Below are positions 1 through 64,000 of a stretch of 64,000 nt of DNA, piece by piece. This stretch comes from Sulfolobus sp. E5-1-F (GTDB lineage Archaea > Thermoproteota > Thermoprotei_A > Sulfolobales > Sulfolobaceae). Below the pieces are notes generated by a model that saw only the letters and a program-made list of their open reading frames with translations, was not told where the DNA came from and did not search any database. Position numbers and translations under genes: made by a program. The stretch covers positions 780,630-844,629 of the forward strand of contig NZ_CP045687.1 of NCBI RefSeq assembly GCF_009601705.1. The letters are read 5' to 3'. How positions within the stretch are numbered: the stretch's first letter is position 1; each line of letters starts with the position of its first letter.

Positions 1-401
1 ATAAGGTAGCCTCTAAAATGATTGAGTGGAAAAATCGCGGTAGTGATATTTACGTAAACGTTACAACTGGATTTAAGGCTGAGAGTATATTCTTAGCCTT
101 GTCAGCATTTATGATAGGTGGTAAAGTATATTATAGGTATGAGACGTTTAATGATATTATTTTACTTCCTTCGCCACCAATTATACCAGATCAAAACATT
201 GTTAACAAACTGTCCCAGATATTAAACAGTAGTACTTATATAATATCGAAGAGTAATAGATATAATCTATCCGATGAAGATATAGAAAACTTTACAAAAA
301 ACGGAATACTAAAGGAGAAAGATAAAGATGCATACGAAATTCGAGAGTGGGTTAAGAAATTCATAGACTTTGCAAATAAGATAAAAAAGGAGACTCATTA
401 A
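1..401 (+). CDS. C-terminal part of a CARF-domain (ring nuclease-like, APE2256/Crn1 type) CRISPR-associated protein, 5' end outside window
   Basis: The reading frame is open to the window edge (no stop before the ATG at 18), so this is probably the 3' part of a longer gene. The segment with VNVTTGFKAES followed by a hydrophobic stretch and ILLPSPP resembles the 'N-x-T-x-G-x-K' strand-loop and following strand of CARF proteins of the APE2256/TIGR02619 type, the group that holds the Sulfolobus Crn1 ring nucleases that cut cyclic tetra-adenylate. The lysine-containing loop is the ligand-binding position in that family. The last 50 residues are a charged, winged-helix-like tail. Family knowledge suggests a role in switching off type III CRISPR signalling. 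A Csx1-like or other CARF effector cannot be excluded without the N-terminus. Confidence 0.6.
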   Translation, partial: KVASKMIEWKNRGSDIYVNVTTGFKAESIFLALSAFMIGGKVYYRYETFNDIILLPSPPIIPDQNIVNKLSQILNSSTYIISKSNRYNLSDEDIENFTKNGILKEKDKDAYEIREWVKKFIDFANKIKKETH

Positions 402-1032
402 CTTCTCCCATTATTTAAAGAAAGTCGATAATTAGAAATTTTGAGTTTTTCTAAGAATAAGAAGACTTTATAATGGAATGATCACTTAAAGAGCTACAAA
501 TTAAATAGCCCGGAGTTTTTATATAGTCATCTTATTCGACATATCGTAGTAAAATTATATCAGTTTTCATAATATACTGTACAGCCCTCAAGTATGTGCT
601 GTTCAGTTATCTCCCTTGAAAATACATGACGTTCAATAAGGCCAGGATGTAATCCACAATTCTCTCACATAAACCTTTCAAGATCTGTCTTAGATTTCTA
701 ATGCCTTTAGCTTGAGTGAACTAATAAGTTTGTATTTTTTATTAGTGTCCAGTTGTTCTGTTCTGTAATGCCCTAACTCTTTGCGACAGTTCAATATTTC
801 CATGATCCGAGTTTCCTTGAAGAAACGTCTTGAAATGGGAACTATCAAGGACGATTAGTCGTCAATTACTAGTCTAGAGTTTTTTATTTGTGCTAGTTCA
901 AATCCTGAGTTAGAGAGGATATACTTACGAGATCATGAAGAGTGTTTCTTTTATAGAGAATTAGTGCAAGTCTTAATTGCTCAGGGAATATCTCAATAAG
1001 TGAAAGATTAAATTCAAAAACAACATCGCTAG
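402..1032. other. Gene-poor stretch with a decayed transposase on the minus strand
   Basis: No intact gene. On the minus strand, roughly 700-1000, short runs of codons (IVPISRRFF, ETRIMEILNCRKELGHY) read like the middle of an IS4-like transposase but are broken by stops and frame changes. Bases 524-563 recur at 46139-46177, in front of another transposase remnant. I infer old insertion-sequence debris; the family is not certain. Confidence 0.35.
524..563. repeat. Short dispersed repeat, copy 1 (other copy 46139-46177)
   Basis: The stretch containing AGTCATCTTATTCGA and ending AAAATTATATCAG is shared almost base for base with 46139-46177. Both copies sit beside transposase debris, so it may be the terminus of one insertion sequence family. 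Confidence 0.5.
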
Positions 1033-1458
1033 CTATTCAATAAGTTTTAGTATTATTCCTCTCCTAGATAGAAAGTCTGAAGCTTTCTTGAATTCCTTAT
1101 CAGCAGTTACGAATTCATCTACTTGAAACAATATTACGTAAGCTAGATGAAGTAGATCTAAGGTCTTTAGTCTAACTTCATTAGCTATAAATAATGCGTG
1201 GTAAATTAGTTCATTTAGTTTACCTAATGGTGTATCTATGACGTTGTTTATACTCTTTATACTAATGTTGAACTCGGTAAGTAGCCTAATTGCGTAAGGG
1301 AGTGGATCCTCATTCAAATTCCTTGATAAATAACTTATCAATTCCACTAAACCCAATTCCGATATTATCCCTCCAGTCTTAAGTTCATTTATTGCAAGAT
1401 CTCGTCTAGGATCCTTCAATAATGGAAGTATTACCACGCTAGTATCAAAATATTTCAA
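1033..1458 (-). CDS. vapC: PIN-domain ribonuclease toxin VapC
   Basis: A 141-residue PIN-domain protein of the normal VapC length. The acidic residues expected for the Mg-dependent RNase site are visible: D5 in KYFDTS, the glutamate in ISELGLVEL (about residue 35), the aspartate in LKTLDLLHLAYV (about 100) and the aspartate in FVTADKEF (about 118). The start is TTG at 1458 and overlaps the antitoxin stop by four bases, so the two genes are translationally coupled. Family knowledge: VapC toxins cut tRNA, rRNA or mRNA when the labile antitoxin is lost. The RNA target of this copy cannot be told from sequence. Confidence 0.9.
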   Translation of the reverse strand: MKYFDTSVVILPLLKDPRRDLAINELKTGGIISELGLVELISYLSRNLNEDPLPYAIRLLTEFNISIKSINNVIDTPLGKLNELIYHALFIANEVRLKTLDLLHLAYVILFQVDEFVTADKEFKKASDFLSRRGIILKLIE

Positions 1459-1685
1459 TACCTATCCCTTTCTGAAAGGAAATCTTCCAATCCTTTTTCA
1501 ATTATTGGCAGTTTAACCTCTTTAGACTTTCTTATAATATTTTTCCATTTATTAGCCTCATTTAGACCTTGCAGTATTAGGAAGTTTAACGCTTCATTTC
1601 TAGATGAAAAAATCCCTCTAGATACCAGCTCATCAATTTCCTTTACTATTTCCTTTTTCAACCTAACGGATATTACTTCACTCAC
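1455..1685 (-). CDS. vapB: Ribbon-helix-helix antitoxin VapB
   Basis: A short basic protein beginning MSEVISVRLKKEIVKEI with a CopG/ribbon-helix-helix N-terminus (beta strand ISVRLKKE, then SSRNEALNFLILQGL) and a charged C-terminal tail that would wrap around VapC. An ATG at 1736 also opens the frame, but GTG at 1685 is the better start: a TATA-like box (CTTTATTA, about 1709-1716) lies about 26 bases upstream, which fits leaderless initiation, and the longer form adds an unrelated hydrophobic extension. It is the first gene of the vapBC operon and probably represses it through the palindromes at 1687-1710. Confidence 0.88.
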   Translation of the reverse strand: MSEVISVRLKKEIVKEIDELVSRGIFSSRNEALNFLILQGLNEANKWKNIIRKSKEVKLPIIEKGLEDFLSERDRY

Positions 1686-1686
1686 G

Positions 1687-1710
1687 TAGTATACTATGAA
1701 TAGTACACTA
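1687..1710 (-). promoter_or_regulatory. Tandem palindromic operator of vapBC
   Basis: Two 10-bp palindromes, TAGTATACTA (1687-1696, perfect) and TAGTACACTA (1701-1710, one mismatch), lie 14 bp centre to centre between the TATA box and the GTG start of vapB. Position and symmetry fit a binding site for the ribbon-helix-helix antitoxin. Inference from sequence only. Confidence 0.65.
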
Positions 1711-1839
1711 ATAAAGCTTTCCCTGTTATGACGCATAGGGTTTTAACTTTATGGGGGTTAAGGGGGCGAAAGTCCCCTTCCGTGAGGGATAGCCCCCTTA
1801 TAGAAAGATTTTTATAGTTTTTGAAAAATACATGTAACT

Positions 1840-2247
1840 ATGCGGAAAAGATTGGACAGAAGTGCACATTCAATTTACGTGCTTTACTACCACTATGTCC
1901 AAGTAGTCAAGTACCGCAGGAAGGTGTTCGACAATGAGGAGATCATAAATTTCTTGAAAGAAACAATTCATGAAATAAGCAAGACATTCGAAGTAGAAGT
2001 TATAGACATTAGCGTTGACAAGGATCACTTCCACATGTTGTTCAAGGCTAAGCCAACCCTTAACCTACCAAGGTATATAAACGCTATAAAGACAATAACC
2101 TCAAGGGAGATACAGAGAAAATTTCCACAAGTTAAGGAGAAGTTATGGAAGGGACACCTATGGTCCCCATCCTACTTCTTGGCAACTAGCGGACAAGTTA
2201 CGTTAGAGGTTCTGAAGAACTATGTGGAGAGCCAAGGGAAAGAGTAA
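1840..2247 (+). CDS. tnpA: IS200/IS605 Y1 transposase TnpA
   Basis: A 135-residue protein, the usual TnpA length. The HUH metal-binding pair is seen in DKDHFHMLFKAKP (about residues 63-75), and the nucleophilic tyrosine in NYVESQGK near the C-terminus. It cuts and rejoins single-stranded IS ends at the lagging strand. It looks intact, unlike the copy near 35.1-35.4 kb, which has lost 11 bases and the tyrosine. Its last 26 bases overlap the start of tnpB in another frame. Confidence 0.92.
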   Translation: MRKRLDRSAHSIYVLYYHYVQVVKYRRKVFDNEEIINFLKETIHEISKTFEVEVIDISVDKDHFHMLFKAKPTLNLPRYINAIKTITSREIQRKFPQVKEKLWKGHLWSPSYFLATSGQVTLEVLKNYVESQGKE

Positions 2248-3454
2248 CGTAGTACAACTATCCTTCAAGTACAAGATTTACCCGTCTAAAGAAGTAGAGG
2301 AGAAACTCCTCAGAGTAATGCAAGTTGAAGCAAAAGTTTACAACACGCTATTAGACGCAGTTACAAAAGCGAGAAGAGAGGGAAAGAAGATAACCCCAAG
2401 TGACACCCAAGCAATGATCAAGGACTTGAAAGTGGAGGGAAAGGAACTGGTATACTCAAAGGCCCTCCAAATGGTAAACAATGTATTATGGTATAATATT
2501 AGAGCACTTCACGAACTCAAGAAGAAAGGAAAGAAAGTATGCTTAGATATAAGAAGATCCTCAAGGTCATAAACTACAACCAATCTGGTTTCAAGGTTGA
2601 GGGAGATAAGCTAATTCTCTCAAAGATAGGTTCCGTAAAGGTACTCTTTCACAGACCCTTAGAAGGGAGAGTAAAGGGAGTGCTTATAGTGAAAAATGCT
2701 ACAGGCTGGTATGCTGTATTTCAAACTGAGGTTGAAAAGAAACCCATGCCAAGTAACGGTAGGAGAGTTGGTGTTGACGTTGGTGTTGAGAAACTAGTTA
2801 CAACATCAGATGGTATTGTTATAGAAAATCCAAAAGTGTTCGACAAGATCGAGAAGAAAATACGTCTTGTCCAACGAATATTATCTAGGAAAAAGAAAGG
2901 TTCTAAAAACTATGAAAAGACTAGGGTTAAGCTCGCAAAACTTCACGAACACGCAAAGAACGTTATGAACGATTACATACACAAGATAACTAAATGGCTA
3001 GTGGAACAATATGACGAGATTTACGTTGAAGATCTAAACTAAACAAATGGTAGAGAGACCAAAAAGCAAGACCCTTAGGAAGCATATTCTTCACTCAAAC
3101 TTCTCCCTCTTCCTTCATCACCTCTCCTACAAGGCTGAAAGAGCTGGTAGGAGGGTGGTGAAGGTAGACCCAAGGAACACGTCAAGGATGTGTGCTAAAT
3201 GTGGTTATGCGAGAAACGACCTTACTCTTGCTGACAGAACATTTGTTTGCCCCAACTGTGGTTGGGTGGCAGATCGTGATTATAATGCTTCTCTAAATAT
3301 TCTTTGTGCGGGGTCGGGACTGCCCTTAGTGCCTGTGGACGGGAAACCTCTACTATACATTCCCTTCTCAGAGGGAGTGTATAGCAAGTTTCCCGGAAGA
3401 AGCAGGAAATCCTCATCGCGAAGTGGGGATGCTTCGTCCGCAAGGGCGGAGTAG
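2222..3454 (+). pseudogene. tnpB: Broken TnpB (two frameshifts)
   Basis: The protein is split into three frames (2222-2572, 2539-3042, 3047-3454). Against the intact copy at 33850-35055, this one lacks 4 bases near 2540 (AAAGTATGCTTAG against AAAGTCGGTAAGCTCAG) and 2 bases near 3033 (GATCTAAACTAAAC against GATCTGGAAACCAAAC). The RuvC-like residues are still encoded (D in VGVDVGVEKL, E in YVEDL, D in DRDYN), as is the zinc finger CAKCGYAR...CPNCG, so the damage looks recent. No full-length TnpB can be made without two frameshift events. Confidence 0.9.
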
Positions 3455-3480
3455 TTCACTTGAAATATCTCGATTTGAGC
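3365..3480 (+). ncRNA. Predicted right-end guide RNA (omega/re-RNA) region of IS605 copy 1
   Basis: In this family the TnpB guide RNA scaffold comes from the 3' end of tnpB and the right end, and the guide is the flanking host DNA. Here the GC-rich, hairpin-forming end (TCCGCAAGGGCGG and neighbours) reaches 3460, so the predicted guide is TGAAATATCTCGATTTGAGC. Position is inferred from the family; transcription is not shown. Confidence 0.45.
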
Positions 3481-4110
3481 ATGAGGTCCTGTGATGAGCT
3501 ATCTAGAGTCATAATCCTTATCATCCCTCCAACGATCATAACACAAACCTCAAGAACTCACGAACAGCTTTTCTCCTAGAAGTATGACCACGCCTAAGGG
3601 AAGCGTTACTCCTAGGAGGAACAATTACCTCAACTCCAATCTCGTAAATATCGTTGGCGTCATATGCCTTGTCCCCATAGAACCTCTTCACAACCTTCCC
3701 TTCAAATCCTTCAAAGTATTAACAGCTGACTTCACTATTTGTAACCTCAACGTTGAGGTTGTCTTTCTCTACTATTACCTCGATGAACTTGGAGTCCCTC
3801 CTCTTACCCCACTTTGCAACAACGTATTGCCCACCAGTTGTTGCGCTTATTCCAGTGCTATCAGCTATGATCTTGATTTCGTCGCTAGGTTCAGGGAAGT
3901 TTATCTCCATGTTTCTCACTCTCTCTCCCAAATTGTTGAGTAATCTGGCTTGTTGGGATTTAGCTGTCCTAGCGCTCTAAGTACTCCCTCTATTGCTCCA
4001 TGAAGAGGTGGAGGAATGCGAGGAACTCGTTGAACTCCTTTGGGGCCTTATACGTCTTCTTCGCATACCGTTATCCTCAGCTAATAATTCCCATCAGTTT
4101 TGAAGATGTA
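3461..4110 (-). pseudogene. Decayed IS5-superfamily transposase
   Basis: On the minus strand, 3931-3719 reads ...IKIIADSTGISATTGG followed by a WGKRRDSKFIEV stretch. This is the first catalytic aspartate region of an IS5-type DDE transposase. After a frame change, about 3700-3510 reads RFYGDKAYDAND and IVPPRSNASLRR, the second aspartate block. Stops and shifts throughout make it dead. The IS605 copy lies directly against it. The exact ISC name is not assigned. Confidence 0.6.
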
Positions 4111-4225
4111 GAAGGGGAATATTAGTTTATACCTTGTGATAACGTTCTCATCGTACTTGCTCTAATTTCTCATTTACTTTCTCTTACCTGAACTATAAAT
4201 TTTTGTATAATTTTGAAATAACCCA

Positions 4226-5011
4226 GAGTGTGGTCAACAATTTAATTAATTTGAAATTAATCGTACAAGTTGCTTTTATTACAAAAGTAAATTGTTTTTA
4301 TTTAGCGTAATACCTTTTTGGGTGAGCACGGGATTTTTATTGGTGAGCACTTGATGAACAGATGGAATATCCCCTTGCTCATCCAGCTTATTTTAATCCT
4401 AATGGAGTATAATATTAATCTTAAGCCAAGATTTCACGTTAGGGAGGAGATCGCGTTAAGTCTAGTTATCTAGCTGGCTTATCCTCTTGGAGTATACCAC
4501 ACTCCACTTTGCTTTACTATTATAAGAGGCTTGGTAGGGTTAAGTATGTTGTATCCTTGAGTGGTCTTTACGCCATTGACGAGACTAAGGTTGTTTGCGT
4601 TAGAGGTAATTACTATTACGTTTGGATCGTTAGGGATGTTGTGACTATTCCTTTCTTCATGGCTTGAGGAGTGGTTTTCACGTGTTAACATGAGGGGGAT
4701 TGAGGAGATCGCGAGTAAGTACTTTAGGAGGGTTGATCGAGTGATTTAATTGCATGATGGTTTACCAGTTCTTTGACTGGTTTAATGTTGGGCATAAGAT
4801 GGTTTTGTAGGAGGGATTACGCTGAACAAGAACATTAAAGGATAGACTCTCCTCTATGGACTTTCACTTGGAGTTCCAATATGTTAGCGAGTTGGCTCTC
4901 TACCTTCTTCCTAATCTACAACATTATTTACACTCAAGTGTATTTAGTGGATAGGGGAGTGATAATTATAAATGCAAATATTTCAAATGCATGAAATTGT
5001 TGATCACACTC
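4226..5011 (+). mobile_element. IS6-like element (ISC774-like), decayed copy A
   Basis: Terminal inverted repeats are GAGTGTGGTCAACAATTT on the left and AAATTGTTGATCACACTC on the right, giving 786 bp, close to the known length of ISC774. Inside, fragments in several frames read AKISR/KPRFHVREEIA, SLSGLYAIDETK and GNYYYVWIVRDVVT, the DDE region of an IS6-family transposase. Frameshifts and stops remove any functional protein. A second copy lies at 16708-17491 and end fragments at 14801 and 63400. No target duplication is visible. Confidence 0.7.
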
Positions 5012-5110
5012 TTCATTAAAAAGGGAAAGTAGTTTAGAAAGAACTTAACTAGTTATTAATTAGATCTTTGCTTTCAACTAACCTTTCTCCTCTATAAGGT
5101 GATACCCCTA

Positions 5111-6319
5111 TTATTTTAGCAAAAATCTCCATAACGGAACAAACTTTATACCGTTCTCTTCTCCTTCATATTCCCACGTGACTATAATCTTCTCCCTTGC
5201 CTTAACCTTCTTAATACCCTCAATTTCACGTTTAGGTATTTCATCCTTCCCTGATGCGTAAGTAACTTGAACAGCAGTCTCGCCATCATAAAAGTCAATC
5301 TCATAATTCTCTGCCTTAAAATAATACAATTTTTTCCACTTTCTAATTAAATATAATGCGACTAAGTTCTCCATAAGCCTACCCTTTGAGTCTCCAAGGG
5401 CTATTGTTGAGATAAAGCCTGGGTCTACAACATAAACCTTTTTTGGTGAAACCATACTCTCCCTAGGTCTTTCTGTGAATCTCTCTGCTGTAAAAATTAC
5501 ATAAGCATTTTGAAGACCGTTAAACCACTGTTCTACAGTGTTAGTACTCATCTTTAACGCCTTTGAAATTCTAGATATTGATATCTCTGAAGAGAAGTAC
5601 TTTAGTACATTAATAGCAAAAGCCTTGAACGTCTCTATTCTCTTTACTTTTATCCTCTCCACAACATCTTTGTACATTATGTCAGAGAATATGGAGAAAA
5701 TATAGTCATCAGAAATCTTTAGTACTTCTGGAAAACCACCAATTTTCATGTAGTTCTCCAACTCCCTCTTTATAGTAGCTTCAGAAAGAGTAGTATAAAC
5801 ACCCCCAACTTCCTTCACTTTAATCCCCTTAAATCTGAGATATTCCTTAAAAGAGAATGGGTAAAGCGTGTAATCAATATGTCTACCAGTGAGATGAGTT
5901 GCTAACTCACCAGACAACATTTTCGAATTACTTCCCGTGATGATTATCCTTTTTCCAGCCTCCCTTAAACGGGATACGAATAACTCCCATCCCTCAACGT
6001 TATGTATCTCATCAAAGAGAAAATAGTCTACGTCACCAAAGAGTTCATAAATAGCCTTCTCCAATGTTTGCAGATCTTCGCTTTTTATTCCAGCCAACCT
6101 CTCATCGTCAAAGTTCACATAACCAAAGTTCTCTTCTCGAACCAATATTTCTGCTAGAGTTGACTTTCCAGACCTTCTAACACCTAAGATTGCTAGGATA
6201 TTTGGAACTGATATGTACCTCTTCAAATCGGGAACATCTCTCTCGATTATCCTCTCTTTTTCAAATTTTCTCTCTAACCTAGCCCTCTGGTCTAAAAGTA
6301 CTTGTCTAATTCCATTCAC
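5111..6319 (-). CDS. AAA_14/DUF4143 ATPase
   Basis: A 402-residue protein from a GTG start. Walker A is GVRRSGKST (about residues 46-54) and Walker B is YFLFDEIHN (about 98-106), followed by IIITGSNSKML as sensor region. The C-terminal third (VYVVDPGFIS, then GRLMENLVALYLIRK and the YYFKAENYEIDF-Y block) is the DUF4143 restriction-endonuclease-like fold, with D and E residues kept. This family of archaeal ATPases is common next to mobile elements and toxin-antitoxin genes, but its role is unknown. It stands alone here, between an IS6-like remnant and a gene desert. Confidence 0.85.
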   Translation of the reverse strand: MNGIRQVLLDQRARLERKFEKERIIERDVPDLKRYISVPNILAILGVRRSGKSTLAEILVREENFGYVNFDDERLAGIKSEDLQTLEKAIYELFGDVDYFLFDEIHNVEGWELFVSRLREAGKRIIITGSNSKMLSGELATHLTGRHIDYTLYPFSFKEYLRFKGIKVKEVGGVYTTLSEATIKRELENYMKIGGFPEVLKISDDYIFSIFSDIMYKDVVERIKVKRIETFKAFAINVLKYFSSEISISRISKALKMSTNTVEQWFNGLQNAYVIFTAERFTERPRESMVSPKKVYVVDPGFISTIALGDSKGRLMENLVALYLIRKWKKLYYFKAENYEIDFYDGETAVQVTYASGKDEIPKREIEGIKKVKAREKIIVTWEYEGEENGIKFVPLWRFLLK

Positions 6320-7508
6320 ACTAAATATTCTCCGTGAATGTAAATAAAGGTTTTCAGTATAGTGATAAGAAACTACGTAAGACCCTTTCAGTATACTGAA
6401 TAAGAGAAATTGAATAAAAAATGCAAATGAGAAAAAGTTGAGTGAATAAATCTCTACGTTCAGCCTTTTCCAAAAGGGGAATTCAAACCAAACTGCTCCT
6501 TAAAACTCTTACTTATGATTTCAATGGGATATTAATACGGGTAGACGGAAGCAAACCTTTTTCAGAAAATGTCTTTCGCATTTTAATTCCTCAACTACAT
6601 TTAGGTCAAAACGATTAATTGCGAAAATTTCTAATCTGATATAATTTTACTGTAATATATCGAATGAGATGACTGCATGAGTACACTCCCCAGGAAACTA
6701 CCATACTTATTAGAGATCCTCCTTCTAATTTCAGCCCTACTCTTCACCACTAAATAAAATCTGCAGTACGCAATAGAGGTTAAAGAGCACTAATATCCCC
6801 CATGACTCTAATTACTATATTCCATCTGCTGTGGTTCGGCAATGAACCTACTATAGGTCTCGCCGGTTCAAACCAGACAGTTGAAATATGCAAGATAGAT
6901 CTAACTACATTTAAATTTTAGAATCTTCATCAAAAAGTATTGAGCGATACGATTAATTATAATGAAATATAGTTTCATTAGAACTTGACTTGGACTATTT
7001 ATTATCAATATTAAAAGGAAAACATATTAAAATTTAGCAAATTTTATATGACCCTCCTCAGTTAAATTCGAATGTAACTCTCAAGGTAAGGCATAATCAA
7101 CCTAATTTCGCTATCAATATTTCCGTTTAAATACCACTCCATTAATGGTCCTCCACTATCTCCGTGTTCATGGTAGTGCAGATCTTTTTAACTTAATGTG
7201 AGTTAGTAGGTAAATTTCGAATAGCCTTCTCTAAAAATTCTTAAGGGAGAGAAAATGAAAGTCAAATTAGCTAGAAGAGTATGGGATACCCGGAATTAGG
7301 CAAGATTGCAGAGAACAAACTCTCCATAAAATATAGAAATTAATTACAAATAATTAAGTTCAACGTAGCTTTAAAAAGGGGAAATCTCACGCTAACGGGA
7401 AGTGTTCAATCGTTGAGAGTTAAGTAATTTACTACGATGATTAGGTAGAATATCTCTTTCATCCTTTGGATAAAACTTATTAGATGGATACGTGAGACTT
7501 CATTTGTC
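6320..7508. other. Gene-poor stretch with small coding remnants
   Basis: No intact gene seen. A minus-strand run ending at 7062 (HGDSGGPLMEWYLNGNIDSE, about 7184-7062) looks like the end of a lost gene, and 6677-6760 encodes a short hydrophobic peptide (MSTLPRKLPYLLEILLLISA...) of doubtful meaning. The last 30 bases hold a TATA-like ACTTATTAG (about 7478-7486) that serves the gene at 7509. Confidence 0.4.
7062..7184 (-). pseudogene. Fragment of an unknown protein
   Basis: About 40 codons on the minus strand read LHYHEHGDSGGPLMEWYLNG and onwards to a TAA at 7062, with no plausible start or promoter. Composition looks coding, but I do not recognise the family; it is probably a relic. Confidence 0.3.
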
Positions 7509-9008
7509 ATGAATCCTAAAATCCTACTCCTAATTCCCATACTTTTATCTATGTCAACTCTAGCCATTGCTGTTAACTCCTCATCTTCACTATACGTTAT
7601 GTACCAACAATACTCGTCAACGTTACAAACTACCCCATCTCATATAACCTATAAGTATTCATCAACTGCGTATAACACTACAATATCCTCAACAGACAAT
7701 GAGAGAACAATTACGTATACGAGTTACTCTTTTGACGTAAATATAGGTCCCTTAAGTAACTATACTGGGCAAATAAGTGTAAATGTGAACCCATTTAGTA
7801 TAAGTGTAACATCTCAAATACCTCAATTAGCCAGAGTCTTATTAGTAGAGCCTGGATTGGTAGAAGAGTTAGTGTGGGCTGGTTTCACAAATACGTCAAG
7901 TACGGTTAGGGGATTAGCCTATTTTAACAACACTGCAACATTAGTACTACAATTCCTTAACGGTAGTAGTTTAGCTAACGTAACGTTTAACATATCTCAT
8001 AGTCAGTCCAATTATCAGAAGACCATAACCCTATTGCTTCACAAGGTTAACCTAACTATGACCGGAGAATTACAACTTACTTTAACTATTCAAGGAACGC
8101 AACCTCAGAGATATAGTAAGATGGAATTCAATTATGAGGGGGTAAGTGCTGAGGCACCTTACAATACTTCAATAGCGTACTATAATGGGACTTACGTTCC
8201 AGCAATGATATGGAGTAGGGAGGTTAGTGGTCTTTTATCTACTGAGCTTACAAACTTACAAGGGAATGTGTATTTCACAGACATTGAGTTCTTTGGAGTA
8301 AATGGTACTGTTATAGGATCTGTGGACAATTCCTTCTCATCTATCTATTTCTCTCATCAAGGTTTAATATTAAATGTAACATATAACAGTGTAAGTTCAA
8401 GGATAAAGATGGTAGTAAACCCAAATGCTGAGTACTCAAAACCCTCAGTAGCTACTACTGTTTCAATAGGTGGGAATCCAGCAGTTGTAGTTGTCACTAA
8501 TAGAGGAGTTGAGAGTACTGGGAATATTAACTTATATCACCAAGTTGTGGTAAATACTCCCGCTACTTTAGCTTACGTTAACACAACAACTAGCGGGGGA
8601 TATGTTGTTATATTTAGCAATGGATCCTATAAGTATGTAAGTCAAGTAAATCCCAGTGTTACAGTTTCAAATATTTCTCTGGGAGGAAAAACTTATACTG
8701 CACAGGTTGTTAACATTAGCAGTAGTTCAAATTACGTGATATTCAACGTTAGTGCGGTTAAGAATGAAACATTTGCGGTTTTTAAGCAAACCAGTAATGG
8801 AATGGTGGAACTCAATCCAAATAATTACTTCATCTATAATGGAAAGATTGTAGTGTTTGACGATCCTTTAACTACATATTACATAGTATATGGATATCAA
8901 CCATCCTCTCCATCTATAGGCATTTCCAATAATTTACTTCTCGTAATCATTGTAGTGGTGGTCATAGTAGCTATAGTTGCATTAGTATTAGGGCTGAGAA
9001 GAAGATAA
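7509..9008 (+). CDS. Secreted, membrane-anchored surface protein
   Basis: A 499-residue protein with a signal peptide (residues 1-21, MNPKILLLIPILLSMSTLAI), a long extracellular part rich in Ser, Thr, Asn and Tyr with many N-x-S/T glycosylation sites, and a C-terminal membrane anchor (about residues 474-495, LLLVIIVVVVIVAIVALVLG) ending in RRR. This layout is typical of Sulfolobus S-layer-associated or cell-envelope glycoproteins. I recognise no enzymatic motif. It is a single gene with its own TATA-like box about 26 bases upstream. The function is unknown. Confidence 0.8.
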   Translation: MNPKILLLIPILLSMSTLAIAVNSSSSLYVMYQQYSSTLQTTPSHITYKYSSTAYNTTISSTDNERTITYTSYSFDVNIGPLSNYTGQISVNVNPFSISVTSQIPQLARVLLVEPGLVEELVWAGFTNTSSTVRGLAYFNNTATLVLQFLNGSSLANVTFNISHSQSNYQKTITLLLHKVNLTMTGELQLTLTIQGTQPQRYSKMEFNYEGVSAEAPYNTSIAYYNGTYVPAMIWSREVSGLLSTELTNLQGNVYFTDIEFFGVNGTVIGSVDNSFSSIYFSHQGLILNVTYNSVSSRIKMVVNPNAEYSKPSVATTVSIGGNPAVVVVTNRGVESTGNINLYHQVVVNTPATLAYVNTTTSGGYVVIFSNGSYKYVSQVNPSVTVSNISLGGKTYTAQVVNISSSSNYVIFNVSAVKNETFAVFKQTSNGMVELNPNNYFIYNGKIVVFDDPLTTYYIVYGYQPSSPSIGISNNLLLVIIVVVVIVAIVALVLGLRRR

Positions 9009-9330
9009 TTTCTTTAAAATTTTTTATATTATTATGGCTTTTAGTTCTATTTCATATAGAGGATAAAGGGTTTTTAATTTTTATTTATTCATATGTTCAC
9101 AAAAGTTTATCTAAAATAAATTAATTTAGGATGAGCCATAGTAAATAAAAACAAATATCATTATTATGAGGTCATTTTGCATTTATATTATACTTATATG
9201 CGATTATCCTCAAAATAATAACCATTGCGTAATTTCTTAAATACTATATTATTACGGTGAATCTCATATGGATCTACTGAAAAGTGGAGAGTAGTTCACG
9301 TATAATTTAAGAATTGTGGAAAAAGTTATA
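9009..9330. other. Intergenic, AT-rich
   Basis: No gene seen. The right end contains a TATA-like box, GTATAATTTAAG at about 9298-9309, that would start a transcript near 9330, just at the first palindrome before the next gene. Confidence 0.5.
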
Positions 9331-9364
9331 ACTTCTGGGGCAGAAGTAGAATTCTGGGGCAGAA
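9331..9364 (+). promoter_or_regulatory. Tandem palindrome in the leader of an archaeal ATPase gene
   Basis: ACTTCTG-GGG-CAGAAGT (9331-9347) is a perfect 7-bp inverted repeat with a 3-base centre. TTCTGGGGCAGAA recurs at 9352-9364, directly before the TTG start at 9366. The same arrangement precedes the related gene start at 16550. It could be a tandem operator or two RNA hairpins hiding the start codon. Confidence 0.6.
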
Positions 9365-9365
9365 G

Positions 9366-10427
9366 TTGTTATTTGATGAAAGGCCTAAGGAGAATAGAGA
9401 AGATTTGTTCGATAGGGAAAAAGAGATTAAAGAAATAATGAGTAACATCAACAGACCCTTAATTTTGATCACTGGAGTCAGAAGAATAGGTAAAACATCA
9501 GTACTAAAGGTAGCACTTAACGAGTTGAAAATACCTTATGTGATTATAGATTGTAGAAACTTGCGCCCTAACTACAGTAGAGGGGACTTATACTCACTTT
9601 TCTCTAACGCTTTTTCATCAAAACTATCCACCTTCCTTGACGTGTTAAGTAAGATAAGAGGAATTAGCATTCTCGGCAATAGCGTTGAACTGAAATGGAA
9701 GGGTAGAGAATACGTCAGTTTATCAGATCTCTTTGACCACTTAAATGAGAAGAGGATGGTAATAGGAATTGACGAAGCCCAAAAATTGAGGGGCCCATTA
9801 TCAAATGAAATAAGAGAAGCTATTGCTCACGCTTACGATTATGACAGAAATCTGACCTTTATTTTAACTGGTTCTGAGGTGGGACTACTTCATGACTTTT
9901 TAGGAGCGGAGGATTCTAGGTCACCACTCTATGGTAGATACTATTACGAAATAACGTTAGAGAGGTTTGATAAAGAGAAGAGCCAGCAGTTTTTAAGAAA
10001 GGGTTTTGAGGAGTTATCATTAAAGGTAGAGGAGAGTGTGATACAAGATATCATTGCAATGGTTGACGGTATTCCAGGGTGGCTAACTTTTGCTGGAAAT
10101 CAATATTTCAATAACAAGGATTTGAAAAAAGTAAAGGATATGGCAATAAACGTCGCTTTAAATGAAATTAACAGTTTGATCTCGATTAAAAATAACGTTT
10201 CTCCCATTGTAGCAAAGCGTTACAGAACAGTGCTAAGGTGCATAGCTAAGGGAATGAATAGTTGGAGTAAGATAGTTAATTGTTTACAAGATGAGGAAGG
10301 TAGTACGATTTCTAGTAGTGTTCTTAGTAACATTCTAAATACTTTAGAAAAACTGAGCATAATTGATGAAAATTATGAATTTTTAGACCCAGTTTATAAG
10401 GAAGCATCTAAGATGCTTAGAAACTAA
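9366..10427 (+). CDS. Archaeal AAA ATPase (ATPase_2 family)
   Basis: A 353-residue STAND/AAA-like ATPase. The N-terminal LFDxRPKENREDLFDREKEI signature is typical of archaeal ATPases. Walker A is GVRRIGKTS (about residues 37-45), Walker B MVIGIDEAQKL (about 132-142), and FILTGSEVGLL is the sensor segment, followed by a C-terminal winged-helix region (about residues 280-350). The start is TTG, placed directly after the second leader palindrome. Two broken relatives lie at 16550 and 59577, so the family has expanded and decayed in this region. The biological role is unknown; roles in defence or element maintenance are only suggested by context. Confidence 0.85.
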   Translation: MLFDERPKENREDLFDREKEIKEIMSNINRPLILITGVRRIGKTSVLKVALNELKIPYVIIDCRNLRPNYSRGDLYSLFSNAFSSKLSTFLDVLSKIRGISILGNSVELKWKGREYVSLSDLFDHLNEKRMVIGIDEAQKLRGPLSNEIREAIAHAYDYDRNLTFILTGSEVGLLHDFLGAEDSRSPLYGRYYYEITLERFDKEKSQQFLRKGFEELSLKVEESVIQDIIAMVDGIPGWLTFAGNQYFNNKDLKKVKDMAINVALNEINSLISIKNNVSPIVAKRYRTVLRCIAKGMNSWSKIVNCLQDEEGSTISSSVLSNILNTLEKLSIIDENYEFLDPVYKEASKMLRN

Positions 10428-10605
10428 TTTATAATTTTAATATTTCGATATTCTAAAAATGGAATTATTTTATTTTATCGGTATATTCAGAAGTTCCATG
10501 ACTTTGTACTAAGGACTCTTTTGCTAACCTACTTCTTAATAGATTTTACCTCTATGGTGAGATTATTTCATCACTCGTCAAAGGCATCTATTGCAAAATT
10601 AAACA

Positions 10606-10881
10606 ATGAAACTAAAGGAATTGTTTGAGAATATTGATGCCTTAAAAAAGAGTATTGAGTCTCCTTAAAGAGGTTAAAGGTGAGGCTGGAGGAAGTGAGG
10701 TAGATAAGATAGTAGTTGAATGGTTAAGAATAGATAATGTGGGTTTTAGCTGGAGTTAATTACGCTAGTATTTCTGGTGTTTTTAGTACTTTATAATTTA
10801 TTATTATTAATATACTATTTAGAAGGTCAGAGAAACAAAATAGACCTCCTTTCAACATTCTATTTCAAGAAAAATTTATAG
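10606..10881 (+). pseudogene. Degraded small gene with membrane tail
   Basis: The sequence reads MKLKELFENIDALKKSIES in one frame, LKEVKGEAGGSEVDKIVVEW in the next, then VLAGVNYASISGVFST and finally YNLLLLIYYLEGQRNKIDLL before a TAG at 10881. The pieces are continuous only with several frameshifts, so I read it as a pseudogene of a small coiled, membrane-anchored protein. The family is not recognised. Confidence 0.4.
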
Positions 10882-10904
10882 TGCGGTATTACCAATATTG
10901 AATT

Positions 10905-11021
10905 ATGAAAGAGCCTATTGGGGTTTACGATAATTGGTTTATCTCTGTTAAGTTGCATTTAGTTAAGGGCCTAAAAGACTCTAGAAAAGTTCATAATACG
11001 TTTAAGTCAAAAGTCACTTAA
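10905..11021 (+). CDS. Small ORF, 38 aa, unknown
   Basis: ATG to TAA, beginning MKEPIGVYDNWFISVKLHLV, ending 28 bases before the nuclease-helicase gene. A TATA-like AAATTTATAG (about 10872-10881) is suitably placed upstream. It may be a leader gene or a relic; there are no homologs I recognise. Confidence 0.35.
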   Translation: MKEPIGVYDNWFISVKLHLVKGLKDSRKVHNTFKSKVT

Positions 11022-11049
11022 GAATGAACGAAATTATGGGAGTTTAACG

Positions 11050-12855
11050 ATGCCACTACCTATAATACTAGATGAAAATACCCAAGTTGAAGACTTGATT
11101 ACTGCATATGCGGAAACGTTTAATGAACGTCCTTCTATTAATCAAGAATATGCCTGGAGAAAACTCTTGGACATACTTAAAGGCCTCAATGTCCATCACC
11201 CTATCATAATGGAATATCCAATATTTGTAGAAAGAGTTGACACTATCTTTGTAGATAAAGATAAAGCCTTAGTAGTTGAGGCCAAGGGTTGGAAGAAAGT
11301 AGAACGCATTGACGACCTTACTGTAAGAGCTGATGGAGAACTTCGCTTAGATCCATGCTATCAGTTGAATAACTATGTAACTAAATTAAACACTTTCCAC
11401 TCCTCAGGTATAAAGTTTGATGGTTCACTCTTCCTTTATAATACTGTGGACTACTCCTCTTCAGAATGTGAGATTTTGAGGAACTCTAACGATCTAAAGA
11501 AGAAACTTGATAACTATTCGCCGGGAGACACACAAGACGTTTACAAGATAATAAACGGGAAGTTTATATTAACTAAGGACTTTATTGAATTTGTTGCTAA
11601 AGTAAAAGAGTATTTAAAAGGGAACGTGGCTAAGGCAATTTTACCTTATGGTTTTGGTCTAACAGAGGAACAAGGATTAATCTTAAGCAAAGTTTTGAAA
11701 GCCCTTGAAGATAAAAGTGTAAAGAAGAACTTTCTTATAAGAGGTGGTAGCGGATCTGGCAAGAGCTTATTAGCTGTGACTATCTTCTTGGAAGCGTTAA
11801 GCAGAAATTATTTTGTCATCTTATCTTATAAAAATCAAAGATTACTAAACGCTATAAGATTATTATTAAGTGAAAGTCAAAGAAAGCGTAAAGAAAGTGA
11901 CATTTACGGAAGTAAAGCACAAGGTTTATCCCAGTTTATCATGTTTTACTCAACGGGTTATGGATTCGGAGTGGGAGAGGATAGGTTCCCAGAACGATTA
12001 AAGGAAACCTTCGGAAGAGATGTAAGCGATATAGACTTAATTGTATTCGACGAAGCCCAAAGGATGAGCGTTAACGTAATAAAAAATTCTCCCAGAGGGA
12101 GGGTTAACGTGTATTTTTATGACGACTCTCAGATATTGATAGGCAATGAAGGAGGGACTGAAGGAAACTTTAAAAAATACTTGAATAACATAGATGAGTA
12201 TCAATTAACATCATCCATAAGGGTACCTAAAGAGTATATTAGTGCAGTGAAAGGAATACTTGAAGATAGGAAAGTGAGAGTGGAAAATTATGATTTCAGA
12301 ATATTTGATAACATAGTCCACATGTTAAATGAGCTGAAAAAGAGGAAAGAGGAAGGGAGGAAAGTTGCGTTAATATGTAGCTTTACGGAATCTGAGGGCG
12401 ACAGCAAAAATAAGACTGATTGGAATTCGACAAAGAACATAAGGATTGGTTATCCATTACAGTCAGGATTTGAATTATACAAGAATACAGGATTAAAGAT
12501 TAAGTGGCTAATGGACGAGAAAACAGAGTATCCTAAATATTGGAAAGGGGAGTTGGATCCATTAACTTACTGCGCTTCAGTATATGGAGCACAAGGATTT
12601 GAGGCCGATTATGTTGGAGTTGTATGGGGAAGGGATATGATATGGAGGAATGGATGGACTGTAAACCCAGATCCAATAACAGATTATGTAGGTCATAGGA
12701 ACTCGTTGAAGAAAATAGCTAAAGAGGATAAGGCTAAGGCACTTGAACTGCTTAAAAATAGGTACTACGTTATGTTAACTAGGGGTATAAGGGGCGTGTA
12801 TTTGTTCTTTGAGGATCAAAGAACCGGAGAACATGTAAGGGAATTATTCAGTTAA
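11050..12855 (+). CDS. Nuclease-helicase of the DUF2075 type (probable defence protein)
   Basis: 601 residues. The N-terminal part has a PD-(D/E)XK-like core, ERVDTIFVDKDKALVVEAKG (D about 63, E-x-K about 76-78), as in NERD-type nucleases. The rest is a superfamily 1-like motor: Walker A RGGSGSGKSLL (about 231-241), Walker B DLIVFDEAQR (about 334-343), DDSQ, a GAQGFEADYVGVVWG block (about 514-528) and RYYVMLTRG (about 576-584), the equivalent of helicase motif VI. DUF2075 proteins occur in bacterial and archaeal defence islands and are thought to act on foreign DNA. It is followed by a micro-gene at 12890. The exact activity is not known. Confidence 0.82.
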   Translation: MPLPIILDENTQVEDLITAYAETFNERPSINQEYAWRKLLDILKGLNVHHPIIMEYPIFVERVDTIFVDKDKALVVEAKGWKKVERIDDLTVRADGELRLDPCYQLNNYVTKLNTFHSSGIKFDGSLFLYNTVDYSSSECEILRNSNDLKKKLDNYSPGDTQDVYKIINGKFILTKDFIEFVAKVKEYLKGNVAKAILPYGFGLTEEQGLILSKVLKALEDKSVKKNFLIRGGSGSGKSLLAVTIFLEALSRNYFVILSYKNQRLLNAIRLLLSESQRKRKESDIYGSKAQGLSQFIMFYSTGYGFGVGEDRFPERLKETFGRDVSDIDLIVFDEAQRMSVNVIKNSPRGRVNVYFYDDSQILIGNEGGTEGNFKKYLNNIDEYQLTSSIRVPKEYISAVKGILEDRKVRVENYDFRIFDNIVHMLNELKKRKEEGRKVALICSFTESEGDSKNKTDWNSTKNIRIGYPLQSGFELYKNTGLKIKWLMDEKTEYPKYWKGELDPLTYCASVYGAQGFEADYVGVVWGRDMIWRNGWTVNPDPITDYVGHRNSLKKIAKEDKAKALELLKNRYYVMLTRGIRGVYLFFEDQRTGEHVRELFS

Positions 12856-12889
12856 CAGCCCCTTTCTAATAATAATATCCATTTCATAA

Positions 12890-13009
12890 ATGATAGTGGT
12901 GGAATATAAGGGGTTAAAAATATATCTTAAGGATAAGGAAAGCCTAAACTCTTTTCTTAAAAAATATGGTATTAGCTTAGAAGAAATAAGCATCGTCAGC
13001 GTTAGCTAG
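12890..13009 (+). CDS. Micro-gene of the MII..KG family, 39 aa
   Basis: ATG at 12890 to TAG at 13009, 34 bases after the nuclease-helicase and on the same strand. The start MIVVEYKGLKIYLKDKESLN matches the pattern of the convergent micro-genes beside the two McrBC-like loci (20348-20491: MIIALIKGIKMSFPDEESLN; 62950-63057: MIIKKIKGVVVSFPSERIM). All have a short beta-like N-terminus, KG, then an acidic residue cluster and a helical second half. The function is unknown; association with three nuclease/ATPase loci suggests an accessory role. Confidence 0.55.
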   Translation: MIVVEYKGLKIYLKDKESLNSFLKKYGISLEEISIVSVS

Positions 13010-13049
13010 GAATTAAACTATAGGTGTTATCTTATATTAGCTTAGCAAC

Positions 13050-13292
13050 TTGCAAGGTGATATATATATATTATTTAAATCTAAAAACTTTTTATATGGA
13101 AGAGCTGAATATAATCTAATGATCGGGAAAGTGTATTCGTGCTTAGGTCCTATATATATCAAGATCGCGGAAGAAAAATGTGATGAAAATAATAAGGATG
13201 AAGTTATATCAAAATGGAAATATGCGTGCCTTATAGAGTTCTTCGATGAAGAAGGAAACTTGATAGACTCAATAGATCCCAAAGAATTATAA
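13050..13292 (+). CDS. Hypothetical protein, up to 80 aa
   Basis: Frame open from TTG at 13050; ATG at 13122 would give a 56-residue form, MIGKVYSCLGPIYIKIAEEK onward. The sequence is soluble, with a mixed beta/alpha pattern and an acidic C-terminus (DEEGNLIDSIDPKEL). It follows the micro-gene on the same strand. I do not recognise it. The antiparallel ORF on the same bases has poorer composition and no promoter. Confidence 0.45.
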   Translation: MQGDIYILFKSKNFLYGRAEYNLMIGKVYSCLGPIYIKIAEEKCDENNKDEVISKWKYACLIEFFDEEGNLIDSIDPKEL

Positions 13293-13515
13293 GAATGTTA
13301 AATGTAGCATATTAGTCGATAGCAAAGGACGTCGTAATATTTTACTACTGTTTCTAGTTTAGAGTGAATGTTTCATCTCTCCATATAAACATTTGAATCG
13401 ATAAATTGGCTTAACTAGATTCCTTCTGCATATCATAAAAGAAAAGTTAATAATTTATGTAAAATGATTAGCACGTTATAAGGTTATTTAGATATTATGA
13501 CAGTTTAGAAATAGA

Positions 13516-13693
13516 TAGTACTTTACGTAAATTTACCTTAAATCACTTAAATCTTAAATATTGACATAGATTCTCTTCAATGAGATTTGAGTAACTATGA
13601 ATAGTTAAGGCGTACATAGTAGGAATATACCTTAAATCTTACATAGGAAAGATTAAACATTATATACTACACGTAATTTTCAGGAAACTACTA
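13516..13693 (+). repeat. MITE-like repeat, copy 1 (about 178 bp)
   Basis: Starts TAGTACTTTACGTAAATTTA and ends TTTTCAGGAAACTACTA; the ends form an imperfect inverted repeat (TAGTAGTTT type). Three more copies lie at 25748-25917 (reverse), 35575-35753 and 44445-44621, sharing internal blocks such as ATAGATTCTCTTC and ACGTTATATACTA. There is no coding capacity. It resembles the non-autonomous Sulfolobus MITE (SM) families in size; which IS mobilises it is not clear. Confidence 0.7.
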
Positions 13694-13701
13694 ATAGAGA
13701 T

Positions 13702-14050
13702 TGAAGTTATTGAAGTAACTGATGACAGGGAAGAAGTTTATGAATTTATTTATGGTGGTATAGTTCCCGTGAAAGAGTTTGATATTTATGTCTAACCTAC
13801 GGAGGAGTTTGATAATTTTCTTAACGAAAGTCCATTTTTGGCTAACGTATACATGAACGGAGACTTTATCATTAAGAGAATTAACGTTAATGCTGACGTA
13901 GAGAGAGTGAGGAAAATAGCAAAAGGGAGTTTGAGGAACTATGCACAGAGGGAAAACGAACAACCTCTATTGCCTACTACAACCTTATATCTCCTTGCAC
14001 GTTCCCTAAGGATAGACATGAGGTTATTAGATACTGATCAAAAAAAGTGA
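13702..14050 (+). pseudogene. Gene fragment cut by the MITE, with an in-frame stop
   Basis: The frame reads EIEVIEVTDDREEVYEFIYG directly after the MITE end, meets a TAA at about 13795, then continues in the same frame as PTEEFDNFLNESPFLANVYM and through RNYAQRENEQPLLPTTTLYL to a TGA at 14050. The start is missing. A truncated gene with one nonsense change is the simplest reading. No family recognised. Confidence 0.45.
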
Positions 14051-14106
14051 GAGTAATTTAATCTTATTCGACTTCTGCTTATTGTTCTTTTTGTTGAAGT
14101 GAATTT

Positions 14107-14643
14107 TCATTGTTGAGAGTTTTTGGCGTTATCTACTTTGAACATTATTACTTGTACTAAACTGCTCTCCTTGTTGTTTTGATCTGGTACTTTTAGTCCT
14201 AAAGCTACTACTTCTTCTTCTGGCACAACTATCCTTCCACCTTTCTGTACCTTAGTTTTGAAGATTGCGTTTCTCTTAAAAAACGTTATTAAGGAATCCC
14301 TCAACGCGTCTTGCAACTGTGATATTATGTTTGAGTCAGACCTTATAGGTGTTCTAGGTTTCTCCTCATAATTCTCCAGAGGTATTAACAGAACTACGAC
14401 TATATCATCTTCTTTCAAATCACCAGATTTTAGATATTCATTAGGAATAGTTATTCTCCTCCCCGTACCAATATATGCTTTAAACGTAACATTTCTAGCT
14501 AAGAGCTTCTCCATTGATTCAACCATTACTGCTTGAGAAAACGATACAATTGCCTTTACTACTTCATTCACATCTATCATATTTAGTAGAGTCTTTATCA
14601 CCTCTAGGGTAGAAGCTTTGGTATTTTTCTCGCCTTGGCTCAT
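14107..14643 (-). CDS. Tandem AbrB-like DNA-binding protein
   Basis: A 178-residue protein with two AbrB/SpoVT-type swapped-hairpin segments: FKAYIGTGRRITIPNEYLKS (about residues 56-75) and FKTKVQKGGRIVVPEEEVVA (about 125-144), joined by a helix. The first 50 residues form a helical segment. ATG at 14643 is preferred over TTG at 14649 because a TATA-like GTTTAAATG (14666-14674) lies about 27 bases upstream, which fits leaderless translation. Family knowledge: AbrB-like proteins are transcription regulators or antitoxins. No toxin partner is adjacent, so a stand-alone regulator is more likely. Confidence 0.75.
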   Translation of the reverse strand: MSQGEKNTKASTLEVIKTLLNMIDVNEVVKAIVSFSQAVMVESMEKLLARNVTFKAYIGTGRRITIPNEYLKSGDLKEDDIVVVLLIPLENYEEKPRTPIRSDSNIISQLQDALRDSLITFFKRNAIFKTKVQKGGRIVVPEEEVVALGLKVPDQNNKESSLVQVIMFKVDNAKNSQQ

Positions 14644-14665
14644 ATGCAATATGACTAAATTTGGA

Positions 14666-14674
14666 CATTTAAAC
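14666..14674 (-). promoter_or_regulatory. TATA box of the AbrB-like gene
   Basis: GTTTAAATG on the minus strand, 27 bases before the ATG at 14643; this spacing points to a leaderless transcript. Confidence 0.5.
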
Positions 14675-14800
14675 CTTTCTATGCCGAAATTTACCGAAAT
14701 TTATAGTCACACAAACCAAAAAGTTCTTCATTAGTCTGACCAACACCTTTCTGGAACTCATGTAGTACTCATGTTACATAAAACTTCTTTTCGACTAAAA

Positions 14801-14960
14801 GAGTGCGGACAACAATTTACTTAATTTAAAATAAATTGTTTTTGTACGTGAGGTAAATAATTTTATTTAGCGTAGTACCTTTTCGGTGAGCACATAATGA
14901 ACATGAAGTATTTCAGTGTTCACCCAAGTTATTTTAATCCTAGGAATATATATGGAAATA
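14801..14960 (+). mobile_element. Left-end fragment of an IS6-like element (copy C)
   Basis: GAGTGCGGACAACAATTTAC at 14801 matches the terminal repeat of the elements at 4226 and 16708, and TTTTATTTAGCGTAGTACCTT and GGTGAGCACATAATGAAC also match their left part. Similarity fades after about 14935 and no right end is seen. The divergence suggests a related, older element. The rest of 14700-15168 holds no gene. Confidence 0.6.
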
Positions 14961-15168
14961 ACGTGCTCAATGTCCTGCTAGAACGTTTATGAGTTTTCGA
15001 TTTTCACACCTCATTGAAGATAATATTAGGAAAATTATTAATAATATTACAATACTGTTAGCTGTTTACCTAACGTAATAACCTAAAGTTTTTAACTTTA
15101 CTCAATTGTGTCTTATTTTGGTTGATTCTGGCTTATAACGCCAAATTCAACCAAAAAATTTTTATTCT

Positions 15169-16182
15169 ATGAAAACCATATATTATAATGGGGTGTTCAA
15201 ATTTTACCCGTTTGTAATCCCCAATGAAGATGAACTTAAGGGTTTCTTATCTCTTATCAAAGAGTTGGAAACTCTATTCTCTAAAGTCTATCCCGTAATC
15301 TCCTTTTACGAGCCCATTATCGGACACAAGAAGAGCACTCTTGATGACAATATGATAGAGCTAATAGGAAGAAATAAGGGCCTATTTAAGGATAGTGACG
15401 TAATAGAATTTGCTGACGGGGAAACCATTAATATGATAAAAGAAACCTACACTTCATTATTTGGAATGTTTTACGACAGATATAACATAAATGAGTTTGA
15501 GATACAAAATATAGAGAAGGACTTTTCTAGAATTCGATCCCTGATTGAAAAATTGAACCCATTAAGTAATAAGGTTAGTTATTTCTTATCCTCACTAGAA
15601 AGTGTTCCGGTAGAGTATCTTCAAAGCCAAGGAATTAAAAACTTAGACCTCCGTGCGAGATATGATGATTTGGAGCTTTGGATTCAAGAGAACTTCTTAT
15701 ACACTGTTATGTTAAATGGAAATCCATTATACTCCTTACTTTCGAGGATAATTGATATTTATGAAATGGCAAGACCATTCGTAAACTTGTTTATTAGAAA
15801 TATTAAAGAAACGTTTAAAAGTTCATATATTGCCTACCTAAGAACCTTTTATGTTAACCTAAATGATGATAAGGCTAAGATAACTTATAACAATTTGGAG
15901 TTCCCTGAAATTAAGAGAGATAAAATTATCTCACTTTTAGGACAAGGTACGTGGTACAAGGTCTTTCATCTCACAAAATTTTCACCCGATGCCTTACATC
16001 TTCCTCACCATACCCCACCTACTACTTTTCGTCGATATAGGCGATATCAATATCACCTAAATGAACCACTTGAGACAGTTAGGACGATATGGGTAAGTAA
16101 TCACATACCTGAACTTCTAGGCGGAAAAAGAAACACTCACTCCTTATCTAGTCCCGCAATTGAGATAGAGGTTTATCCCTAA
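15169..16182 (+). CDS. Hypothetical protein, 337 aa
   Basis: ATG at 15169. Predicted soluble and mostly helical over residues 20-230 (SLIKELETLFSKVYP, IEKDFSRIRSLIEKLN and similar), with an unusual C-terminal stretch HLPHHTPPTTFRRYRRYQYH (about 277-296) rich in His, Pro and Arg. No domain is recognised. It lies between an IS fragment and a truncated ATPase, upstream of the McrBC-like locus, and is read in the same direction, so it could be a leftover or partner of that island. The distance to the next gene (over 300 bases) argues against an operon. Confidence 0.6.
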   Translation: MKTIYYNGVFKFYPFVIPNEDELKGFLSLIKELETLFSKVYPVISFYEPIIGHKKSTLDDNMIELIGRNKGLFKDSDVIEFADGETINMIKETYTSLFGMFYDRYNINEFEIQNIEKDFSRIRSLIEKLNPLSNKVSYFLSSLESVPVEYLQSQGIKNLDLRARYDDLELWIQENFLYTVMLNGNPLYSLLSRIIDIYEMARPFVNLFIRNIKETFKSSYIAYLRTFYVNLNDDKAKITYNNLEFPEIKRDKIISLLGQGTWYKVFHLTKFSPDALHLPHHTPPTTFRRYRRYQYHLNEPLETVRTIWVSNHIPELLGGKRNTHSLSSPAIEIEVYP

Positions 16183-16515
16183 ACCCCATCTAAGGTTATC
16201 GTTCTCTAGACTAGATAAGTTTCCTTTGCCAAAAATAGACAAATACAATTCATTTTTTATAGATGAAAATGGCTTGTGATTTTTGAATATATCTTGTTAA
16301 AGTACTGTTATATTCTCCCTTCAATACATGTAATTCATTTTTAACTCAACTTAAATTCACAGGTAACAAGTAAACAGATGTCTTCTTATACGTTCTAACT
16401 CCATAAGACTAAAGAAGCTTACTGATAATACCAATAAAATGAAAAATATTTTATTATATATTATGTTAATTTCTCTTAACGTCCAGTGAAACAAAAAGTC
16501 AGAGACAGTTTTTTA
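16183..16515. other. Intergenic, no gene seen
   Basis: AT-rich stretch with no open frame that looks coding on either strand. An AT-rich run at about 16440-16462 may hold the promoter for the truncated ATPase at 16550. Confidence 0.4.
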
Positions 16516-16550
16516 CTTTTGGGGGTAGAAGTTACTTCTAGGGGTAGAAG
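16516..16550 (+). promoter_or_regulatory. Tandem palindrome before the truncated ATPase gene
   Basis: CTTTTGGGGGTAGAAG (16516-16531, one arm imperfect) and CTTCTAGGGGTAGAAG (16535-16550, perfect 6-bp arms). The last base is also the first base of the GTG start. Same design and 19-base period as at 9331-9364. Confidence 0.6.
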
Positions 16551-16707
16551 TGCTATTTGATCCTTCACCTAAGGATAACAGAAAAGACTTCTTCGATAGA
16601 GAAAATGAAATTGAGAAGTTGAAAGGACTAAGGGCACCGATAACCTTAGTTTTAGGGTTAAGAAGAACTGGAAAATCATCCTTAATAAAGATAGGAATAA
16701 ACGAGTT
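16550..16707 (+). pseudogene. Archaeal ATPase gene truncated by an IS6-like element
   Basis: Begins MLFDPSPKDNRKDFFDRENE and keeps Walker A, GLRRTGKSS, so it is a paralog of the gene at 9366. At residue 53 (INEL) the frame runs into the left end of the IS6-like element at 16708. The remaining ATPase sequence is not found beyond the right end of the element, so the insertion was accompanied or followed by a deletion. No function can remain. Confidence 0.8.
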
Positions 16708-17491
16708 GAGTGTGTTCAACAATTTAATTAATTTGAAATTAATCGTATAAGTTGCTTCTATTATAGAAATAAATCCTTTTATTTAGCGTAATACCTTTTT
16801 GGGTGAGCACATGCCTAATAAATGGAATATTCCCGTCTAACCCAGGTTATTTTAATCCTATGGAGTATAATATTAATTTTAAGCCAAGATTTCACGTTAG
16901 GGAGGAGATCGCATTAGGCTTAGCGAGTTATCTAGCTGGCTTATCCTCTTGGAGGACAACGCTACCACATTCCACCTTGCTTTACTATTACAAGAGGCTT
17001 GGTAGGGTTAAGTATGTAGTATCCTTGAGTCTTTACGCTATTGACGAGACTTTTACGTTAGGGGTAATTACTATTACGTTTGGACCGTTAGGGATGTTGT
17101 GACAAAGGCTATTCCCTTCTTCATGGCTTGAGGAGTGGTTTTCACGTGTTAATTGTCCTAGTTAACATGAGGGGGGATTGAGGAAATTGCGAGTAGGTAC
17201 TTTAAGAGGGTTGATCGAGTAGTTTACTTGCATGATGGTTTACCAGTTCTTTGACTGGTTTAATGTTGGGCATAAGAGGGTTTGGTAGGAGGGATTACGC
17301 TGAGCAATGACATTAAAGCATAGGCTCTCCTCTATGGACTTTCATTTCCCTTGGAGTTCAAATAGGTTAACGAGTTGGCTCTCTACCTTCTTCCTACTCT
17401 ACAACATTCTTTACGCTCAAGTGTATTTAGTGGATAGGAGAGTGATAATAAATGCAAATATCTCAAATGCATAAAATTGTTGACCACACTC
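16708..17491 (+). mobile_element. IS6-like element (ISC774-like), decayed copy B
   Basis: Left end GAGTGTGTTCAACAATTTAA, right end AAATTGTTGACCACACTC, 784 bp. The transposase is broken: 16850-17102 reads FKPRFHVREEIALGLASYLA and HSTLLYYYKRLGRVKYVVSL, then shifts; later pieces encode the DDE block and NANISNA before the right end. More of the reading frame survives than in copy A. Inserted in the ATPase gene. Confidence 0.75.
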
Positions 17492-17597
17492 GCGGCTGGT
17501 TATAAAAATCTCTATAAAATTTTACTATTGACATGGGATAAGATGTAGAGACAAGACAACTTGAAAAATTTATATTGAAAACTTGAGTATTCATATC

Positions 17598-19247
17598 ATG
17601 GTTTCAAAATGGTTTGAAACTAGGGAAGTGTTTCATAATTATTTTGACCTTGACGATTTAACTGAAAATGGTCTCAAAAGATTAATACAAAGTGTAAGAG
17701 ACTTCGTTGATAAGGATAGGGTTAATATATGCATTTTTAAGGGACCAGTAGAACACTGGATAGGTTCTATTAAATATTCTATAGAGGAAGAGATAGGCTA
17801 CACCATATGGGGTGATTATAAGGAAAGTTTCAAAACCAATGTCGAAAATGCATATAGAGATTCATATGCTACTCTGGGATCTGGAAAAAAGAGGACAGAG
17901 TATATAATACCTTCTCTCAATAAACTTCTAATAAGCTTTTTCTACGGGATTGAAAATAACATGCTATTAGGATTTGGCCTAGTGACGAGCATTACGTATG
18001 ATATACTAAAAAGATTTAAGGGATGGAAAGAGGGTAGAGAGTTTGTTTGGGGACAAGAAGAAAATCAAAGGTATTGGACAACCCTTCCAAAAATAAAGGT
18101 CCTATATCTAAATGAATCAGTCAGAGAGAACTTATCAGACACAAGTAAGTGGAATCCCTCTGAAAAGGACAAGGAAATTCTACGTAAATTGAAAGATATA
18201 CCATCGAATCAGTGTCATTACGAGCGCTTAGATAATGACAGATCTCTCATTAACTATATAAAGGATAGAATAAATGATGGTGAGGTAGAAAAAACATTAT
18301 TGTTTTACGCTAATCTAGTTAATTCGAATTCATTAACGCAATCTAAAAACGAAATCAAATGCCAGATCTCAAATAATAGTTTATCTCAAGATGATGCAAA
18401 TCTGGTGAAAATGGTTACTGAAGATGTAAGTGATCCAAATCTTTTGCTTCAACTATCTAAATTAGGTAATGTGCTCTATGTTGGACCCCCGGGAACATTT
18501 AAAACTACCTTGGCAAAAAGCGTAGCTAAAACAATAACCAATAGCGATGAGTGCTACTCCTTATACACTGCTAATTCACTTTGGTTTAGAAAGGATATTA
18601 TTGGAGGAGAAACACTAATAAATAACACTGTTTCTTGGTCATCTGGAATCATTATTAAAGCCTACAATAAGGCTTCCAAACTACCTGACAATGCACTCTA
18701 TTTCGTCATAATAGATGAGTTAAACAGAGCGGACGTAGATAAGGCTTTTGGCGACTTCTTCTCTATGTTCACCTCTTCTCTGCCAGATTACTGGAGTATT
18801 CCTTATAGTTTAATCGAGGAAATAGAATCATATCAACACACAGACAAAGAGGCTAAGCAATTTATTGAAAACTACACTCATTACAAAGACAAGCCTTTAA
18901 GGAAATTAAGATTTATAGCTACAATGAATCTAATTGACATGAGAAATTTATTTTATGTTGGAGAGGCCATCACGAGAAGATTTATGGTAGTATACTTTGA
19001 CTTTAACCTAAAAAATAAAGCATCTCTCTTAGTTGATCAATATCAGTGGTTAAGAGACCTAATTCCAAAACTAGTTGAGGCTAGTGAGAAAAAGATCTAC
19101 ATTCCACCCTCAGCAATCCTATCTGCTGCCAAACTTTCCAATGATGCTAATGAATTCAAACAATACTTACTATATATGTTAGGAACATATGATGTGAAGA
19201 AAATTAAGAAAGTTAAAAAGATTCTAGGTGTGGACAGTGGGAAATAG
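17598..19247 (+). CDS. McrB-like AAA+ GTPase/ATPase, locus 1
   Basis: A 549-residue protein from ATG 17598 (TTG 17583 also possible; ATG aligns with the paralog at 61269 and has a TATA-like TTTATATTG about 26 bases upstream). The N-terminal 200 residues resemble a PUA/EVE-like reader: HWIGSIKYSIEEEIGYTIWG, then LLGFGLVTSITYDIL, a W-rich run and LPKIKVLYL. The AAA+ module follows: GPPGTFKTT (Walker A with Phe in place of the usual Gly before Lys), ANSLWFRKDIIGG, Walker B VIIDELNRADVDKAFGDF (typical of McrB), ATMNLIDMRNL and ITRRF. It partners with the downstream nuclease gene to form an McrBC-like modified-DNA restriction system (inference). Confidence 0.82.
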   Translation: MVSKWFETREVFHNYFDLDDLTENGLKRLIQSVRDFVDKDRVNICIFKGPVEHWIGSIKYSIEEEIGYTIWGDYKESFKTNVENAYRDSYATLGSGKKRTEYIIPSLNKLLISFFYGIENNMLLGFGLVTSITYDILKRFKGWKEGREFVWGQEENQRYWTTLPKIKVLYLNESVRENLSDTSKWNPSEKDKEILRKLKDIPSNQCHYERLDNDRSLINYIKDRINDGEVEKTLLFYANLVNSNSLTQSKNEIKCQISNNSLSQDDANLVKMVTEDVSDPNLLLQLSKLGNVLYVGPPGTFKTTLAKSVAKTITNSDECYSLYTANSLWFRKDIIGGETLINNTVSWSSGIIIKAYNKASKLPDNALYFVIIDELNRADVDKAFGDFFSMFTSSLPDYWSIPYSLIEEIESYQHTDKEAKQFIENYTHYKDKPLRKLRFIATMNLIDMRNLFYVGEAITRRFMVVYFDFNLKNKASLLVDQYQWLRDLIPKLVEASEKKIYIPPSAILSAAKLSNDANEFKQYLLYMLGTYDVKKIKKVKKILGVDSGK

Positions 19248-20376
19248 GGATACAATACTATTAAATAAGGTCGGGAAATATTACTTACAATATATAGGTG
19301 TTTTCTCATTCTCTACACTATTGAAACTTTTCAAAGAAGGCAAAGAAATAAATGACGTTGATGCTACAACGATAAACTACATAAGATCTTACATTGTTTG
19401 CCTAGGAGTAAGGAGTACCATTAAAAACGCCCGTAAAGCATTACGAGATAGGATAACGTATAGAGAATTGGGAATTTCTTTTGATAGAGAAATAAGAGGA
19501 CGTGTAAGTATAAGTCACAGTATTCTCAGTCTACCAAAAAGGCTTTACGCATTTTATTCGTATTTTGAAGGATATAATGCCCCGGAGTACTTTGTAATGG
19601 GAAATTTACTGAGGAGAATAATAGAAATAGCGAAAAAATACTTGGACTCTCATAATAAGGAATTATTAGAAACGTTAAGAAAGATAGCGAAAAAATTTCC
19701 CAAGGGAGAACTTAGAGAGGAGTTGCCTACAGATCCAATATGGTTAAAAAACGTTTTCAACATTTACTATATCCTTTCTACCTTAGATAAGATTAATATT
19801 GGGGTAAGAGGCGATAATGAGGCAAAAATCGTGGAGTTTATAACGTGGAAACTTTACGAGCTTTACATATTTTATCTAGTTCTTAATTACTTAAGAGAAA
19901 GAGGCAAAAGCATCAGAGGAATTAATGGAGGAATTGAAATTTCACAATGGAAAATATACTTCAACAGAAGATTAAAGAACTCTAGCTTAAACAAAGTTGA
20001 TGACTTGGATAGTATCGATAAGTTCAAAGGAAGACCAGATATATCCATTCTTAACGCGAACACCATCATCATTGAATGTAAGTACTCTAATTATCTTCCT
20101 TATATTACTGCAGGTAGATTTAAGATAATGGCTTACACGTTTGAATACAATCCGGCAACAGCGATTTTAGTTTACCCTGGTTTAGAAGAAGATTCTATAG
20201 AATATGATAGTGAAGATGAGGGAACAAAATTCCTTGATAAAAAAGCCAAAGAGAAAGGATTTGTTGACTTTCAATACAACAACAAAACCCTGTATATTGC
20301 TATTATTGATCCTGCTAAGGACGATGATGAAAATATGAAATTGCTTGCTAGAATTTTGGATCAATATATTCATTAA
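19237..20376 (+). CDS. McrC-like PD-(D/E)XK nuclease subunit, locus 1
   Basis: About 379 residues from GTG 19237 (GTG 19228 is possible, but the paralog begins MNRRDRTLLKKVG, matching VGNRDTILLNKVG). It overlaps the 3' end of the McrB-like gene by 11 bases, so they are cotranslated. The first 250 residues are helical (LYAFYSYFEGYNAPEYFVMG, TWKLYELYIFYLVLNYL). The C-terminal nuclease core is KGRPDISI (D), IIIECKYS (E-x-K), then TAGRFKIMAYTFEY and AILVYPG, the same layout as McrC. The predicted role is the DNA-cutting partner of an AAA+ motor. The paralog is at 60038-61243. Confidence 0.82.
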   Translation: MGNRDTILLNKVGKYYLQYIGVFSFSTLLKLFKEGKEINDVDATTINYIRSYIVCLGVRSTIKNARKALRDRITYRELGISFDREIRGRVSISHSILSLPKRLYAFYSYFEGYNAPEYFVMGNLLRRIIEIAKKYLDSHNKELLETLRKIAKKFPKGELREELPTDPIWLKNVFNIYYILSTLDKINIGVRGDNEAKIVEFITWKLYELYIFYLVLNYLRERGKSIRGINGGIEISQWKIYFNRRLKNSSLNKVDDLDSIDKFKGRPDISILNANTIIIECKYSNYLPYITAGRFKIMAYTFEYNPATAILVYPGLEEDSIEYDSEDEGTKFLDKKAKEKGFVDFQYNNKTLYIAIIDPAKDDDENMKLLARILDQYIH

Positions 20377-20491
20377 CCACCTCAAGGATCTTAACGTCAC
20401 TTTTCTCTATTTTTAATCTTTCAATTATTATGTTTAGGCTCTCCTCGTCCGGAAAACTCATTTTAATTCCTTTAATTAAGGCTATAATCAT
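20348..20491 (-). CDS. Convergent micro-gene beside McrBC-like locus 1, 47 aa
   Basis: ATG at 20491 to TAG at 20348 on the minus strand; the last 29 bases overlap the end of the McrC-like gene. Product begins MIIALIKGIKMSFPDEESLN and continues IIIERLKIEKSDVKILEVVN. The homologous ORF MIIKKIKGVVVSFPSERIM lies in the same convergent position after locus 2 (62950-63057). Conservation of the M-I-I-x2-I-K-G-x3-S-F-P-x-E pattern at both loci argues that it is real. It is too short for most gene finders. Function unknown; an inhibitor, antitoxin or accessory subunit is speculation. Confidence 0.62.
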   Translation of the reverse strand: MIIALIKGIKMSFPDEESLNIIIERLKIEKSDVKILEVVNEYIDPKF

Positions 20492-21369
20492 GATGATCTA
20501 AACAAAAAAGTAATGGAGAGAGTTTATAGAATGTATAGGTACTTCTTTTTCATGATGGAAAAAGCATGGTTTATCAAGATTAAATAGCATAAGTCTTTAT
20601 TCATCTTCTTGTATATATACACGACCTTTACGAAGATCTTAACTCTCCGAGTTTAATATGTTGAATAAACGAAATAATGGAAATCGTGCAAATGAAGGAA
20701 GGCGCTTAATAGGAAATCGACTCTCTCTATTCTTGCTCACTGATTCATTAACATTTTTATACAATATAGTATTCGTTGATCTTCCTCACTTCAATGGAGA
20801 AGCAAATAAATTTTTCCGATTTCCTTCTGGAGACCTTAAGGCATAATTTTAGTTAAGACCTACCTTAATGCTTTGGTTCACAGTCTAAGAATTACATCGT
20901 CTAATAAGTGAGAAAATCACCTTCATTCATTGAAATCGCGAGAAATGTATCTTTTTTTTAAGTGATGAGTAAAAGGGATATCAGAGAGAATATAATTATA
21001 ACTCTGTTTACTTTCTTTAAAGCTCTACCATTTCCATTACTTTCAGATTTCTAAAGGCAAAATATCGCTAAACAATTAAAGGCTGGAGGCCCTCTTACTT
21101 CATAAAAGAAATGAAGAACTAGATAGCTATTCAGAATTTAACCAGTTATGGCTAAGGAATTTGATTAGTTCACAAGATAAACTGTGGTTCTTGAATTCTC
21201 TTCCAATAAGTATTATCATAACACTGTAGATGAGAGTCTAAAGAAGAAAAAATGAATATATGTTTGTTCCGAGAGATTAATAAGATGATAAAATATTATA
21301 TAAAATAAATAATATAAGTGATATGTTACACTATTAAATGTTTAAAAACACTTTCTATAATATATTCTT
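20492..21369. other. Long intergenic stretch, no gene supported
   Basis: Short frames occur (such as 20658-20846) but lack coding character, conservation with other parts of the window, or a clear promoter. TATA-like runs at 21290-21320 and 21355-21362 precede the next gene; AT-rich tracts suggest eroded DNA. Confidence 0.4.
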
Positions 21370-22548
21370 ATGGAAACTGAGTGTAATTACACTCAACCAG
21401 AAAAAACTTCAATAGAAAGTTGGAAAAAATATGTGAGTGATTGTCTAGTTCCAGTTTATGAGAAACTAAAATTGTTACAAGAATTTGGTGATTATTTAGA
21501 GCGAAATACTTTAAACAGAAGTTTAGATAGGATTGATCCTCAATTATTACCTTACTTTCTAGGAGGAGTAAATGAAAATGGAGAATATACAAAGGGCTCT
21601 CTATCTAGACTTATTAGTTACATGTATAATGAAGAGGTAGATACGAGCAAACTAGCTAATTCTATTAAGGTGGGAATGAAAAACCCATATTCGGAAGTAA
21701 ATGTGAGAAAAGTATCGAGAAGTAGTTTTATTGATCTACTCAATAAGACGGTTGAAAAGTTAGAATCATTATTCCATAAAGTAAATGTAAATATTGATAC
21801 TCCCTCCTCTATTGAAATAGAGAGTATTACCAAAAATGTAGATAAGTTCATGCAGACAATTAATGATTACATTTATAAAGCAAAGTTAATCTTACCAATG
21901 TACAATTATTATTCTTTTTTAATCGTAACTACTAGACATCTTCCTGCATCTATATTTCTAGATTCTTATCCTCAAGAGCTTGTAGAGAATCGCAACTTAG
22001 GGTATGATTTTCTTGGGTTAGGTATCCTTCCCATTCCTTTTATTAGCGATAAAGAACAAAGTTATAGACTGGGACTAACTGGTCATATTAGCAATTCCGT
22101 TTCTGACATCATATTCAAGATTATAGCTAATAATTTATTCATGGTTAATAGATTATATAATGTTATAAAAAACAATGAAGAATCATATTTGGTCAAAAAG
22201 CCCTTTATCGAAGAGTATTTTCAGTTTATGGTAGATGTATTAAGAAAGTCTTCCATAACAGTTAGTGCTTCTGATATCTTTTATAATTCTTATCATATGG
22301 AGATTCACTATAAACAAGATCTTTCAGTCGAAGTATGTTACTCCTCAGCTCCTTCTTATTGTGCGTATAATAGTTATCGGGCTACTTTGAGGAATTATAA
22401 AACTATATCCGATATGTACAAGGATCCCGAAATTATATCGAAATTATTTGCAAATGGATATTTAAAAATTGACGCAGGGGATACTCAAAAAGGATTCATA
22501 ATTATTCTCGATAATTCATTAGGAGAAGGTGGGGTGATATATAATTGA
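21370..22548 (+). CDS. Unknown protein, first gene of a three-gene cassette, 392 aa
   Basis: ATG at 21370, start METECNYTQPEKTSIESWKK. Predicted helical through residues 1-180 (KKYVSDCLVPVYEKLKLLQEF; VDKFMQTINDYIYKAKLILP), then a mixed segment (RHLPASIFLDSYPQELVENR, LGYDFLGLGILPIPFISDKE), and a beta-rich C-terminus with HYKQDLSVEVCYSSAPSYCA. No domain recognised and no catalytic motif evident. Its stop overlaps the TTG start of the nuclease gene at 22545 by four bases, so the two are one translational unit. Codon use is AT-rich, as in the rest of the cassette. Possibly a sensor or structural subunit of a defence system. Confidence 0.65.
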   Translation: METECNYTQPEKTSIESWKKYVSDCLVPVYEKLKLLQEFGDYLERNTLNRSLDRIDPQLLPYFLGGVNENGEYTKGSLSRLISYMYNEEVDTSKLANSIKVGMKNPYSEVNVRKVSRSSFIDLLNKTVEKLESLFHKVNVNIDTPSSIEIESITKNVDKFMQTINDYIYKAKLILPMYNYYSFLIVTTRHLPASIFLDSYPQELVENRNLGYDFLGLGILPIPFISDKEQSYRLGLTGHISNSVSDIIFKIIANNLFMVNRLYNVIKNNEESYLVKKPFIEEYFQFMVDVLRKSSITVSASDIFYNSYHMEIHYKQDLSVEVCYSSAPSYCAYNSYRATLRNYKTISDMYKDPEIISKLFANGYLKIDAGDTQKGFIIILDNSLGEGGVIYN

Positions 22549-24203
22549 GTGAGAGTCAACAAAGGAGAGATCCTCTGAAATATACAGAAGATGAATCAAG
22601 AAGGCAAAATAAAAAAACTAAGTCTGAAGAAATAACTGAAAAGAATGTTAGTGTACATGAATCATCTAATCCTCCTTCAATGACAGAAGATACTCAAAGA
22701 AAAATTAACTATACGGTGTGGTCTACTTCGAAAGAATCAGAGATTCCCCTAAATAAAGAGGTTAAAAATGTTAAGAATGAACCTTATCTTTCGCTACCTA
22801 AATTATCAATTCCCTCTAGATTCAATATTCCGTCAAAAGAAGTACTTAGATTTAATTACACTATTAACCTCACTAATGAGACTAACATTAATGTTTCGTC
22901 ACAACAAAAAATTAAATTGAGTATTCCATCCAGTTTTCTGAAAGCGACAAGAGATAATCTAACAATTATTACTGACATGAAATTAATGAATAAAACAAGT
23001 GAAGTAAGTGAAAGGAAAGTACTGAAAATTATTCCAACAAGCTTTTGGAAAGTTTCTAATGATAGGTTGATTATAAACCCTACCATTTATCTTACTATTG
23101 CTGATACAATCAAGCCTCCTCAAAATAATCGTGAGATCATTCAGTCAGAATCAACTCCAGAACCAACTCAATCTGTGACTGAGTTTGAAGATTTCGAAGA
23201 GGATGAGGTATTAAATGGCTTATCTAAGTTTCAATGTTATGGATCATTAGTAATGGTTTATGACGAAATGAAGCAAAAAATTGAGGACAGTTTAGCAACA
23301 TTGGGCGTAGAAAAGGGTGCAATTTGTGGTAAGGAACTAAAGAAAGTTACGATAACTAATTATAGTTATGAATTATCAAAAATTAAAACGGATGAAGGAG
23401 TATTCACTCTGAAACAAGACATCTGTAACGAGATTACTAAGGATCCCCTTGTAAAAGAGGAAATGGATGCCGTTATATCTAGCCTAACAGGGTACAAATT
23501 TACTGTTCTCGTTATCCCAAATTGCCTATATGAAATGTACAAACATAAGTTAGTAATGGCGGTAAAGGAGAATTTCACCAGAGAGAAAATACTGACGTTA
23601 GCCTATTTAGCATCCGGTCTTGATAAAGACATTGTGAGTGTATTGAATCCCTTTGAGTCCTTCACTGCTGTATTTCATAAATATCAAGAGGATGTACTTT
23701 CACGAGGATTAAATTTAGTTTTAAGAAGTAACCTCTCACCACTATTAAAGCCAGGTGAAAATGAATCTTCACTCCATAAGAGTTTAAAGGCAATAATACT
23801 TCTACATTTAGTAAAAAATATGAATATCGATACAAAATTTATTAAAGTAGAGGAAGAGATCAATGGCTACATTCCAGACGTTTATGTAGAGAACGAAAAG
23901 ATAGTTTACGATGCTAAAACGAGTCTTGAAGTTCATCCAGATGATGAAATTAGAGATGTAGTGACAAAGTATTCTAGTTTCGCCAGTGAGATTATTGTAG
24001 TAATGAGACCCTTTCCAGTCTTAATTAACTTACCCATTATTGTTAATTTGTTGAAGGAATATAGGAAACAAAACATCAAAGTTGACGTACAAATTCCAGT
24101 TAAGGTAGAAGATAAGATAGTTCTAATGCCATTAAGCGAATTCATTAAAAAAGGTAAGGAATTTCAAAAGAGTTTAATGAGAGAAAAAGAAGAGAAGAAG
24201 TAA
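22545..24203 (+). CDS. Protein with triple repeat and PD-(D/E)XK-like nuclease domain
   Basis: 552 residues, TTG start overlapping the stop of the preceding gene. Residues 1-75 are disordered and charged. Residues about 80-185 hold three repeats of about 36 residues sharing an L-x-I-P-x-x-F-x8-L pattern (LSIPSRFNIPS, LSIPSSFLKAT, KIIPTSFWKVS). An acidic linker follows (FEDFEEDEVLNG). The C-terminal domain has ESSLHKSLKAIILLHLVKN, then YIPDVYVENEKIVYDAKTS (about 447-465), the D-x9-D-x-K arrangement of restriction-like nucleases. Likely an effector nuclease with its partner at 21370; no known family was identified. Confidence 0.65.
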   Translation: MSESQQRRDPLKYTEDESRRQNKKTKSEEITEKNVSVHESSNPPSMTEDTQRKINYTVWSTSKESEIPLNKEVKNVKNEPYLSLPKLSIPSRFNIPSKEVLRFNYTINLTNETNINVSSQQKIKLSIPSSFLKATRDNLTIITDMKLMNKTSEVSERKVLKIIPTSFWKVSNDRLIINPTIYLTIADTIKPPQNNREIIQSESTPEPTQSVTEFEDFEEDEVLNGLSKFQCYGSLVMVYDEMKQKIEDSLATLGVEKGAICGKELKKVTITNYSYELSKIKTDEGVFTLKQDICNEITKDPLVKEEMDAVISSLTGYKFTVLVIPNCLYEMYKHKLVMAVKENFTREKILTLAYLASGLDKDIVSVLNPFESFTAVFHKYQEDVLSRGLNLVLRSNLSPLLKPGENESSLHKSLKAIILLHLVKNMNIDTKFIKVEEEINGYIPDVYVENEKIVYDAKTSLEVHPDDEIRDVVTKYSSFASEIIVVMRPFPVLINLPIIVNLLKEYRKQNIKVDVQIPVKVEDKIVLMPLSEFIKKGKEFQKSLMREKEEKK

Positions 24204-24309
24204 GTCTTGTAAATAGGTAGGGAGTATTACCTTTTTATCTACAAATGCTTTATACTTTTCTTTCACCGAATAAGAAGAATAATAAAGCCCTTTTCATTGA
24301 GTATATTTT

Positions 24310-25584
24310 ATGGAAAAACTTGCCACACTTGGCTCAGATAAGTCAGTTACGACAATTAACGCAATAATGGCTGAACTATTGACAGATATAAAGCCTTCAC
24401 AGATCACAATTTTAAGGGAATCCTCTCCTTATAAGGACATAAGGGATAGTTTAAGAAAAGCGCTTAGCTACATGGGAATTAACGCTGAGGTAAATGACAT
24501 CGTTATAGGTGAAGGAGTGAAGACGTGGAAGGATAAAATCTCAGAATACGATTTTGACGTTTTAGATATAACGCCAGGAAGAAAGTACATGGCATTGACT
24601 GCTGCCAACTACTCTAAGGCTAAGGAAGTAAGATATGTTTATTTAAAAAACGAGGGAGAGGGTTATAGAATATTTGGTTATGTTCCCTTTAATGAAATAA
24701 AAATATTTAATATGAGGAGCGGGGATGAGGTTAAATTTACAGCCTTACCTCTTACTACGGTAGTAAACGAAAAGTATTCGGAACTCGATATTGAATCGTT
24801 AACAGCTTTATATAATATTCTAAGCCTTCACGGAGAAGTTAAGGTGAAACTTGGGAATGATTATATGGAGGAAAGGGAAGATGAGTTTACAGAGCTGTGT
24901 AAGACGAGAAGCGGTATGAAAGCCTTTAAGGAAGAGGAGAAGATACGTGAAATTATAAAAAAGGATGACGTATATTTCGTTGCTGACACTAACGTTTATA
25001 TACAATTAGGAAATAGGATCAAGAGATTGTTTTACGATAAAGATAAGGGATTTAGGCTATTACCTGCACCCTCAGTCTATAGGGAGTTGAAGTATAAGTT
25101 AACGAGTACTCAAAAAGATCCTAATTTAGTGAAATTTAGATTGGGCTATCTAACTTTCAAGGATGGTCATCTCTCAGCCATTAGCGGATTGGAGAATAGG
25201 ATTAAGGATGCAAGCTACGGAGATGTTGAATTTAAGAAAGAGGTTCAGAGATTGAAAGGTGCAATTGCTAATACCGTTTACGTTGTGACGAGAGATCAGG
25301 CTTTAGGTATATCCGTTTCATCGGAGATTAAAACAATTGTGCTTAAAACTAAGGTTGATCGACAAAAGTTCGATATGGGGGAGTTTTTACACTGCATGAG
25401 CTTCTATAGTGTCTATTCCAGTTTTAAGGAATCTATCAGAAGGGATTTATTTCTAGAGTTGGATGGAAGGAATATAGTTAAAATTACGAGTGTAGAGGAA
25501 GAAAACAAGGTTAATGTCGAAACTTTGGAACCTAAATATAATTATGCAAAAGTGTTAGAAATACTAAGAGGTGCTATATCTTGA
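24310..25584 (+). CDS. CARF-like domain fused to a PIN nuclease
   Basis: 424 residues. The N-terminal 140 residues have a CARF-like pattern: LATLGSDKSVTTINAI, an ITILRESSP strand, then DFDVLDITPGRKYMALTAAN (about residues 77-96), where D-x-T-P-G-R-K resembles the ligand-binding loop of CARF proteins. The C-terminal half is a PIN domain: YFVADTNVYIQ (D about 224), a glutamate in PSVYRELKYKL, and VVTRDQALGI (D about 333). CARF proteins bind cyclic oligoadenylates made by type III CRISPR; a CARF-PIN effector would cut RNA when activated. It follows the nuclease gene by 106 bases with its own TATA-like run, on the same strand. Functional claim is inference. Confidence 0.68.
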   Translation: MEKLATLGSDKSVTTINAIMAELLTDIKPSQITILRESSPYKDIRDSLRKALSYMGINAEVNDIVIGEGVKTWKDKISEYDFDVLDITPGRKYMALTAANYSKAKEVRYVYLKNEGEGYRIFGYVPFNEIKIFNMRSGDEVKFTALPLTTVVNEKYSELDIESLTALYNILSLHGEVKVKLGNDYMEEREDEFTELCKTRSGMKAFKEEEKIREIIKKDDVYFVADTNVYIQLGNRIKRLFYDKDKGFRLLPAPSVYRELKYKLTSTQKDPNLVKFRLGYLTFKDGHLSAISGLENRIKDASYGDVEFKKEVQRLKGAIANTVYVVTRDQALGISVSSEIKTIVLKTKVDRQKFDMGEFLHCMSFYSVYSSFKESIRRDLFLELDGRNIVKITSVEEENKVNVETLEPKYNYAKVLEILRGAIS

Positions 25585-26092
25585 AGGATAGTTTATTTAG
25601 CCTAGTAAGAGTGTAGTATATTGAGGGTTACTCTTATGGTAACTTTTTTCAAAGCGTGTTAGCTAAAAGTTTTCAAAGTTAATCATGAATTTATTTTGTT
25701 TTTATATGTACTATTGAGCGAAGGAAATGGTACTAATTTCAATTCTGTGTAGTTTCTTGAAAATTACGTATAGTATGTACGTTTAATTTTTCCAATGTGA
25801 AATCTAAGGCGTGTTTATACTATAAACGCTTGGTGTATTTACGATTATTTAAATCTCTTTGGAGAGAATCTACGTTAGTATTTAATGGATTTGAGGTAAA
25901 TTTACGTAAGGTATTATCTGTGAGAGCCAATATGGTCTCTATTCTTTAGGAAGGTTCACCAAACTCTAAGATACTCTTTTTAGCTTTAAATTTCATGCAA
26001 ATGTATATATAACAAAGTACTTCATATAGTCAATTGAAAGTTTTTTAGAAAAATTTAATAATATACTCTAACATTTAAAGTTTGGGGATCAC
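25585..26092. other. Intergenic with MITE and malate synthase promoter
   Basis: Holds the reverse MITE copy at 25748-25917. A TATA-like TTTAATAATATAC lies at about 26055-26067, before the aceB start at 26093. No gene seen. Confidence 0.5.
25748..25917 (-). repeat. MITE-like repeat, copy 4 (reverse orientation)
   Basis: Reads TGTAGTTTCTTGAAAATTACG at its left and GGTAAATTTACGTAAGGTATT at its right, the reverse of the copies at 13516, 35575 and 44445. Internal ATTTAAATCTCTTTGGAGAGAAT aligns with the conserved middle block. Confidence 0.65.
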
Positions 26093-28573
26093 ATGTCTTC
26101 TGGCTTAAGGATCCCTGAAGAGATATATCAAAAATATGGTGATCTATTTGGAGAAAAGACCATAAATGATAGGATTGTAAGTGTTGAAAAACTGATTGAG
26201 GAGCTTGCAGTTGAGTTCTCGGATGAGATAAGGAGAGTTATAAATAAAAGGAGACAATGGCTAGAGTCAAAGGACTCTGTGACCTCAAAGGGTGCTTTTC
26301 CATCCTTCGACCAAGTTTTCGTAGATGCAGATGGAAATAGGAGAACTTTTAGGGAAATCATCCAAGGGATGATAGATAATTTCCTTGGTGTGAAGTCAGA
26401 ATTGAGGTGGAGGTTAAATGATAACGTACCTATACCGAAAGATGCACATCCTCTTAATAATCCAGGATTGGAAATTACTGGTCCTTGGTACCCTCTAAGT
26501 AGGGCATATAATCAAATAAATTCAGATGTAGCGTGTGTTATGGAAGATGAGGAAGACGCCTCACCCGCATGGTACATTCCATATGGTTCTGGTAAAACAA
26601 CTGCTGATGTGTGGGAGGGAAGAAAGAACGTAAAACTCTTCCTCTCCGGAAAAGCTCCAAACCCCTATTACGAAAAGGGGAAAACATATACCATAAGCAA
26701 GCCTAGGGATAAGTGGCCAACAATTTTTCACAGACTCCCTGGATTACACCTATTGGATTTCGACATAACGTTGAACGGTAAACCAGTACCAGCTATAATT
26801 GTTTCAGCCGTTATATATACCCTAAATAACTACAATAGCCTAAAGAGTGCGGGTTCTGGAGTTTATTTCTATCTACCTAAAACACAGACTCCAGATGAGG
26901 CATTGGTAATAGAGAAGATCCTCAGAAGAATTGAGTCGAAGTTAGGATTGAAGATAGGTACTCTTAAGATAGCTCTTCTTTACGAGGAGGTTAATGCGGG
27001 AAGATATTTCCCGGTAATACTGTGGATATTCAGAGAGAGGTTAATCAAATCAAATAATGGTAGATGGGACTATTTAGGAAGTTTAATTGAGATGTGGCTA
27101 CAAGAGAAAGTACTTCCTGATCCTCAAAACATCACCATGACTTCCCCTAACATGATGGCATATCAAAAATATAACGCACTTATTATGTTATTAGCTGGAG
27201 CAAAGGATGGTGAAGCTGATTCCGCTCCAGTCGGTGGTATGGCTGCTGTAATGCTATATCCTCAGACTGATCCATTTGGAAGAAATAGGTACAACTTGAA
27301 GGCATTGAGGGGGATAAAGTTAGATAAGTTAAGGGAAAGGTTAATAGGGCTTATCTTCATAACGGATAAAAAAGTCGAAGGTAAAGTCACTTTAGAGGAT
27401 ATAATAAGCGGAAAAGTAAAGGGTAAACTTTATGACATGTTTAGACAAAGTTGGGTAGCGACTAAGGAAGAAGCTTACGTAGAGGCAGGGACTAAACCAT
27501 TGAGGGCGGGATTAGAGGAATTGCAGAAGATGATCGATGCTCCAGTTAACTATATTGAAGTAGAAGGAACCAAATTGCCCACTGTGGATAGTGGTCTAAC
27601 TCCAGAGGAGAGGGCGTTATTCCAGAAACTTGGTCTAATTGATGAAAGAGGAAAGATAACGCCTTGGGTTATAAGTAAGGATATGATTGACACTCCAGAA
27701 AAGCTATTGTTTAATAAGGAGTTGTGGGGTGGAAAGGATCTATGGCATGCATTGTATGACATTCCAGAGGGAGATATTACACCGGAACACGTTCAACACG
27801 CATTCTACATGGCAGCTAATTATGGTTTCCAATTATTGAATGGTAACTTGGCTGCTGCGATCGATGATTACGAATTGAAGCAAAGGTTTATGAACGATCT
27901 AGCCACATATAGAATATTCACCTCTTGGCTGTGGAGTATAATAAATAGGGATGCTAGCTTCACGAAGGATGGATACATTAAGGGACCAAAGCTGACCAAA
28001 GATGGTGTAATTCCAGCTGAGGATGTCATGAAGGTTACTAAGGGAACTAAGGTAAAGGATGTATTTGAGAAAATATGGGAGTTACACTTAGATTGGACGT
28101 ATGAATTTTACAAGGAGCAAGATATGAGAGCGGCTAGGAGAATAGCTGAAACTTTTGGAAAGACGAATAATATCTCCACGGTGGAGGAAGTTTATAAAGT
28201 GATATCAAAAGCCTATAGTTCGGGACCATTTAGAGAGATGTCAGTTAAGGAAGCTGCTCAAAAGATAGCGAAGATTCTTAACGCTAACGCTTCTGAAATT
28301 GAAGAGGAGCTCATTAACTTAGCTCCGAGATTTGACAGAGCTATGGCACCAGTAATTATGGAAATATTGATGAGACAGATGTTATATCCCAAGTACATAA
28401 TGAATAGCGGGAAGATTCTCTTCGTACTTTCTCCATTAGATCCAGAGAGGAGAGCAAAGGTAATGGATAGTATATTCTCGTTTAGAGCAATGGTTGAAGA
28501 TAAGGTGAGGAGAGGGGAGCTAGATAAGTGGATACTGGAGTTATATGATTATATATACGACAATTATTTTTAA
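26093..28573 (+). CDS. aceB: Malate synthase (large archaeal type)
   Basis: 826 residues, matching the long archaeal malate synthase of Sulfolobus. It condenses glyoxylate and acetyl-CoA to malate, the second step of the glyoxylate shunt. Family signatures visible include PLSRAYNQINSDVACVMEDE (about residues 143-162), TADVWEGRKNVKLFLSG, HRLPGLHLLDFDITLNGKPV and VNAGRYFPVILWIFRERL, with the acidic and arginine residues expected around the Mg and glyoxylate site. It lies 442 bases before isocitrate lyase on the same strand; each gene appears to have its own promoter. Well conserved, no damage. Confidence 0.95.
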   Translation: MSSGLRIPEEIYQKYGDLFGEKTINDRIVSVEKLIEELAVEFSDEIRRVINKRRQWLESKDSVTSKGAFPSFDQVFVDADGNRRTFREIIQGMIDNFLGVKSELRWRLNDNVPIPKDAHPLNNPGLEITGPWYPLSRAYNQINSDVACVMEDEEDASPAWYIPYGSGKTTADVWEGRKNVKLFLSGKAPNPYYEKGKTYTISKPRDKWPTIFHRLPGLHLLDFDITLNGKPVPAIIVSAVIYTLNNYNSLKSAGSGVYFYLPKTQTPDEALVIEKILRRIESKLGLKIGTLKIALLYEEVNAGRYFPVILWIFRERLIKSNNGRWDYLGSLIEMWLQEKVLPDPQNITMTSPNMMAYQKYNALIMLLAGAKDGEADSAPVGGMAAVMLYPQTDPFGRNRYNLKALRGIKLDKLRERLIGLIFITDKKVEGKVTLEDIISGKVKGKLYDMFRQSWVATKEEAYVEAGTKPLRAGLEELQKMIDAPVNYIEVEGTKLPTVDSGLTPEERALFQKLGLIDERGKITPWVISKDMIDTPEKLLFNKELWGGKDLWHALYDIPEGDITPEHVQHAFYMAANYGFQLLNGNLAAAIDDYELKQRFMNDLATYRIFTSWLWSIINRDASFTKDGYIKGPKLTKDGVIPAEDVMKVTKGTKVKDVFEKIWELHLDWTYEFYKEQDMRAARRIAETFGKTNNISTVEEVYKVISKAYSSGPFREMSVKEAAQKIAKILNANASEIEEELINLAPRFDRAMAPVIMEILMRQMLYPKYIMNSGKILFVLSPLDPERRAKVMDSIFSFRAMVEDKVRRGELDKWILELYDYIYDNYF

Positions 28574-28972
28574 CCAATTTAACTTCCTGTCTTCCAATAA
28601 ATGTTTTAAAAAGATTTCAAGGTGACGTAGTACCCTTTTTTAACTTGACTCATTTTAACTAAAAACTTTGATTCTTCCCTAGGTTTAAGTTGGAAAAATT
28701 TATTAGTGAAGAGGAGTAAAGTTCTAGTTTCAAACTTACTAAAAAGTGTTTACTCTCTCAATTTAGCATAAAAAGGTTCTTACTATTGCTTTATAAGTCA
28801 ACAGAAATTACTTTCAACTTTAGAGTACCATGAAAAGAATTTTTTCAATTGATTCTTCACGTCAACGTTAATAATAAATTCCTTAAAATATGAATACTTT
28901 TTTATACACATCAACAGGTTGACTAAAAGTATCTATATCAAAGGAAGAATAATATATACAAATTTCGTTTAA
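28574..28972. other. Intergenic between aceB and aceA
   Basis: T-rich runs after the aceB stop (CCCTTTTTTAACTTG near 28632) may serve as a terminator. Otherwise no gene. The aceA promoter follows at 28973. Confidence 0.4.
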
Positions 28973-28983
28973 GTTTATATATT
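28973..28983 (+). promoter_or_regulatory. TATA box of isocitrate lyase
   Basis: GTTTATATATT, about 40 bases before the ATG at 29016, predicting a short leader of about 10 bases. The glyoxylate shunt is induced by acetate in Sulfolobales; no operator can be named from the sequence. Confidence 0.5.
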
Positions 28984-29015
28984 AAAAGTTGTGTATATAG
29001 ATTAGGAATGGAAAA

Positions 29016-30329
29016 ATGAACATTCAAGATAAATGGAAGGAGGAAGCTAAAAGGCTCGAATACGAGTGGTCTGAAAATCCCAGATGGAATGGGATAAAGA
29101 GAAATTATAGTGCAACAGATGTAGTTAAATTGAGAGGATCTGTTCAAATCGAATACACCTTGGCTAAGTTAGCTTCCCAAAAACTTTGGAACTTACTGAA
29201 TACCGAACCCTATGTGGGAACATTCGGAGCTTTAACGGGATCACAGGCAGTTGAAATGGCTAAGGCTGGAATTAAAGCCATCTACGTAAGTGGGTGGCAA
29301 GTAGCAGCAGATAATAACTTAGCAAATCAAACTTATCCAGATTTGAGTCTATACCCGTCTAACAGTGTTCCAAACCTAGTAAGGAGGATAAATAACGCAC
29401 TTTTAAGGGCTGATCAAATAGCCTGGAGTGAAGGTAGGCACGATATCGATTACTTATTGCCTATTGTTGCAGATGCTGAAGCGGGTTTTGGTGGCCCAAT
29501 TCACGCTTTCGAATTAACAAAAGCCTTGATAGAGGCGGGAGTTGGAGGTGTGCATTTTGAAGATCAATTGGCTGCGGAGAAAAAATGTGGACATTTAGGA
29601 GGGAAAGTTCTGATTCCAGTAAGCGCATTTATACGAATACTAAATGCAGCGAGATTAGCTTCTGATGTATTGGGAGTGCCGATTATACTAATAGCGAGAA
29701 CAGATGCGTTAAATGCTAAATACCTATCTAACGATGTAGATGACATTGATAGGCAGTTCATGACTGGAAGAAGAGCGAAAGAGGGATATTATGAGATTAA
29801 AGGAGGTATTGAATACGCTATAGCTAGAGGACTAGCTTATGCACCCTATGCTGATTTGTTATGGTTTGAGACTTCTAAGCCAGATTTAGAGGAAGCGAGA
29901 CAATTTGCAGAGGCTATTCACGCACATTATCCCGGTAAGATGTTAGCCTATAATCTTTCCCCTTCATTTAACTGGAAGAAATTTATGGATGACTCGAAAA
30001 TTAGTAAGTTCATGGATATGCTAGGAGAAATGGGCTATAAGTTCCAGTTCATTACACTAGCAGGATGGCACCTAATTAACTATTATACTTTCAAGTTAGC
30101 TAAAGCTTACAAGAACGAGGGAATGTCAGCGTATGTAAGGTTACAAGAATTAGAATTTCAAGCACAAGCAGAGGGTTATACAGCAGTAAGTCATCAGAAA
30201 GAAGTTGGAACAGATTACTTCGACCTTGTGTTGACTATAGCGTCTGGTGGAGAAGCGTCTACTACTGCAATGGAAGGTTCTACGGAAGCTGAACAATTCG
30301 TAGAGGTAAAGCAAAAAATATTGAAATAG
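29016..30329 (+). CDS. aceA: Isocitrate lyase
   Basis: 437 residues. It cleaves isocitrate to glyoxylate and succinate. The catalytic loop [13 protein letters not shown] (about residues 188-200, nucleophilic cysteine at about 190), the metal-site segment [16 protein letters not shown] (about 150-165) and AGWHLINYY all match isocitrate lyases, and [16 protein letters not shown] begins the barrel. With malate synthase upstream it completes the glyoxylate bypass for growth on two-carbon compounds. Start ATG at 29016; an ATG at 29008 is out of frame. Intact. Confidence 0.95.
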
Positions 30330-30370
30330 GATAGGTAAAGAGTTCTTCTTTTTTAATAACTTCTTATCAT

Positions 30371-30487
30371 TCACTCCTCTCTCAATCCATATACCACTTT
30401 ACGGATCTTCATCGTGGCCTGATCCTTATACTCTGAGGAGTTCCATATATACTTCTCAGAAGTCTTGAATGAATCTTCAGACCTCAC
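30371..30487 (-). CDS. Possible small ORF, 38 aa
   Basis: GTG at 30487 to TGA at 30371, product MRSEDSFKTSEKYIWNSSEY and onward. Charged and soluble. No promoter stands out and the family is not recognised, so this may be chance or a gene relic. Confidence 0.25.
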   Translation of the reverse strand: MRSEDSFKTSEKYIWNSSEYKDQATMKIRKVVYGLREE

Positions 30488-30598
30488 GACAAATCTTCTT
30501 TATGCGATTTAAAATGTAAAGTACAAGGTATATATAAGAAGAGAAGACTTTTTGGAAAAAATAATAATAACTTATTTAACGTCTTTTTGACTCATTAT

Positions 30599-32538
30599 CT
30601 AAACGGACTTTTCTCTAGTTGATTCAATTATCTCTTCAATAGCAAGTGTTCTAAACCCGCTTCTTATAGCCCAGAAGTAACCTATTAAGATAACAACAAT
30701 AGCCACTAAAGTATCATACGGGAAGGGAATTACAGTATATAGTCCAAAACCACCGAAGTGAGATATTATATACATAGCTAAGATTAAGTATATTACCCAC
30801 CAGCCAGCGTTAATTTCCTTCTTAACATCTGGTTTTACGGACATAAGCAAGAACACCATATTTCCTATCAATAGTGCTGCGGTTATGATATAGTAAATTG
30901 CGAAGAACGTATTATTTGCTGTGCTTAATCCACTAGTCTGATAGAAGAATTCTATAGCTAAGACTAAGGTTATTACTAAGTCAGCTATACCTAATCCAAT
31001 TGCTGGTCCTCTTTTAACTCCAAGCTCCTTTACTGCATAGAACAAGAAGAATATTGGTAATCCTAGGAATATACCAGTAAATACGTAGAAAAGCGTACCA
31101 AAACTCGACCAGTAAACTATTAATCCAGCTGCTAATGTGGCGATAGGGGCAATGATTGAAGCGGCAGGCAATCTGTAAGGTCTATTTAACTCTTATGCAT
31201 GTTTTCTTAAGACTGCCAGACCAATACAACCCATAATATACGTTAGTACCGTAGCTGAGGAGATAAAACCTACTAAGGCATACCAAGATGGGAATGGTAG
31301 TAGAAATATTGCGTTAATTATTAGAGCTGCTATCAGTGATAATACAGGTATTTTTGTCTTCCCAATTCTTAAGAATATTTCTGGTAAGTAACCGTTAGAC
31401 GCGAAAGCGTATATAGTTCTTGCAGACGTACCAGTGTAAATCCAACCAGTACCAGATGGAGAAATTATGGCATCGATTGTTAGAATTATTCCCCACGCTG
31501 CAAATAAAGCAGCTATTGGTCCTAAAACTGGTGCTGTTTTGAATAATATTAGGTAAGGAGCAGAAGATATTGCAACTCCAGAGGAAGTTATTGCGGTTTT
31601 TAAAGCTGACCAATTTCAGGGAACTACTGGAACTAGCTTTCCAGATTCATTTAAGTATAATGCACTCCAGTTGATGCCAGAGATGAAACCAACCTGGAGG
31701 AGTGTATACAATACTACTGCAATGAGAAGAGCTCCAATAACTGCAAATGGAATATCCTTACTAGGGTTTCTTCCTTCCCCACCGTATTCAACTGCTTGCC
31801 TAAATCCTAAATACGCGAATATTACACCAGTAGTTGGTATAGCGAATAGTACTGCATCTAATCCAAATATTCCACTTGGACCTCCAGCTACATATTGTGC
31901 TGAAGGAAAGAAACCATTTAATGTGAAGTTAGCTGGATGAGAGTCAAACGCTAGAACTAATACTACAGTCAATGTTGGTATTAATAATTTCCACCATCCG
32001 GCTCCATGAGTGACTTTTCCTAAAACGTTTACACCATAATAGTTGAGGAAGAAGAAAATTATTAAGAGAAGAATGGCCAATCCAATTCCTTCTGGAGTTA
32101 GAATTGTAATTGGTGCACCGTTAAAGTAACCTATAGTTGTCAATGATGGTATATAAGCAGCAATATAAGTTACTACAGCTTCTGTCTCAATTGCGGGTAC
32201 TGAAACGGCTGAAAGGAAATAAGCCCACGTCATGAGATATCCTACTAATCCTCCGTAGGTGTAATGGGGATATCTTGTAATTCCGCCGCTTTTTGGTATT
32301 GCAGAACCTATCTCAGCGTATGTTAATCCAATAAAAAGTACTAATATACCAGCAATTATCCAGCTTAAAATTGCAGCACCTCCAGCATATGCTGCAGTAC
32401 CTAAGGCAGCGAACAACCATCCAGAACCAATGATTCCTCCTAGAGATAAAAAAAGTAACTCAAACTTTCCTAAGGCTTTTTTAATTGCTTATCTGATTCA
32501 ATACCTAAATCTTTTGCACCTTTAATTCTTTATTAGCC
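30599..32538 (-). pseudogene. Amino-acid permease (APC family), inactivated
   Basis: One permease gene read on the minus strand but broken at least four times. Near the start (about 32520 and 32490) single-base shifts separate MANKELK, GAKDLGIESDKQ and ALGKFELLFLSLGG. Near 31617 an in-frame TGA splits VPVVP from NWSALKTA, and near 31190 an in-frame TAA splits VLRKHA from ELNRPYRLP. The surviving segments show about 12 membrane helices and the GGIIGSGWLFAALGTAAYAG consensus of APC transporters. An intact relative, 443 aa, lies at 36925-38256. Substrate unknown. Confidence 0.85.
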
Positions 32539-32539
32539 A

Positions 32540-33269
32540 TAAGTAAATATAAGACCGTTAGTTTATAAATTTTAAACATTTTAGCCAACTCTATGAATAT
32601 TAAGATTCAAATAAGATCCGTTATTCATTTAAACGTTTGTAAATTCGATGCATTTGGTTGAATGAATAAATTTACGCTTTCATAGAGGCTCTTAAAAAAT
32701 AATTTGCGAAGAAAATGACAAAATATTATTATTTATAATATCATCATTAATTTAAATATGAACGTAATTTGCTTAAATCGAAGTCAAACTCAGGATTGAC
32801 GTTATCACAATTCTACTACATTAATCCCATAAAAAAGCGTTAACCATTAAGAGAGTAGTAGAATCTAAATTGGATCTCAGTAGGATCTCATAATGTAAAT
32901 CCTCAACATCTGGGCTTCAGTATCGGAATTTCTTTCATCTTGATATAAACTAAAAAAACTAGGATAGTAGTGAACTGACATTAGCCCCATTAAAATATAT
33001 TATATTGTACTAAAGTAGAAGAAAAATAATACTTTTTCTAATTTAGCCTGGTTATATTTTATTTACTGCGTAATTTTAGCTAAAAATGAAATCCCCATAC
33101 TGATGTAAGAGTAAATGTAATATCTACCTGTAACTCAAAGTTTCGATTCAGCCTTATTATTTATTATTGGAAATCCCTCTATTAACGTTTACTAAGGATG
33201 GTAGTAATATCTAATTACAATCGAAAAGCATTTTTAAGCGGTAAGTCTGAATTATATACATGAAGAAAA
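32540..33269. other. Intergenic, no gene seen
   Basis: 730 bases of AT-rich DNA without coding character. A TATA-like TTTTTAAGC (about 33229-33237) suits the gene at 33270. A TATA-like CTTATATTT on the minus strand (about 32545) was the promoter of the dead permease. Confidence 0.4.
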
Positions 33270-33788
33270 ATGCCGATTATAGTTAGAAAGGTTCATAAAA
33301 AGGATGATGGTAGTACTGTTTGGATTAGGGTTGGAGAGTCTCCTCCAGTTATAAAGGATGGAAATGTGATTGATGGTGGGTTTTTCATAAGGGTTGGGGA
33401 TGATAAGAGTGATAAGATAATTAGATTATCTGATCAGGAGGCTTTAGATATTGCTTATAGGATAATAGAGGCTTATAGGAGACATGTCAGGATTTACGCT
33501 AAACTAGATGAACTCTCATATGAAGAGTATAAGAGAAGGAAGGAGGTTATAAAAGATGAGGATGAGGATGAGATTGAGAAGATAGAGGAAAAAAAGAATT
33601 TAACTCCAGAAAAAATTGAAACGGAGTTAATAAAGTACTTAATAACTGTAGGAGGGGAAACAACATTAGATAAGATCAGGGAAGACCTAGGAGAGGAATA
33701 CGCAGCATATTTAAAAACGATGAAAAATAAAGGAATAAAAGTTGAAGGGATTAAAGTAAAACTCGACAGTAACCTTAAAGATACTTAG
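33270..33788 (+). CDS. Hypothetical protein, 172 aa
   Basis: ATG at 33270. The first 60 residues are beta-rich (MPIIVRKVHKKDDGSTVWIR, GGFFIRVGDDKSDKIIRLSD). Next come a helix EALDIAYRIIEAYRRHVRIY, a very acidic/charged linker (KDEDEDEIEKIEEKK) and a C-terminal winged-helix-like part (TELIKYLITVGGETTLDKIR). This could be a DNA-binding or chromatin-associated protein, but no family is recognised. It ends 22 bases before the right end of IS605 copy 2, which points toward it. Confidence 0.6.
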   Translation: MPIIVRKVHKKDDGSTVWIRVGESPPVIKDGNVIDGGFFIRVGDDKSDKIIRLSDQEALDIAYRIIEAYRRHVRIYAKLDELSYEEYKRRKEVIKDEDEDEIEKIEEKKNLTPEKIETELIKYLITVGGETTLDKIREDLGEEYAAYLKTMKNKGIKVEGIKVKLDSNLKDT

Positions 33789-33905
33789 ATAAAAATTCTA
33801 TACCATCTAGAGTGAACTACTCCGCCCTTGCGGACGGAGCATCCCCACCTCACGATGAGGATTTCCTGCTTCTTCCGGGAAACTTGCTATACACTCCCTC
33901 TGAGA
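33780..33905 (-). ncRNA. Predicted guide RNA (omega/re-RNA) region of IS605 copy 2
   Basis: Scaffold from the tnpB 3' end and right end, as in related systems; with the right end at 33811 the guide would be CTAGATGGTATAGAATTTTT (minus strand, 33810-33791). Since the adjacent TnpB is intact, this is the copy most likely to form an active complex. Expression not shown. Confidence 0.45.
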
Positions 33906-35055
33906 AGGGAATGTATAGTAGAGGTTTCCCGTCCACAGGCACTAAGGGCAGTCCCGACCCCGCACAAAGAATATTTAGAGAAGCATTATAATCACGATCT
34001 GCCACCCAACCACAGCTTGGACAAACAAATGTTCTGTCAGCAAGAGTAAGGTCGTTTCTCACATAACCACATCTCGCGCACATCCTTGACGTGTTCCTTG
34101 GGTCTACCTTCACCACCCTCCTACCAGCTCTTTCAGCCTTGTAGGAGAGGTGATGAAGGAAGAGGGAGAAGTTTGAGTGAAGAATATGCTTCCTAAGGGT
34201 CTTGCTTTTTGGTCTCTCTACCATTTGTTTGGTTTCCAGATCTTCAACGTAAATCTCGTCATATTGTTCCACTAGCCATGTGGTTATCTTGTGTATGTAA
34301 TCGTTCATAACGTTCTTGGCGTGTTCGTGAAGTTTTGCGAGCTTAACCCTAGTCTTTTCATAGTTTTTAGAACCTTTCTTTTTCCTAGATAATATTCGTT
34401 GGATAAGACGTATTTTCTTCTCGATCTTGTCGAACACTTTTGGATTTTCTATAACAATACCATCTGATGTTGTAACTAGTTTCTCAACACCAACGTCAAC
34501 ACCTACTCTCCTACCGTTACTTGGTAATGGTTTCTTTTCAACTTCGGTTTGAAATACAGCATACCAGCCTGTAGCATTTTTCACTATAAGCACTCCCTTC
34601 ACTCTCCCTTCTAAAGGTCTGTGAAAGAGCACCTTTACGGAACCTATCTTTGAGAGAATTAGCTTATCTCCCTCAACCTTGAAGCCAGATTGGTTGTAGT
34701 TTATGAACTTGAGGATCTTCTTATATCTGAGCTTACCGACTTTCTTTCCTTTCTTCTTGAGTTCGTGAAGTGCTCTAATATTATACCACAATACATTGTT
34801 TACCATTTGGAGGGCCTTTGAGTATACCAGTTCCTTTCCCTCCACTTTCAAGTCCTTGATCATTGCTTGGGTGTCACTTGGGGTTACATTCTTTCCCTCT
34901 CTTCTCGCTTTCGTAATAACGTCTAACAACGTGTTGTAAACTTTTGCTTCAACTTGCATTACTCTGAGGAGTTTTTCTTCTACTTCTTTAGACGGGTAAA
35001 TCTTGTACTTGAAGGATAGGTGTACTACGTTACTTTTTCCCTTGGCTCTCCACAT
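33850..35055 (-). CDS. tnpB: RNA-guided nuclease-like protein TnpB
   Basis: 401 residues, full length. N-terminal wedge/REC-like region, then a RuvC nuclease with D in RRVGVDVGVEKLVTTSDG (about 187-204), E in YDEIYVEDLETKQ (about 276) and D in GWVADRDYNASLNI (about 358-365). The zinc finger is CARCGYVRNDL...CPSCGW. TnpB proteins use a guide from the element's right end to cut DNA next to the TAM. Both copies sit directly after TTTAA, the TAM reported for a Sulfolobus islandicus TnpB. The start overlaps the expected end of tnpA in another frame. Intact, unlike copy 1. Confidence 0.93.
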   Translation of the reverse strand: MWRAKGKSNVVHLSFKYKIYPSKEVEEKLLRVMQVEAKVYNTLLDVITKARREGKNVTPSDTQAMIKDLKVEGKELVYSKALQMVNNVLWYNIRALHELKKKGKKVGKLRYKKILKFINYNQSGFKVEGDKLILSKIGSVKVLFHRPLEGRVKGVLIVKNATGWYAVFQTEVEKKPLPSNGRRVGVDVGVEKLVTTSDGIVIENPKVFDKIEKKIRLIQRILSRKKKGSKNYEKTRVKLAKLHEHAKNVMNDYIHKITTWLVEQYDEIYVEDLETKQMVERPKSKTLRKHILHSNFSLFLHHLSYKAERAGRRVVKVDPRNTSRMCARCGYVRNDLTLADRTFVCPSCGWVADRDYNASLNILCAGSGLPLVPVDGKPLLYIPFSEGVYSKFPGRSRKSSS

Positions 35056-35420
35056 AGTTCTCCTCTAACGTAACTTGTCCGCTAGTTGCTAAAAAGTAGG
35101 ATGGGGACCATAGATGCCCCTTCCATAACTTGTGGAAATTTTCTCTGTATCTCCCTTGAGGTTATTGTCTTTATAGCGTTTATGTACCTTGGTATGTCAA
35201 GGGTTGGCTTAGCCTTGAATAACATGTGGAAGTGATCTTTATCAACGCTAATGTCTATAACTTCTACTTCGAATGTTTTGCTTATTTCAAGAATTGTTTC
35301 TTTCAAGAAATTTATGATCTCCTCATTGTCGAACACTTTCCTGCGGTACTTGACTACTTGGACATAGTGGTAGTAAAGCACGTAAACTGAATGTGCATTT
35401 CTGTCCAATCTTTTCCGCAT
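35031..35420 (-). pseudogene. tnpA: Broken TnpA (11-base deletion)
   Basis: Identical in plan to the gene at 1840-2247 up to KFPQV, then a deletion of 11 bases (the segment between two AAGTT repeats in copy 1) shifts the frame to MEGASMVPILLFSN and a stop at 35082. HFH (DKDHFHML) survives, but the catalytic tyrosine and C-terminal helix are lost. The element therefore cannot transpose by itself. Confidence 0.9.
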
Positions 35421-35574
35421 AGTTACATGTATTTTTCAAAAACTATAAAAATCTTTCTATAAGGGGGCTATCCATCCGGAAGGGGACTTTCGCCCCCTTA
35501 ACCCCCATAAAGTTAAAGTCAGTCATTAGTTATTAAGCAAATATATTATTATTATCGTTGATAGTATTAATTAA

Positions 35575-35753
35575 TAGTAGTTTACGTAAATTTACCTCTC
35601 CCTTGAATCTTAAATACTGACATAGATTCTCTTCAAGAAGATTTAAATAATCAATCGTAAATACACTAAGCGTGTATAAGCATAGATACTCTTAAATCTT
35701 ACATTCTAAAAATTGAACGTTATATACTATACGACATTTTCAGGAAACTACTA
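35575..35753 (+). repeat. MITE-like repeat, copy 2 (179 bp)
   Basis: TAGTAGTTTACGTAAATTTA at the left, TTTTCAGGAAACTACTA at the right; terminal TAGTAGTTT inverted repeat perfect here. Best-preserved copy. The stretch from 35754 to the next gene contains only a promoter (TATA-like CTTATTATAA at about 35930). Confidence 0.72.
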
Positions 35754-35960
35754 TATGAAATTCCTTTTTTCTTCGTAGTAGATTATTTTCTATTACAATA
35801 TAAAATTAATCTTCCGCAGCATTGAAAGATATAACTGTATTTAATCCCTTTTTTATAGAATATTATATTTCTCCCTTATAATCTTTATTGAATGATTTAC
35901 ATTCTGGGCACTCTTTCGACGACGGAAAATCTTATTATAACATCATGAAACATGTAGAGT

Positions 35961-36935
35961 GTGAATTATTGCATTTATGCAACTGTTTTCAACAATGCTT
36001 CAACATTGGAGGAGAGTGTAAAGAGTGTTTGGAGAAGTGATGCGACTATAGTGATTACTGATAATTTTTCCACGGATGGTACATGGGAGAAATTACAAGA
36101 GCTGAGAAAGGATTATAATTTAACATTATATAGGTTAAAATCAACTAGGGGTAAGGGTAGAGATTATTCGTTAAAGCATTGTCCTGATAACAGTATTACC
36201 ACTTATTTTGATTTAGATATGAAGTACAATGAGAGTTTTCATAAGATCCTAGAATGGGCTCCCGGTGATAAGAAGACACTGGTGAATTTAATTAATGGGT
36301 TTGTTGTTAAGAGAGAGACCATATTGGAGAAAGGTGGTTGGAGGGATCTAAATAGAGCTGAGGATTGGGAGACAGTTTCTAGGGTTGGTTTCGATTATTT
36401 TTTACCTGCACTAATTCACGCTGAGTTACGTAATGAGTTAGTAAGAGAAAGGAGATATGCTAAAGGTTTAAAATATTACGTCAGGAGATTTAAAAATAAA
36501 TTGGACGTTATAAGGGGTTTGGGATACAATTGGAGTGATATAAACATTGTGTACTCCCAACACTCAATTTTATATAAAATTTTTGTAAATTCCACTTCCT
36601 ATATACTCGCCAAACCTATGGGGATTTATAGGAATTATAAGGAATATAATAACGGAGTCGGCACAATATTGTCAGCTCTTGATAAGATGATTGATCTTAA
36701 GGAGATAGGAGTTAGTAATAAGTACTTCATCTTTGGCGGATATTGGGGTTTCTTTCATGCGTATAATTTGGACAAGATTATTGACGAGAAATTGCCAAGG
36801 AAAGTAGGGAGAGTAATAAAGCTAATATGCAATGATAGTGGACTACGATATGTAAAGACTTTGGAGGGATTTGACATCATTAAACTCGCATCTTCTTTAA
36901 AGGATAAGCTGGAGTGTAGTAAATTCAACCTTTAG
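35961..36935 (+). CDS. Family 2 glycosyltransferase
   Basis: 324 residues, GTG start, TATA-like CTTATTATAA about 30 bases upstream. GT-A fold features: YATVFNNASTLEESVKSVWR at the N-terminus, ITDNFSTDGTWEKLQEL (nucleotide-sugar contact), GKGRDYSLKH and the metal-binding YFDLDMKYN (about residues 87-95, in place of DXD). The following WRDLNRAEDWETVSRVG fits the acceptor/ED site. It probably transfers a sugar to a glycan or lipid at the inner membrane face. The 3' end overlaps the convergent permease gene by 11 bases. Confidence 0.82.
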   Translation: MNYCIYATVFNNASTLEESVKSVWRSDATIVITDNFSTDGTWEKLQELRKDYNLTLYRLKSTRGKGRDYSLKHCPDNSITTYFDLDMKYNESFHKILEWAPGDKKTLVNLINGFVVKRETILEKGGWRDLNRAEDWETVSRVGFDYFLPALIHAELRNELVRERRYAKGLKYYVRRFKNKLDVIRGLGYNWSDINIVYSQHSILYKIFVNSTSYILAKPMGIYRNYKEYNNGVGTILSALDKMIDLKEIGVSNKYFIFGGYWGFFHAYNLDKIIDEKLPRKVGRVIKLICNDSGLRYVKTLEGFDIIKLASSLKDKLECSKFNL

Positions 36936-38256
36936 AACCCTCTTCCTCGCTTGACTGTCTACTTATCTCCAATGCCTCAGCGTAAATGAAGCCTAAAATT
37001 ATCCAACCGAAGAATAGATACACAATGTACTTGTTAAACGTTGGCAAAGAGTAAAGAAAGACTGAAATGCTGACTATTGATGCAAAGATCCCAATGAATA
37101 TTTCATGAATGTGCTTTAAAGCTCTCTTTGACGCAATCCTAACTAATGATGAATTTGCTGAAATGTGGACAAATAGGTTGTTTAAACCAGCTAACGCTCC
37201 AAGTATTGTAAAAGTATTATATAGTCCAAAGACATAGGTCATCGCAGTCAAAGCAGTTATAAAGACTAATCCTACAATGAGTTCAGAGTATTTCACCTTA
37301 GAGAGAGCACTAGGCATTATCTTATCTTCAGCCATTGTCTTCAGTGTTCTTGAATCAGCTAATATGTAAGTCATCCCTCCTAATGTCCCATCACTTAAGG
37401 CAATTAACGCTATTATTAATGTACCTATTAGGCCAAATCTAAACAGTAAGTAATCTATCAGGTTTCCAGTAAATTTCATAGCTGCTAAGGAGTAAAAGAA
37501 AAACGTCGCTAAGACGCCACCGAATAATAGAACTGAAATTGCTGCCTTACCTATGGTTTTAGGATTAGCTTCTCCACCTAAGGGAGCAATTGAGCCGTAA
37601 CCTGTTGGTATTCCTAATCCGAATACTACAGCTGATATTAAGGTAGGTGTTATTGAACTCGGTATCGGATTGTAAAAATTCCATCTAGAATCGTAAAGAA
37701 ACAATATGGAAAGTAAGGAAATTATTAAGATTTCAGCTATTGAAGCTCCAATGGCGTATTTAGCTGATACTTGTACTCCAGCGAGTACTATTGATGTTGA
37801 AATTATTCCTATTATTAATGCGTAAAACCACTGGTCATAAAATATGGAAGGCAATATTGCAGATGGTATGTAAGTTGAGATAATGGTATAAAGTACGTAA
37901 GCACCACCTGTGAGTAGGGTTCCACCATAAGCCAATCCGTAAAGTAAATAGTTCCAACCAGTATTTAACCCTAACCTAGAGGTTAAGGAGTAAAATGCAT
38001 ATGTATAATATCCCCCACCTCTTTTAAATCTCCCAGATAAAGAGTAAATAACTAAGCCGTTAAATAGAACTACAAGAGTCGCAATCAACATTGCAAACGG
38101 TGCTTGTGTTCCTACTTTTCCTATCATAACAGTACCGAAGGTTAGTAAGGAGATAAAGGGTGCTTGTCCACCAAAGGAGATGAAGAATACGTCCTTAAAT
38201 GTTAGTTTTTTACTTCCCTTCAATTCCTCCTCTTTCTTGCTTATCTCTTCCTTCAT
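36925..38256 (-). CDS. APC-family amino-acid/polyamine permease
   Basis: 443 residues with about 12 membrane helices. The start KKLTFKDVFFISFGGQAPFI and the glycine-rich first helices are typical of APC transporters. RFKRGGGYYTYAFYSLTSRL and GYGSIAPLGGEANPKTIGKA match the conserved loops. Energy source is probably ion gradient; substrate cannot be told. No regulatory signature seen. Intact, in contrast to the relative at 30599-32538. Confidence 0.88.
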   Translation of the reverse strand: MKEEISKKEEELKGSKKLTFKDVFFISFGGQAPFISLLTFGTVMIGKVGTQAPFAMLIATLVVLFNGLVIYSLSGRFKRGGGYYTYAFYSLTSRLGLNTGWNYLLYGLAYGGTLLTGGAYVLYTIISTYIPSAILPSIFYDQWFYALIIGIISTSIVLAGVQVSAKYAIGASIAEILIISLLSILFLYDSRWNFYNPIPSSITPTLISAVVFGLGIPTGYGSIAPLGGEANPKTIGKAAISVLLFGGVLATFFFYSLAAMKFTGNLIDYLLFRFGLIGTLIIALIALSDGTLGGMTYILADSRTLKTMAEDKIMPSALSKVKYSELIVGLVFITALTAMTYVFGLYNTFTILGALAGLNNLFVHISANSSLVRIASKRALKHIHEIFIGIFASIVSISVFLYSLPTFNKYIVYLFFGWIILGFIYAEALEISRQSSEEEGSKG

Positions 38257-38525
38257 ACACTAAAAGATAGTGATACATTCAAATAAACGTTTTCGTGCTA
38301 ACTCAAAGAGGAACTGATCCCATCCTAGGTTTTCCTATGAGGTTTAGGGGTATACGAGCATGAGGAACTTTATCATAAGTGACTAGAACTCAGATGGGAT
38401 CTTTCTACTACAAAAAGGCTTATAAATAATTTTTCTTCTAGTATTTATGTAAGAAATAGCCATTTTCTGATGTCTAGAATTATAGACAACCTTTTATTAC
38501 TATAAATTTTCCCTTTTTTGGCACT

Positions 38526-39101
38526 TCACAACTTCTCTAAAAGCTTTTCAAACCCCTTAACTTCTCTAAGAGGTAATCCCATACCTCCTCTTGTCACAGC
38601 TAGAACTTCAGCAACAATTGACAATGCAATCTCTTTCTCACTTTTAGCGCCAATATCTAACCCAGCTGGTATTCTCAATTTCTTTAATTTTTCTTTGTCA
38701 ATTCCAGCTTGGATAAGCCTCTTCAATATTACCTCAGCCCTTTTTAAGCTCATTATTACAGCTATCTCCTTGGCTCCCCCGTAAATTGACTTCATAATAG
38801 CCCAAGTATCATAAACGTGCCTAGTTGCCACTATTACGTAATTGTCCCTTACAACGTCATCTGGAATTTGGAAAGTAGTACCCTTAATCACCTCGTCAGC
38901 CTCATAATAACTCTCCTCAGCAAAGGGATCAACTACTAAAACGTGAAAACCCATATCTTTTAGATACCTTGCTATAAATGGTGCAACATTAATTCCCTTT
39001 CCGGTACATTTACTAGCATCAACCTTGACAGTATCTCTATCGCAAAATACTGGTTCTTCCATATCCGCTTCTCTACTTGACGCAAATATGACGATCTTCA
39101 T
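38526..39101 (-). CDS. XdhC-like Rossmann-fold protein
   Basis: 191 residues, ATG at 39101. The C-terminal region RIPAGLDIGAKSEKEIALSI (about 145-164) is the XdhC_C signature, and VVDPFAEESYYEADEV and VIVATRHVYDTWAIMK fit a Rossmann fold. XdhC-type proteins help insert or sulfurate the molybdenum cofactor of xanthine dehydrogenase-type enzymes (family knowledge). Molybdo-hydroxylase subunits are not in this window, so its partner is elsewhere. The early Cys (ASKCTGKGINVAPF) is notable. Confidence 0.8.
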   Translation of the reverse strand: MKIVIFASSREADMEEPVFCDRDTVKVDASKCTGKGINVAPFIARYLKDMGFHVLVVDPFAEESYYEADEVIKGTTFQIPDDVVRDNYVIVATRHVYDTWAIMKSIYGGAKEIAVIMSLKRAEVILKRLIQAGIDKEKLKKLRIPAGLDIGAKSEKEIALSIVAEVLAVTRGGMGLPLREVKGFEKLLEKL

Positions 39102-39298
39102 AAATTAACATACTAACTAAAGACTTATATGTATTCATTAAAACCTCAAAAGGTAGTTTCAGGTAAAATGATTAGGAACTTTTAGCAACGGGATTAAATA
39201 TTAAAGATTCTCAGCTAATAAAAGTTATTAGATATAGTTTTAGAATTTTACAATAACCTTTTTTAACTTGTATCTCTATACTTCACGCTAAATTACCC

Positions 39299-39425
39299 GC
39301 CTTACCGGTTTCCCTCACCTTAAATCTTTTTTTAATTTATTGTCTGCTTATGCTGTAGTTAATTCTGTTTCTTCTATAGATTCAATATTAGACAAGTAGT
39401 ATTATTATTTATAAAATAATTTTGG
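39299..39425. repeat. Dispersed repeat of about 127 bp, copy 1 (copy 2: 59757-59884)
   Basis: Shares CGCCTTACCGGTTTCCCTCA-type start, TTAAATCTTTTTTT, TTCAATATTAGA and AAGTAGTATTATT blocks with 59757-59884, differing at scattered bases. Copy 1 abuts the IS605 left-end relic; copy 2 lies after an ATPase relic. Non-coding. Origin unclear. Confidence 0.65.
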
Positions 39426-39426
39426 G

Positions 39427-39477
39427 TCTACCGTCACGGAAGGGGACTTTTGTCCCCTTAACCCCCATAAAGTTAAA
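39427..39477 (-). mobile_element. Solo left end of the IS200/IS605 element
   Basis: On the minus strand: TTTAA (39477-39473) then CTTTATGGGGGTTAAGGGGA and a hairpin TCCCCTTCCGTGACGG, matching the left ends of both full copies. No tnpA/tnpB sequence follows. It could be a remnant or a minimal mobilisable end. Confidence 0.7.
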
Positions 39478-39755
39478 TTTAGGGTCAGAGCTGAATAGGA
39501 TAGTGTATTTGGTATAATGAGACTTATGAACCCAAGTAACTCTCCCCTGGTCACCATGTTTTAAATGAATCCACATGTTAATGCTGGTTGATACTACGCT
39601 CAAAATTCGACCGAAACTTTTATTACTGAAGACCCTTTACCATTCATGATGAGAAGAAAGTCGAAAAACTAGAAAATCCTGAGAGGAACGAGTTCAATGA
39701 GAGGAAAGTCTTAATATGAGTAAAGTTTATTTTCTCATTTTGCCACTTCTCTTTA

Positions 39756-40499
39756 ATGAAGATTAGGGTAGGTTTTATAGGTTTAAAAGGTGGTGTAGGG
39801 AAGACAACGATAGCATTAAATTCTGCATTATATCTTTCCAAGAGATATAAGGTGTTATATATTGACAAAGATCTTCTTTCCATGGGATCTTTAATTTTAG
39901 GATTTAATGGTCTTGGTTTTCATAAAGCGATAATAGAGGGATTAGGCAAGGAACAATATGAGTATAAGGTTAATGATAACTTAACGCTATTCAAGTTATA
40001 TAGTGATCCAGTAAATGAGAGAGAGTTACACAATAAGGTTAAAGAAATGGGTGAAAGGGCAGAAAGAGCTTACGTTGATGTAGTATCTAAAGGTTACGAT
40101 GTCATCATAATAGATTATGGTAGGATTTTCAGAACTAATGATCCCTTAGTGTATGATGAATATGAAATGTTCAAGAAAAATTTTTCTGACTATCTCATAG
40201 GTGGAGTAGGGATAACTGACCCTGTCAAGAATGATATTACAGATGCTGTAGAATATTTTCTAGATACAATAAATAGACTCAAAACTAAACCCTTAGCTTT
40301 CGTAATCAACATGGTACCTCAAATAGGCGATATTCAGAAAGAAATTGACCAATTAGTCAGAGAAATTAGTGAAGTCGTAAAGTGTGATATAATTACTATT
40401 CCCTTTAATGAGGAGCTGGTACAATATAACAAATTAGGAGAATTTGGAGAAATGCAAAAAGTGGGAAAGTTAATAGAGAAAATTTTATCTCAAGCGTAA
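39756..40499 (+). CDS. ParA/MinD-like ATPase
   Basis: 247 residues. Deviant Walker A KGGVGKTT (about residues 11-18), D in YIDKDLLSMGS (A'), Walker B VIIIDYGRIF (about 114-123). The family partitions DNA or positions complexes. No ParB-like partner or centromere repeats are evident, so it may be a chromosomal orphan or a plasmid remnant. Some ParA-like proteins instead act with envelope or CRISPR-unrelated machinery. ATG at 39756; an AT-rich promoter region lies upstream. Confidence 0.85.
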   Translation: MKIRVGFIGLKGGVGKTTIALNSALYLSKRYKVLYIDKDLLSMGSLILGFNGLGFHKAIIEGLGKEQYEYKVNDNLTLFKLYSDPVNERELHNKVKEMGERAERAYVDVVSKGYDVIIIDYGRIFRTNDPLVYDEYEMFKKNFSDYLIGGVGITDPVKNDITDAVEYFLDTINRLKTKPLAFVINMVPQIGDIQKEIDQLVREISEVVKCDIITIPFNEELVQYNKLGEFGEMQKVGKLIEKILSQA

Positions 40500-40727
40500 T
40501 AGAGATTTTTGTAACCCTTTACAAGTATTTTTCACAAAAAGGTTCATTTCTTGAAGATTTAATAGTCTAGATGACAAGTTATTTATTTGGAAATTTGCAC
40601 ATCTAATACATAAAAATTAGATAAAAATCATTTAGTAATGCTGTAATTATTCTTCATTAGAAAACGTTAATGGGATAATAAGAAAAAATTGCTTATATGT
40701 ATCTTTTTTAAAAAAAGAGGAAATGCT

Positions 40728-42473
40728 TCACTCTTTAGTCATACCTTTCTTCATTGGAGGGATAATAGATATTAATATAACAATTAGTATGAACGCTATT
40801 ACGATAGCAGGTATTCCGTAGATCTGGTATAACGTATATTTTCCTACGTAATTTACTATGTAATTCATTATAGTTTCTCCTGGCGTCAATTTGACGTAAT
40901 TTACTGGTATTGTGATGTTTTTGACGTACGTCTGGTTATTATAGTAATAGAACATTGATATTTGAAATATGGCATTCTTCGTAACATGTATAGTAAAAGG
41001 CATTGCTATGGTTTCGTTTGGTAGTATTTGGGAGATTACGTAGAATGGTGGTGTTATCCCAGTACCATTGGGTTTTATTAGGATGTATATATTGTTAGCG
41101 TATTGGTTTCCAGTGTTTTGTATGTATAGTATTAACGTTGCTGTGTATGTTCCAGTTGTTGATCTAGTCACATTGATGAATTGATATGATACATTCAGCC
41201 TAACGAATGGGACTTCGTACACTTTCTGTGAATACGAAAACTCTCTATTATCAGCATAAAAGGTAATGTAAACGAGGTTAGGTTTTATGGTTGTAGGATA
41301 CAATATATTTTCTTCGGGAGATAATTTGACTATATCTATTATTTCTTTTCCAAATTGAACAGTTATGTTATTTAGAGACACATTTCCACGATTAGATATG
41401 TTAATGTAACCGTTATTCCACATTACACTTATTGGATATACTAGAGGGAAATAATAGCTACCTAAACTTACGTTCTGAAAACCTAATGGCGTATCGAAGA
41501 AAGCATAAAGCTTGAGTGAAACATTTGAATTAGCGTAGATCGATAACGTGAAATTTGTTGTACTATTTGGAGATAAGTATGGAATAACTAATTTTTTCAT
41601 AAAATTATTATAGTTGGTAATTATGGTGAGGTTAGTTATTGGAAGGTTCTCTTTATTTGCTATTGAGACATCAAGGTTATTATAACCAGGATAAACGACA
41701 TTAGTAGGACTTTGAACATTTGCGTATAGAGTTGGGATTGAAGTATTTACGTTCGTTTGTAAAACGAATTGCTTAACATAATAGAGGTTATAAGGCGTTA
41801 AAAATCGTATAGTTAATGGAATATTCACATGATAAATCGGAATATCTTGAAATGGAACAAATAATTCCACTGATATGTCCTTACTCCCGTTAACATAAGA
41901 TAAAGTGATGTTTTTCATGAAATATGGGGACGAGATATAGGCGTTGTAGATCGGAGATTGTGTAGTAATTCGAAAGATAACATCTTGTAAACCTTGTATT
42001 AAGCTTGAATTTAGTAGGCTAATACTAAAGCCATACGTACCATAATAGGGCAAAGTAAATGAAGTATTATAAAATGCATTATCTCCGCTTTCAGTGATCA
42101 ATGAAAACATTACTGGGAAATTTAATTCATTAGGTAAACTTGAATTAACTATAGTAACGTTAAATTGCAAGTTATATTGTTGTACTTGAGAGGATAAGGG
42201 TAAAATGTCTTCTATGTAATTTCCTTCGGTAGTGTTCAGAATTCCTTGAGGTAAAAGTATCTTTACAATTAGAGCATAAGCGTTTATCCTAGTAGAGTTT
42301 AAGAACGTAATTAAGTTTACATTTATCGTTGTAAGATTATCCAAGGTGGGGATTGTCTTCCAATTAGCTGTAATCAAGTATGAAAAAGCTGGTGTTGTGG
42401 ATGATGAATTTATCACTCCAGATAATACTAGTGGGAAGAGCACTAGAAGGATTAAGACTATTGATTTATACAT
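40728..42473 (-). CDS. Secreted membrane-anchored surface glycoprotein
   Basis: 581 residues, signal peptide at 1-18 (MYKSIVLILLVLFPLVLS), a beta-rich extracellular part with many N-x-S/T sites and several repeated segments of CARDB/NEW3-like character (LSPNSTTNFTLSIYANSN, IQNTGNQYANNIYILIKPNG), and a C-terminal membrane helix (IPAIVIAFILIVILISIIP) before MKKGMTKE. Last gene of a three-gene minus-strand operon with a small protein and a membrane glycosyltransferase. It may be the polymer-bearing or scaffold surface protein of that operon (inference). Confidence 0.8.
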   Translation of the reverse strand: MYKSIVLILLVLFPLVLSGVINSSSTTPAFSYLITANWKTIPTLDNLTTINVNLITFLNSTRINAYALIVKILLPQGILNTTEGNYIEDILPLSSQVQQYNLQFNVTIVNSSLPNELNFPVMFSLITESGDNAFYNTSFTLPYYGTYGFSISLLNSSLIQGLQDVIFRITTQSPIYNAYISSPYFMKNITLSYVNGSKDISVELFVPFQDIPIYHVNIPLTIRFLTPYNLYYVKQFVLQTNVNTSIPTLYANVQSPTNVVYPGYNNLDVSIANKENLPITNLTIITNYNNFMKKLVIPYLSPNSTTNFTLSIYANSNVSLKLYAFFDTPLGFQNVSLGSYYFPLVYPISVMWNNGYINISNRGNVSLNNITVQFGKEIIDIVKLSPEENILYPTTIKPNLVYITFYADNREFSYSQKVYEVPFVRLNVSYQFINVTRSTTGTYTATLILYIQNTGNQYANNIYILIKPNGTGITPPFYVISQILPNETIAMPFTIHVTKNAIFQISMFYYYNNQTYVKNITIPVNYVKLTPGETIMNYIVNYVGKYTLYQIYGIPAIVIAFILIVILISIIPPMKKGMTKE

Positions 42474-42482
42474 TTTACCCCA

Positions 42483-42965
42483 CTACTCCTCAAAATCCTT
42501 TAATATCCATCCTTGATACGCATGTATTTCTAATTCTTTACAAACTGACACAGATTTCACTTCACCTTTAGTGATAGAAACATTAGGAATAGTCTTATCA
42601 TCACATAGATTTAATACTCTATTGAGATCAAGCTTTGAGATATCACTAACTAGAAGAACGATTTTCACATCTTTTCTTTTCAGTTCCTTTATCTCTTTAA
42701 TATTCTCTTTATGGACATTAAGGTATATTAATGTTGATTCTTCGTATATAAAGATCAATCTTAATTCCTTCTCTAGATCCAAATAGAACGAAATTTTAAT
42801 TCCATTGATTTCAACATTTTTCCTCGCGCTAATCACTTTCTGATCTAACTTTATGACCGTTTCCATTAAATAATCATTAATTAAATCGTCTTCTATTAAC
42901 TCATTTTTTGAAGCTAAAATTTTATCCATTTTTCCACCTAAGCCAAATAAGTACTTCCCCTCCAT
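42483..42965 (-). CDS. Hypothetical protein of glycosyltransferase operon, 160 aa
   Basis: ATG at 42965, overlapping the 3' end of the upstream glycosyltransferase gene by 28 bases and ending 9 bases before the surface-protein gene. Mixed alpha/beta; no transmembrane helix and no domain recognised. Tight packing with both neighbours means the product is part of the same process. A late Cys-rich-poor C-terminus ([20 protein letters not shown]) gives no clue. Confidence 0.65.
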
Positions 42966-44182
42966 TCGGAAATACCGTAATGGGTAATTGCTGCATATAT
43001 AAACATGGGGAATATTACGAATAAACCGAGAATACCTAGCGTAATAATGTCAACAAAAGACATTTTATCTGGGAGTTTAAGGTTTAAGATCCCAAAAGAT
43101 ATTTTCATACTTAAGTAAAGACCAAAAATGAAGATAAGGAGTGAATATAATATTATAGGTATATTAAATCCAAAATAAGCTAGATGACTCCAAGACCACG
43201 CGGTGGGATTTGCCGGAACGAAAAGCGTATCTATTAATGCTAGAGCGAATGAGAATGGAGCTAATAGATATGTTAGCATATGAAATCTGTATTTACCAGG
43301 CATTTTGAGGAATAAGCCGCTCCTAATTTCTTTTATTAAATAAAGATAACCGCTCCTAGCCCATCTCAACTGTTGGTTGAGGAATTTCAAAAACGTAGGC
43401 TGAGCTGCTGATTTGGCTACTGCCGTAGCTTGATAAACTGTCTTATAGCCATTCATATTTGCGAAATAAGTCAATGCTTTATCGTCTGCTACAATTAGTC
43501 TACTCTTTCCGTAAGTCTCATGATTAAAGTCCTTTATCGTCTCCAGCAAATAGCTTCTTCTGTAAGCAGCAATCTTTCCATCAATTACATTTAACGTGCC
43601 ATTTAACGCTCTAACAACTATATCCCTACTATATTCTATTATTTGTCCGAATAAATAGGGGATTCTGCCATCAGTTCTGAATAATATTGGTCTTCCTTGT
43701 ACTCCTGCCACCTTAGGGTCTGCAAAAGGTTTAATGATTTCATTGATAGTATTATCCTCCATGATCGTGTCACTATCTAACTGCACTATTATATCTCCAC
43801 TAGCGTTTAACCAACCTATGATTAATGCCCCACGTTTACCAACCCTTTTATTAAGGCTTATTACCTTAGCACCGTATTTTTTTGAAATATCCGCTATTTC
43901 CTTCCTCTTATCGTCATGGATTACTATTATTTCGTCTGGATTATTTCTGAAAACCGATTTAATGCATTTCTCGAAAATCTCAAGATTCTCACCGTACTCC
44001 GGAATTATTACACTTACCTTCACCTTATCTCTGGTTAAACCATTGGTATAAGGTTTGTAGCTTTTAGCATAATTGCGTAATAAGAATTGTCGAAACAAGA
44101 AGAATATTGCAAAGTTCACTGGGAAATATATGAAGACTCCGTATTCCAGCATATACAGCACATTTTCTAATTCGTATAACAT
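42938..44182 (-). CDS. Membrane-bound processive glycosyltransferase (GT2)
   Basis: 414 residues, first gene of the operon. A membrane helix at about 10-30 ([18 protein letters not shown]), GT-A domain with [20 protein letters not shown], the DXD-type [12 protein letters not shown] (about residues 131-142), a catalytic [10 protein letters not shown] and [10 protein letters not shown] (QxxRW, about 268-277), then three to four C-terminal membrane helices ([45 protein letters not shown]). The QxxRW motif marks processive synthases of the cellulose/hyaluronan type. It likely makes an exported glycan chain. The polymer is unknown. Confidence 0.86.
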
Positions 44183-44444
44183 ATTCTCTAAATCTCTAAT
44201 ATTGTCAACACTTAAAGCTTATAAATCCTTATGTTTTTTTCATACGAATTATATATATAATAAGTATAAATTATGTATACCTTATAACGTAGAAAGATAA
44301 TAATATTTAAATAAATAGCATTCATTCTCAATTAGTAAAGTTAACTATACAATATCCTTAATAGCATATAAGATTTTCATTTATTTACCGTAATGAGTCT
44401 ATCTTTATTAGAGGAAATAGATCGTTAGGAAAGCTATATTATTG

Positions 44445-44621
44445 AAGTACTTTACGTAAATTTACTTCAAATCCCTTAAACCTTAATAATAACATAGATT
44501 CTATTCGAAGAGATTTAAGTAATCGTGAGTACTTCAAGCGTGGATAGTACAAATACACCTTAGATTTCACACTGAAAAAATTAAACGTTATGTATTATAC
44601 GTCATTTTCAAGAAACTACTA
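44445..44621 (+). repeat. MITE-like repeat, copy 3
   Basis: Begins AAGTACTTTACGTAAATTTA and ends TTTTCAAGAAACTACTA. Middle blocks as in the other three copies, with scattered differences. The DNA between 44183 and the repeat has no gene, only the promoter area of the glycosyltransferase operon (TATA-like CTTATAAATC region on the minus strand near 44220). Confidence 0.68.
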
Positions 44622-45277
44622 TTATTGATAGTATTGTTTACAAAAGATAATGTAAGAATCGTGAAAAAGCGAATATGAGGAGGTTTTGCCAAATTACTAA
44701 AGTTATTGGAGCTTGCAAATGTTTTATATAAAATAAATAAAGTAAATTTCCTGAGTAAGAATCATGAATAAGAGTCGATGCATATTATGCAAGCGAAACT
44801 ATCTGTTTATTTTTTTAAAGGAGATTGAAATCAACTGCTGAAGACATTTAGCTAATCACCCTGACTTTATCTGTGGACTTATAATCGATTTGCAAGAATA
44901 TTTTTAATAACACCATAAAATATTAAACATTAGAAGTTAAGGTCACGTAGAGCAATGCTGATATTTGATGAATAAAATTAAAAAGAAAATCACACTACCA
45001 CTTGTGACAATAACAATCTTATATGCTTTTTACCAAAACAAAATAAAGTTCAATGAATAGATATAAATTACTTTTAATACAAAATGTTCAAGGGAAAAAG
45101 GAGATGACAAAAACGCTCATCTAGGTAGCCCCATCACTGAGTATTATCTAGTTTATAATAAGGGAGAAACACTCATCAATAGTTCAGATTTAGTTTTAAG
45201 ATAATTTGGGCATAACAATGAGTATTTAGGTTGAAAAGAATCTTATTGTAGTGTCAATAATCATTACATACCCTTTT
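44622..45277. other. Intergenic, one possible coding relic
   Basis: No intact gene. About 45103-45202 reads DDKNAHLGSPITEYYLVYNK and GETLINSSDLVLR to a TAA, which has coding flavour but no start. Likely a relic. The right end has the promoter of the NTase-linked pair (TATA-like CCTTTTATAC, 45271-45281). Confidence 0.35.
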
Positions 45278-45297
45278 ATACTATGAATCCATAGTAT
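45278..45297 (+). promoter_or_regulatory. Palindromic operator before a probable toxin-antitoxin pair
   Basis: ATACTATG (45278-45285), spacer AATC, CATAGTAT (45290-45297): a perfect 8-bp inverted repeat, overlapping the TATA box and ending six bases before the GTG start at 45303. It shares ATACTATGAAT with the vapBC operator at 1691. Its position fits autoregulation by the first gene product. Confidence 0.6.
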
Positions 45298-45302
45298 ATA
45301 TT

Positions 45303-45599
45303 GTGAGACTTCAGATTAAGGGAAAATACGTTTATGTTACCATGTGGGATAAGCAATTGAAGAAGCCTAGAAGGTTTTACTTATGTAGTGTTGACAATTT
45401 AGAGAAGTATAAGACGATAATTGAGTTCGCTAAGAAGTTGAAGGTAACGAAGGAGGAGTTAGAGGATTATCTAAATTTTTACGTAGATAAAGAATATAAC
45501 CTTACCAAATTCGATTATGTTCTCATGTCCTTAGTTTTTGGTGAGATGCTATGGAGTGGAGAATCAAAGAAGCAATCAGAAAAGGAGTTAAAGTCGTGA
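45303..45599 (+). CDS. Small protein upstream of a nucleotidyltransferase (putative antitoxin)
   Basis: 98 residues from GTG 45303, product MRLQIKGKYVYVTMWDKQLK onward. A beta-rich N-terminus of about 30 residues, then helices (TIIEFAKKLKVTKEELEDYL). The gene overlaps the nucleotidyltransferase start by 49 bases. A perfect palindrome at 45278-45297 covers its promoter. Layout (small regulator then NTase) fits a type IV-like or MNT-type toxin-antitoxin module, but no known antitoxin domain is visible, so this is inference from context. Confidence 0.6.
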   Translation: MRLQIKGKYVYVTMWDKQLKKPRRFYLCSVDNLEKYKTIIEFAKKLKVTKEELEDYLNFYVDKEYNLTKFDYVLMSLVFGEMLWSGESKKQSEKELKS

Positions 45600-46090
45600 A
45601 GAAGTTTTACCCTGACTACGCTTTAATAGGGAGAATGGCTAGGAACTTTTACGCTCCACCTGAGACTACTCTTGATGTGGACTTTTTGGTAGATTTAGAT
45701 AAGGTTGAGGTTTTAGCTGAACTTATTGATTACGTGAGATCTCAGAATTATGAAATTTTCCCAGCCGAAGTAGGTCATTGGCAATATAGGATTGTTATTA
45801 AAGGGATGAGAATTGATTTGGTAAAACCTAAGGGTGTTATCATTGATCAGGAGATGATATCTAGGAGAAGAAATCTGAGGATAAAAGGTATTGGCGAAAT
45901 TTATGTAATTTCCTCAGAGGATTTAGCTGTCCTTTACGTAATATCCTCCTTAGAAAGAGGTGTGAAGGATTTAATAAAGGCTAAGGATGTTATCTCCTAT
46001 TCAATTGCTAGAAGGGATTTTAACGTTGATTACTTCTTACACAGATGCGATAAACATAATGTAAAGCCGCTATGCATGGAATTAATATGA
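45551..46090 (+). CDS. Nucleotidyltransferase (MNT/AbiEii-like)
   Basis: 179 residues. The NTase core is visible: ALIGRMARNFYAPPETTLDV (G-x-x-A-R near residue 28) and DVDFLVDL (D-x-D, about 42-44), and the third acidic residue in MRIDLVKPK (about 97). The C-terminal helices continue to LCMELI. Such proteins are often toxins that transfer nucleotides to tRNA or proteins, or are AbiE-like phage defence. It overlaps the preceding small gene and shares its operator. An IS1-like relic follows from about 46139. Confidence 0.75.
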   Translation: MEWRIKEAIRKGVKVVKKFYPDYALIGRMARNFYAPPETTLDVDFLVDLDKVEVLAELIDYVRSQNYEIFPAEVGHWQYRIVIKGMRIDLVKPKGVIIDQEMISRRRNLRIKGIGEIYVISSEDLAVLYVISSLERGVKDLIKAKDVISYSIARRDFNVDYFLHRCDKHNVKPLCMELI

Positions 46091-46138
46091 AGAAAAAGCC
46101 TCACCTCGAGATCTAGCCTTAGGGAAGTGTTCTCATGC

Positions 46139-46177
46139 AGTCATCTTATTCGATATTTAGCTGTAAAATTATATCAG
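46139..46177. repeat. Short dispersed repeat, copy 2 (other copy 524-563)
   Basis: AGTCATCTTATTCGA at the left and TGTAAAATTATATCAG at the right, as in 524-563. Lies 80 bases before the transposase relic at 46258. Confidence 0.5.
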
Positions 46178-46257
46178 ACTAGAAATTTTTATAATTGCTC
46201 ATCTTAATCTAGAGGTAACCACGAAACTAGAATGTACAAAATAGTCTAAGAAGCTTT

Positions 46258-46915
46258 ATGTACGAGAGTTGCGAGGTCCATATCGCTCACCCTCACAAAA
46301 AACTCGCAACTTATATAGGTGTATTACTAAACTGCCCTCGCACAACTAATACTTTCTATTTTTTAAATCTTAAAAGAAAGTACGAGCTAAAGGATATTGC
46401 ACTAGCGTTAGCATACTCCTTGGGAGTTCAGATCAAGAAAATAGGAATCCCACCATCAACACTACTTGAGGAAAGTAAAGATAAGGAGGAGAAAAGCCAA
46501 CACACTCATCATGCAACTCCAATAGAACCGTTCATCCAGAGGGAAAGAAAAATACAAGTGTAAAGTGTGTAGAAGGACGTTTTACAACACGCTGAAGCAC
46601 GGAATGAATAAGGAACAAAGGGAGAGAATCTTAAAGGAGTGCTTGAACAGGATGAGGGGAATATCAAGAGTTGAGAATATAGCGTTAACTACAATATATA
46701 GCATAGTAAAGAGAGTTGGGTTAAGGGCTTTTGAGTTGTTGATTCTGAGGAGTCAACTCAAGAGTTTAATGGCTAAGTCTAAAGTGTTTGAAGAGTTCCG
46801 GACTTATTTAGGCATGGGAAGAGGAGGAGGTTTGCCAGATGGAATACCGTTCTTTGAGTCTGGGTATAGGGATTACAAGACCTTCCGTTTCCTCAGTTAC
46901 CTAGGAGTGGAGTAA
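46258..46915 (+). pseudogene. Decayed IS1-like transposase
   Basis: Two frames: 46258-46563 with YELKDIALALAYSLGVQIKK, then from 46540 CKVCRRTFYNTLKHGMNKEQ and RISRVENIALTTIYSIVKRV. This reads as the zinc-finger/HTH head of an IS1-type transposase (ISC1173-like), but with frameshift and without the catalytic DDE part. Followed by GLPDGIPFFESGYRDYKTFR, no complete catalytic core. Confidence 0.5.
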
Positions 46916-46962
46916 ACTATACTGATCACTAAAAAATGAAATCCTCACACTGACGTTCTTTC

Positions 46963-48099
46963 CTAATAATTTAGCCTCTTTCTTTCACCCAAAACGTCAC
47001 CAGCAATAACTATAATCCCCTCCTTTTTGGCTTTCAATAACACCTTTTTAGGTATAGAATTGCAGACTAGGTACATCTTTATTTGTTTCTTAGTTCCTTT
47101 TGATTCTAAAATTTTTTTCCTTACGATCAATTGCTCTATTCCATCTGTATCGCCCAAATTCTTTACCTCAAACAAACGAATTTCATCATTAGTTTCATAA
47201 AAATCGACCTCAAACTTCCTTCCCTTTTCGATAACACCAACCTCATCTACAATATAACCATGCTTAACACTAGAAGGATCAACACCATGTAATTTTAAAG
47301 CCTCTTTGTAAAGCTCCATAAGAGTCCTCTGAACGTGAATACCAGCCCTAGAAGTAAAGGATTCGAAACTAACTTTCAACTTTAGGAAGGCTTTGGTTAG
47401 TTCTTCTATTCTTTTAGAATGTTCTTCTAGAATTTTTGAGTGCTCCTCAATTCTCTTCGCTAATTCCTCCACCCTTCTGGTTAGTTCTTCTATTCTTTTC
47501 GAGTGTTCTTCTAGAATTCTCGAATGCTCCTCAACTCTTTTAGTTAGTTCTTCTATTCTTTTCGAGTGTTCTTCTAGAATTTTTGAGTGCTCCTCCACCC
47601 TTTTGGCCAACTCCTCTATTCTTTTCGAGTGTTCTTCTAGAATTTTTGAGTGCTCCTCAATTCTCTTCGCTAATTCCTCCACCCTTCTGGTTAGTTCTTC
47701 TATTCTTTTCGAGTGTTCTTCTAGAATTCTCGAATGCTCCTCAACTCTTTTAGTTAGTTCTTCTATTCTTTTCGAGTGTTCTTCTAGAATTTTTGAGTGC
47801 TCCTCCACCCTTTTGGCCAACTCCTCTATTCTTTTCGAGTGTTCTTCTAGAAGTCTATATATTTTACCTATTTCATTTTCGATGTCCCCCAATTTTTTCC
47901 AAACTGACGCTATTTGCTGGTTATTTTCTTGTACTACCTTGGCTAAAGTGACAACGCTTTCTTCTAGCTTAGTAAGTCTCTGCAAAATAATATCATTCTT
48001 AATTCTTTCGGAAATTACTGAAGTTATTTTATCAAGTAACGTTGGATTATTTAAGATTTCATTTATGATATCTTCACTCACTTGCCCAACCCTATTCAT
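46963..48099 (-). CDS. Coiled-coil protein with C-terminal PD-(D/E)XK-like nuclease (DUF3782-like)
   Basis: 378 residues. Residues 1-85 helical; residues about 85-237 are a continuous heptad coiled coil with repeats of type RIEELTK RVEEHSR ILEEHSK; residues about 255-378 carry a nuclease-like fold with EVDFYETNDEIRLFEVKNLG (about 298-317, D and E-x-K), IEQLIVRKKIL and VLLKAKKEGIIVIAG. DUF3782 proteins of thermoacidophilic archaea share this architecture. Function is unknown; DNA cutting or structural roles are possible. The coiled coil contains a 70-residue tandem duplication (see repeat). ATG at 48099. Confidence 0.82.
   Translation of the reverse strand: MNRVGQVSEDIINEILNNPTLLDKITSVISERIKNDIILQRLTKLEESVVTLAKVVQENNQQIASVWKKLGDIENEIGKIYRLLEEHSKRIEELAKRVEEHSKILEEHSKRIEELTKRVEEHSRILEEHSKRIEELTRRVEELAKRIEEHSKILEEHSKRIEELAKRVEEHSKILEEHSKRIEELTKRVEEHSRILEEHSKRIEELTRRVEELAKRIEEHSKILEEHSKRIEELTKAFLKLKVSFESFTSRAGIHVQRTLMELYKEALKLHGVDPSSVKHGYIVDEVGVIEKGRKFEVDFYETNDEIRLFEVKNLGDTDGIEQLIVRKKILESKGTKKQIKMYLVCNSIPKKVLLKAKKEGIIVIAGDVLGERKRLNY
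47424..47843 (-). repeat. Tandem 210-bp duplication in the coiled-coil gene
   Basis: The two 210-bp units (about 47424-47633 and 47634-47843) appear identical base for base and each encodes ten heptads. The sequence is itself made of diverged 21-bp units. Exact boundaries within the repeated heptads are arbitrary. Confidence 0.85.
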
Positions 48100-48678
48100 A
48101 TTTATTTAGTCTAAAAGTTAAAAGTGTTATCACAGAGACTTTACAGTAAGTATTTAATTGGCTCCCAAGGATGAATCGTAACTATAAATGAAATTGATAG
48201 AAAAATATTTCATACTTTCTTAATTACATAAATTCATTTAAGGATAAAATTTGATAATTGTATATGGAACCGCAATATCTTTGTATAATTTTATATTACT
48301 TTCAATCTCTAGCTTATCCACATTACTATTCAATTTTCTTTTTCAGTTTAGATTAGTCTGGTCAGCTGCAATTCCTTAAGTAAATGGCCAGTGACTTTAA
48401 TCTTATAATCATAGATAAGAGTTTTCATTTTATAATATTCTACTTTCCTATAGAAATTTCTATATTTTTCCTAGAGAAGTTTTACAGTTTGTCCATGTTA
48501 TAGTAATAATGCATCTTGAAACTGTAGCTAATATGGGAAGTTTTATCATATTCAGTAATTTATGGTATCTTCTAAAGTTTAGCTATAAAGTTAGAAATTA
48601 AATGTTCTTGGAAAAACAAAAAACAATATAATCACCTATGGATGTTGAAATTTGCAAATGAAATCTTTAGGGATAAAA
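48100..48678. other. Intergenic, no gene seen
   Basis: AT-rich, no coding frame supported on either strand. TATA-like runs near 48100-48130 probably serve the coiled-coil gene. Confidence 0.4.
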
Positions 48679-49098
48679 TTAAATTATAATAGTACTTATA
48701 AATCCTGAAAATACACCGTTTAACAAATTATACGCTATTGTTAATCCTAAATATGTTTGAGGATAAGATACTGTGAAGGCGTATGGCAATAAGGAGAAGA
48801 CTAAATAGGATAATCCCGTAATTAAGGCTATCTTTCTAACCTGAATTAAAGAGGATTTCTCAAGCACTGTCCTACTAGGAAAGACAAATGCTATTAATAT
48901 GAGCAATACTAAAATCTGCACAATGCCCTCTGCTGGAGAATGAATTAGAGCTTCAATTGGCGAAATCTCAAAAGGGCTTGGAGGATAAAAAGCCTTAACT
49001 ATTAGTGATATTATTGCCATGATTATGGTTAGGATAAAGGAGTAACCTATCGACGTTGCAATATTATAACCTAGAATTCTACTGTTGTACTCCACCAC
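48679..49098 (-). CDS. Four-helix membrane protein of SPFH operon
   Basis: 139 residues with four predicted membrane helices (IATSIGYSFILTIIMAIISL, IVQILVLLILIAFVF, IALITGLSYLVFSLLPYAFT, LLNGVFSGFISTIII). Overlaps the SPFH gene end by 20 bases, so coupled. No family recognised. Likely the membrane anchor or partner of the SPFH protein (inference). Confidence 0.68.
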   Translation of the reverse strand: MVEYNSRILGYNIATSIGYSFILTIIMAIISLIVKAFYPPSPFEISPIEALIHSPAEGIVQILVLLILIAFVFPSRTVLEKSSLIQVRKIALITGLSYLVFSLLPYAFTVSYPQTYLGLTIAYNLLNGVFSGFISTIII

Positions 49099-49945
49099 TT
49101 TGTTGTTGCCCCCTTCTGGGTAGACTAACTCTGATTAAACCGTCAGGTAAGTTCACTATAGTTGATAGATTGGGATAGTAAGGTACTCCTAGTGCCATAT
49201 TAACTGATGCAGGATTTTGTTGATCAGCTAAGATCCTAGCTAATCCCATTCTAACTGCATCGGTCAATGGCACTCCTAAATCCCTTAACTGTATTATCCT
49301 TCTCAACTCTGGATCTTGAGGTAAAAGTCTAGTTATTCTCACGGATATTAGATCAACACCTATTTCCGCTAAGAATTGCTTTAAAGCTGCTGTAACTGCA
49401 GTGGAAATATCAGAGAACTTTTTGAAAACATCTGTTAAACCCACGCGATTTAAAACTGAACTTACTTCTTGATCTACTATTGGGGAAATATAGTGAGCGA
49501 GATCTGCATCTTTGAAATATAGAGAACCGAATTGGACATTGGTCACTAAGGCTGCAGGGTTCTGAACTCTAAAGTAAATTGCTGTCTCATACTCTAAAGG
49601 TACTAAATCATCAGTCTGACTAATTCCAGCTACTCTAACTTCGTGTCTGGTGGTTGAGACGAAATAAACTACTGTATCATATGGTAATGTATTATACCTA
49701 AACTTAGATAGGAAAGCTGAGACGGGATTACCGGGAGTTTGAATGTTATGACTTCCAGGGGGTAAATCTGCTGCAATTTGCCCTTGTATTACGACAATCG
49801 CCCTCTCTGTTGGTTGCACTATTATGAGTGATTTCGAAGTTATTGCCTCTTTTGGATATTTGAAAATTATGGTATCAGCTGTCATAAAACTTGAACCGTC
49901 TTCTTTTTCAGTCGAAATAACTTGGCCTCTAACAGTTAGTGACAT
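49079..49945 (-). CDS. SPFH/band 7 domain protein
   Basis: 288 residues. The SPFH domain covers about residues 25-235: IIFKYPKEAITSKSLIIVQP, RAIVVIQGQIAADLPPGSHN and VGLTDVFKKFSDISTAVTAA-type helices with a final coiled segment. Gln/Gly-rich C-terminus (RRGQQQSGGVQQ). SPFH proteins form scaffolds at membranes. Middle gene of a minus-strand operon, 42 bases after the gene at 49988-50464 and overlapping the membrane-protein gene. Confidence 0.82.
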   Translation of the reverse strand: MSLTVRGQVISTEKEDGSSFMTADTIIFKYPKEAITSKSLIIVQPTERAIVVIQGQIAADLPPGSHNIQTPGNPVSAFLSKFRYNTLPYDTVVYFVSTTRHEVRVAGISQTDDLVPLEYETAIYFRVQNPAALVTNVQFGSLYFKDADLAHYISPIVDQEVSSVLNRVGLTDVFKKFSDISTAVTAALKQFLAEIGVDLISVRITRLLPQDPELRRIIQLRDLGVPLTDAVRMGLARILADQQNPASVNMALGVPYYPNLSTIVNLPDGLIRVSLPRRGQQQSGGVQQ

Positions 49946-49987
49946 ATAGAAATAAGTACTACGAAGAGTATTTAAACTTTTTCATTA

Positions 49988-50464
49988 CTATTTTCTAAGT
50001 TCAGGAGGATAAAATAGTTTCATCCTATCGTAAAATATTGTTCTCAAATCGTTTAATAATGGTTCGAGTTCACCAATTTTATTATCCTTTGCAAGGTCGA
50101 CTATTTGCGAAGCAATATCAATCATTTTTACGTCGTGATTAACTATTTGATCCAACTCTTCTGTAGTGACCTTCCACCTAGCGTAAATATCTGCACCTCC
50201 ACCTTGACTCGACATTATATAGTTTATTAGTTCTCTAATTTTAGAGATTAAGAACTCCATTACCTTAAGTTGTGGTGAAAACGGGTCAGCCGAGGCAATG
50301 AAACTTTCCTTTTCTGAGATTATCCTTATCGCTTGTTCTAACCTATCAGCAACTGCTCTCCTAACTAAGAAATCATCTTGTCTAATTAGATCCTTAGCCT
50401 TATATCCCCTATATCCCGGAATGAGTAATTGCAACTGCTCAATTGGAGTTAGTTCCCTTGGCAT
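49988..50464 (-). CDS. Helical protein, first gene of SPFH operon, 158 aa
   Basis: ATG at 50464, product MPRELTPIEQLQLLIPGYRG onward. All-helical; the C-terminus includes VDLAKDNKIGELEPLLNDLR. Conserved next to SPFH genes in related genomes (family knowledge uncertain). No catalytic motif. First gene of the operon 50464-48679, with a divergent promoter region shared with the MFS gene. Confidence 0.65.
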   Translation of the reverse strand: MPRELTPIEQLQLLIPGYRGYKAKDLIRQDDFLVRRAVADRLEQAIRIISEKESFIASADPFSPQLKVMEFLISKIRELINYIMSSQGGGADIYARWKVTTEELDQIVNHDVKMIDIASQIVDLAKDNKIGELEPLLNDLRTIFYDRMKLFYPPELRK

Positions 50465-50559
50465 ATTTGAATATACACCTAGGAGATTATAAAATTATTT
50501 ATCCTAAAAATATTTTAGAACGATAACCATAAAAGCGAGATTTATCTCATTGTCTTTTT

Positions 50560-51684
50560 GTGTTAAGAAATATAATAGTAAGCTGGATAGGTACTTTTCT
50601 TCAGTTATTTTTAAGACTCAGTTGGGGAGTAATATCACTACCAATAGCCTTACTTTTCCACTTAAACTCAGTACAAATAGGACTAGTTGCCACAGCTTTT
50701 TACGTGGGTTATGTGGTTTCCTCAATACCTTGGGGTTTGATTATAGACAAAATAGGCCCAAGTAGTGCTGTGGAATACGCATCAATAATATTGGTAGGAA
50801 TGAACCTATTGCTCTTCCTCTTCCTTACGAGTTACGCTATTTTACTTATAGTATATCTAATAGAAGGACTAATAACAGCTGCCATATTTCCATCTGCAAT
50901 GAAAATTGTAGCAGTTAGTTATTCCAACAGCTCAAAGTTCACATTTTACGTGGCTCTAGTGGAAAGTGCTGGACCAATAACTATAATCACTTTAGGTATT
51001 ATAGCTAGCTTTCTACTTCATTTGTGGAGATTTATTTACTTAATTATGGCAATAAGTTTTGGATTAATTGCAATTTTCAGCCACTTCAATAGAGTAAACG
51101 TTAATAAAACTGAAATCAAGAGGTCATTCAAGATAATCCTTGATAGGAAAATAACAATGGCAACATTAGTGAGATTAGGGGAACTGTGGTCCACATGGGG
51201 TACAACAACCTGGATTTTCCCAATGCTAGTACTTTATAGAGGCATAGCTCCAACATTCTCAGCTCTATTCCTCCTCCTTTTTGGTGTTGGTCAGTTGGTG
51301 GGGATTTTAAGTGTAGAAAGACTAGTAGAAAGGCTTGGCGATACTAACGTTATCTTGATAAATCTGATAGGATTCATCGCATTAACGTTTTTGATAATTT
51401 TCTCAAATAACATTGATATACTTCCAGAAGCTTTCTTGTTAGGGATTTTCTCGTTCTCCTATAGACCTCCAACGGATTCCTTAATAATGAAAATAGCTGG
51501 ACAATCTAGTGCAGGGACTTCAATAGGTTACGCCAATGCTGTATCCCAAATTGGGACGATGATCGCTCCATCATTTGTAGGATTGACACTGTATTTAACC
51601 CATAGCTTCTCCGTTTCAATGTTAGCTCTAGATGTGGGGTGTATAATATCTATCGTATCACTTTTATCCTTGAAACATTTATAG
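50560..51684 (+). CDS. MFS transporter
   Basis: 374 residues, GTG start. About 12 membrane helices in two halves; the loop between helices 2 and 3, GLIIDKIGPSSAVEYASIIL, carries the G-x3-D-x2-G signature of the major facilitator superfamily. Likely an exporter or small-molecule permease; substrate unknown. Short distance to the divergent SPFH operon (95 bases) suggests a shared control region. Confidence 0.85.
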   Translation: MLRNIIVSWIGTFLQLFLRLSWGVISLPIALLFHLNSVQIGLVATAFYVGYVVSSIPWGLIIDKIGPSSAVEYASIILVGMNLLLFLFLTSYAILLIVYLIEGLITAAIFPSAMKIVAVSYSNSSKFTFYVALVESAGPITIITLGIIASFLLHLWRFIYLIMAISFGLIAIFSHFNRVNVNKTEIKRSFKIILDRKITMATLVRLGELWSTWGTTTWIFPMLVLYRGIAPTFSALFLLLFGVGQLVGILSVERLVERLGDTNVILINLIGFIALTFLIIFSNNIDILPEAFLLGIFSFSYRPPTDSLIMKIAGQSSAGTSIGYANAVSQIGTMIAPSFVGLTLYLTHSFSVSMLALDVGCIISIVSLLSLKHL

Positions 51685-51707
51685 TAGTTCTCATATAATA
51701 TTTAAGC

Positions 51708-52118
51708 GTGAATTTAGGTAAAATCATAGGCTTAATAGTATTCATTTCAGTACTTATCGTTCAATTTGCCATCATTAATCCATTCAACGTTTTATATCAA
51801 ATAACCTTAAACCAAATCAACTACACTATTATGCCGTTATTCACCACACAACCGAAAGTAAGCATAGCTATTTACAATAATCAGTTAATCTTATCTTTTA
51901 ACAATACACTCAACTTCCCCATAACCTTACTAAACGTAACTGGAAAATATACTTATTTATCAAAGCCGGTAACAATTAGCCCTAATGAGGTAAAGAACAT
52001 CAGTGTGGTTGTGACAAATTTGGAAATGTTTGAGAGGGCAGTTCAAGATAATTCATACAACTTAACGATAGTGATCAAGATATTCAATACAACCTTTTCA
52101 CAAAGTGAGAAAATATGA
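51708..52118 (+). CDS. Membrane-anchored extracellular protein, 136 aa
   Basis: GTG at 51708, 23 bases after the MFS stop. N-terminal membrane segment (IIGLIVFISVLIVQFAIINP) then a beta-rich extracellular domain with N-x-S/T sites (SFNNTLNFPITLLNVTGKYT). TATA-like CATATAATATTT upstream. Its stop overlaps the next ATG by four bases, so the two products act together. Family unknown. Confidence 0.65.
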   Translation: MNLGKIIGLIVFISVLIVQFAIINPFNVLYQITLNQINYTIMPLFTTQPKVSIAIYNNQLILSFNNTLNFPITLLNVTGKYTYLSKPVTISPNEVKNISVVVTNLEMFERAVQDNSYNLTIVIKIFNTTFSQSEKI

Positions 52119-52636
52119 TAGTTAAAAAAAGAACGTTAATATTAATCATAAGCATGTTGCTGAACGTAATGGTATCATTACTTCCGGGTTATTGGTGGTA
52201 TTATTCCGCTGGCGGAATAGTAGTAATTAAGGATAGCCTCTTCTCATTCTACTTAGAATTCCTTGGTAAAGAGTTAGAAATAGGTACAATAATAAACTAT
52301 ATTTTGTTTGCGTTTAGGTTCTATGTGATAAGTGTTTCCCTTTATTATATCTATCTCGCCTTGAAAAAGGATATAATGAGTCACTATCTATTAATAACAT
52401 GGATAAGCTATCTCTATTTATTGGACCCACTTATATTTTACTTAATATTTAATTACGTGGTAGGATACGTTACTCCCACGAAATATCCGCTATTTATAAT
52501 AGGAAGTCAGAACATGAGTGTGTTGTACAAAAACGTAAAAGTAACAATTCTAGTTGAAAGTTACCCCACGATCTACTATTGGGTAGCCTTTTTTGCGGGT
52601 ACCTTTAACTTGATCTCAAGAATAATAAACCGGTAA
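52115..52636 (+). CDS. Integral membrane protein, 173 aa
   Basis: Four to five membrane helices (LILIISMLLNVMVSLLPGYW; TIINYILFAFRFYVISVSLY; YLLITWISYLYLLDPLIFYL; VAFFAGTFNLISRI). Coupled to the preceding gene by ATGA overlap and ending one base before the convergent glycosyltransferase. No domain recognised. Confidence 0.65.
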   Translation: MIVKKRTLILIISMLLNVMVSLLPGYWWYYSAGGIVVIKDSLFSFYLEFLGKELEIGTIINYILFAFRFYVISVSLYYIYLALKKDIMSHYLLITWISYLYLLDPLIFYLIFNYVVGYVTPTKYPLFIIGSQNMSVLYKNVKVTILVESYPTIYYWVAFFAGTFNLISRIINR

Positions 52637-52637
52637 G

Positions 52638-53366
52638 CTATCTTAGCTTTCGTAAAATATAGTCTTGTGCTTTAAGATACATCCTTGTATATAGGATTTT
52701 TCTAAAGGGAGAATAATATACTCTTAATTTTATCAAGGAAAGGAACATTAGAATTATGACCTTTATTAACTTTTTAGATATTTTACTATCACTTTCATCA
52801 TGAATATAATTAATTTCAACTTCCTTAACTTTATAATGTCTACGTTTAAATGCGTAAATTAAATTAACGTCAAAAAGGAGATCGTTAATTACCAACTCGC
52901 TCAATACGCTTGAAACCTTTTCCCTATTCAGTAATTTAACACCGGCTTGGAAGTCTGAAAATTTAGCCAGGGAAGGAAAGAATATCTTCGTGAGTATTAT
53001 AAATGCCTTATGTAGGAACCTCCTCTTTAATGGCATCCCAACAATTTTCCTCTTGGGAATAACTAGGTCAGCATCAGTGCTTAAAATTTTATTTAACTCC
53101 TCTTCAGTAATTGGAAAATCAGCGTCAATTAGCAAAACTCTCTGGAAATTGCTTTCAGTAATTCCTCTTTTTAAGGCTCCCCCTTTACCAAGTCTAGTCT
53201 TACTTATTATTAGCTTTGCCGGAAATTTCTTAACCACTTCTGGCGTATTATCGTTTCCATCGAATACTACAACTATTTCAGCATTAGGTAATATTGATGA
53301 TATTTTATTTAACGTCTTACCGATTCTTCTTTCCTCATTTAGTGCTGGTATGATAATCGAAATCAA
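52638..53366 (-). CDS. Family 2 glycosyltransferase (dolichyl-phosphate sugar synthase type)
   Basis: 242 residues. Begins MISIIIPALNEERRIGKTLN, then VVVFDGNDNTPEVVKKF and LLIDADFPITEEEL (the DXD-type motif, about residues 78-91), and LGKGGALKRGI as nucleotide/phosphate loop; FSDFQAGVKLLNREKV follows. The pattern is that of polyprenyl-phosphate glucosyl/mannosyl synthases, which make lipid-linked sugar donors for N-glycosylation. No C-terminal membrane domain apart from one hydrophobic stretch (KVIILMFLSLIKL). Monocistronic. Confidence 0.85.
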   Translation of the reverse strand: MISIIIPALNEERRIGKTLNKISSILPNAEIVVVFDGNDNTPEVVKKFPAKLIISKTRLGKGGALKRGITESNFQRVLLIDADFPITEEELNKILSTDADLVIPKRKIVGMPLKRRFLHKAFIILTKIFFPSLAKFSDFQAGVKLLNREKVSSVLSELVINDLLFDVNLIYAFKRRHYKVKEVEINYIHDESDSKISKKLIKVIILMFLSLIKLRVYYSPFRKILYTRMYLKAQDYILRKLR

Positions 53367-53500
53367 TTTGACTAGTACTAGTAGGTTAAAAAATAAAAGT
53401 ATTTTGAGCGAAGATCTATAATACTTATATAACGTATTTCATAAATAAAATAGACCAAAATAACCTATACATATTTACATGAATTGTTAATTATTCTATT

Positions 53501-53980
53501 CTATATAAACTTGCACGTGATCTTAAACTCTTCCATAACCTCTCTTACGACTTCATGAAACTCTGAGTTAACCAACTCACATAAGAAAGGAGAATATACA
53601 AGAACTTCCTCTAAACTTACCACTTTCATATCCAATAGGGGTTTTAACGTAACATACCAGGATAACCCCCTTACAACCTTATTATTGTCCTTTAACATTT
53701 CAAGGAAATACTCTTTCCTTTTCATAACCTCATCCAAAGATAATATTCCCCTATTGACGAACTCTGGAACACTATTCCACGCCCTATATCTCGTTCCAGT
53801 ATCGTGAAATGATAAAAGTTCCAGTAGAAACTCCTTATTCCTTATGTTCAAAATAACGTAATTCCAGGCTTCGTGTTTAATATCCTTATCCTTATCGGAA
53901 AGAAGTCTCCTAATTAAATCTAAGGGTAAATTTGACGAACTCCTCAAAATATTCAGTACCTTTTCCTTCTCCATGTTCAA
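53501..53980 (-). CDS. HEAT-repeat-like protein, 159 aa
   Basis: Helical repeats: LIRRLLSDKDKDIKHEAWNY, LELLSFHDTGTRYRAWNSV and EMLKDNNKVVRGLSWYVTLK, each with a conserved A/R-x-W position, as in short HEAT/PBS-type scaffolds. It probably mediates protein-protein binding. It ends 23 bases upstream of the cpsA 3' end region, transcribed the same way. No enzymatic motif. Confidence 0.6.
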   Translation of the reverse strand: MNMEKEKVLNILRSSSNLPLDLIRRLLSDKDKDIKHEAWNYVILNIRNKEFLLELLSFHDTGTRYRAWNSVPEFVNRGILSLDEVMKRKEYFLEMLKDNNKVVRGLSWYVTLKPLLDMKVVSLEEVLVYSPFLCELVNSEFHEVVREVMEEFKITCKFI

Positions 53981-54003
53981 TTACTCATTTAGTATTAGAC
54001 CAT

Positions 54004-55185
54004 TTATTTGTTACTGAACTTAATCGCCAATAATGCATGGGCTAAAGCACCTAGTTTTAAAACATCCTCATCTACACAGAACTTAGAGCTATGATTGGGA
54101 TATATACAACCTTTCTTCTCATTTCTAGTTCCCAAGAAGAAGTACGTACCTGGAGCTTTTTGGAGAAACCTAGAGAAATCCTCCGCTCCTAACACTGGCT
54201 CAGTCTCAATAACTGTTGATATTGAAGATAGAATTTTCATTACCTCATCAGTCACCTCTGGGTTATTTACTGTAATTGGATAGACGTCCTCCATGAATTT
54301 GACCTCACAAGTCGCACCGTAAATTCCACATATTGATGAGACAATTCTTCTCATGTAATCCTTAGCCTTACTCCTCACATTCTCATCCAAACTTCTTATT
54401 GTTCCCTGCATTTCTGCGTCGTCTGGTATTATATTATCCTTAGTCCCAGAATGTATTGTAGTTATGGATATAACAAAGGGTTGAACTGGGTCTATTTGCC
54501 TAGCCGTTATACCGTAAATTGCGTTGGCTATTTGTAAGGAAATGAAAATTGGGTCTATGGTCTCGTGAGGAGCCGAACCGTGACCGCCTTTTCCATGAAC
54601 TATAATCTTGAACGCATCTGGCGTAGCCATTATTGGACCTTTTCTTGTTGCGAATATCCCCGATGGATAACTACTAGATATATGTATACCAAATACGTAA
54701 TCTACACCGTTCATAACTCCAGCCTCTATCATTGGTTTAGCTCCTCCTAATCCTCCATCCTCCTCTGCTGGTTGAAATATTAGCCTAATTTCACCGCTGA
54801 TCAAATCTTTATTCTTAACTAAGAGATAAGCTCCGCCTAAAAGCATTGCTACGTGAGTATCGTGACCGCAAGCGTGCATTACACCTTTAACTTTTGATTT
54901 GAACTCTAAGTCAGTAGTCTCCTCTACTGGAAGGGCATCCATGTCTGCTCTTAACGCTACTGTTTTCCCAGGCTTATTTCCCTTAATCTTACCAACTACT
55001 GCTGTAGGTAATCCAACTCCTTCTTCTACTTCTATTCCCAATTTCCTTAACGTTTCCGCTACTAGTTTAGACGTATTATATTCTTTATAGGAAAGTTCTG
55101 GATATTCATGAATTTTCCTTCTAATTTGAATTATCCAATCCTCTATTTCCTTTACGTCACTCTTTAACTTCTCAACCAAATCCAT
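54004..55185 (-). CDS. cpsA: Carboxypeptidase CpsA (M20 metallopeptidase)
   Basis: 393 residues, the exact length of Sulfolobus solfataricus CpsA. Zinc site visible: VMHACGHDTHVAML (H104, H108, D109) and FQPAEEDGG (about 137-145, catalytic and ligand glutamates), then GIHISSSYPSG and FGHG-like GKGGHGSAPHETIDPI, which marks the dimerisation domain. It releases C-terminal amino acids and hydrolyses N-acyl amino acids. Single gene followed by a HEAT-like protein; the divergent endoglucanase gene starts 90 bases away. Confidence 0.93.
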   Translation of the reverse strand: MDLVEKLKSDVKEIEDWIIQIRRKIHEYPELSYKEYNTSKLVAETLRKLGIEVEEGVGLPTAVVGKIKGNKPGKTVALRADMDALPVEETTDLEFKSKVKGVMHACGHDTHVAMLLGGAYLLVKNKDLISGEIRLIFQPAEEDGGLGGAKPMIEAGVMNGVDYVFGIHISSSYPSGIFATRKGPIMATPDAFKIIVHGKGGHGSAPHETIDPIFISLQIANAIYGITARQIDPVQPFVISITTIHSGTKDNIIPDDAEMQGTIRSLDENVRSKAKDYMRRIVSSICGIYGATCEVKFMEDVYPITVNNPEVTDEVMKILSSISTVIETEPVLGAEDFSRFLQKAPGTYFFLGTRNEKKGCIYPNHSSKFCVDEDVLKLGALAHALLAIKFSNK

Positions 55186-55275
55186 AAGAGAATTAGTGAA
55201 CTAAAAATAAAAAGCTTAATCCGTAAATAAAAGTTAACCGTAAATCTTTTCAGTTTACTGACGCGATAGGGAATA

Positions 55276-56271
55276 ATGAATAAATTATATATGATCGTAG
55301 TTCCGATAATTGTAATAATAGTTGTAGGAGTAATCGGTGAAGTTATTTACTTACACTATCAGTCACCTAATGTTAGAACCTCAACGATAAGTGTTAATAA
55401 TAATGGGACCACAACTTCGATGACCACAACAACTACTACTGTACCTACAACAATGACCTCCACTAATCCCATACCTCAACTAATTTACGTTACATCTCCT
55501 GCTAGTTCACCAACTCCAGTTTACCTAAATACCTCAACTATACCGTCATTCTATATTGAAGTAAATATGTGGAATGCTAAAACTTGGAACGGTAACTACA
55601 CTATGGTCTTTAATCCACTCACTCGTACGCTATCTGTTAGTTTCAACCTAACGCAAGTTAATCCCTTAGAGTGGACTAATGGCTATCCGGAGATTTATGT
55701 GGGGAGAAAACCATGGGATACTTCATATGCGGGTAATATATTCCCAATGAGAATAGGTAACATGACGCCATTCTTAGTATCATTTTACATAAACTTAACT
55801 AAGATAGACCCGTCAATAAATTTCGATATTGCATCAGATGCTTGGATAGTAAGGCCCCAGATAGCCTTTAGTCCCGGAACAGCTCCGGGTAATGGCGATA
55901 TTGAGATAATGGTTTGGTTATTTAGTCAAAACCTACAACCAGCTGGACAACAAGTTGGAAAAGTGGTAATCCCAATATATATCAATCACACTCTCGTGAA
56001 CGCTACTTTCCAAGTATGGGAAATGAAGAGTGTTCCCTGGGGAGGTTGGGAATATATAGCCTTTAGACCAGATGGCTGGAAAGTCACAAATGGATACGTT
56101 GCATATGAGCCCAATTTGTTCATCAAAGCGTTAAGTAATTTCACAACCTACAACATTACAAATTACTATTTAACGGACTGGGAATTAGGTACAGAATGGG
56201 GAACCATGACTTCTAATGGTACAGCGTACTTCTCATGGACTATATCAAATTTCTCTGAAACTCTCCTCTAA
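55276..56271 (+). CDS. Secreted endo-beta-1,4-glucanase, GH12
   Basis: 331 residues. N-terminal membrane/signal segment (LYMIVVPIIVIIVVGVIGEV), a Thr/Ser-rich linker (residues 40-68), then a GH12 beta-jelly-roll: FYIEVNMWNAKTWNGNYTMV, WTNGYPEIYVGRKPW (nucleophile glutamate) and YYLTDWELGTEWG (acid/base glutamate). It resembles the Sulfolobus GH12 glucanases (SSO1354 and SSO1949 type), which hydrolyse carboxymethylcellulose and related glucans outside the cell at low pH. The following gene encodes a GH116 enzyme that would cut the released oligosaccharides. The pair forms a sugar-use cluster. Confidence 0.9.
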   Translation: MNKLYMIVVPIIVIIVVGVIGEVIYLHYQSPNVRTSTISVNNNGTTTSMTTTTTTVPTTMTSTNPIPQLIYVTSPASSPTPVYLNTSTIPSFYIEVNMWNAKTWNGNYTMVFNPLTRTLSVSFNLTQVNPLEWTNGYPEIYVGRKPWDTSYAGNIFPMRIGNMTPFLVSFYINLTKIDPSINFDIASDAWIVRPQIAFSPGTAPGNGDIEIMVWLFSQNLQPAGQQVGKVVIPIYINHTLVNATFQVWEMKSVPWGGWEYIAFRPDGWKVTNGYVAYEPNLFIKALSNFTTYNITNYYLTDWELGTEWGTMTSNGTAYFSWTISNFSETLL

Positions 56272-56331
56272 TTTTTAACTCTCATACGAAAACTCTAAAC
56301 CTTTTTTATCTTTTTACACAAACAGTGTAAC

Positions 56332-58323
56332 ATGGTTAAATATACTAATAAGGATAGGATAGTAGCTGGAGTGCCATTGGGAGGAATTGGTACTGGAAAA
56401 TTGGAGATCGACAACAAGGTCAGAGTAACCAACGTTACAATAATGAACAATTGGGGGAATCCCATTAAGCTCTTAAGAGGATTCCACTTATTCATCAAAC
56501 CTAAGGATAAGAGAGGATTCCTTTTTCAACAAGACAGTGGGCTATACAAGGTAAGGGAATTCCCAAGTGAAATATTTTATGAAGGTAAATATCCAGTTGT
56601 TACAATAATGGGAAAGACTGATGATGTCGAAATAACGTTAGAAGCTTTTTCACCAATTATTCCCCACGACTTGAAGAATTCATCATTACCAGCAATTGGG
56701 ATCAGTTTAAAAATTAACGGTATCAAGGATGGGATCGTAGCAATATCCTTCCCAAATATCGTTGGTAGCGTGAGTGTTGGGAGGGTAAATGAAAACATAA
56801 GAAACGGCGTCTTACATAAAAACTTAAAGGCAAATGATTACGATCCAGCAAAGGGAAATACTACTTTAATATCAAACAATGTGAGTAAAATTATAACGCA
56901 ATATAACCTTAAGAAAAAGCCAAGCGAGACCACAAACTTTTGGCTATCACAATACGAAAATGAGGAGCCTTGGGTTAAATTGAATATGGGAGAGGAAATT
57001 GAGGATGATCCTCACGAAGTAACTGGTCATAGGGATGATCCAGCAAGTATTATAATATCAGAAATAGGAGTGGAAATAAGATATGTGTTTGCATGGTATT
57101 TCACTGGTAAACATGTCTATTACCCCTATGGGCACTATTACGAGAACTTCTTTAAGGATTCCTCGGAAATTGCAAAGTACTTTTTAGATAACTTTGACCA
57201 ATTGAGAAAGAATGTATTTCACGACATCGTAAAAGTAAGAGAAGAATGGTTGAGAGATGCAATAATTAACAGTGCGTACATTCTCTCCTCAAATACTTGG
57301 CTAGATGAAAAAGGCAGATTTGCAATTTACGAGGCTCCACAGAATTGTCCATATTTAGGTACTATAGGTGCTTGTTATGAATTTGGCTCTCTACCAGTGA
57401 TTTTAATGTTCCCAGAGTTGGAGAAGTCATTTCTGAAATTATTGATTAGTTACGTAAGGGATGACGGTTATGTTCCCCACGATTTAGGCTTTCACTCCTT
57501 AGATTCCCCAATTGATGGTACTACTTCCCCTCCAAAGTGGAAGGATATGAATCCTAGCCTAATACTATTAGTTTATAGGTACTTTAGATTCACTAACGAT
57601 ATTGACTTCTTGAAAGAGGTTTACCCAACTATGGTTAGGGTTATGGATTGGGAGTTAAGACATTGTAAAGGCGGTTTGCCCTTTATGGAGGGAGAAATGG
57701 ATAACGCGTTTGACGCAACGATCATTAAGGGCAACGATAGTTACACCTCTTCCCTTTTCATAGCTTCTTTAATTGCAATGAGAGAAATTGCAAAGCAAGT
57801 CGGTGACAGCAATTATATTGATTTCATTAATGAAAAGTTAAGTATTGCTAGAGAAGCATTTAGAAAAATGTTTAACGGTAGGTATTTTAAAGCCTGGGAT
57901 GGTGTTGAGAAGGCTTCCTTTCTAGCTCAACTATACGGGGAATGGTTTGCAACTTTAGTAGGATTAGAGGATATCGTAGATGAACACATGATAAAAAGTG
58001 CCTTGGAAAGTATTGTAAAACTAAATGGCAATGCCTCTCCCTATTGTGTCCCTAACCTTGTTGACGAAAACGGCAAGATCGTTAATTTCAGCGTTCAAAC
58101 TTACTCCTCTTGGCCTAGAATGGTATTTGCAATTTGTTGGCTAGCTTATAAGAAAGGTGTCATTAATGATTTGAGCTTTTGTAAGAAAGAATGGGATAAC
58201 TTGGTGAGAAACGGTATGGTTTGGGATCAACCATCAAGGGTTAATTGTCACACTGGAAAGCCGGAGATCAACTATCTGGATCATTATATAGGCAGTCCTA
58301 GCATTTGGAGCTTTTTATTCTAA
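56332..58323 (+). CDS. Beta-glucosidase/xylosidase, GH116
   Basis: 663 residues, the length of S. solfataricus SSO1353. Catalytic residues match: E334 in RFAIYEAPQNCPYL and D461 in MDNAFDATIIKGND (E335 and D462 in SSO1353 numbering), with a GWDQ-free alpha/alpha barrel C-terminus (SWPRMVFAICWLAYKKG, WDQPSRVNCHTGKP). It removes beta-linked glucose or xylose from oligosaccharides, and is related to human GBA2. It follows the GH12 gene by 60 bases with a TATA-like CTTTTTTATC between, so coexpressed or with its own promoter. No signal peptide: intracellular. Confidence 0.92.
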   Translation: MVKYTNKDRIVAGVPLGGIGTGKLEIDNKVRVTNVTIMNNWGNPIKLLRGFHLFIKPKDKRGFLFQQDSGLYKVREFPSEIFYEGKYPVVTIMGKTDDVEITLEAFSPIIPHDLKNSSLPAIGISLKINGIKDGIVAISFPNIVGSVSVGRVNENIRNGVLHKNLKANDYDPAKGNTTLISNNVSKIITQYNLKKKPSETTNFWLSQYENEEPWVKLNMGEEIEDDPHEVTGHRDDPASIIISEIGVEIRYVFAWYFTGKHVYYPYGHYYENFFKDSSEIAKYFLDNFDQLRKNVFHDIVKVREEWLRDAIINSAYILSSNTWLDEKGRFAIYEAPQNCPYLGTIGACYEFGSLPVILMFPELEKSFLKLLISYVRDDGYVPHDLGFHSLDSPIDGTTSPPKWKDMNPSLILLVYRYFRFTNDIDFLKEVYPTMVRVMDWELRHCKGGLPFMEGEMDNAFDATIIKGNDSYTSSLFIASLIAMREIAKQVGDSNYIDFINEKLSIAREAFRKMFNGRYFKAWDGVEKASFLAQLYGEWFATLVGLEDIVDEHMIKSALESIVKLNGNASPYCVPNLVDENGKIVNFSVQTYSSWPRMVFAICWLAYKKGVINDLSFCKKEWDNLVRNGMVWDQPSRVNCHTGKPEINYLDHYIGSPSIWSFLF

Positions 58324-58713
58324 ATTTAATAGTTAGTTATTTTATAGGTACACGAACCTTATATCTACATATGTATACATACGGTGAGAACTAAAATAAA
58401 AAGTATTCATTTTTTAGACATATAATAGTAAACTATAATTTATGTAAAAGGTGGATAGTAATTATTATTGCTACCAATGATATGACTTACGTCAACGTAT
58501 AAATATGTAATAACACTAAAGATGCAGTGATAACAAAATAATAATAATTTTCTTATTATTTGCTTTTACTCCTTCTAGATTATAATACTGTAAAAATGAT
58601 AAAAACTGCCTTTTTAAATATTAACCTTGAGTATTGGTCCAACATTTTTAATTTTAAACTTCACCGTCTCTTATTCATTAAAGTCTAAAAATAGAAAGGG
58701 AAAAAGAGAGATA
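58324..58713. other. Intergenic, no gene seen
   Basis: AT-rich; GC-poor runs of T near the GH116 stop (TTTTTATTC region) may terminate transcription. No supported coding frame. Confidence 0.4.
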
Positions 58714-59484
58714 TTATAAAAGATACTCCTTAAATCTCTTCACGTTATCTGGGTCATAAGCTGGAATGATAATATCACACTCTTTTCTCATGTAATCATA
58801 AGCTCTTAGACATTCGTAAATATCCTCAGCAATACCAATGGGTATATTCTGCTCAAAATTAGCCATTACGAAAGCTGAATCGCTTATACACCATTTCCTC
58901 TTATCGTACTCAAACCTAACTAACATAGAACTCCTATGATGACAACCTGACCATCTTACTTCAATACCCTTTACCACTTCTTGATTCTCCACTAAAACGA
59001 TCCTATTCCAAGCTTCTTCAAATAAGTACTCCCTTATATATCTAGGCAGATAAATATCTCTATTTAGGAAAGGTGAAGAAGAGGGAGTTACGACATCCTC
59101 ATACCATCCTTTTCTCGAAAAGTATAATTTTGCCTTTTTAAAATAGTGAATCCTCCCAATGCTGTAATCTTGAACAGGGGTAATAATGACGTGAGAAATA
59201 TCATCAGTAGTAAGGTTTAATCTAACAAGGGCATTCTCAATTTTCTCTACATGTTGAAACTTACATCTATCACTTTTAGCCCATTCTCTTAAGAATTTAT
59301 TTCTTAAGCTCAAATCGTCTGGTAACCCAGTATTAACCAATACGTACTCGTTATCCTCAGTTCTTAAAAGAAAGGAGTAAAATGATAACCTATACCACTT
59401 ATCGAAATCTCTCATCCAAAAAATCTCCGCTCCCGGTACTTCTCCATGATCTCCAACTTGGATTATCTTTAGTAGAGAAACCAT
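58714..59484 (-). CDS. Metallo-beta-lactamase-fold protein lacking its metal motif
   Basis: 256 residues. The fold is recognisable: N-terminal HGEVPGAEIFWMRDF, YVLVNTGLPDDLSL, then VIITPVQDYSIGRIHYFKKA where active enzymes have T-H-x-H-x-D-H, a later GCHHRSSMLVRFEYDKRKWC, and ISDSAFVMANFEQNIPIGIA. The H-x-H is replaced by P-V-Q, leaving D and no histidine pair, so zinc binding is unlikely at the usual site. It may be a non-catalytic relative or use another site. ATG at 59484; monocistronic. Confidence 0.72.
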   Translation of the reverse strand: MVSLLKIIQVGDHGEVPGAEIFWMRDFDKWYRLSFYSFLLRTEDNEYVLVNTGLPDDLSLRNKFLREWAKSDRCKFQHVEKIENALVRLNLTTDDISHVIITPVQDYSIGRIHYFKKAKLYFSRKGWYEDVVTPSSSPFLNRDIYLPRYIREYLFEEAWNRIVLVENQEVVKGIEVRWSGCHHRSSMLVRFEYDKRKWCISDSAFVMANFEQNIPIGIAEDIYECLRAYDYMRKECDIIIPAYDPDNVKRFKEYLL

Positions 59485-59576
59485 ATCCTACCTAACCACT
59501 CCAAGCTTATTAATACCAACTCATACTTGTAAGGATAAATACGGTATAATAGAGTGCGACATTTTGCAGTCAGCAT

Positions 59577-59633
59577 GAACCCAAGGAAGATAAAAAAGAC
59601 TTTTACGATAAGGAAATTGAATTAATAAAGTAG
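59577..59633 (+). pseudogene. Fragment of an archaeal ATPase gene
   Basis: Reads EPKEDKKDFYDKEIELIK then TAG, matching the N-terminal segment (RPKENREDLFDREKEI) of the ATPase at 9366 and the truncated one at 16550. No Walker A follows. The palindromic leader is not conserved upstream. A relic of a third copy. Confidence 0.6.
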
Positions 59634-59756
59634 CTTATCGAGAGATTAAGTAAATTATCATATTAGATATGAGGAGAGATTAAGTAAGCATTGTTAACAT
59701 AGTATTAATGAAAGTAAGAGATTCTCCGTTAATTAAGTTAGTAAGAGAACTACTTC

Positions 59757-59884
59757 GTCCTTACTAGTTTCCCTCACCTTAAATCTTTTTTTGATTTATT
59801 GACTGTTTATCTTGTAATTAATTCTATTTCTTCTATACATTCAATATTAGATAAGTAGTATTATTTTTTATAATAGAATGGTTT
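59757..59884. repeat. Dispersed repeat of about 127 bp, copy 2
   Basis: Aligned to 39299-39425 along its whole length (TTTCCCTCACCTTAAATCTT to AAGTAGTATTATTTTTTATA), with scattered base changes. Lies between the ATPase relic and the second McrBC-like locus. Non-coding. The rest of 59485-60037 holds no gene. Confidence 0.65.
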
Positions 59885-60037
59885 TGAGTTTACCAGTTCT
59901 CTTTTTAAACATCCATCTCATACTTTGAATTGAAAACGAATTAACACTTCATATGATTTGTACTGAATTAGCAAAATTATTATCGCACTCTTGACTTAAA
60001 AATCTAATGTTAAATATTCCAAAACGTACTAGTTTAT

Positions 60038-61243
60038 GTGAATAGGAGAGATAGGACGCTTCTAAAAAAGGTTGGAGGCTATTATCTACAATATAAGGGG
60101 ATTGTAGATGTTGAAAAGTTGCTCTCGACTTTTAATGGAACTGAGGAAGTCCCTCTAGATGACTATACGCTATCATATATTTATTATTACCTTATGTACT
60201 TAATAACAGCTAGTGTAGTGAGATCTGCAGAGGACGCAAAAAAGAGTAGATTAACCTATAAAGAATTTTCAATTGAATACTCTAATGACCTATATGGTGA
60301 GTTGAATGTAGACTTAAGTATTCCGGTATACTCTATGGGTTTGGTAGCCTATCATAGCTTTACCGAGGGATATAATGCTCCAGAATATGGAATCTTAGGC
60401 TATATTATGAGAAGAATTTATTCCATTATTAAGGAAAAACGAAGTAAAATTGAAGTAAGAAAAGAGCAAATACCTCGTTACTTTAATTTTTTGGATGATT
60501 TCGACCGGACTTTTTCTCGAGTAGATGAAATCAAAGAGGAATTTCCAGATGGTTATTTTAGAGATCCTTCCTATACTGACCCAGATTGGTTATTACGAGC
60601 CTATAAAGCGTATTTTATGGCTAAAGAATTGGAGGAAATTAAGGTAGGGATAAGGACACCCAAGAAGCCCATAAACAAGAAACTAATAAAATTCATTATG
60701 TGGAAATTATATGAGCTTTATATATTCTACTTAGTGGTAAATTACCTTGAATCTAAAGGTTATGAAATAAAGAAGGAGGAAGATAAATATATAGCTATAA
60801 GAGGTAATAAGAGGTTAAGTATAATATTTAATGCTTCACTTGGCCAATCCTCTCTAAGAAAGGTTGATTATAAAGAGGATGTAGAGAAATATAAGGGAAG
60901 ACCGGATATTTCTCTTACAAACGAAAGGCCGATAATTTTTGAATGTAAGTACTCATCTAAAGTTAGTTATATTACAATGGGTAGATTCAAAATTATGGCT
61001 TATACTTATGAATATGATCCTTCATTAGCGGTCTTAGTTTACCCCGGATTGGAGACTGAACAAATTAGCTTCGATAATGAGGATAATGCGACAATGGAAT
61101 TGGATAAGATTGCTAGGAAGGAAAGCGGGATACTAGATTTCTTGTATAATAATCATTTACTATATATGGCTATTATAGATCCATTGGAGTTAGAAAAGAA
61201 CAATTTATCGAAGCTCGATAAGATAATGAAAAAACACATATAA
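60038..61243 (+). CDS. McrC-like PD-(D/E)XK nuclease subunit, locus 2
   Basis: 401 residues, GTG start. Colinear with the protein at 19237-20376: KKVGGYYLQYKGIVDVEKLL, FTEGYNAPEYGILGYIMRRI, KFIMWKLYELYIFYLVVNYL, then KGRPDISL (D), PIIFECKYSSKVSYIT (E-x-K) and GRFKIMAYTYEYDPSLAVLV. It is the first gene of locus 2 (nuclease before motor), the reverse of locus 1. It ends 25 bases before the McrB-like gene. Predicted DNA-cutting subunit. Confidence 0.82.
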   Translation: MNRRDRTLLKKVGGYYLQYKGIVDVEKLLSTFNGTEEVPLDDYTLSYIYYYLMYLITASVVRSAEDAKKSRLTYKEFSIEYSNDLYGELNVDLSIPVYSMGLVAYHSFTEGYNAPEYGILGYIMRRIYSIIKEKRSKIEVRKEQIPRYFNFLDDFDRTFSRVDEIKEEFPDGYFRDPSYTDPDWLLRAYKAYFMAKELEEIKVGIRTPKKPINKKLIKFIMWKLYELYIFYLVVNYLESKGYEIKKEEDKYIAIRGNKRLSIIFNASLGQSSLRKVDYKEDVEKYKGRPDISLTNERPIIFECKYSSKVSYITMGRFKIMAYTYEYDPSLAVLVYPGLETEQISFDNEDNATMELDKIARKESGILDFLYNNHLLYMAIIDPLELEKNNLSKLDKIMKKHI

Positions 61244-61268
61244 ATACAAGATTATCCAAATCTTTTTT

Positions 61269-62939
61269 ATGTATAATGATTGGCTAGTAGTCAGAGACAA
61301 ATTCAAGAAATTACTAGACTCTCAAGATAGGGCAGAAACTTTCCTCGATTATGTTGAAAAAGGAAATTTTGTTCCTTGCTCTTTTGTAGGTGAAAAATCT
61401 CATTGGACAGAATCTATAAGATATTCTATTTATGGAGAATTAGGATATACTTTATGGGGTGTTTCGGCTAAAAATTATAGTAGCATTTTCGACAGATATG
61501 ATAAAATCTATTTTGGAGACAATAAGAAGAAAAGAGGCAAGAAAAATGATACAGAGAATGAAAGTAAAATAGAAATTAAGAACGATAAAATATTGGTAGC
61601 ACTTCTAAGAATGAGTGGTCTAGGTATTATTGGATTTGGAGTAGTAACGGATATCGCTAAGGACGCAATGAGGAATTTTAGAGGATGGAATGAAGATGAG
61701 AAAATCTGGACGGCAAGATTTAGAATAAAAGTGTTTTGGCTTCATGAAAGCATAAGAAAAAACTATAATGACAGTGATAAATGGAAGGGAGATAATGATA
61801 GGTTAGAAGGAACTGTTCAACAGTCAAACCGATGCTATAAAGAAGATAATACTAAAGCACTTAAAGCTTTTCAAAAATATATTTTATCGAAGAAAGAGGA
61901 AATTATATCCACTTTAGATTTTTATTCTATGTTTAGCTCCAGCACTCAGAAAGAGCACGTATCAAGTGAGATAGTTTGTAATAAAAATGCACAACCAGAT
62001 CTTAATGGTTTATATATTCCTCAAGATACAGTTAAGATTATACTGAAAGCTCTACAAACTACTAATGTACTCCTAGTCGGCCCACCCGGTACTGGAAAAA
62101 CCAGCTTAGCTATAAGGACTGTGAAGTCTTTAACTGGCAATAATGATAACTGTTATGAAGTAGCTACTGCCAATTCACTTTGGTTTAGAAGGAATTTGAT
62201 AGGAGGAGAAAGTATAAGAGAGGGATCTGTAATGTGGAAGAGCGGGCTTTTCATTCAAGCGTACGTAAATGCTTCAAGAATAAAGGAGGGGAACTATTAC
62301 GTCGTAATTGATGAATTGAATAGGGCTGACGTTGATAAGGCATTTGGAGAATTAATGACGATGTTTTCTACTCCATATCCTAGCGAATGGTCAATTCCCA
62401 ATGCTCTAATAGAGGAAATTAAGAGTTATGGGGATAATATAGATAACGTAACTAAGAATTTCTTAGAAATATATGAGAAGTTAAAGAGAGAAAGTAGAGA
62501 AAATGAACCATTGAAAAGAATACGAATTATTGCTACAATAAATTTAGTCGACGCTAGAAATCTGTTTTATGTTGGGGATGCACTGGCAAGAAGGTTCGTG
62601 ATAATTCACTTTGATTATCCAAAAGGAACCGAAGATTTGGATGAATTTCTTAAAAATTACATTTCTTTTAGTGAGAGCTTTAAGGAAAGAGTTAAGGATC
62701 TTGTAAAATATCTTAGAGATAATCTAAATGAAAAAGAAGATAAGGTAATAAAGTTCAATATCTCACCGGCTAGCCTAAAGACAGCGCTGGATATATATTC
62801 CCGTCTTGATGACAACAATGCTGATATATATAAGTTCGTTGAAGTTTTAAGGTCTACAATAGGGACATTAAATCCAGATAATATAAATAAATTTAATAGA
62901 TTAATAGAAAAATGGAAAAAAGAAAAAGGAGGACAATAA
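61269..62939 (+). CDS. McrB-like AAA+ GTPase/ATPase, locus 2
   Basis: 556 residues. The N-terminal reader-like domain (HWTESIRYSIYGELGYTLWG; GIIGFGVVTDIAKDAM; RIKVFWLHESIRKN) parallels the locus 1 protein. The AAA+ motor is canonical: Walker A VGPPGTGKTSLA (about residues 276-287), ANSLWFRRNLIGGESI, Walker B VVIDELNRADVDKAFGELMT (about 346-365), ATINLVDARNLFYVGDALAR and RRF. McrB proteins use GTP where known; the nucleotide here is not determined. Its stop lies 10 bases from the convergent micro-gene. Together with the upstream nuclease it likely restricts modified or foreign DNA. Confidence 0.84.
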   Translation: MYNDWLVVRDKFKKLLDSQDRAETFLDYVEKGNFVPCSFVGEKSHWTESIRYSIYGELGYTLWGVSAKNYSSIFDRYDKIYFGDNKKKRGKKNDTENESKIEIKNDKILVALLRMSGLGIIGFGVVTDIAKDAMRNFRGWNEDEKIWTARFRIKVFWLHESIRKNYNDSDKWKGDNDRLEGTVQQSNRCYKEDNTKALKAFQKYILSKKEEIISTLDFYSMFSSSTQKEHVSSEIVCNKNAQPDLNGLYIPQDTVKIILKALQTTNVLLVGPPGTGKTSLAIRTVKSLTGNNDNCYEVATANSLWFRRNLIGGESIREGSVMWKSGLFIQAYVNASRIKEGNYYVVIDELNRADVDKAFGELMTMFSTPYPSEWSIPNALIEEIKSYGDNIDNVTKNFLEIYEKLKRESRENEPLKRIRIIATINLVDARNLFYVGDALARRFVIIHFDYPKGTEDLDEFLKNYISFSESFKERVKDLVKYLRDNLNEKEDKVIKFNISPASLKTALDIYSRLDDNNADIYKFVEVLRSTIGTLNPDNINKFNRLIEKWKKEKGGQ

Positions 62940-62949
62940 AAAAGTTAAT

Positions 62950-63057
62950 TCACTTATTGTTCTTCCTGTCATCTTCCTTTAACTCTTCTACTATCTCCCT
63001 CATTATCCTCTCTGAAGGAAATGACACCACTACTCCCTTTATCTTCTTTATTATCAT
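62950..63057 (-). CDS. Convergent micro-gene beside McrBC-like locus 2, 35 aa
   Basis: ATG at 63057 to TGA at 62950, minus strand, ending 10 bases after the McrB-like stop. Product MIIKKIKGVVVSFPSERIMR and onward to a lysine/asparagine end. Clear relative of the micro-gene at 20348-20491 (M-I-I, I-K-G, S-F-P-x-E at the same spacing) despite different flanking gene. The longer plus-strand frame on the same bases has no such conservation. Function unknown. Confidence 0.6.
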   Translation of the reverse strand: MIIKKIKGVVVSFPSERIMREIVEELKEDDRKNNK

Positions 63058-63399
63058 GATAAAGAAAATATTCCAAATAAGAGGGAGGGTAAGGCTAAAG
63101 TATTTCTTAGGGAAAGGAAGTGTGCAAAATAACAGCCATAAAAGGTATTCGATATTTTCAATTTAACATAAAATTTTGATGTTGATGAGCACAAGATGTA
63201 ACAATTCTAAACCATTTGCCAAGGACTTTGTAATGCAACTAAAGCACTTACCTAATGTAATTCGGAAGAATCTAAACTAAGTTTGAAATGAGTGAAATTG
63301 TTATTCATATTTAGTTGCAAGAAAACAAACAAGTCAAATGTATAAGGACATGGACAAAGTTATACCTCTTAATCCTTTTCCTCATCTACACTGTACACA

Positions 63400-63437
63400 A
63401 TTAATTTCAAATTAATTAAATTGTTGACAACACTCCA
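63400..63437 (-). mobile_element. Solo left end of an IS6-like element
   Basis: On the minus strand GAGTGTTGTCAACAATTTAA and TTAATTTGAAATTAATTG match the left ends at 4226 and 16708. No transposase sequence follows. Confidence 0.6.
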
Positions 63438-63527
63438 CTAATTCCTCGATAGTATTCTTTTATTGTTACTTTCCAATTTCATACATAATCATTAGTTTTC
63501 TATATAAATAAAATTTTTACATAATAG

Positions 63528-63565
63528 AGTGAGGACAACAGTTTCACTCATTTGAAGTTTAAATT
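63528..63565 (+). mobile_element. Second IS6-like end fragment
   Basis: GAGTGAGGACAACAGTTTCA resembles the end of the fragment at 14801 (GAGTGCGGACAACAATTTAC). Short; may be chance in part. Confidence 0.4.
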
Positions 63566-63837
63566 CCCTCTTCAAACCTCTTTCATTAAATAGTAACTGT
63601 GTAACGAAAATCTTGATAAAGATTAAGAATTATTAGTTTAGATTTTCTCTTACTCCTATTAACGGCTAAATCATATGCTGAATTGAGAAATAAGTGAATG
63701 CTGTATACGACTTATACTAAATTAACAAAATTATTGTTCACAATAGAAGAGAAGGACGAAAAATTTTACGTGAATATGATTCAAATTGAATAATTCCAGA
63801 TTTTAGGGACTTTTCCCATCTCATAGTATATAATAAT

Positions 63838-63848
63838 CTTTATAACTT
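63838..63848 (+). promoter_or_regulatory. TATA box of thiC
   Basis: CTTTATAACTT centred about 25 bases before the ATG at 63868, suggesting leaderless transcription of thiC. Confidence 0.5.
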
Positions 63849-63867
63849 AGTTATATGAATATATGTT

Positions 63868-64000
63868 ATGGCCATAATAGATGAGGCCAGAAGGGGTCAA
63901 ATCACAGATGAGATGAGGGAAATTAGTAAGCTTGAGGGAATTTCGGTAGAGAAGGTAAGAAATAGAATAAGTGAGGGTAAAATAATGTTAATTAGGAACG
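63868..64000 (+). CDS. thiC: Phosphomethylpyrimidine synthase ThiC, N-terminal part, cut by window edge
   Basis: Begins [20 protein letters not shown] and continues [20 protein letters not shown], the typical N-terminal stretch of archaeal ThiC proteins. The enzyme is a radical-SAM protein that makes the pyrimidine part of thiamine from aminoimidazole ribotide; its catalytic CX2CX4C lies outside the window. The start is fixed by the TATA box; an ATG at 63855 is out of frame. Confidence 0.75.

Follow-up and report, generated by a model that had tools for sequence, protein, structure and literature searches.

Nuclease-helicase defences such as AbpAB (PMC10732053) and Hachiman (PMC12278908) are triggered by damage to the DNA of the host itself, and because such systems are set off by the host's own injury, an off-switch would be useful. 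A damage-dependent alleviation of restriction exists in bacteria (PMC12707154). Damaged Sulfolobales swap DNA through Ups/Ced (PMC8578740), and their UV-induced genes carry, 39-44 bases ahead of the transcription start, a hexamer that is essential for UV induction (Le 2017, PMC5817253); this hexamer was subsequently named DDRE and is bound by Orc1-2 (Liu 2022, PMC9738581). Here, we analyze a stretch of 64,000 nucleotides from Sulfolobus sp. E5-1-F (the window), in which two McrBC-like gene pairs and a third nuclease locus of another type are each accompanied by a very short gene.

The nuclease loci of the window

The closest described relatives of the two pairs are the McrBC type IV restriction systems of E. 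coli and Thermococcus gammatolerans. In locus 1, an McrB-like AAA+ motor (17598-19247, + strand; AAA_5 PF07728, E=1.7e-9) is followed by an McrC-like PD-(D/E)XK nuclease (19228-20376, +); in locus 2 the order is C-B, with the nuclease (60038-61243, +) preceding the motor (61269-62939, +; AAA_5 E=6.4e-12; GPPGTGKT, DELNRAD and NLVD recognized by alignment). Used as a profile, the McrB-like proteins matched the PDB McrB at E=1.7e-19. The McrC-like protein had no match in Pfam and none in a scan of genome contigs; its AlphaFold2 model matched the McrC folds of E. coli and T. gammatolerans (6hz4, 6ut7 and 6ut6, at about 1e-7; for the locus 2 protein, 6hz4 at E=9.7e-8 and 6ut7 at E=7.8e-7), and an RPD...ECK motif, present in locus 1, is conserved in the McrC-like proteins. 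By their kinship to McrBC, GTP-driven cleavage of modified DNA is the putative activity of the pairs. They differ from the type IV systems in that the N-terminal domain of the window's McrB-like proteins is not recognized, in having a linked microprotein, none being described for McrBC in the literature cited here, and in the Walker A motif of locus 1. This motif is intact in the locus 2 motor and in all other McrB-like proteins where it was found, whereas in locus 1 it is degenerate (GPPGTFKT, 18483-18506), a phenylalanine replacing the last glycine, and the locus 1 motor may be impaired.

An initial annotation had recognized these two pairs and, at the 3' side of each, an antiparallel small ORF, and all of its positions check. 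The ORF of locus 1, m1 (20348-20491, -; 47 aa, ATG start), is convergent to the McrC-like gene and overlaps its 3' end by 29 bp; that of locus 2, m2 (62950-63057, -; 35 aa, ATG start), is likewise convergent and has no overlap with its neighbor. The pattern M-I-I-x2-I-K-G-x3-S-F-P-x-E, proposed as common to the two products, is exact in both, and the resemblance goes beyond chance: when the whole 2.54-Mb genome was searched with m1, the next-best match was m2 (E=0.013) and the third was another family member, m1 and m2 being closer to each other than to anything else encoded there. Leave-one-out HMMs, from which relatives more than 60% identical had also been dropped, gave E=1.4e-7 for m1 and 5e-8 for m2.

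The annotation further suggested that the pattern had survived under selection after the gene order was reversed. Selection is borne out (pN<pS, below); the reversal is not, since the two loci, whose McrC-like proteins are 41.6% identical and occupy separate places in an McrC tree of two clades, are old diverged paralogues and did not arise by a recent duplication in which the order was swapped. In other species, too, each of the two orders is found, and the micro-gene is again 3' of the pair.

The third small gene, m3 (12890-13009, +; 39 aa), was absent from the initial annotation, as was the promoter element described below. Detected by the family HMM, it is codirectional with, and starts 35 bp past the stop codon of, a gene for a NERD-like nuclease joined to a Schlafen-group-3 (SF1) helicase (11050-12855, +; PF09848, E=7.9e-71). 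Its helicase domain and its PADLOC matches (Nhi, 9.1e-15; AbiO, 8.3e-14) liken this protein to the Nhi/AbiO nuclease-helicases; it differs from them in its linkage to an archaeal microprotein and in a NERD match (PF08378, E=0.0025, 18.8 bits) that falls below the curated cut-off of 22.1.

A microprotein family of the Sulfolobaceae

The three small genes belong to a family of 28 copies, of 35-47 residues, across 31 Sulfolobaceae species genomes. A family profile recovered 22 members in 15 of the 31 at E<1e-11; the next match among 229 genomes of the class stood at 7e-4, and the family is restricted to the Sulfolobaceae. Class B, found beside helicases that we take to be of Saccharolobus type, is more remote (held-out E of 1e-4 to 1, one copy missed) and is joined to the other classes by profile-profile comparison at E=2.5e-6. 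The remaining copies lie in McrC clade I, the S. acidocaldarius type, which comprises six loci. With the class-A profile alone, weak matches were obtained at one site in all six, in a 37-47-residue ORF head-to-head with mcrB that carries the motif M-x-x-K/R-x-x-G-x-x-I-x-I-P-D-E-I. A profile built on these ORFs, when run on 214 genomes, recovered just these six at 1e-21 with no other convincing match, and they too have pN<pS. Their homology to the rest of the family is only probable, because it depends on a weak sequence similarity (HMM E of 0.12-1.2; hhalign probability 28%, E=6.5e-4) together with position, size and promoter.

Orthologues of m2 occupy the same site in G136 (91% identical), G146, G108 and G072 (Metallosphaera yellowstonensis), and the arrangement of m3 is the same in G136, G146, G108 and G183. 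Most orthologue pairs have a pN of 0.06-0.29 against a pS of 0.31-0.99; for example, the values are 0.16 and 0.67 for m3 and its G136 counterpart, 0.06 and 0.73 for G108/G146, 0.10 and 0.73 for G078/G090, and 0.14 and 0.75 for G102/G084, the near-identical m2/G136 pair being uninformative with three differences only. We take G078 to be S. tokodaii, G102 to be M. sedula and G042 to be S. acidocaldarius; G084 is M. javensis. Summed over all pairs, the differences number 87, 37 and 186 at the first, second and third codon positions. Given such short ORFs and a first comparison that involved just two sequences, chance or a noncoding similarity was a natural suspicion. Its probability is now negligible: synonymous divergence far exceeds nonsynonymous, the start codon is conserved in nearly all copies, and there are 28 of these at equivalent sites. 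With dN/dS far below one, and with the ORF and its start codon recurring beside homologous McrBC loci, the micro-ORFs are, on the evidence of their divergence, real coding genes under strong purifying selection, most of which are probably unannotated.

AlphaFold2, given 22 sequences, predicts a strand-strand-helix-strand (beta-beta-alpha-beta) fold with a pLDDT of 86.5, for which Foldseek found no significant match in the PDB or BFVD. Pfam, PHROGs and NCBIfam contained no convincing sequence match. A viral or plasmid origin is unsupported, as there was no match in the INPHARED phages (three classes searched), in the PLSDB plasmids (one class) or in one scan of IMG/VR. The predicted fold rules out a ribbon-helix-helix antitoxin or repressor, which would be strand-helix-helix, and the charge of the proteins (pI 4.4-9.3, net charge -5 to +2) rules out a DNA-mimic inhibitor of the strongly acidic Ocr/ArdA type. 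The micro-gene family thus appears to be new, having no known relatives among the sources searched; its partner nucleases appear to be of known kinds.

A 51-residue protein containing ...FISFPSKEIF... was also seen (L089 6141-6299, L090 6015-6173, L091 6197-6370; class-A profile E of 3e-5 to 7e-3), and it is possibly a further branch of the family. In G155 (contig 2) its gene is convergent to a type I R-M operon, in G175 it is close to one for a type I HsdS, and in G108 it neighbors a pair made up of a DUF1156 methylase and a NOV_C helicase; at each site a conserved gene of about 105 residues is nearby, and upstream a conserved TTCTCTC...GAGAGAA inverted repeat stands in place of the DDRE. Near the L091 copy is a protein similar to one of 180 residues encoded in the window (14107-14649, -), which has two GRRITIP/GGRIVVP-like repeats, is AbrB-like by eye and has no match in Pfam.

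The initial annotation dealt with McrBC alone, which is not the sole partner: nine of the 22 profile-found copies adjoin instead a NERD/Schlafen-group-3 nuclease-helicase of about 600 residues. In the family as a whole, 16 copies are beside intact or near-intact McrBC-like pairs, nine beside the helicase, one beside an McrB remnant and two at a distance of 1.4-7 kb, so that 26 of the 28 have a partner gene, or what is left of one, as their immediate neighbor. The novelty of the micro-gene as a companion stands, none having been described, whereas convergence, which the annotation had made part of that novelty, is not universal: codirectional copies occur in G050 and next to most of the NERD-helicases, and others lie upstream of the partner or head-to-head with it. 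The single copy of G084 sits between a helicase and an McrBC pair, a copy in G155 is separated by 1.4 kb from a helicase that is truncated, and in G090 an intact micro-gene is convergent to a decayed McrB fragment. Partner loci that lack an adjacent copy are those of the divergent C|B type (G155 and G163, the Sulfolobales archaeon Acd1), a broken second locus of G072, one locus of G078 and two outside the Sulfolobaceae. The first McrBC pair of G078 has a start-less micro-gene remnant downstream (L067 8693-8749), the second keeping an intact copy; at the second G072 locus (L094, L064 15800-18001), mcrB is split by inserted sequence and there is no micro-gene.

Wherever a genome has an intact partner (18 genomes), it also has the micro-gene, which is present in one of the 13 others (p=9e-8, relatedness ignored). 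The microprotein co-diverges with its neighbor: distances between microproteins track those between the nucleases beside them (Mantel r of 0.89 for McrC, 0.85 within clade II and 0.75 for the helicase, values that include shared species history). On the microprotein tree, the type of partner must have changed at least twice, and the same class occurs with both types. Such switching also fits a partner-independent role, in which the microprotein would be a damage-response effector that merely happens to be encoded in defence islands and has its effect elsewhere, such as on replication or division. We consider this quite improbable. It would account for classes common to two unrelated partners and for the DDRE promoters considered below, but hardly for the adjacency of nearly every copy to one of only two partner types, the occurrence of the micro-gene wherever a partner is intact, or the co-divergence.

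A promoter element shared with the DNA damage response

The micro-genes of much of the family carry the same hexamer as the Sulfolobales DDR regulon (ups, tfb3, orc1-2; PMC5817253, PMC9738581), and it is equally far from the start. An exact ANTTTC begins 40-44 bases before the ATG in 12 of the 22 copies; positions are counted from the start codon, where transcription of a leaderless mRNA is assumed to begin. Within -46 to -39 it is found in 12/22 micro-genes versus 5/281 control ORFs (p=3e-12, relatedness ignored), and at none of the 30 partner-operon starts. When the clade-I copies are included, 14 of 28 have the exact element and 25 are within one mismatch. The species with an exact element include M. 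sedula and S. acidocaldarius, whose copy, a 45-residue ORF that begins at base 1806122 of G042 and faces mcrB head-to-head, has ATTTTC at -43. At -40, G078 and G090 have an identical ACTTTCACTTA, although the synonymous sites of their coding sequences have reached saturation. At the level of the family, this position fits the DDR regulon and suggests that the micro-genes are damage-induced; unlike for the regulon itself, no published induction of these small genes was found. A PF00382 search meant to supply tfb3 as a promoter control did not recover it.

The copies in the window are less clear. A degenerate hexamer, ACATTC (20529-20534, -), lies at -43 of m1, and another, ACTTTA (63096-63101, -), at -44 of m2; each has one mismatch, the former being weak by itself. 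The m3 element has two, and with all three degenerate, damage control of the window's copies is uncertain. A CTCTCC-like block about 5-8 bases after the DDRE, just before the TATA region, was noticed in classes A, C and D (e.g., L084 6438-6481) and also where ANTTTC is missing from some copies; possibly it is a further element of the promoter.

Regulators are numerous among the small proteins of archaea, and the clade-I copies are divergent beside the mcrB promoter, an arrangement that would suit a microprotein that binds DNA or RNA and controls the neighboring operon. Such a role is nonetheless improbable in our judgment: the predicted beta-beta-alpha-beta fold is neither ribbon-helix-helix nor HTH and has no counterpart in the PDB, the partner promoters are devoid of the element found at the micro promoter, and the majority of copies are 3' of the partner.

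Possible restraint or activation of the partner nuclease

Our preferred reading, which we hold tentatively and at somewhat less than even probability, is that the microprotein is a damage-induced companion that acts directly on the neighboring motor-nuclease, most likely by restraining it. A small folded protein (a beta-hairpin, a helix and a strand) would travel with a motor-driven DNA nuclease, be it McrB/McrC-like or of the NERD-Schlafen type, and would be expressed from its own promoter, in much of the family from one with the damage element bound by Orc1-2. Since the micro promoter is linked to damage and that of the nuclease is without the element, damage should raise the ratio of microprotein to nuclease. 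The microprotein would then contact the nuclease complex and most likely restrain it during the damage response, sparing repair intermediates, or kin DNA imported via Ups/Ced, from attack; it would be a restriction-alleviation factor or an antidote. Given the existence of damage-triggered relatives, of bacterial restriction alleviation and of Ups/Ced exchange, a restraining role is the most economical, and an antidote explains the intact G090 micro-gene beside its decayed McrB more readily than an activator does.

As regards the sign of the effect, the linkage and promoter evidence would be equally compatible with a damage-induced licensing subunit that switches the motor-nuclease on, contributing to loss of the chromosome or to defence against damage-induced viruses. 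We judge activation unlikely, but it is the main alternative: after damage, Sulfolobus forms DNA-less cells, the route by which the chromosome disappears being yet to be identified, and the authors of that work raise the question of an unknown nuclease being switched on (PMC5557786); Hachiman, moreover, empties cells of their DNA after damage (PMC12278908). An activator would have little reason to persist intact beside the dead McrB of G090 or near the truncated helicase of G155, and to activate a nuclease in the midst of repair would be self-destructive when the damage is sub-lethal.

With either sign, our observations suggest that damage to their own DNA leads the Sulfolobaceae to adjust the defences that cut DNA. 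A more ambitious proposal, which we regard as doubtful, is that they couple both McrBC-like and Nhi-like nucleases to the damage response through one microprotein family that sets whether a damaged chromosome is spared or destroyed, and that DNA-less cell death is the work of a defence nuclease controlled by the DDR. Should our preferred reading hold, archaea would possess a dedicated damage-controlled switch on defence nucleases; how these nucleases are kept from autoimmune attack while DNA is being repaired or imported would become testable in genetically tractable species, as would a defence nuclease as the cause of DNA-less cells after damage.

The restraining role that we prefer has two bacterial counterparts. 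In the alleviation of type I enzymes by ClpXP after damage, the likeness is that restriction is lowered when the host's DNA is at risk; with the McrBs peptide of E. coli (PMC12707154), it is that the locus itself yields a small modulator of McrBC. However, ClpXP is a general protease, and McrBs is made from an internal start within mcrB, whereas the microprotein of the Sulfolobaceae is encoded by a separate, unrelated gene that is common to two types of nuclease.
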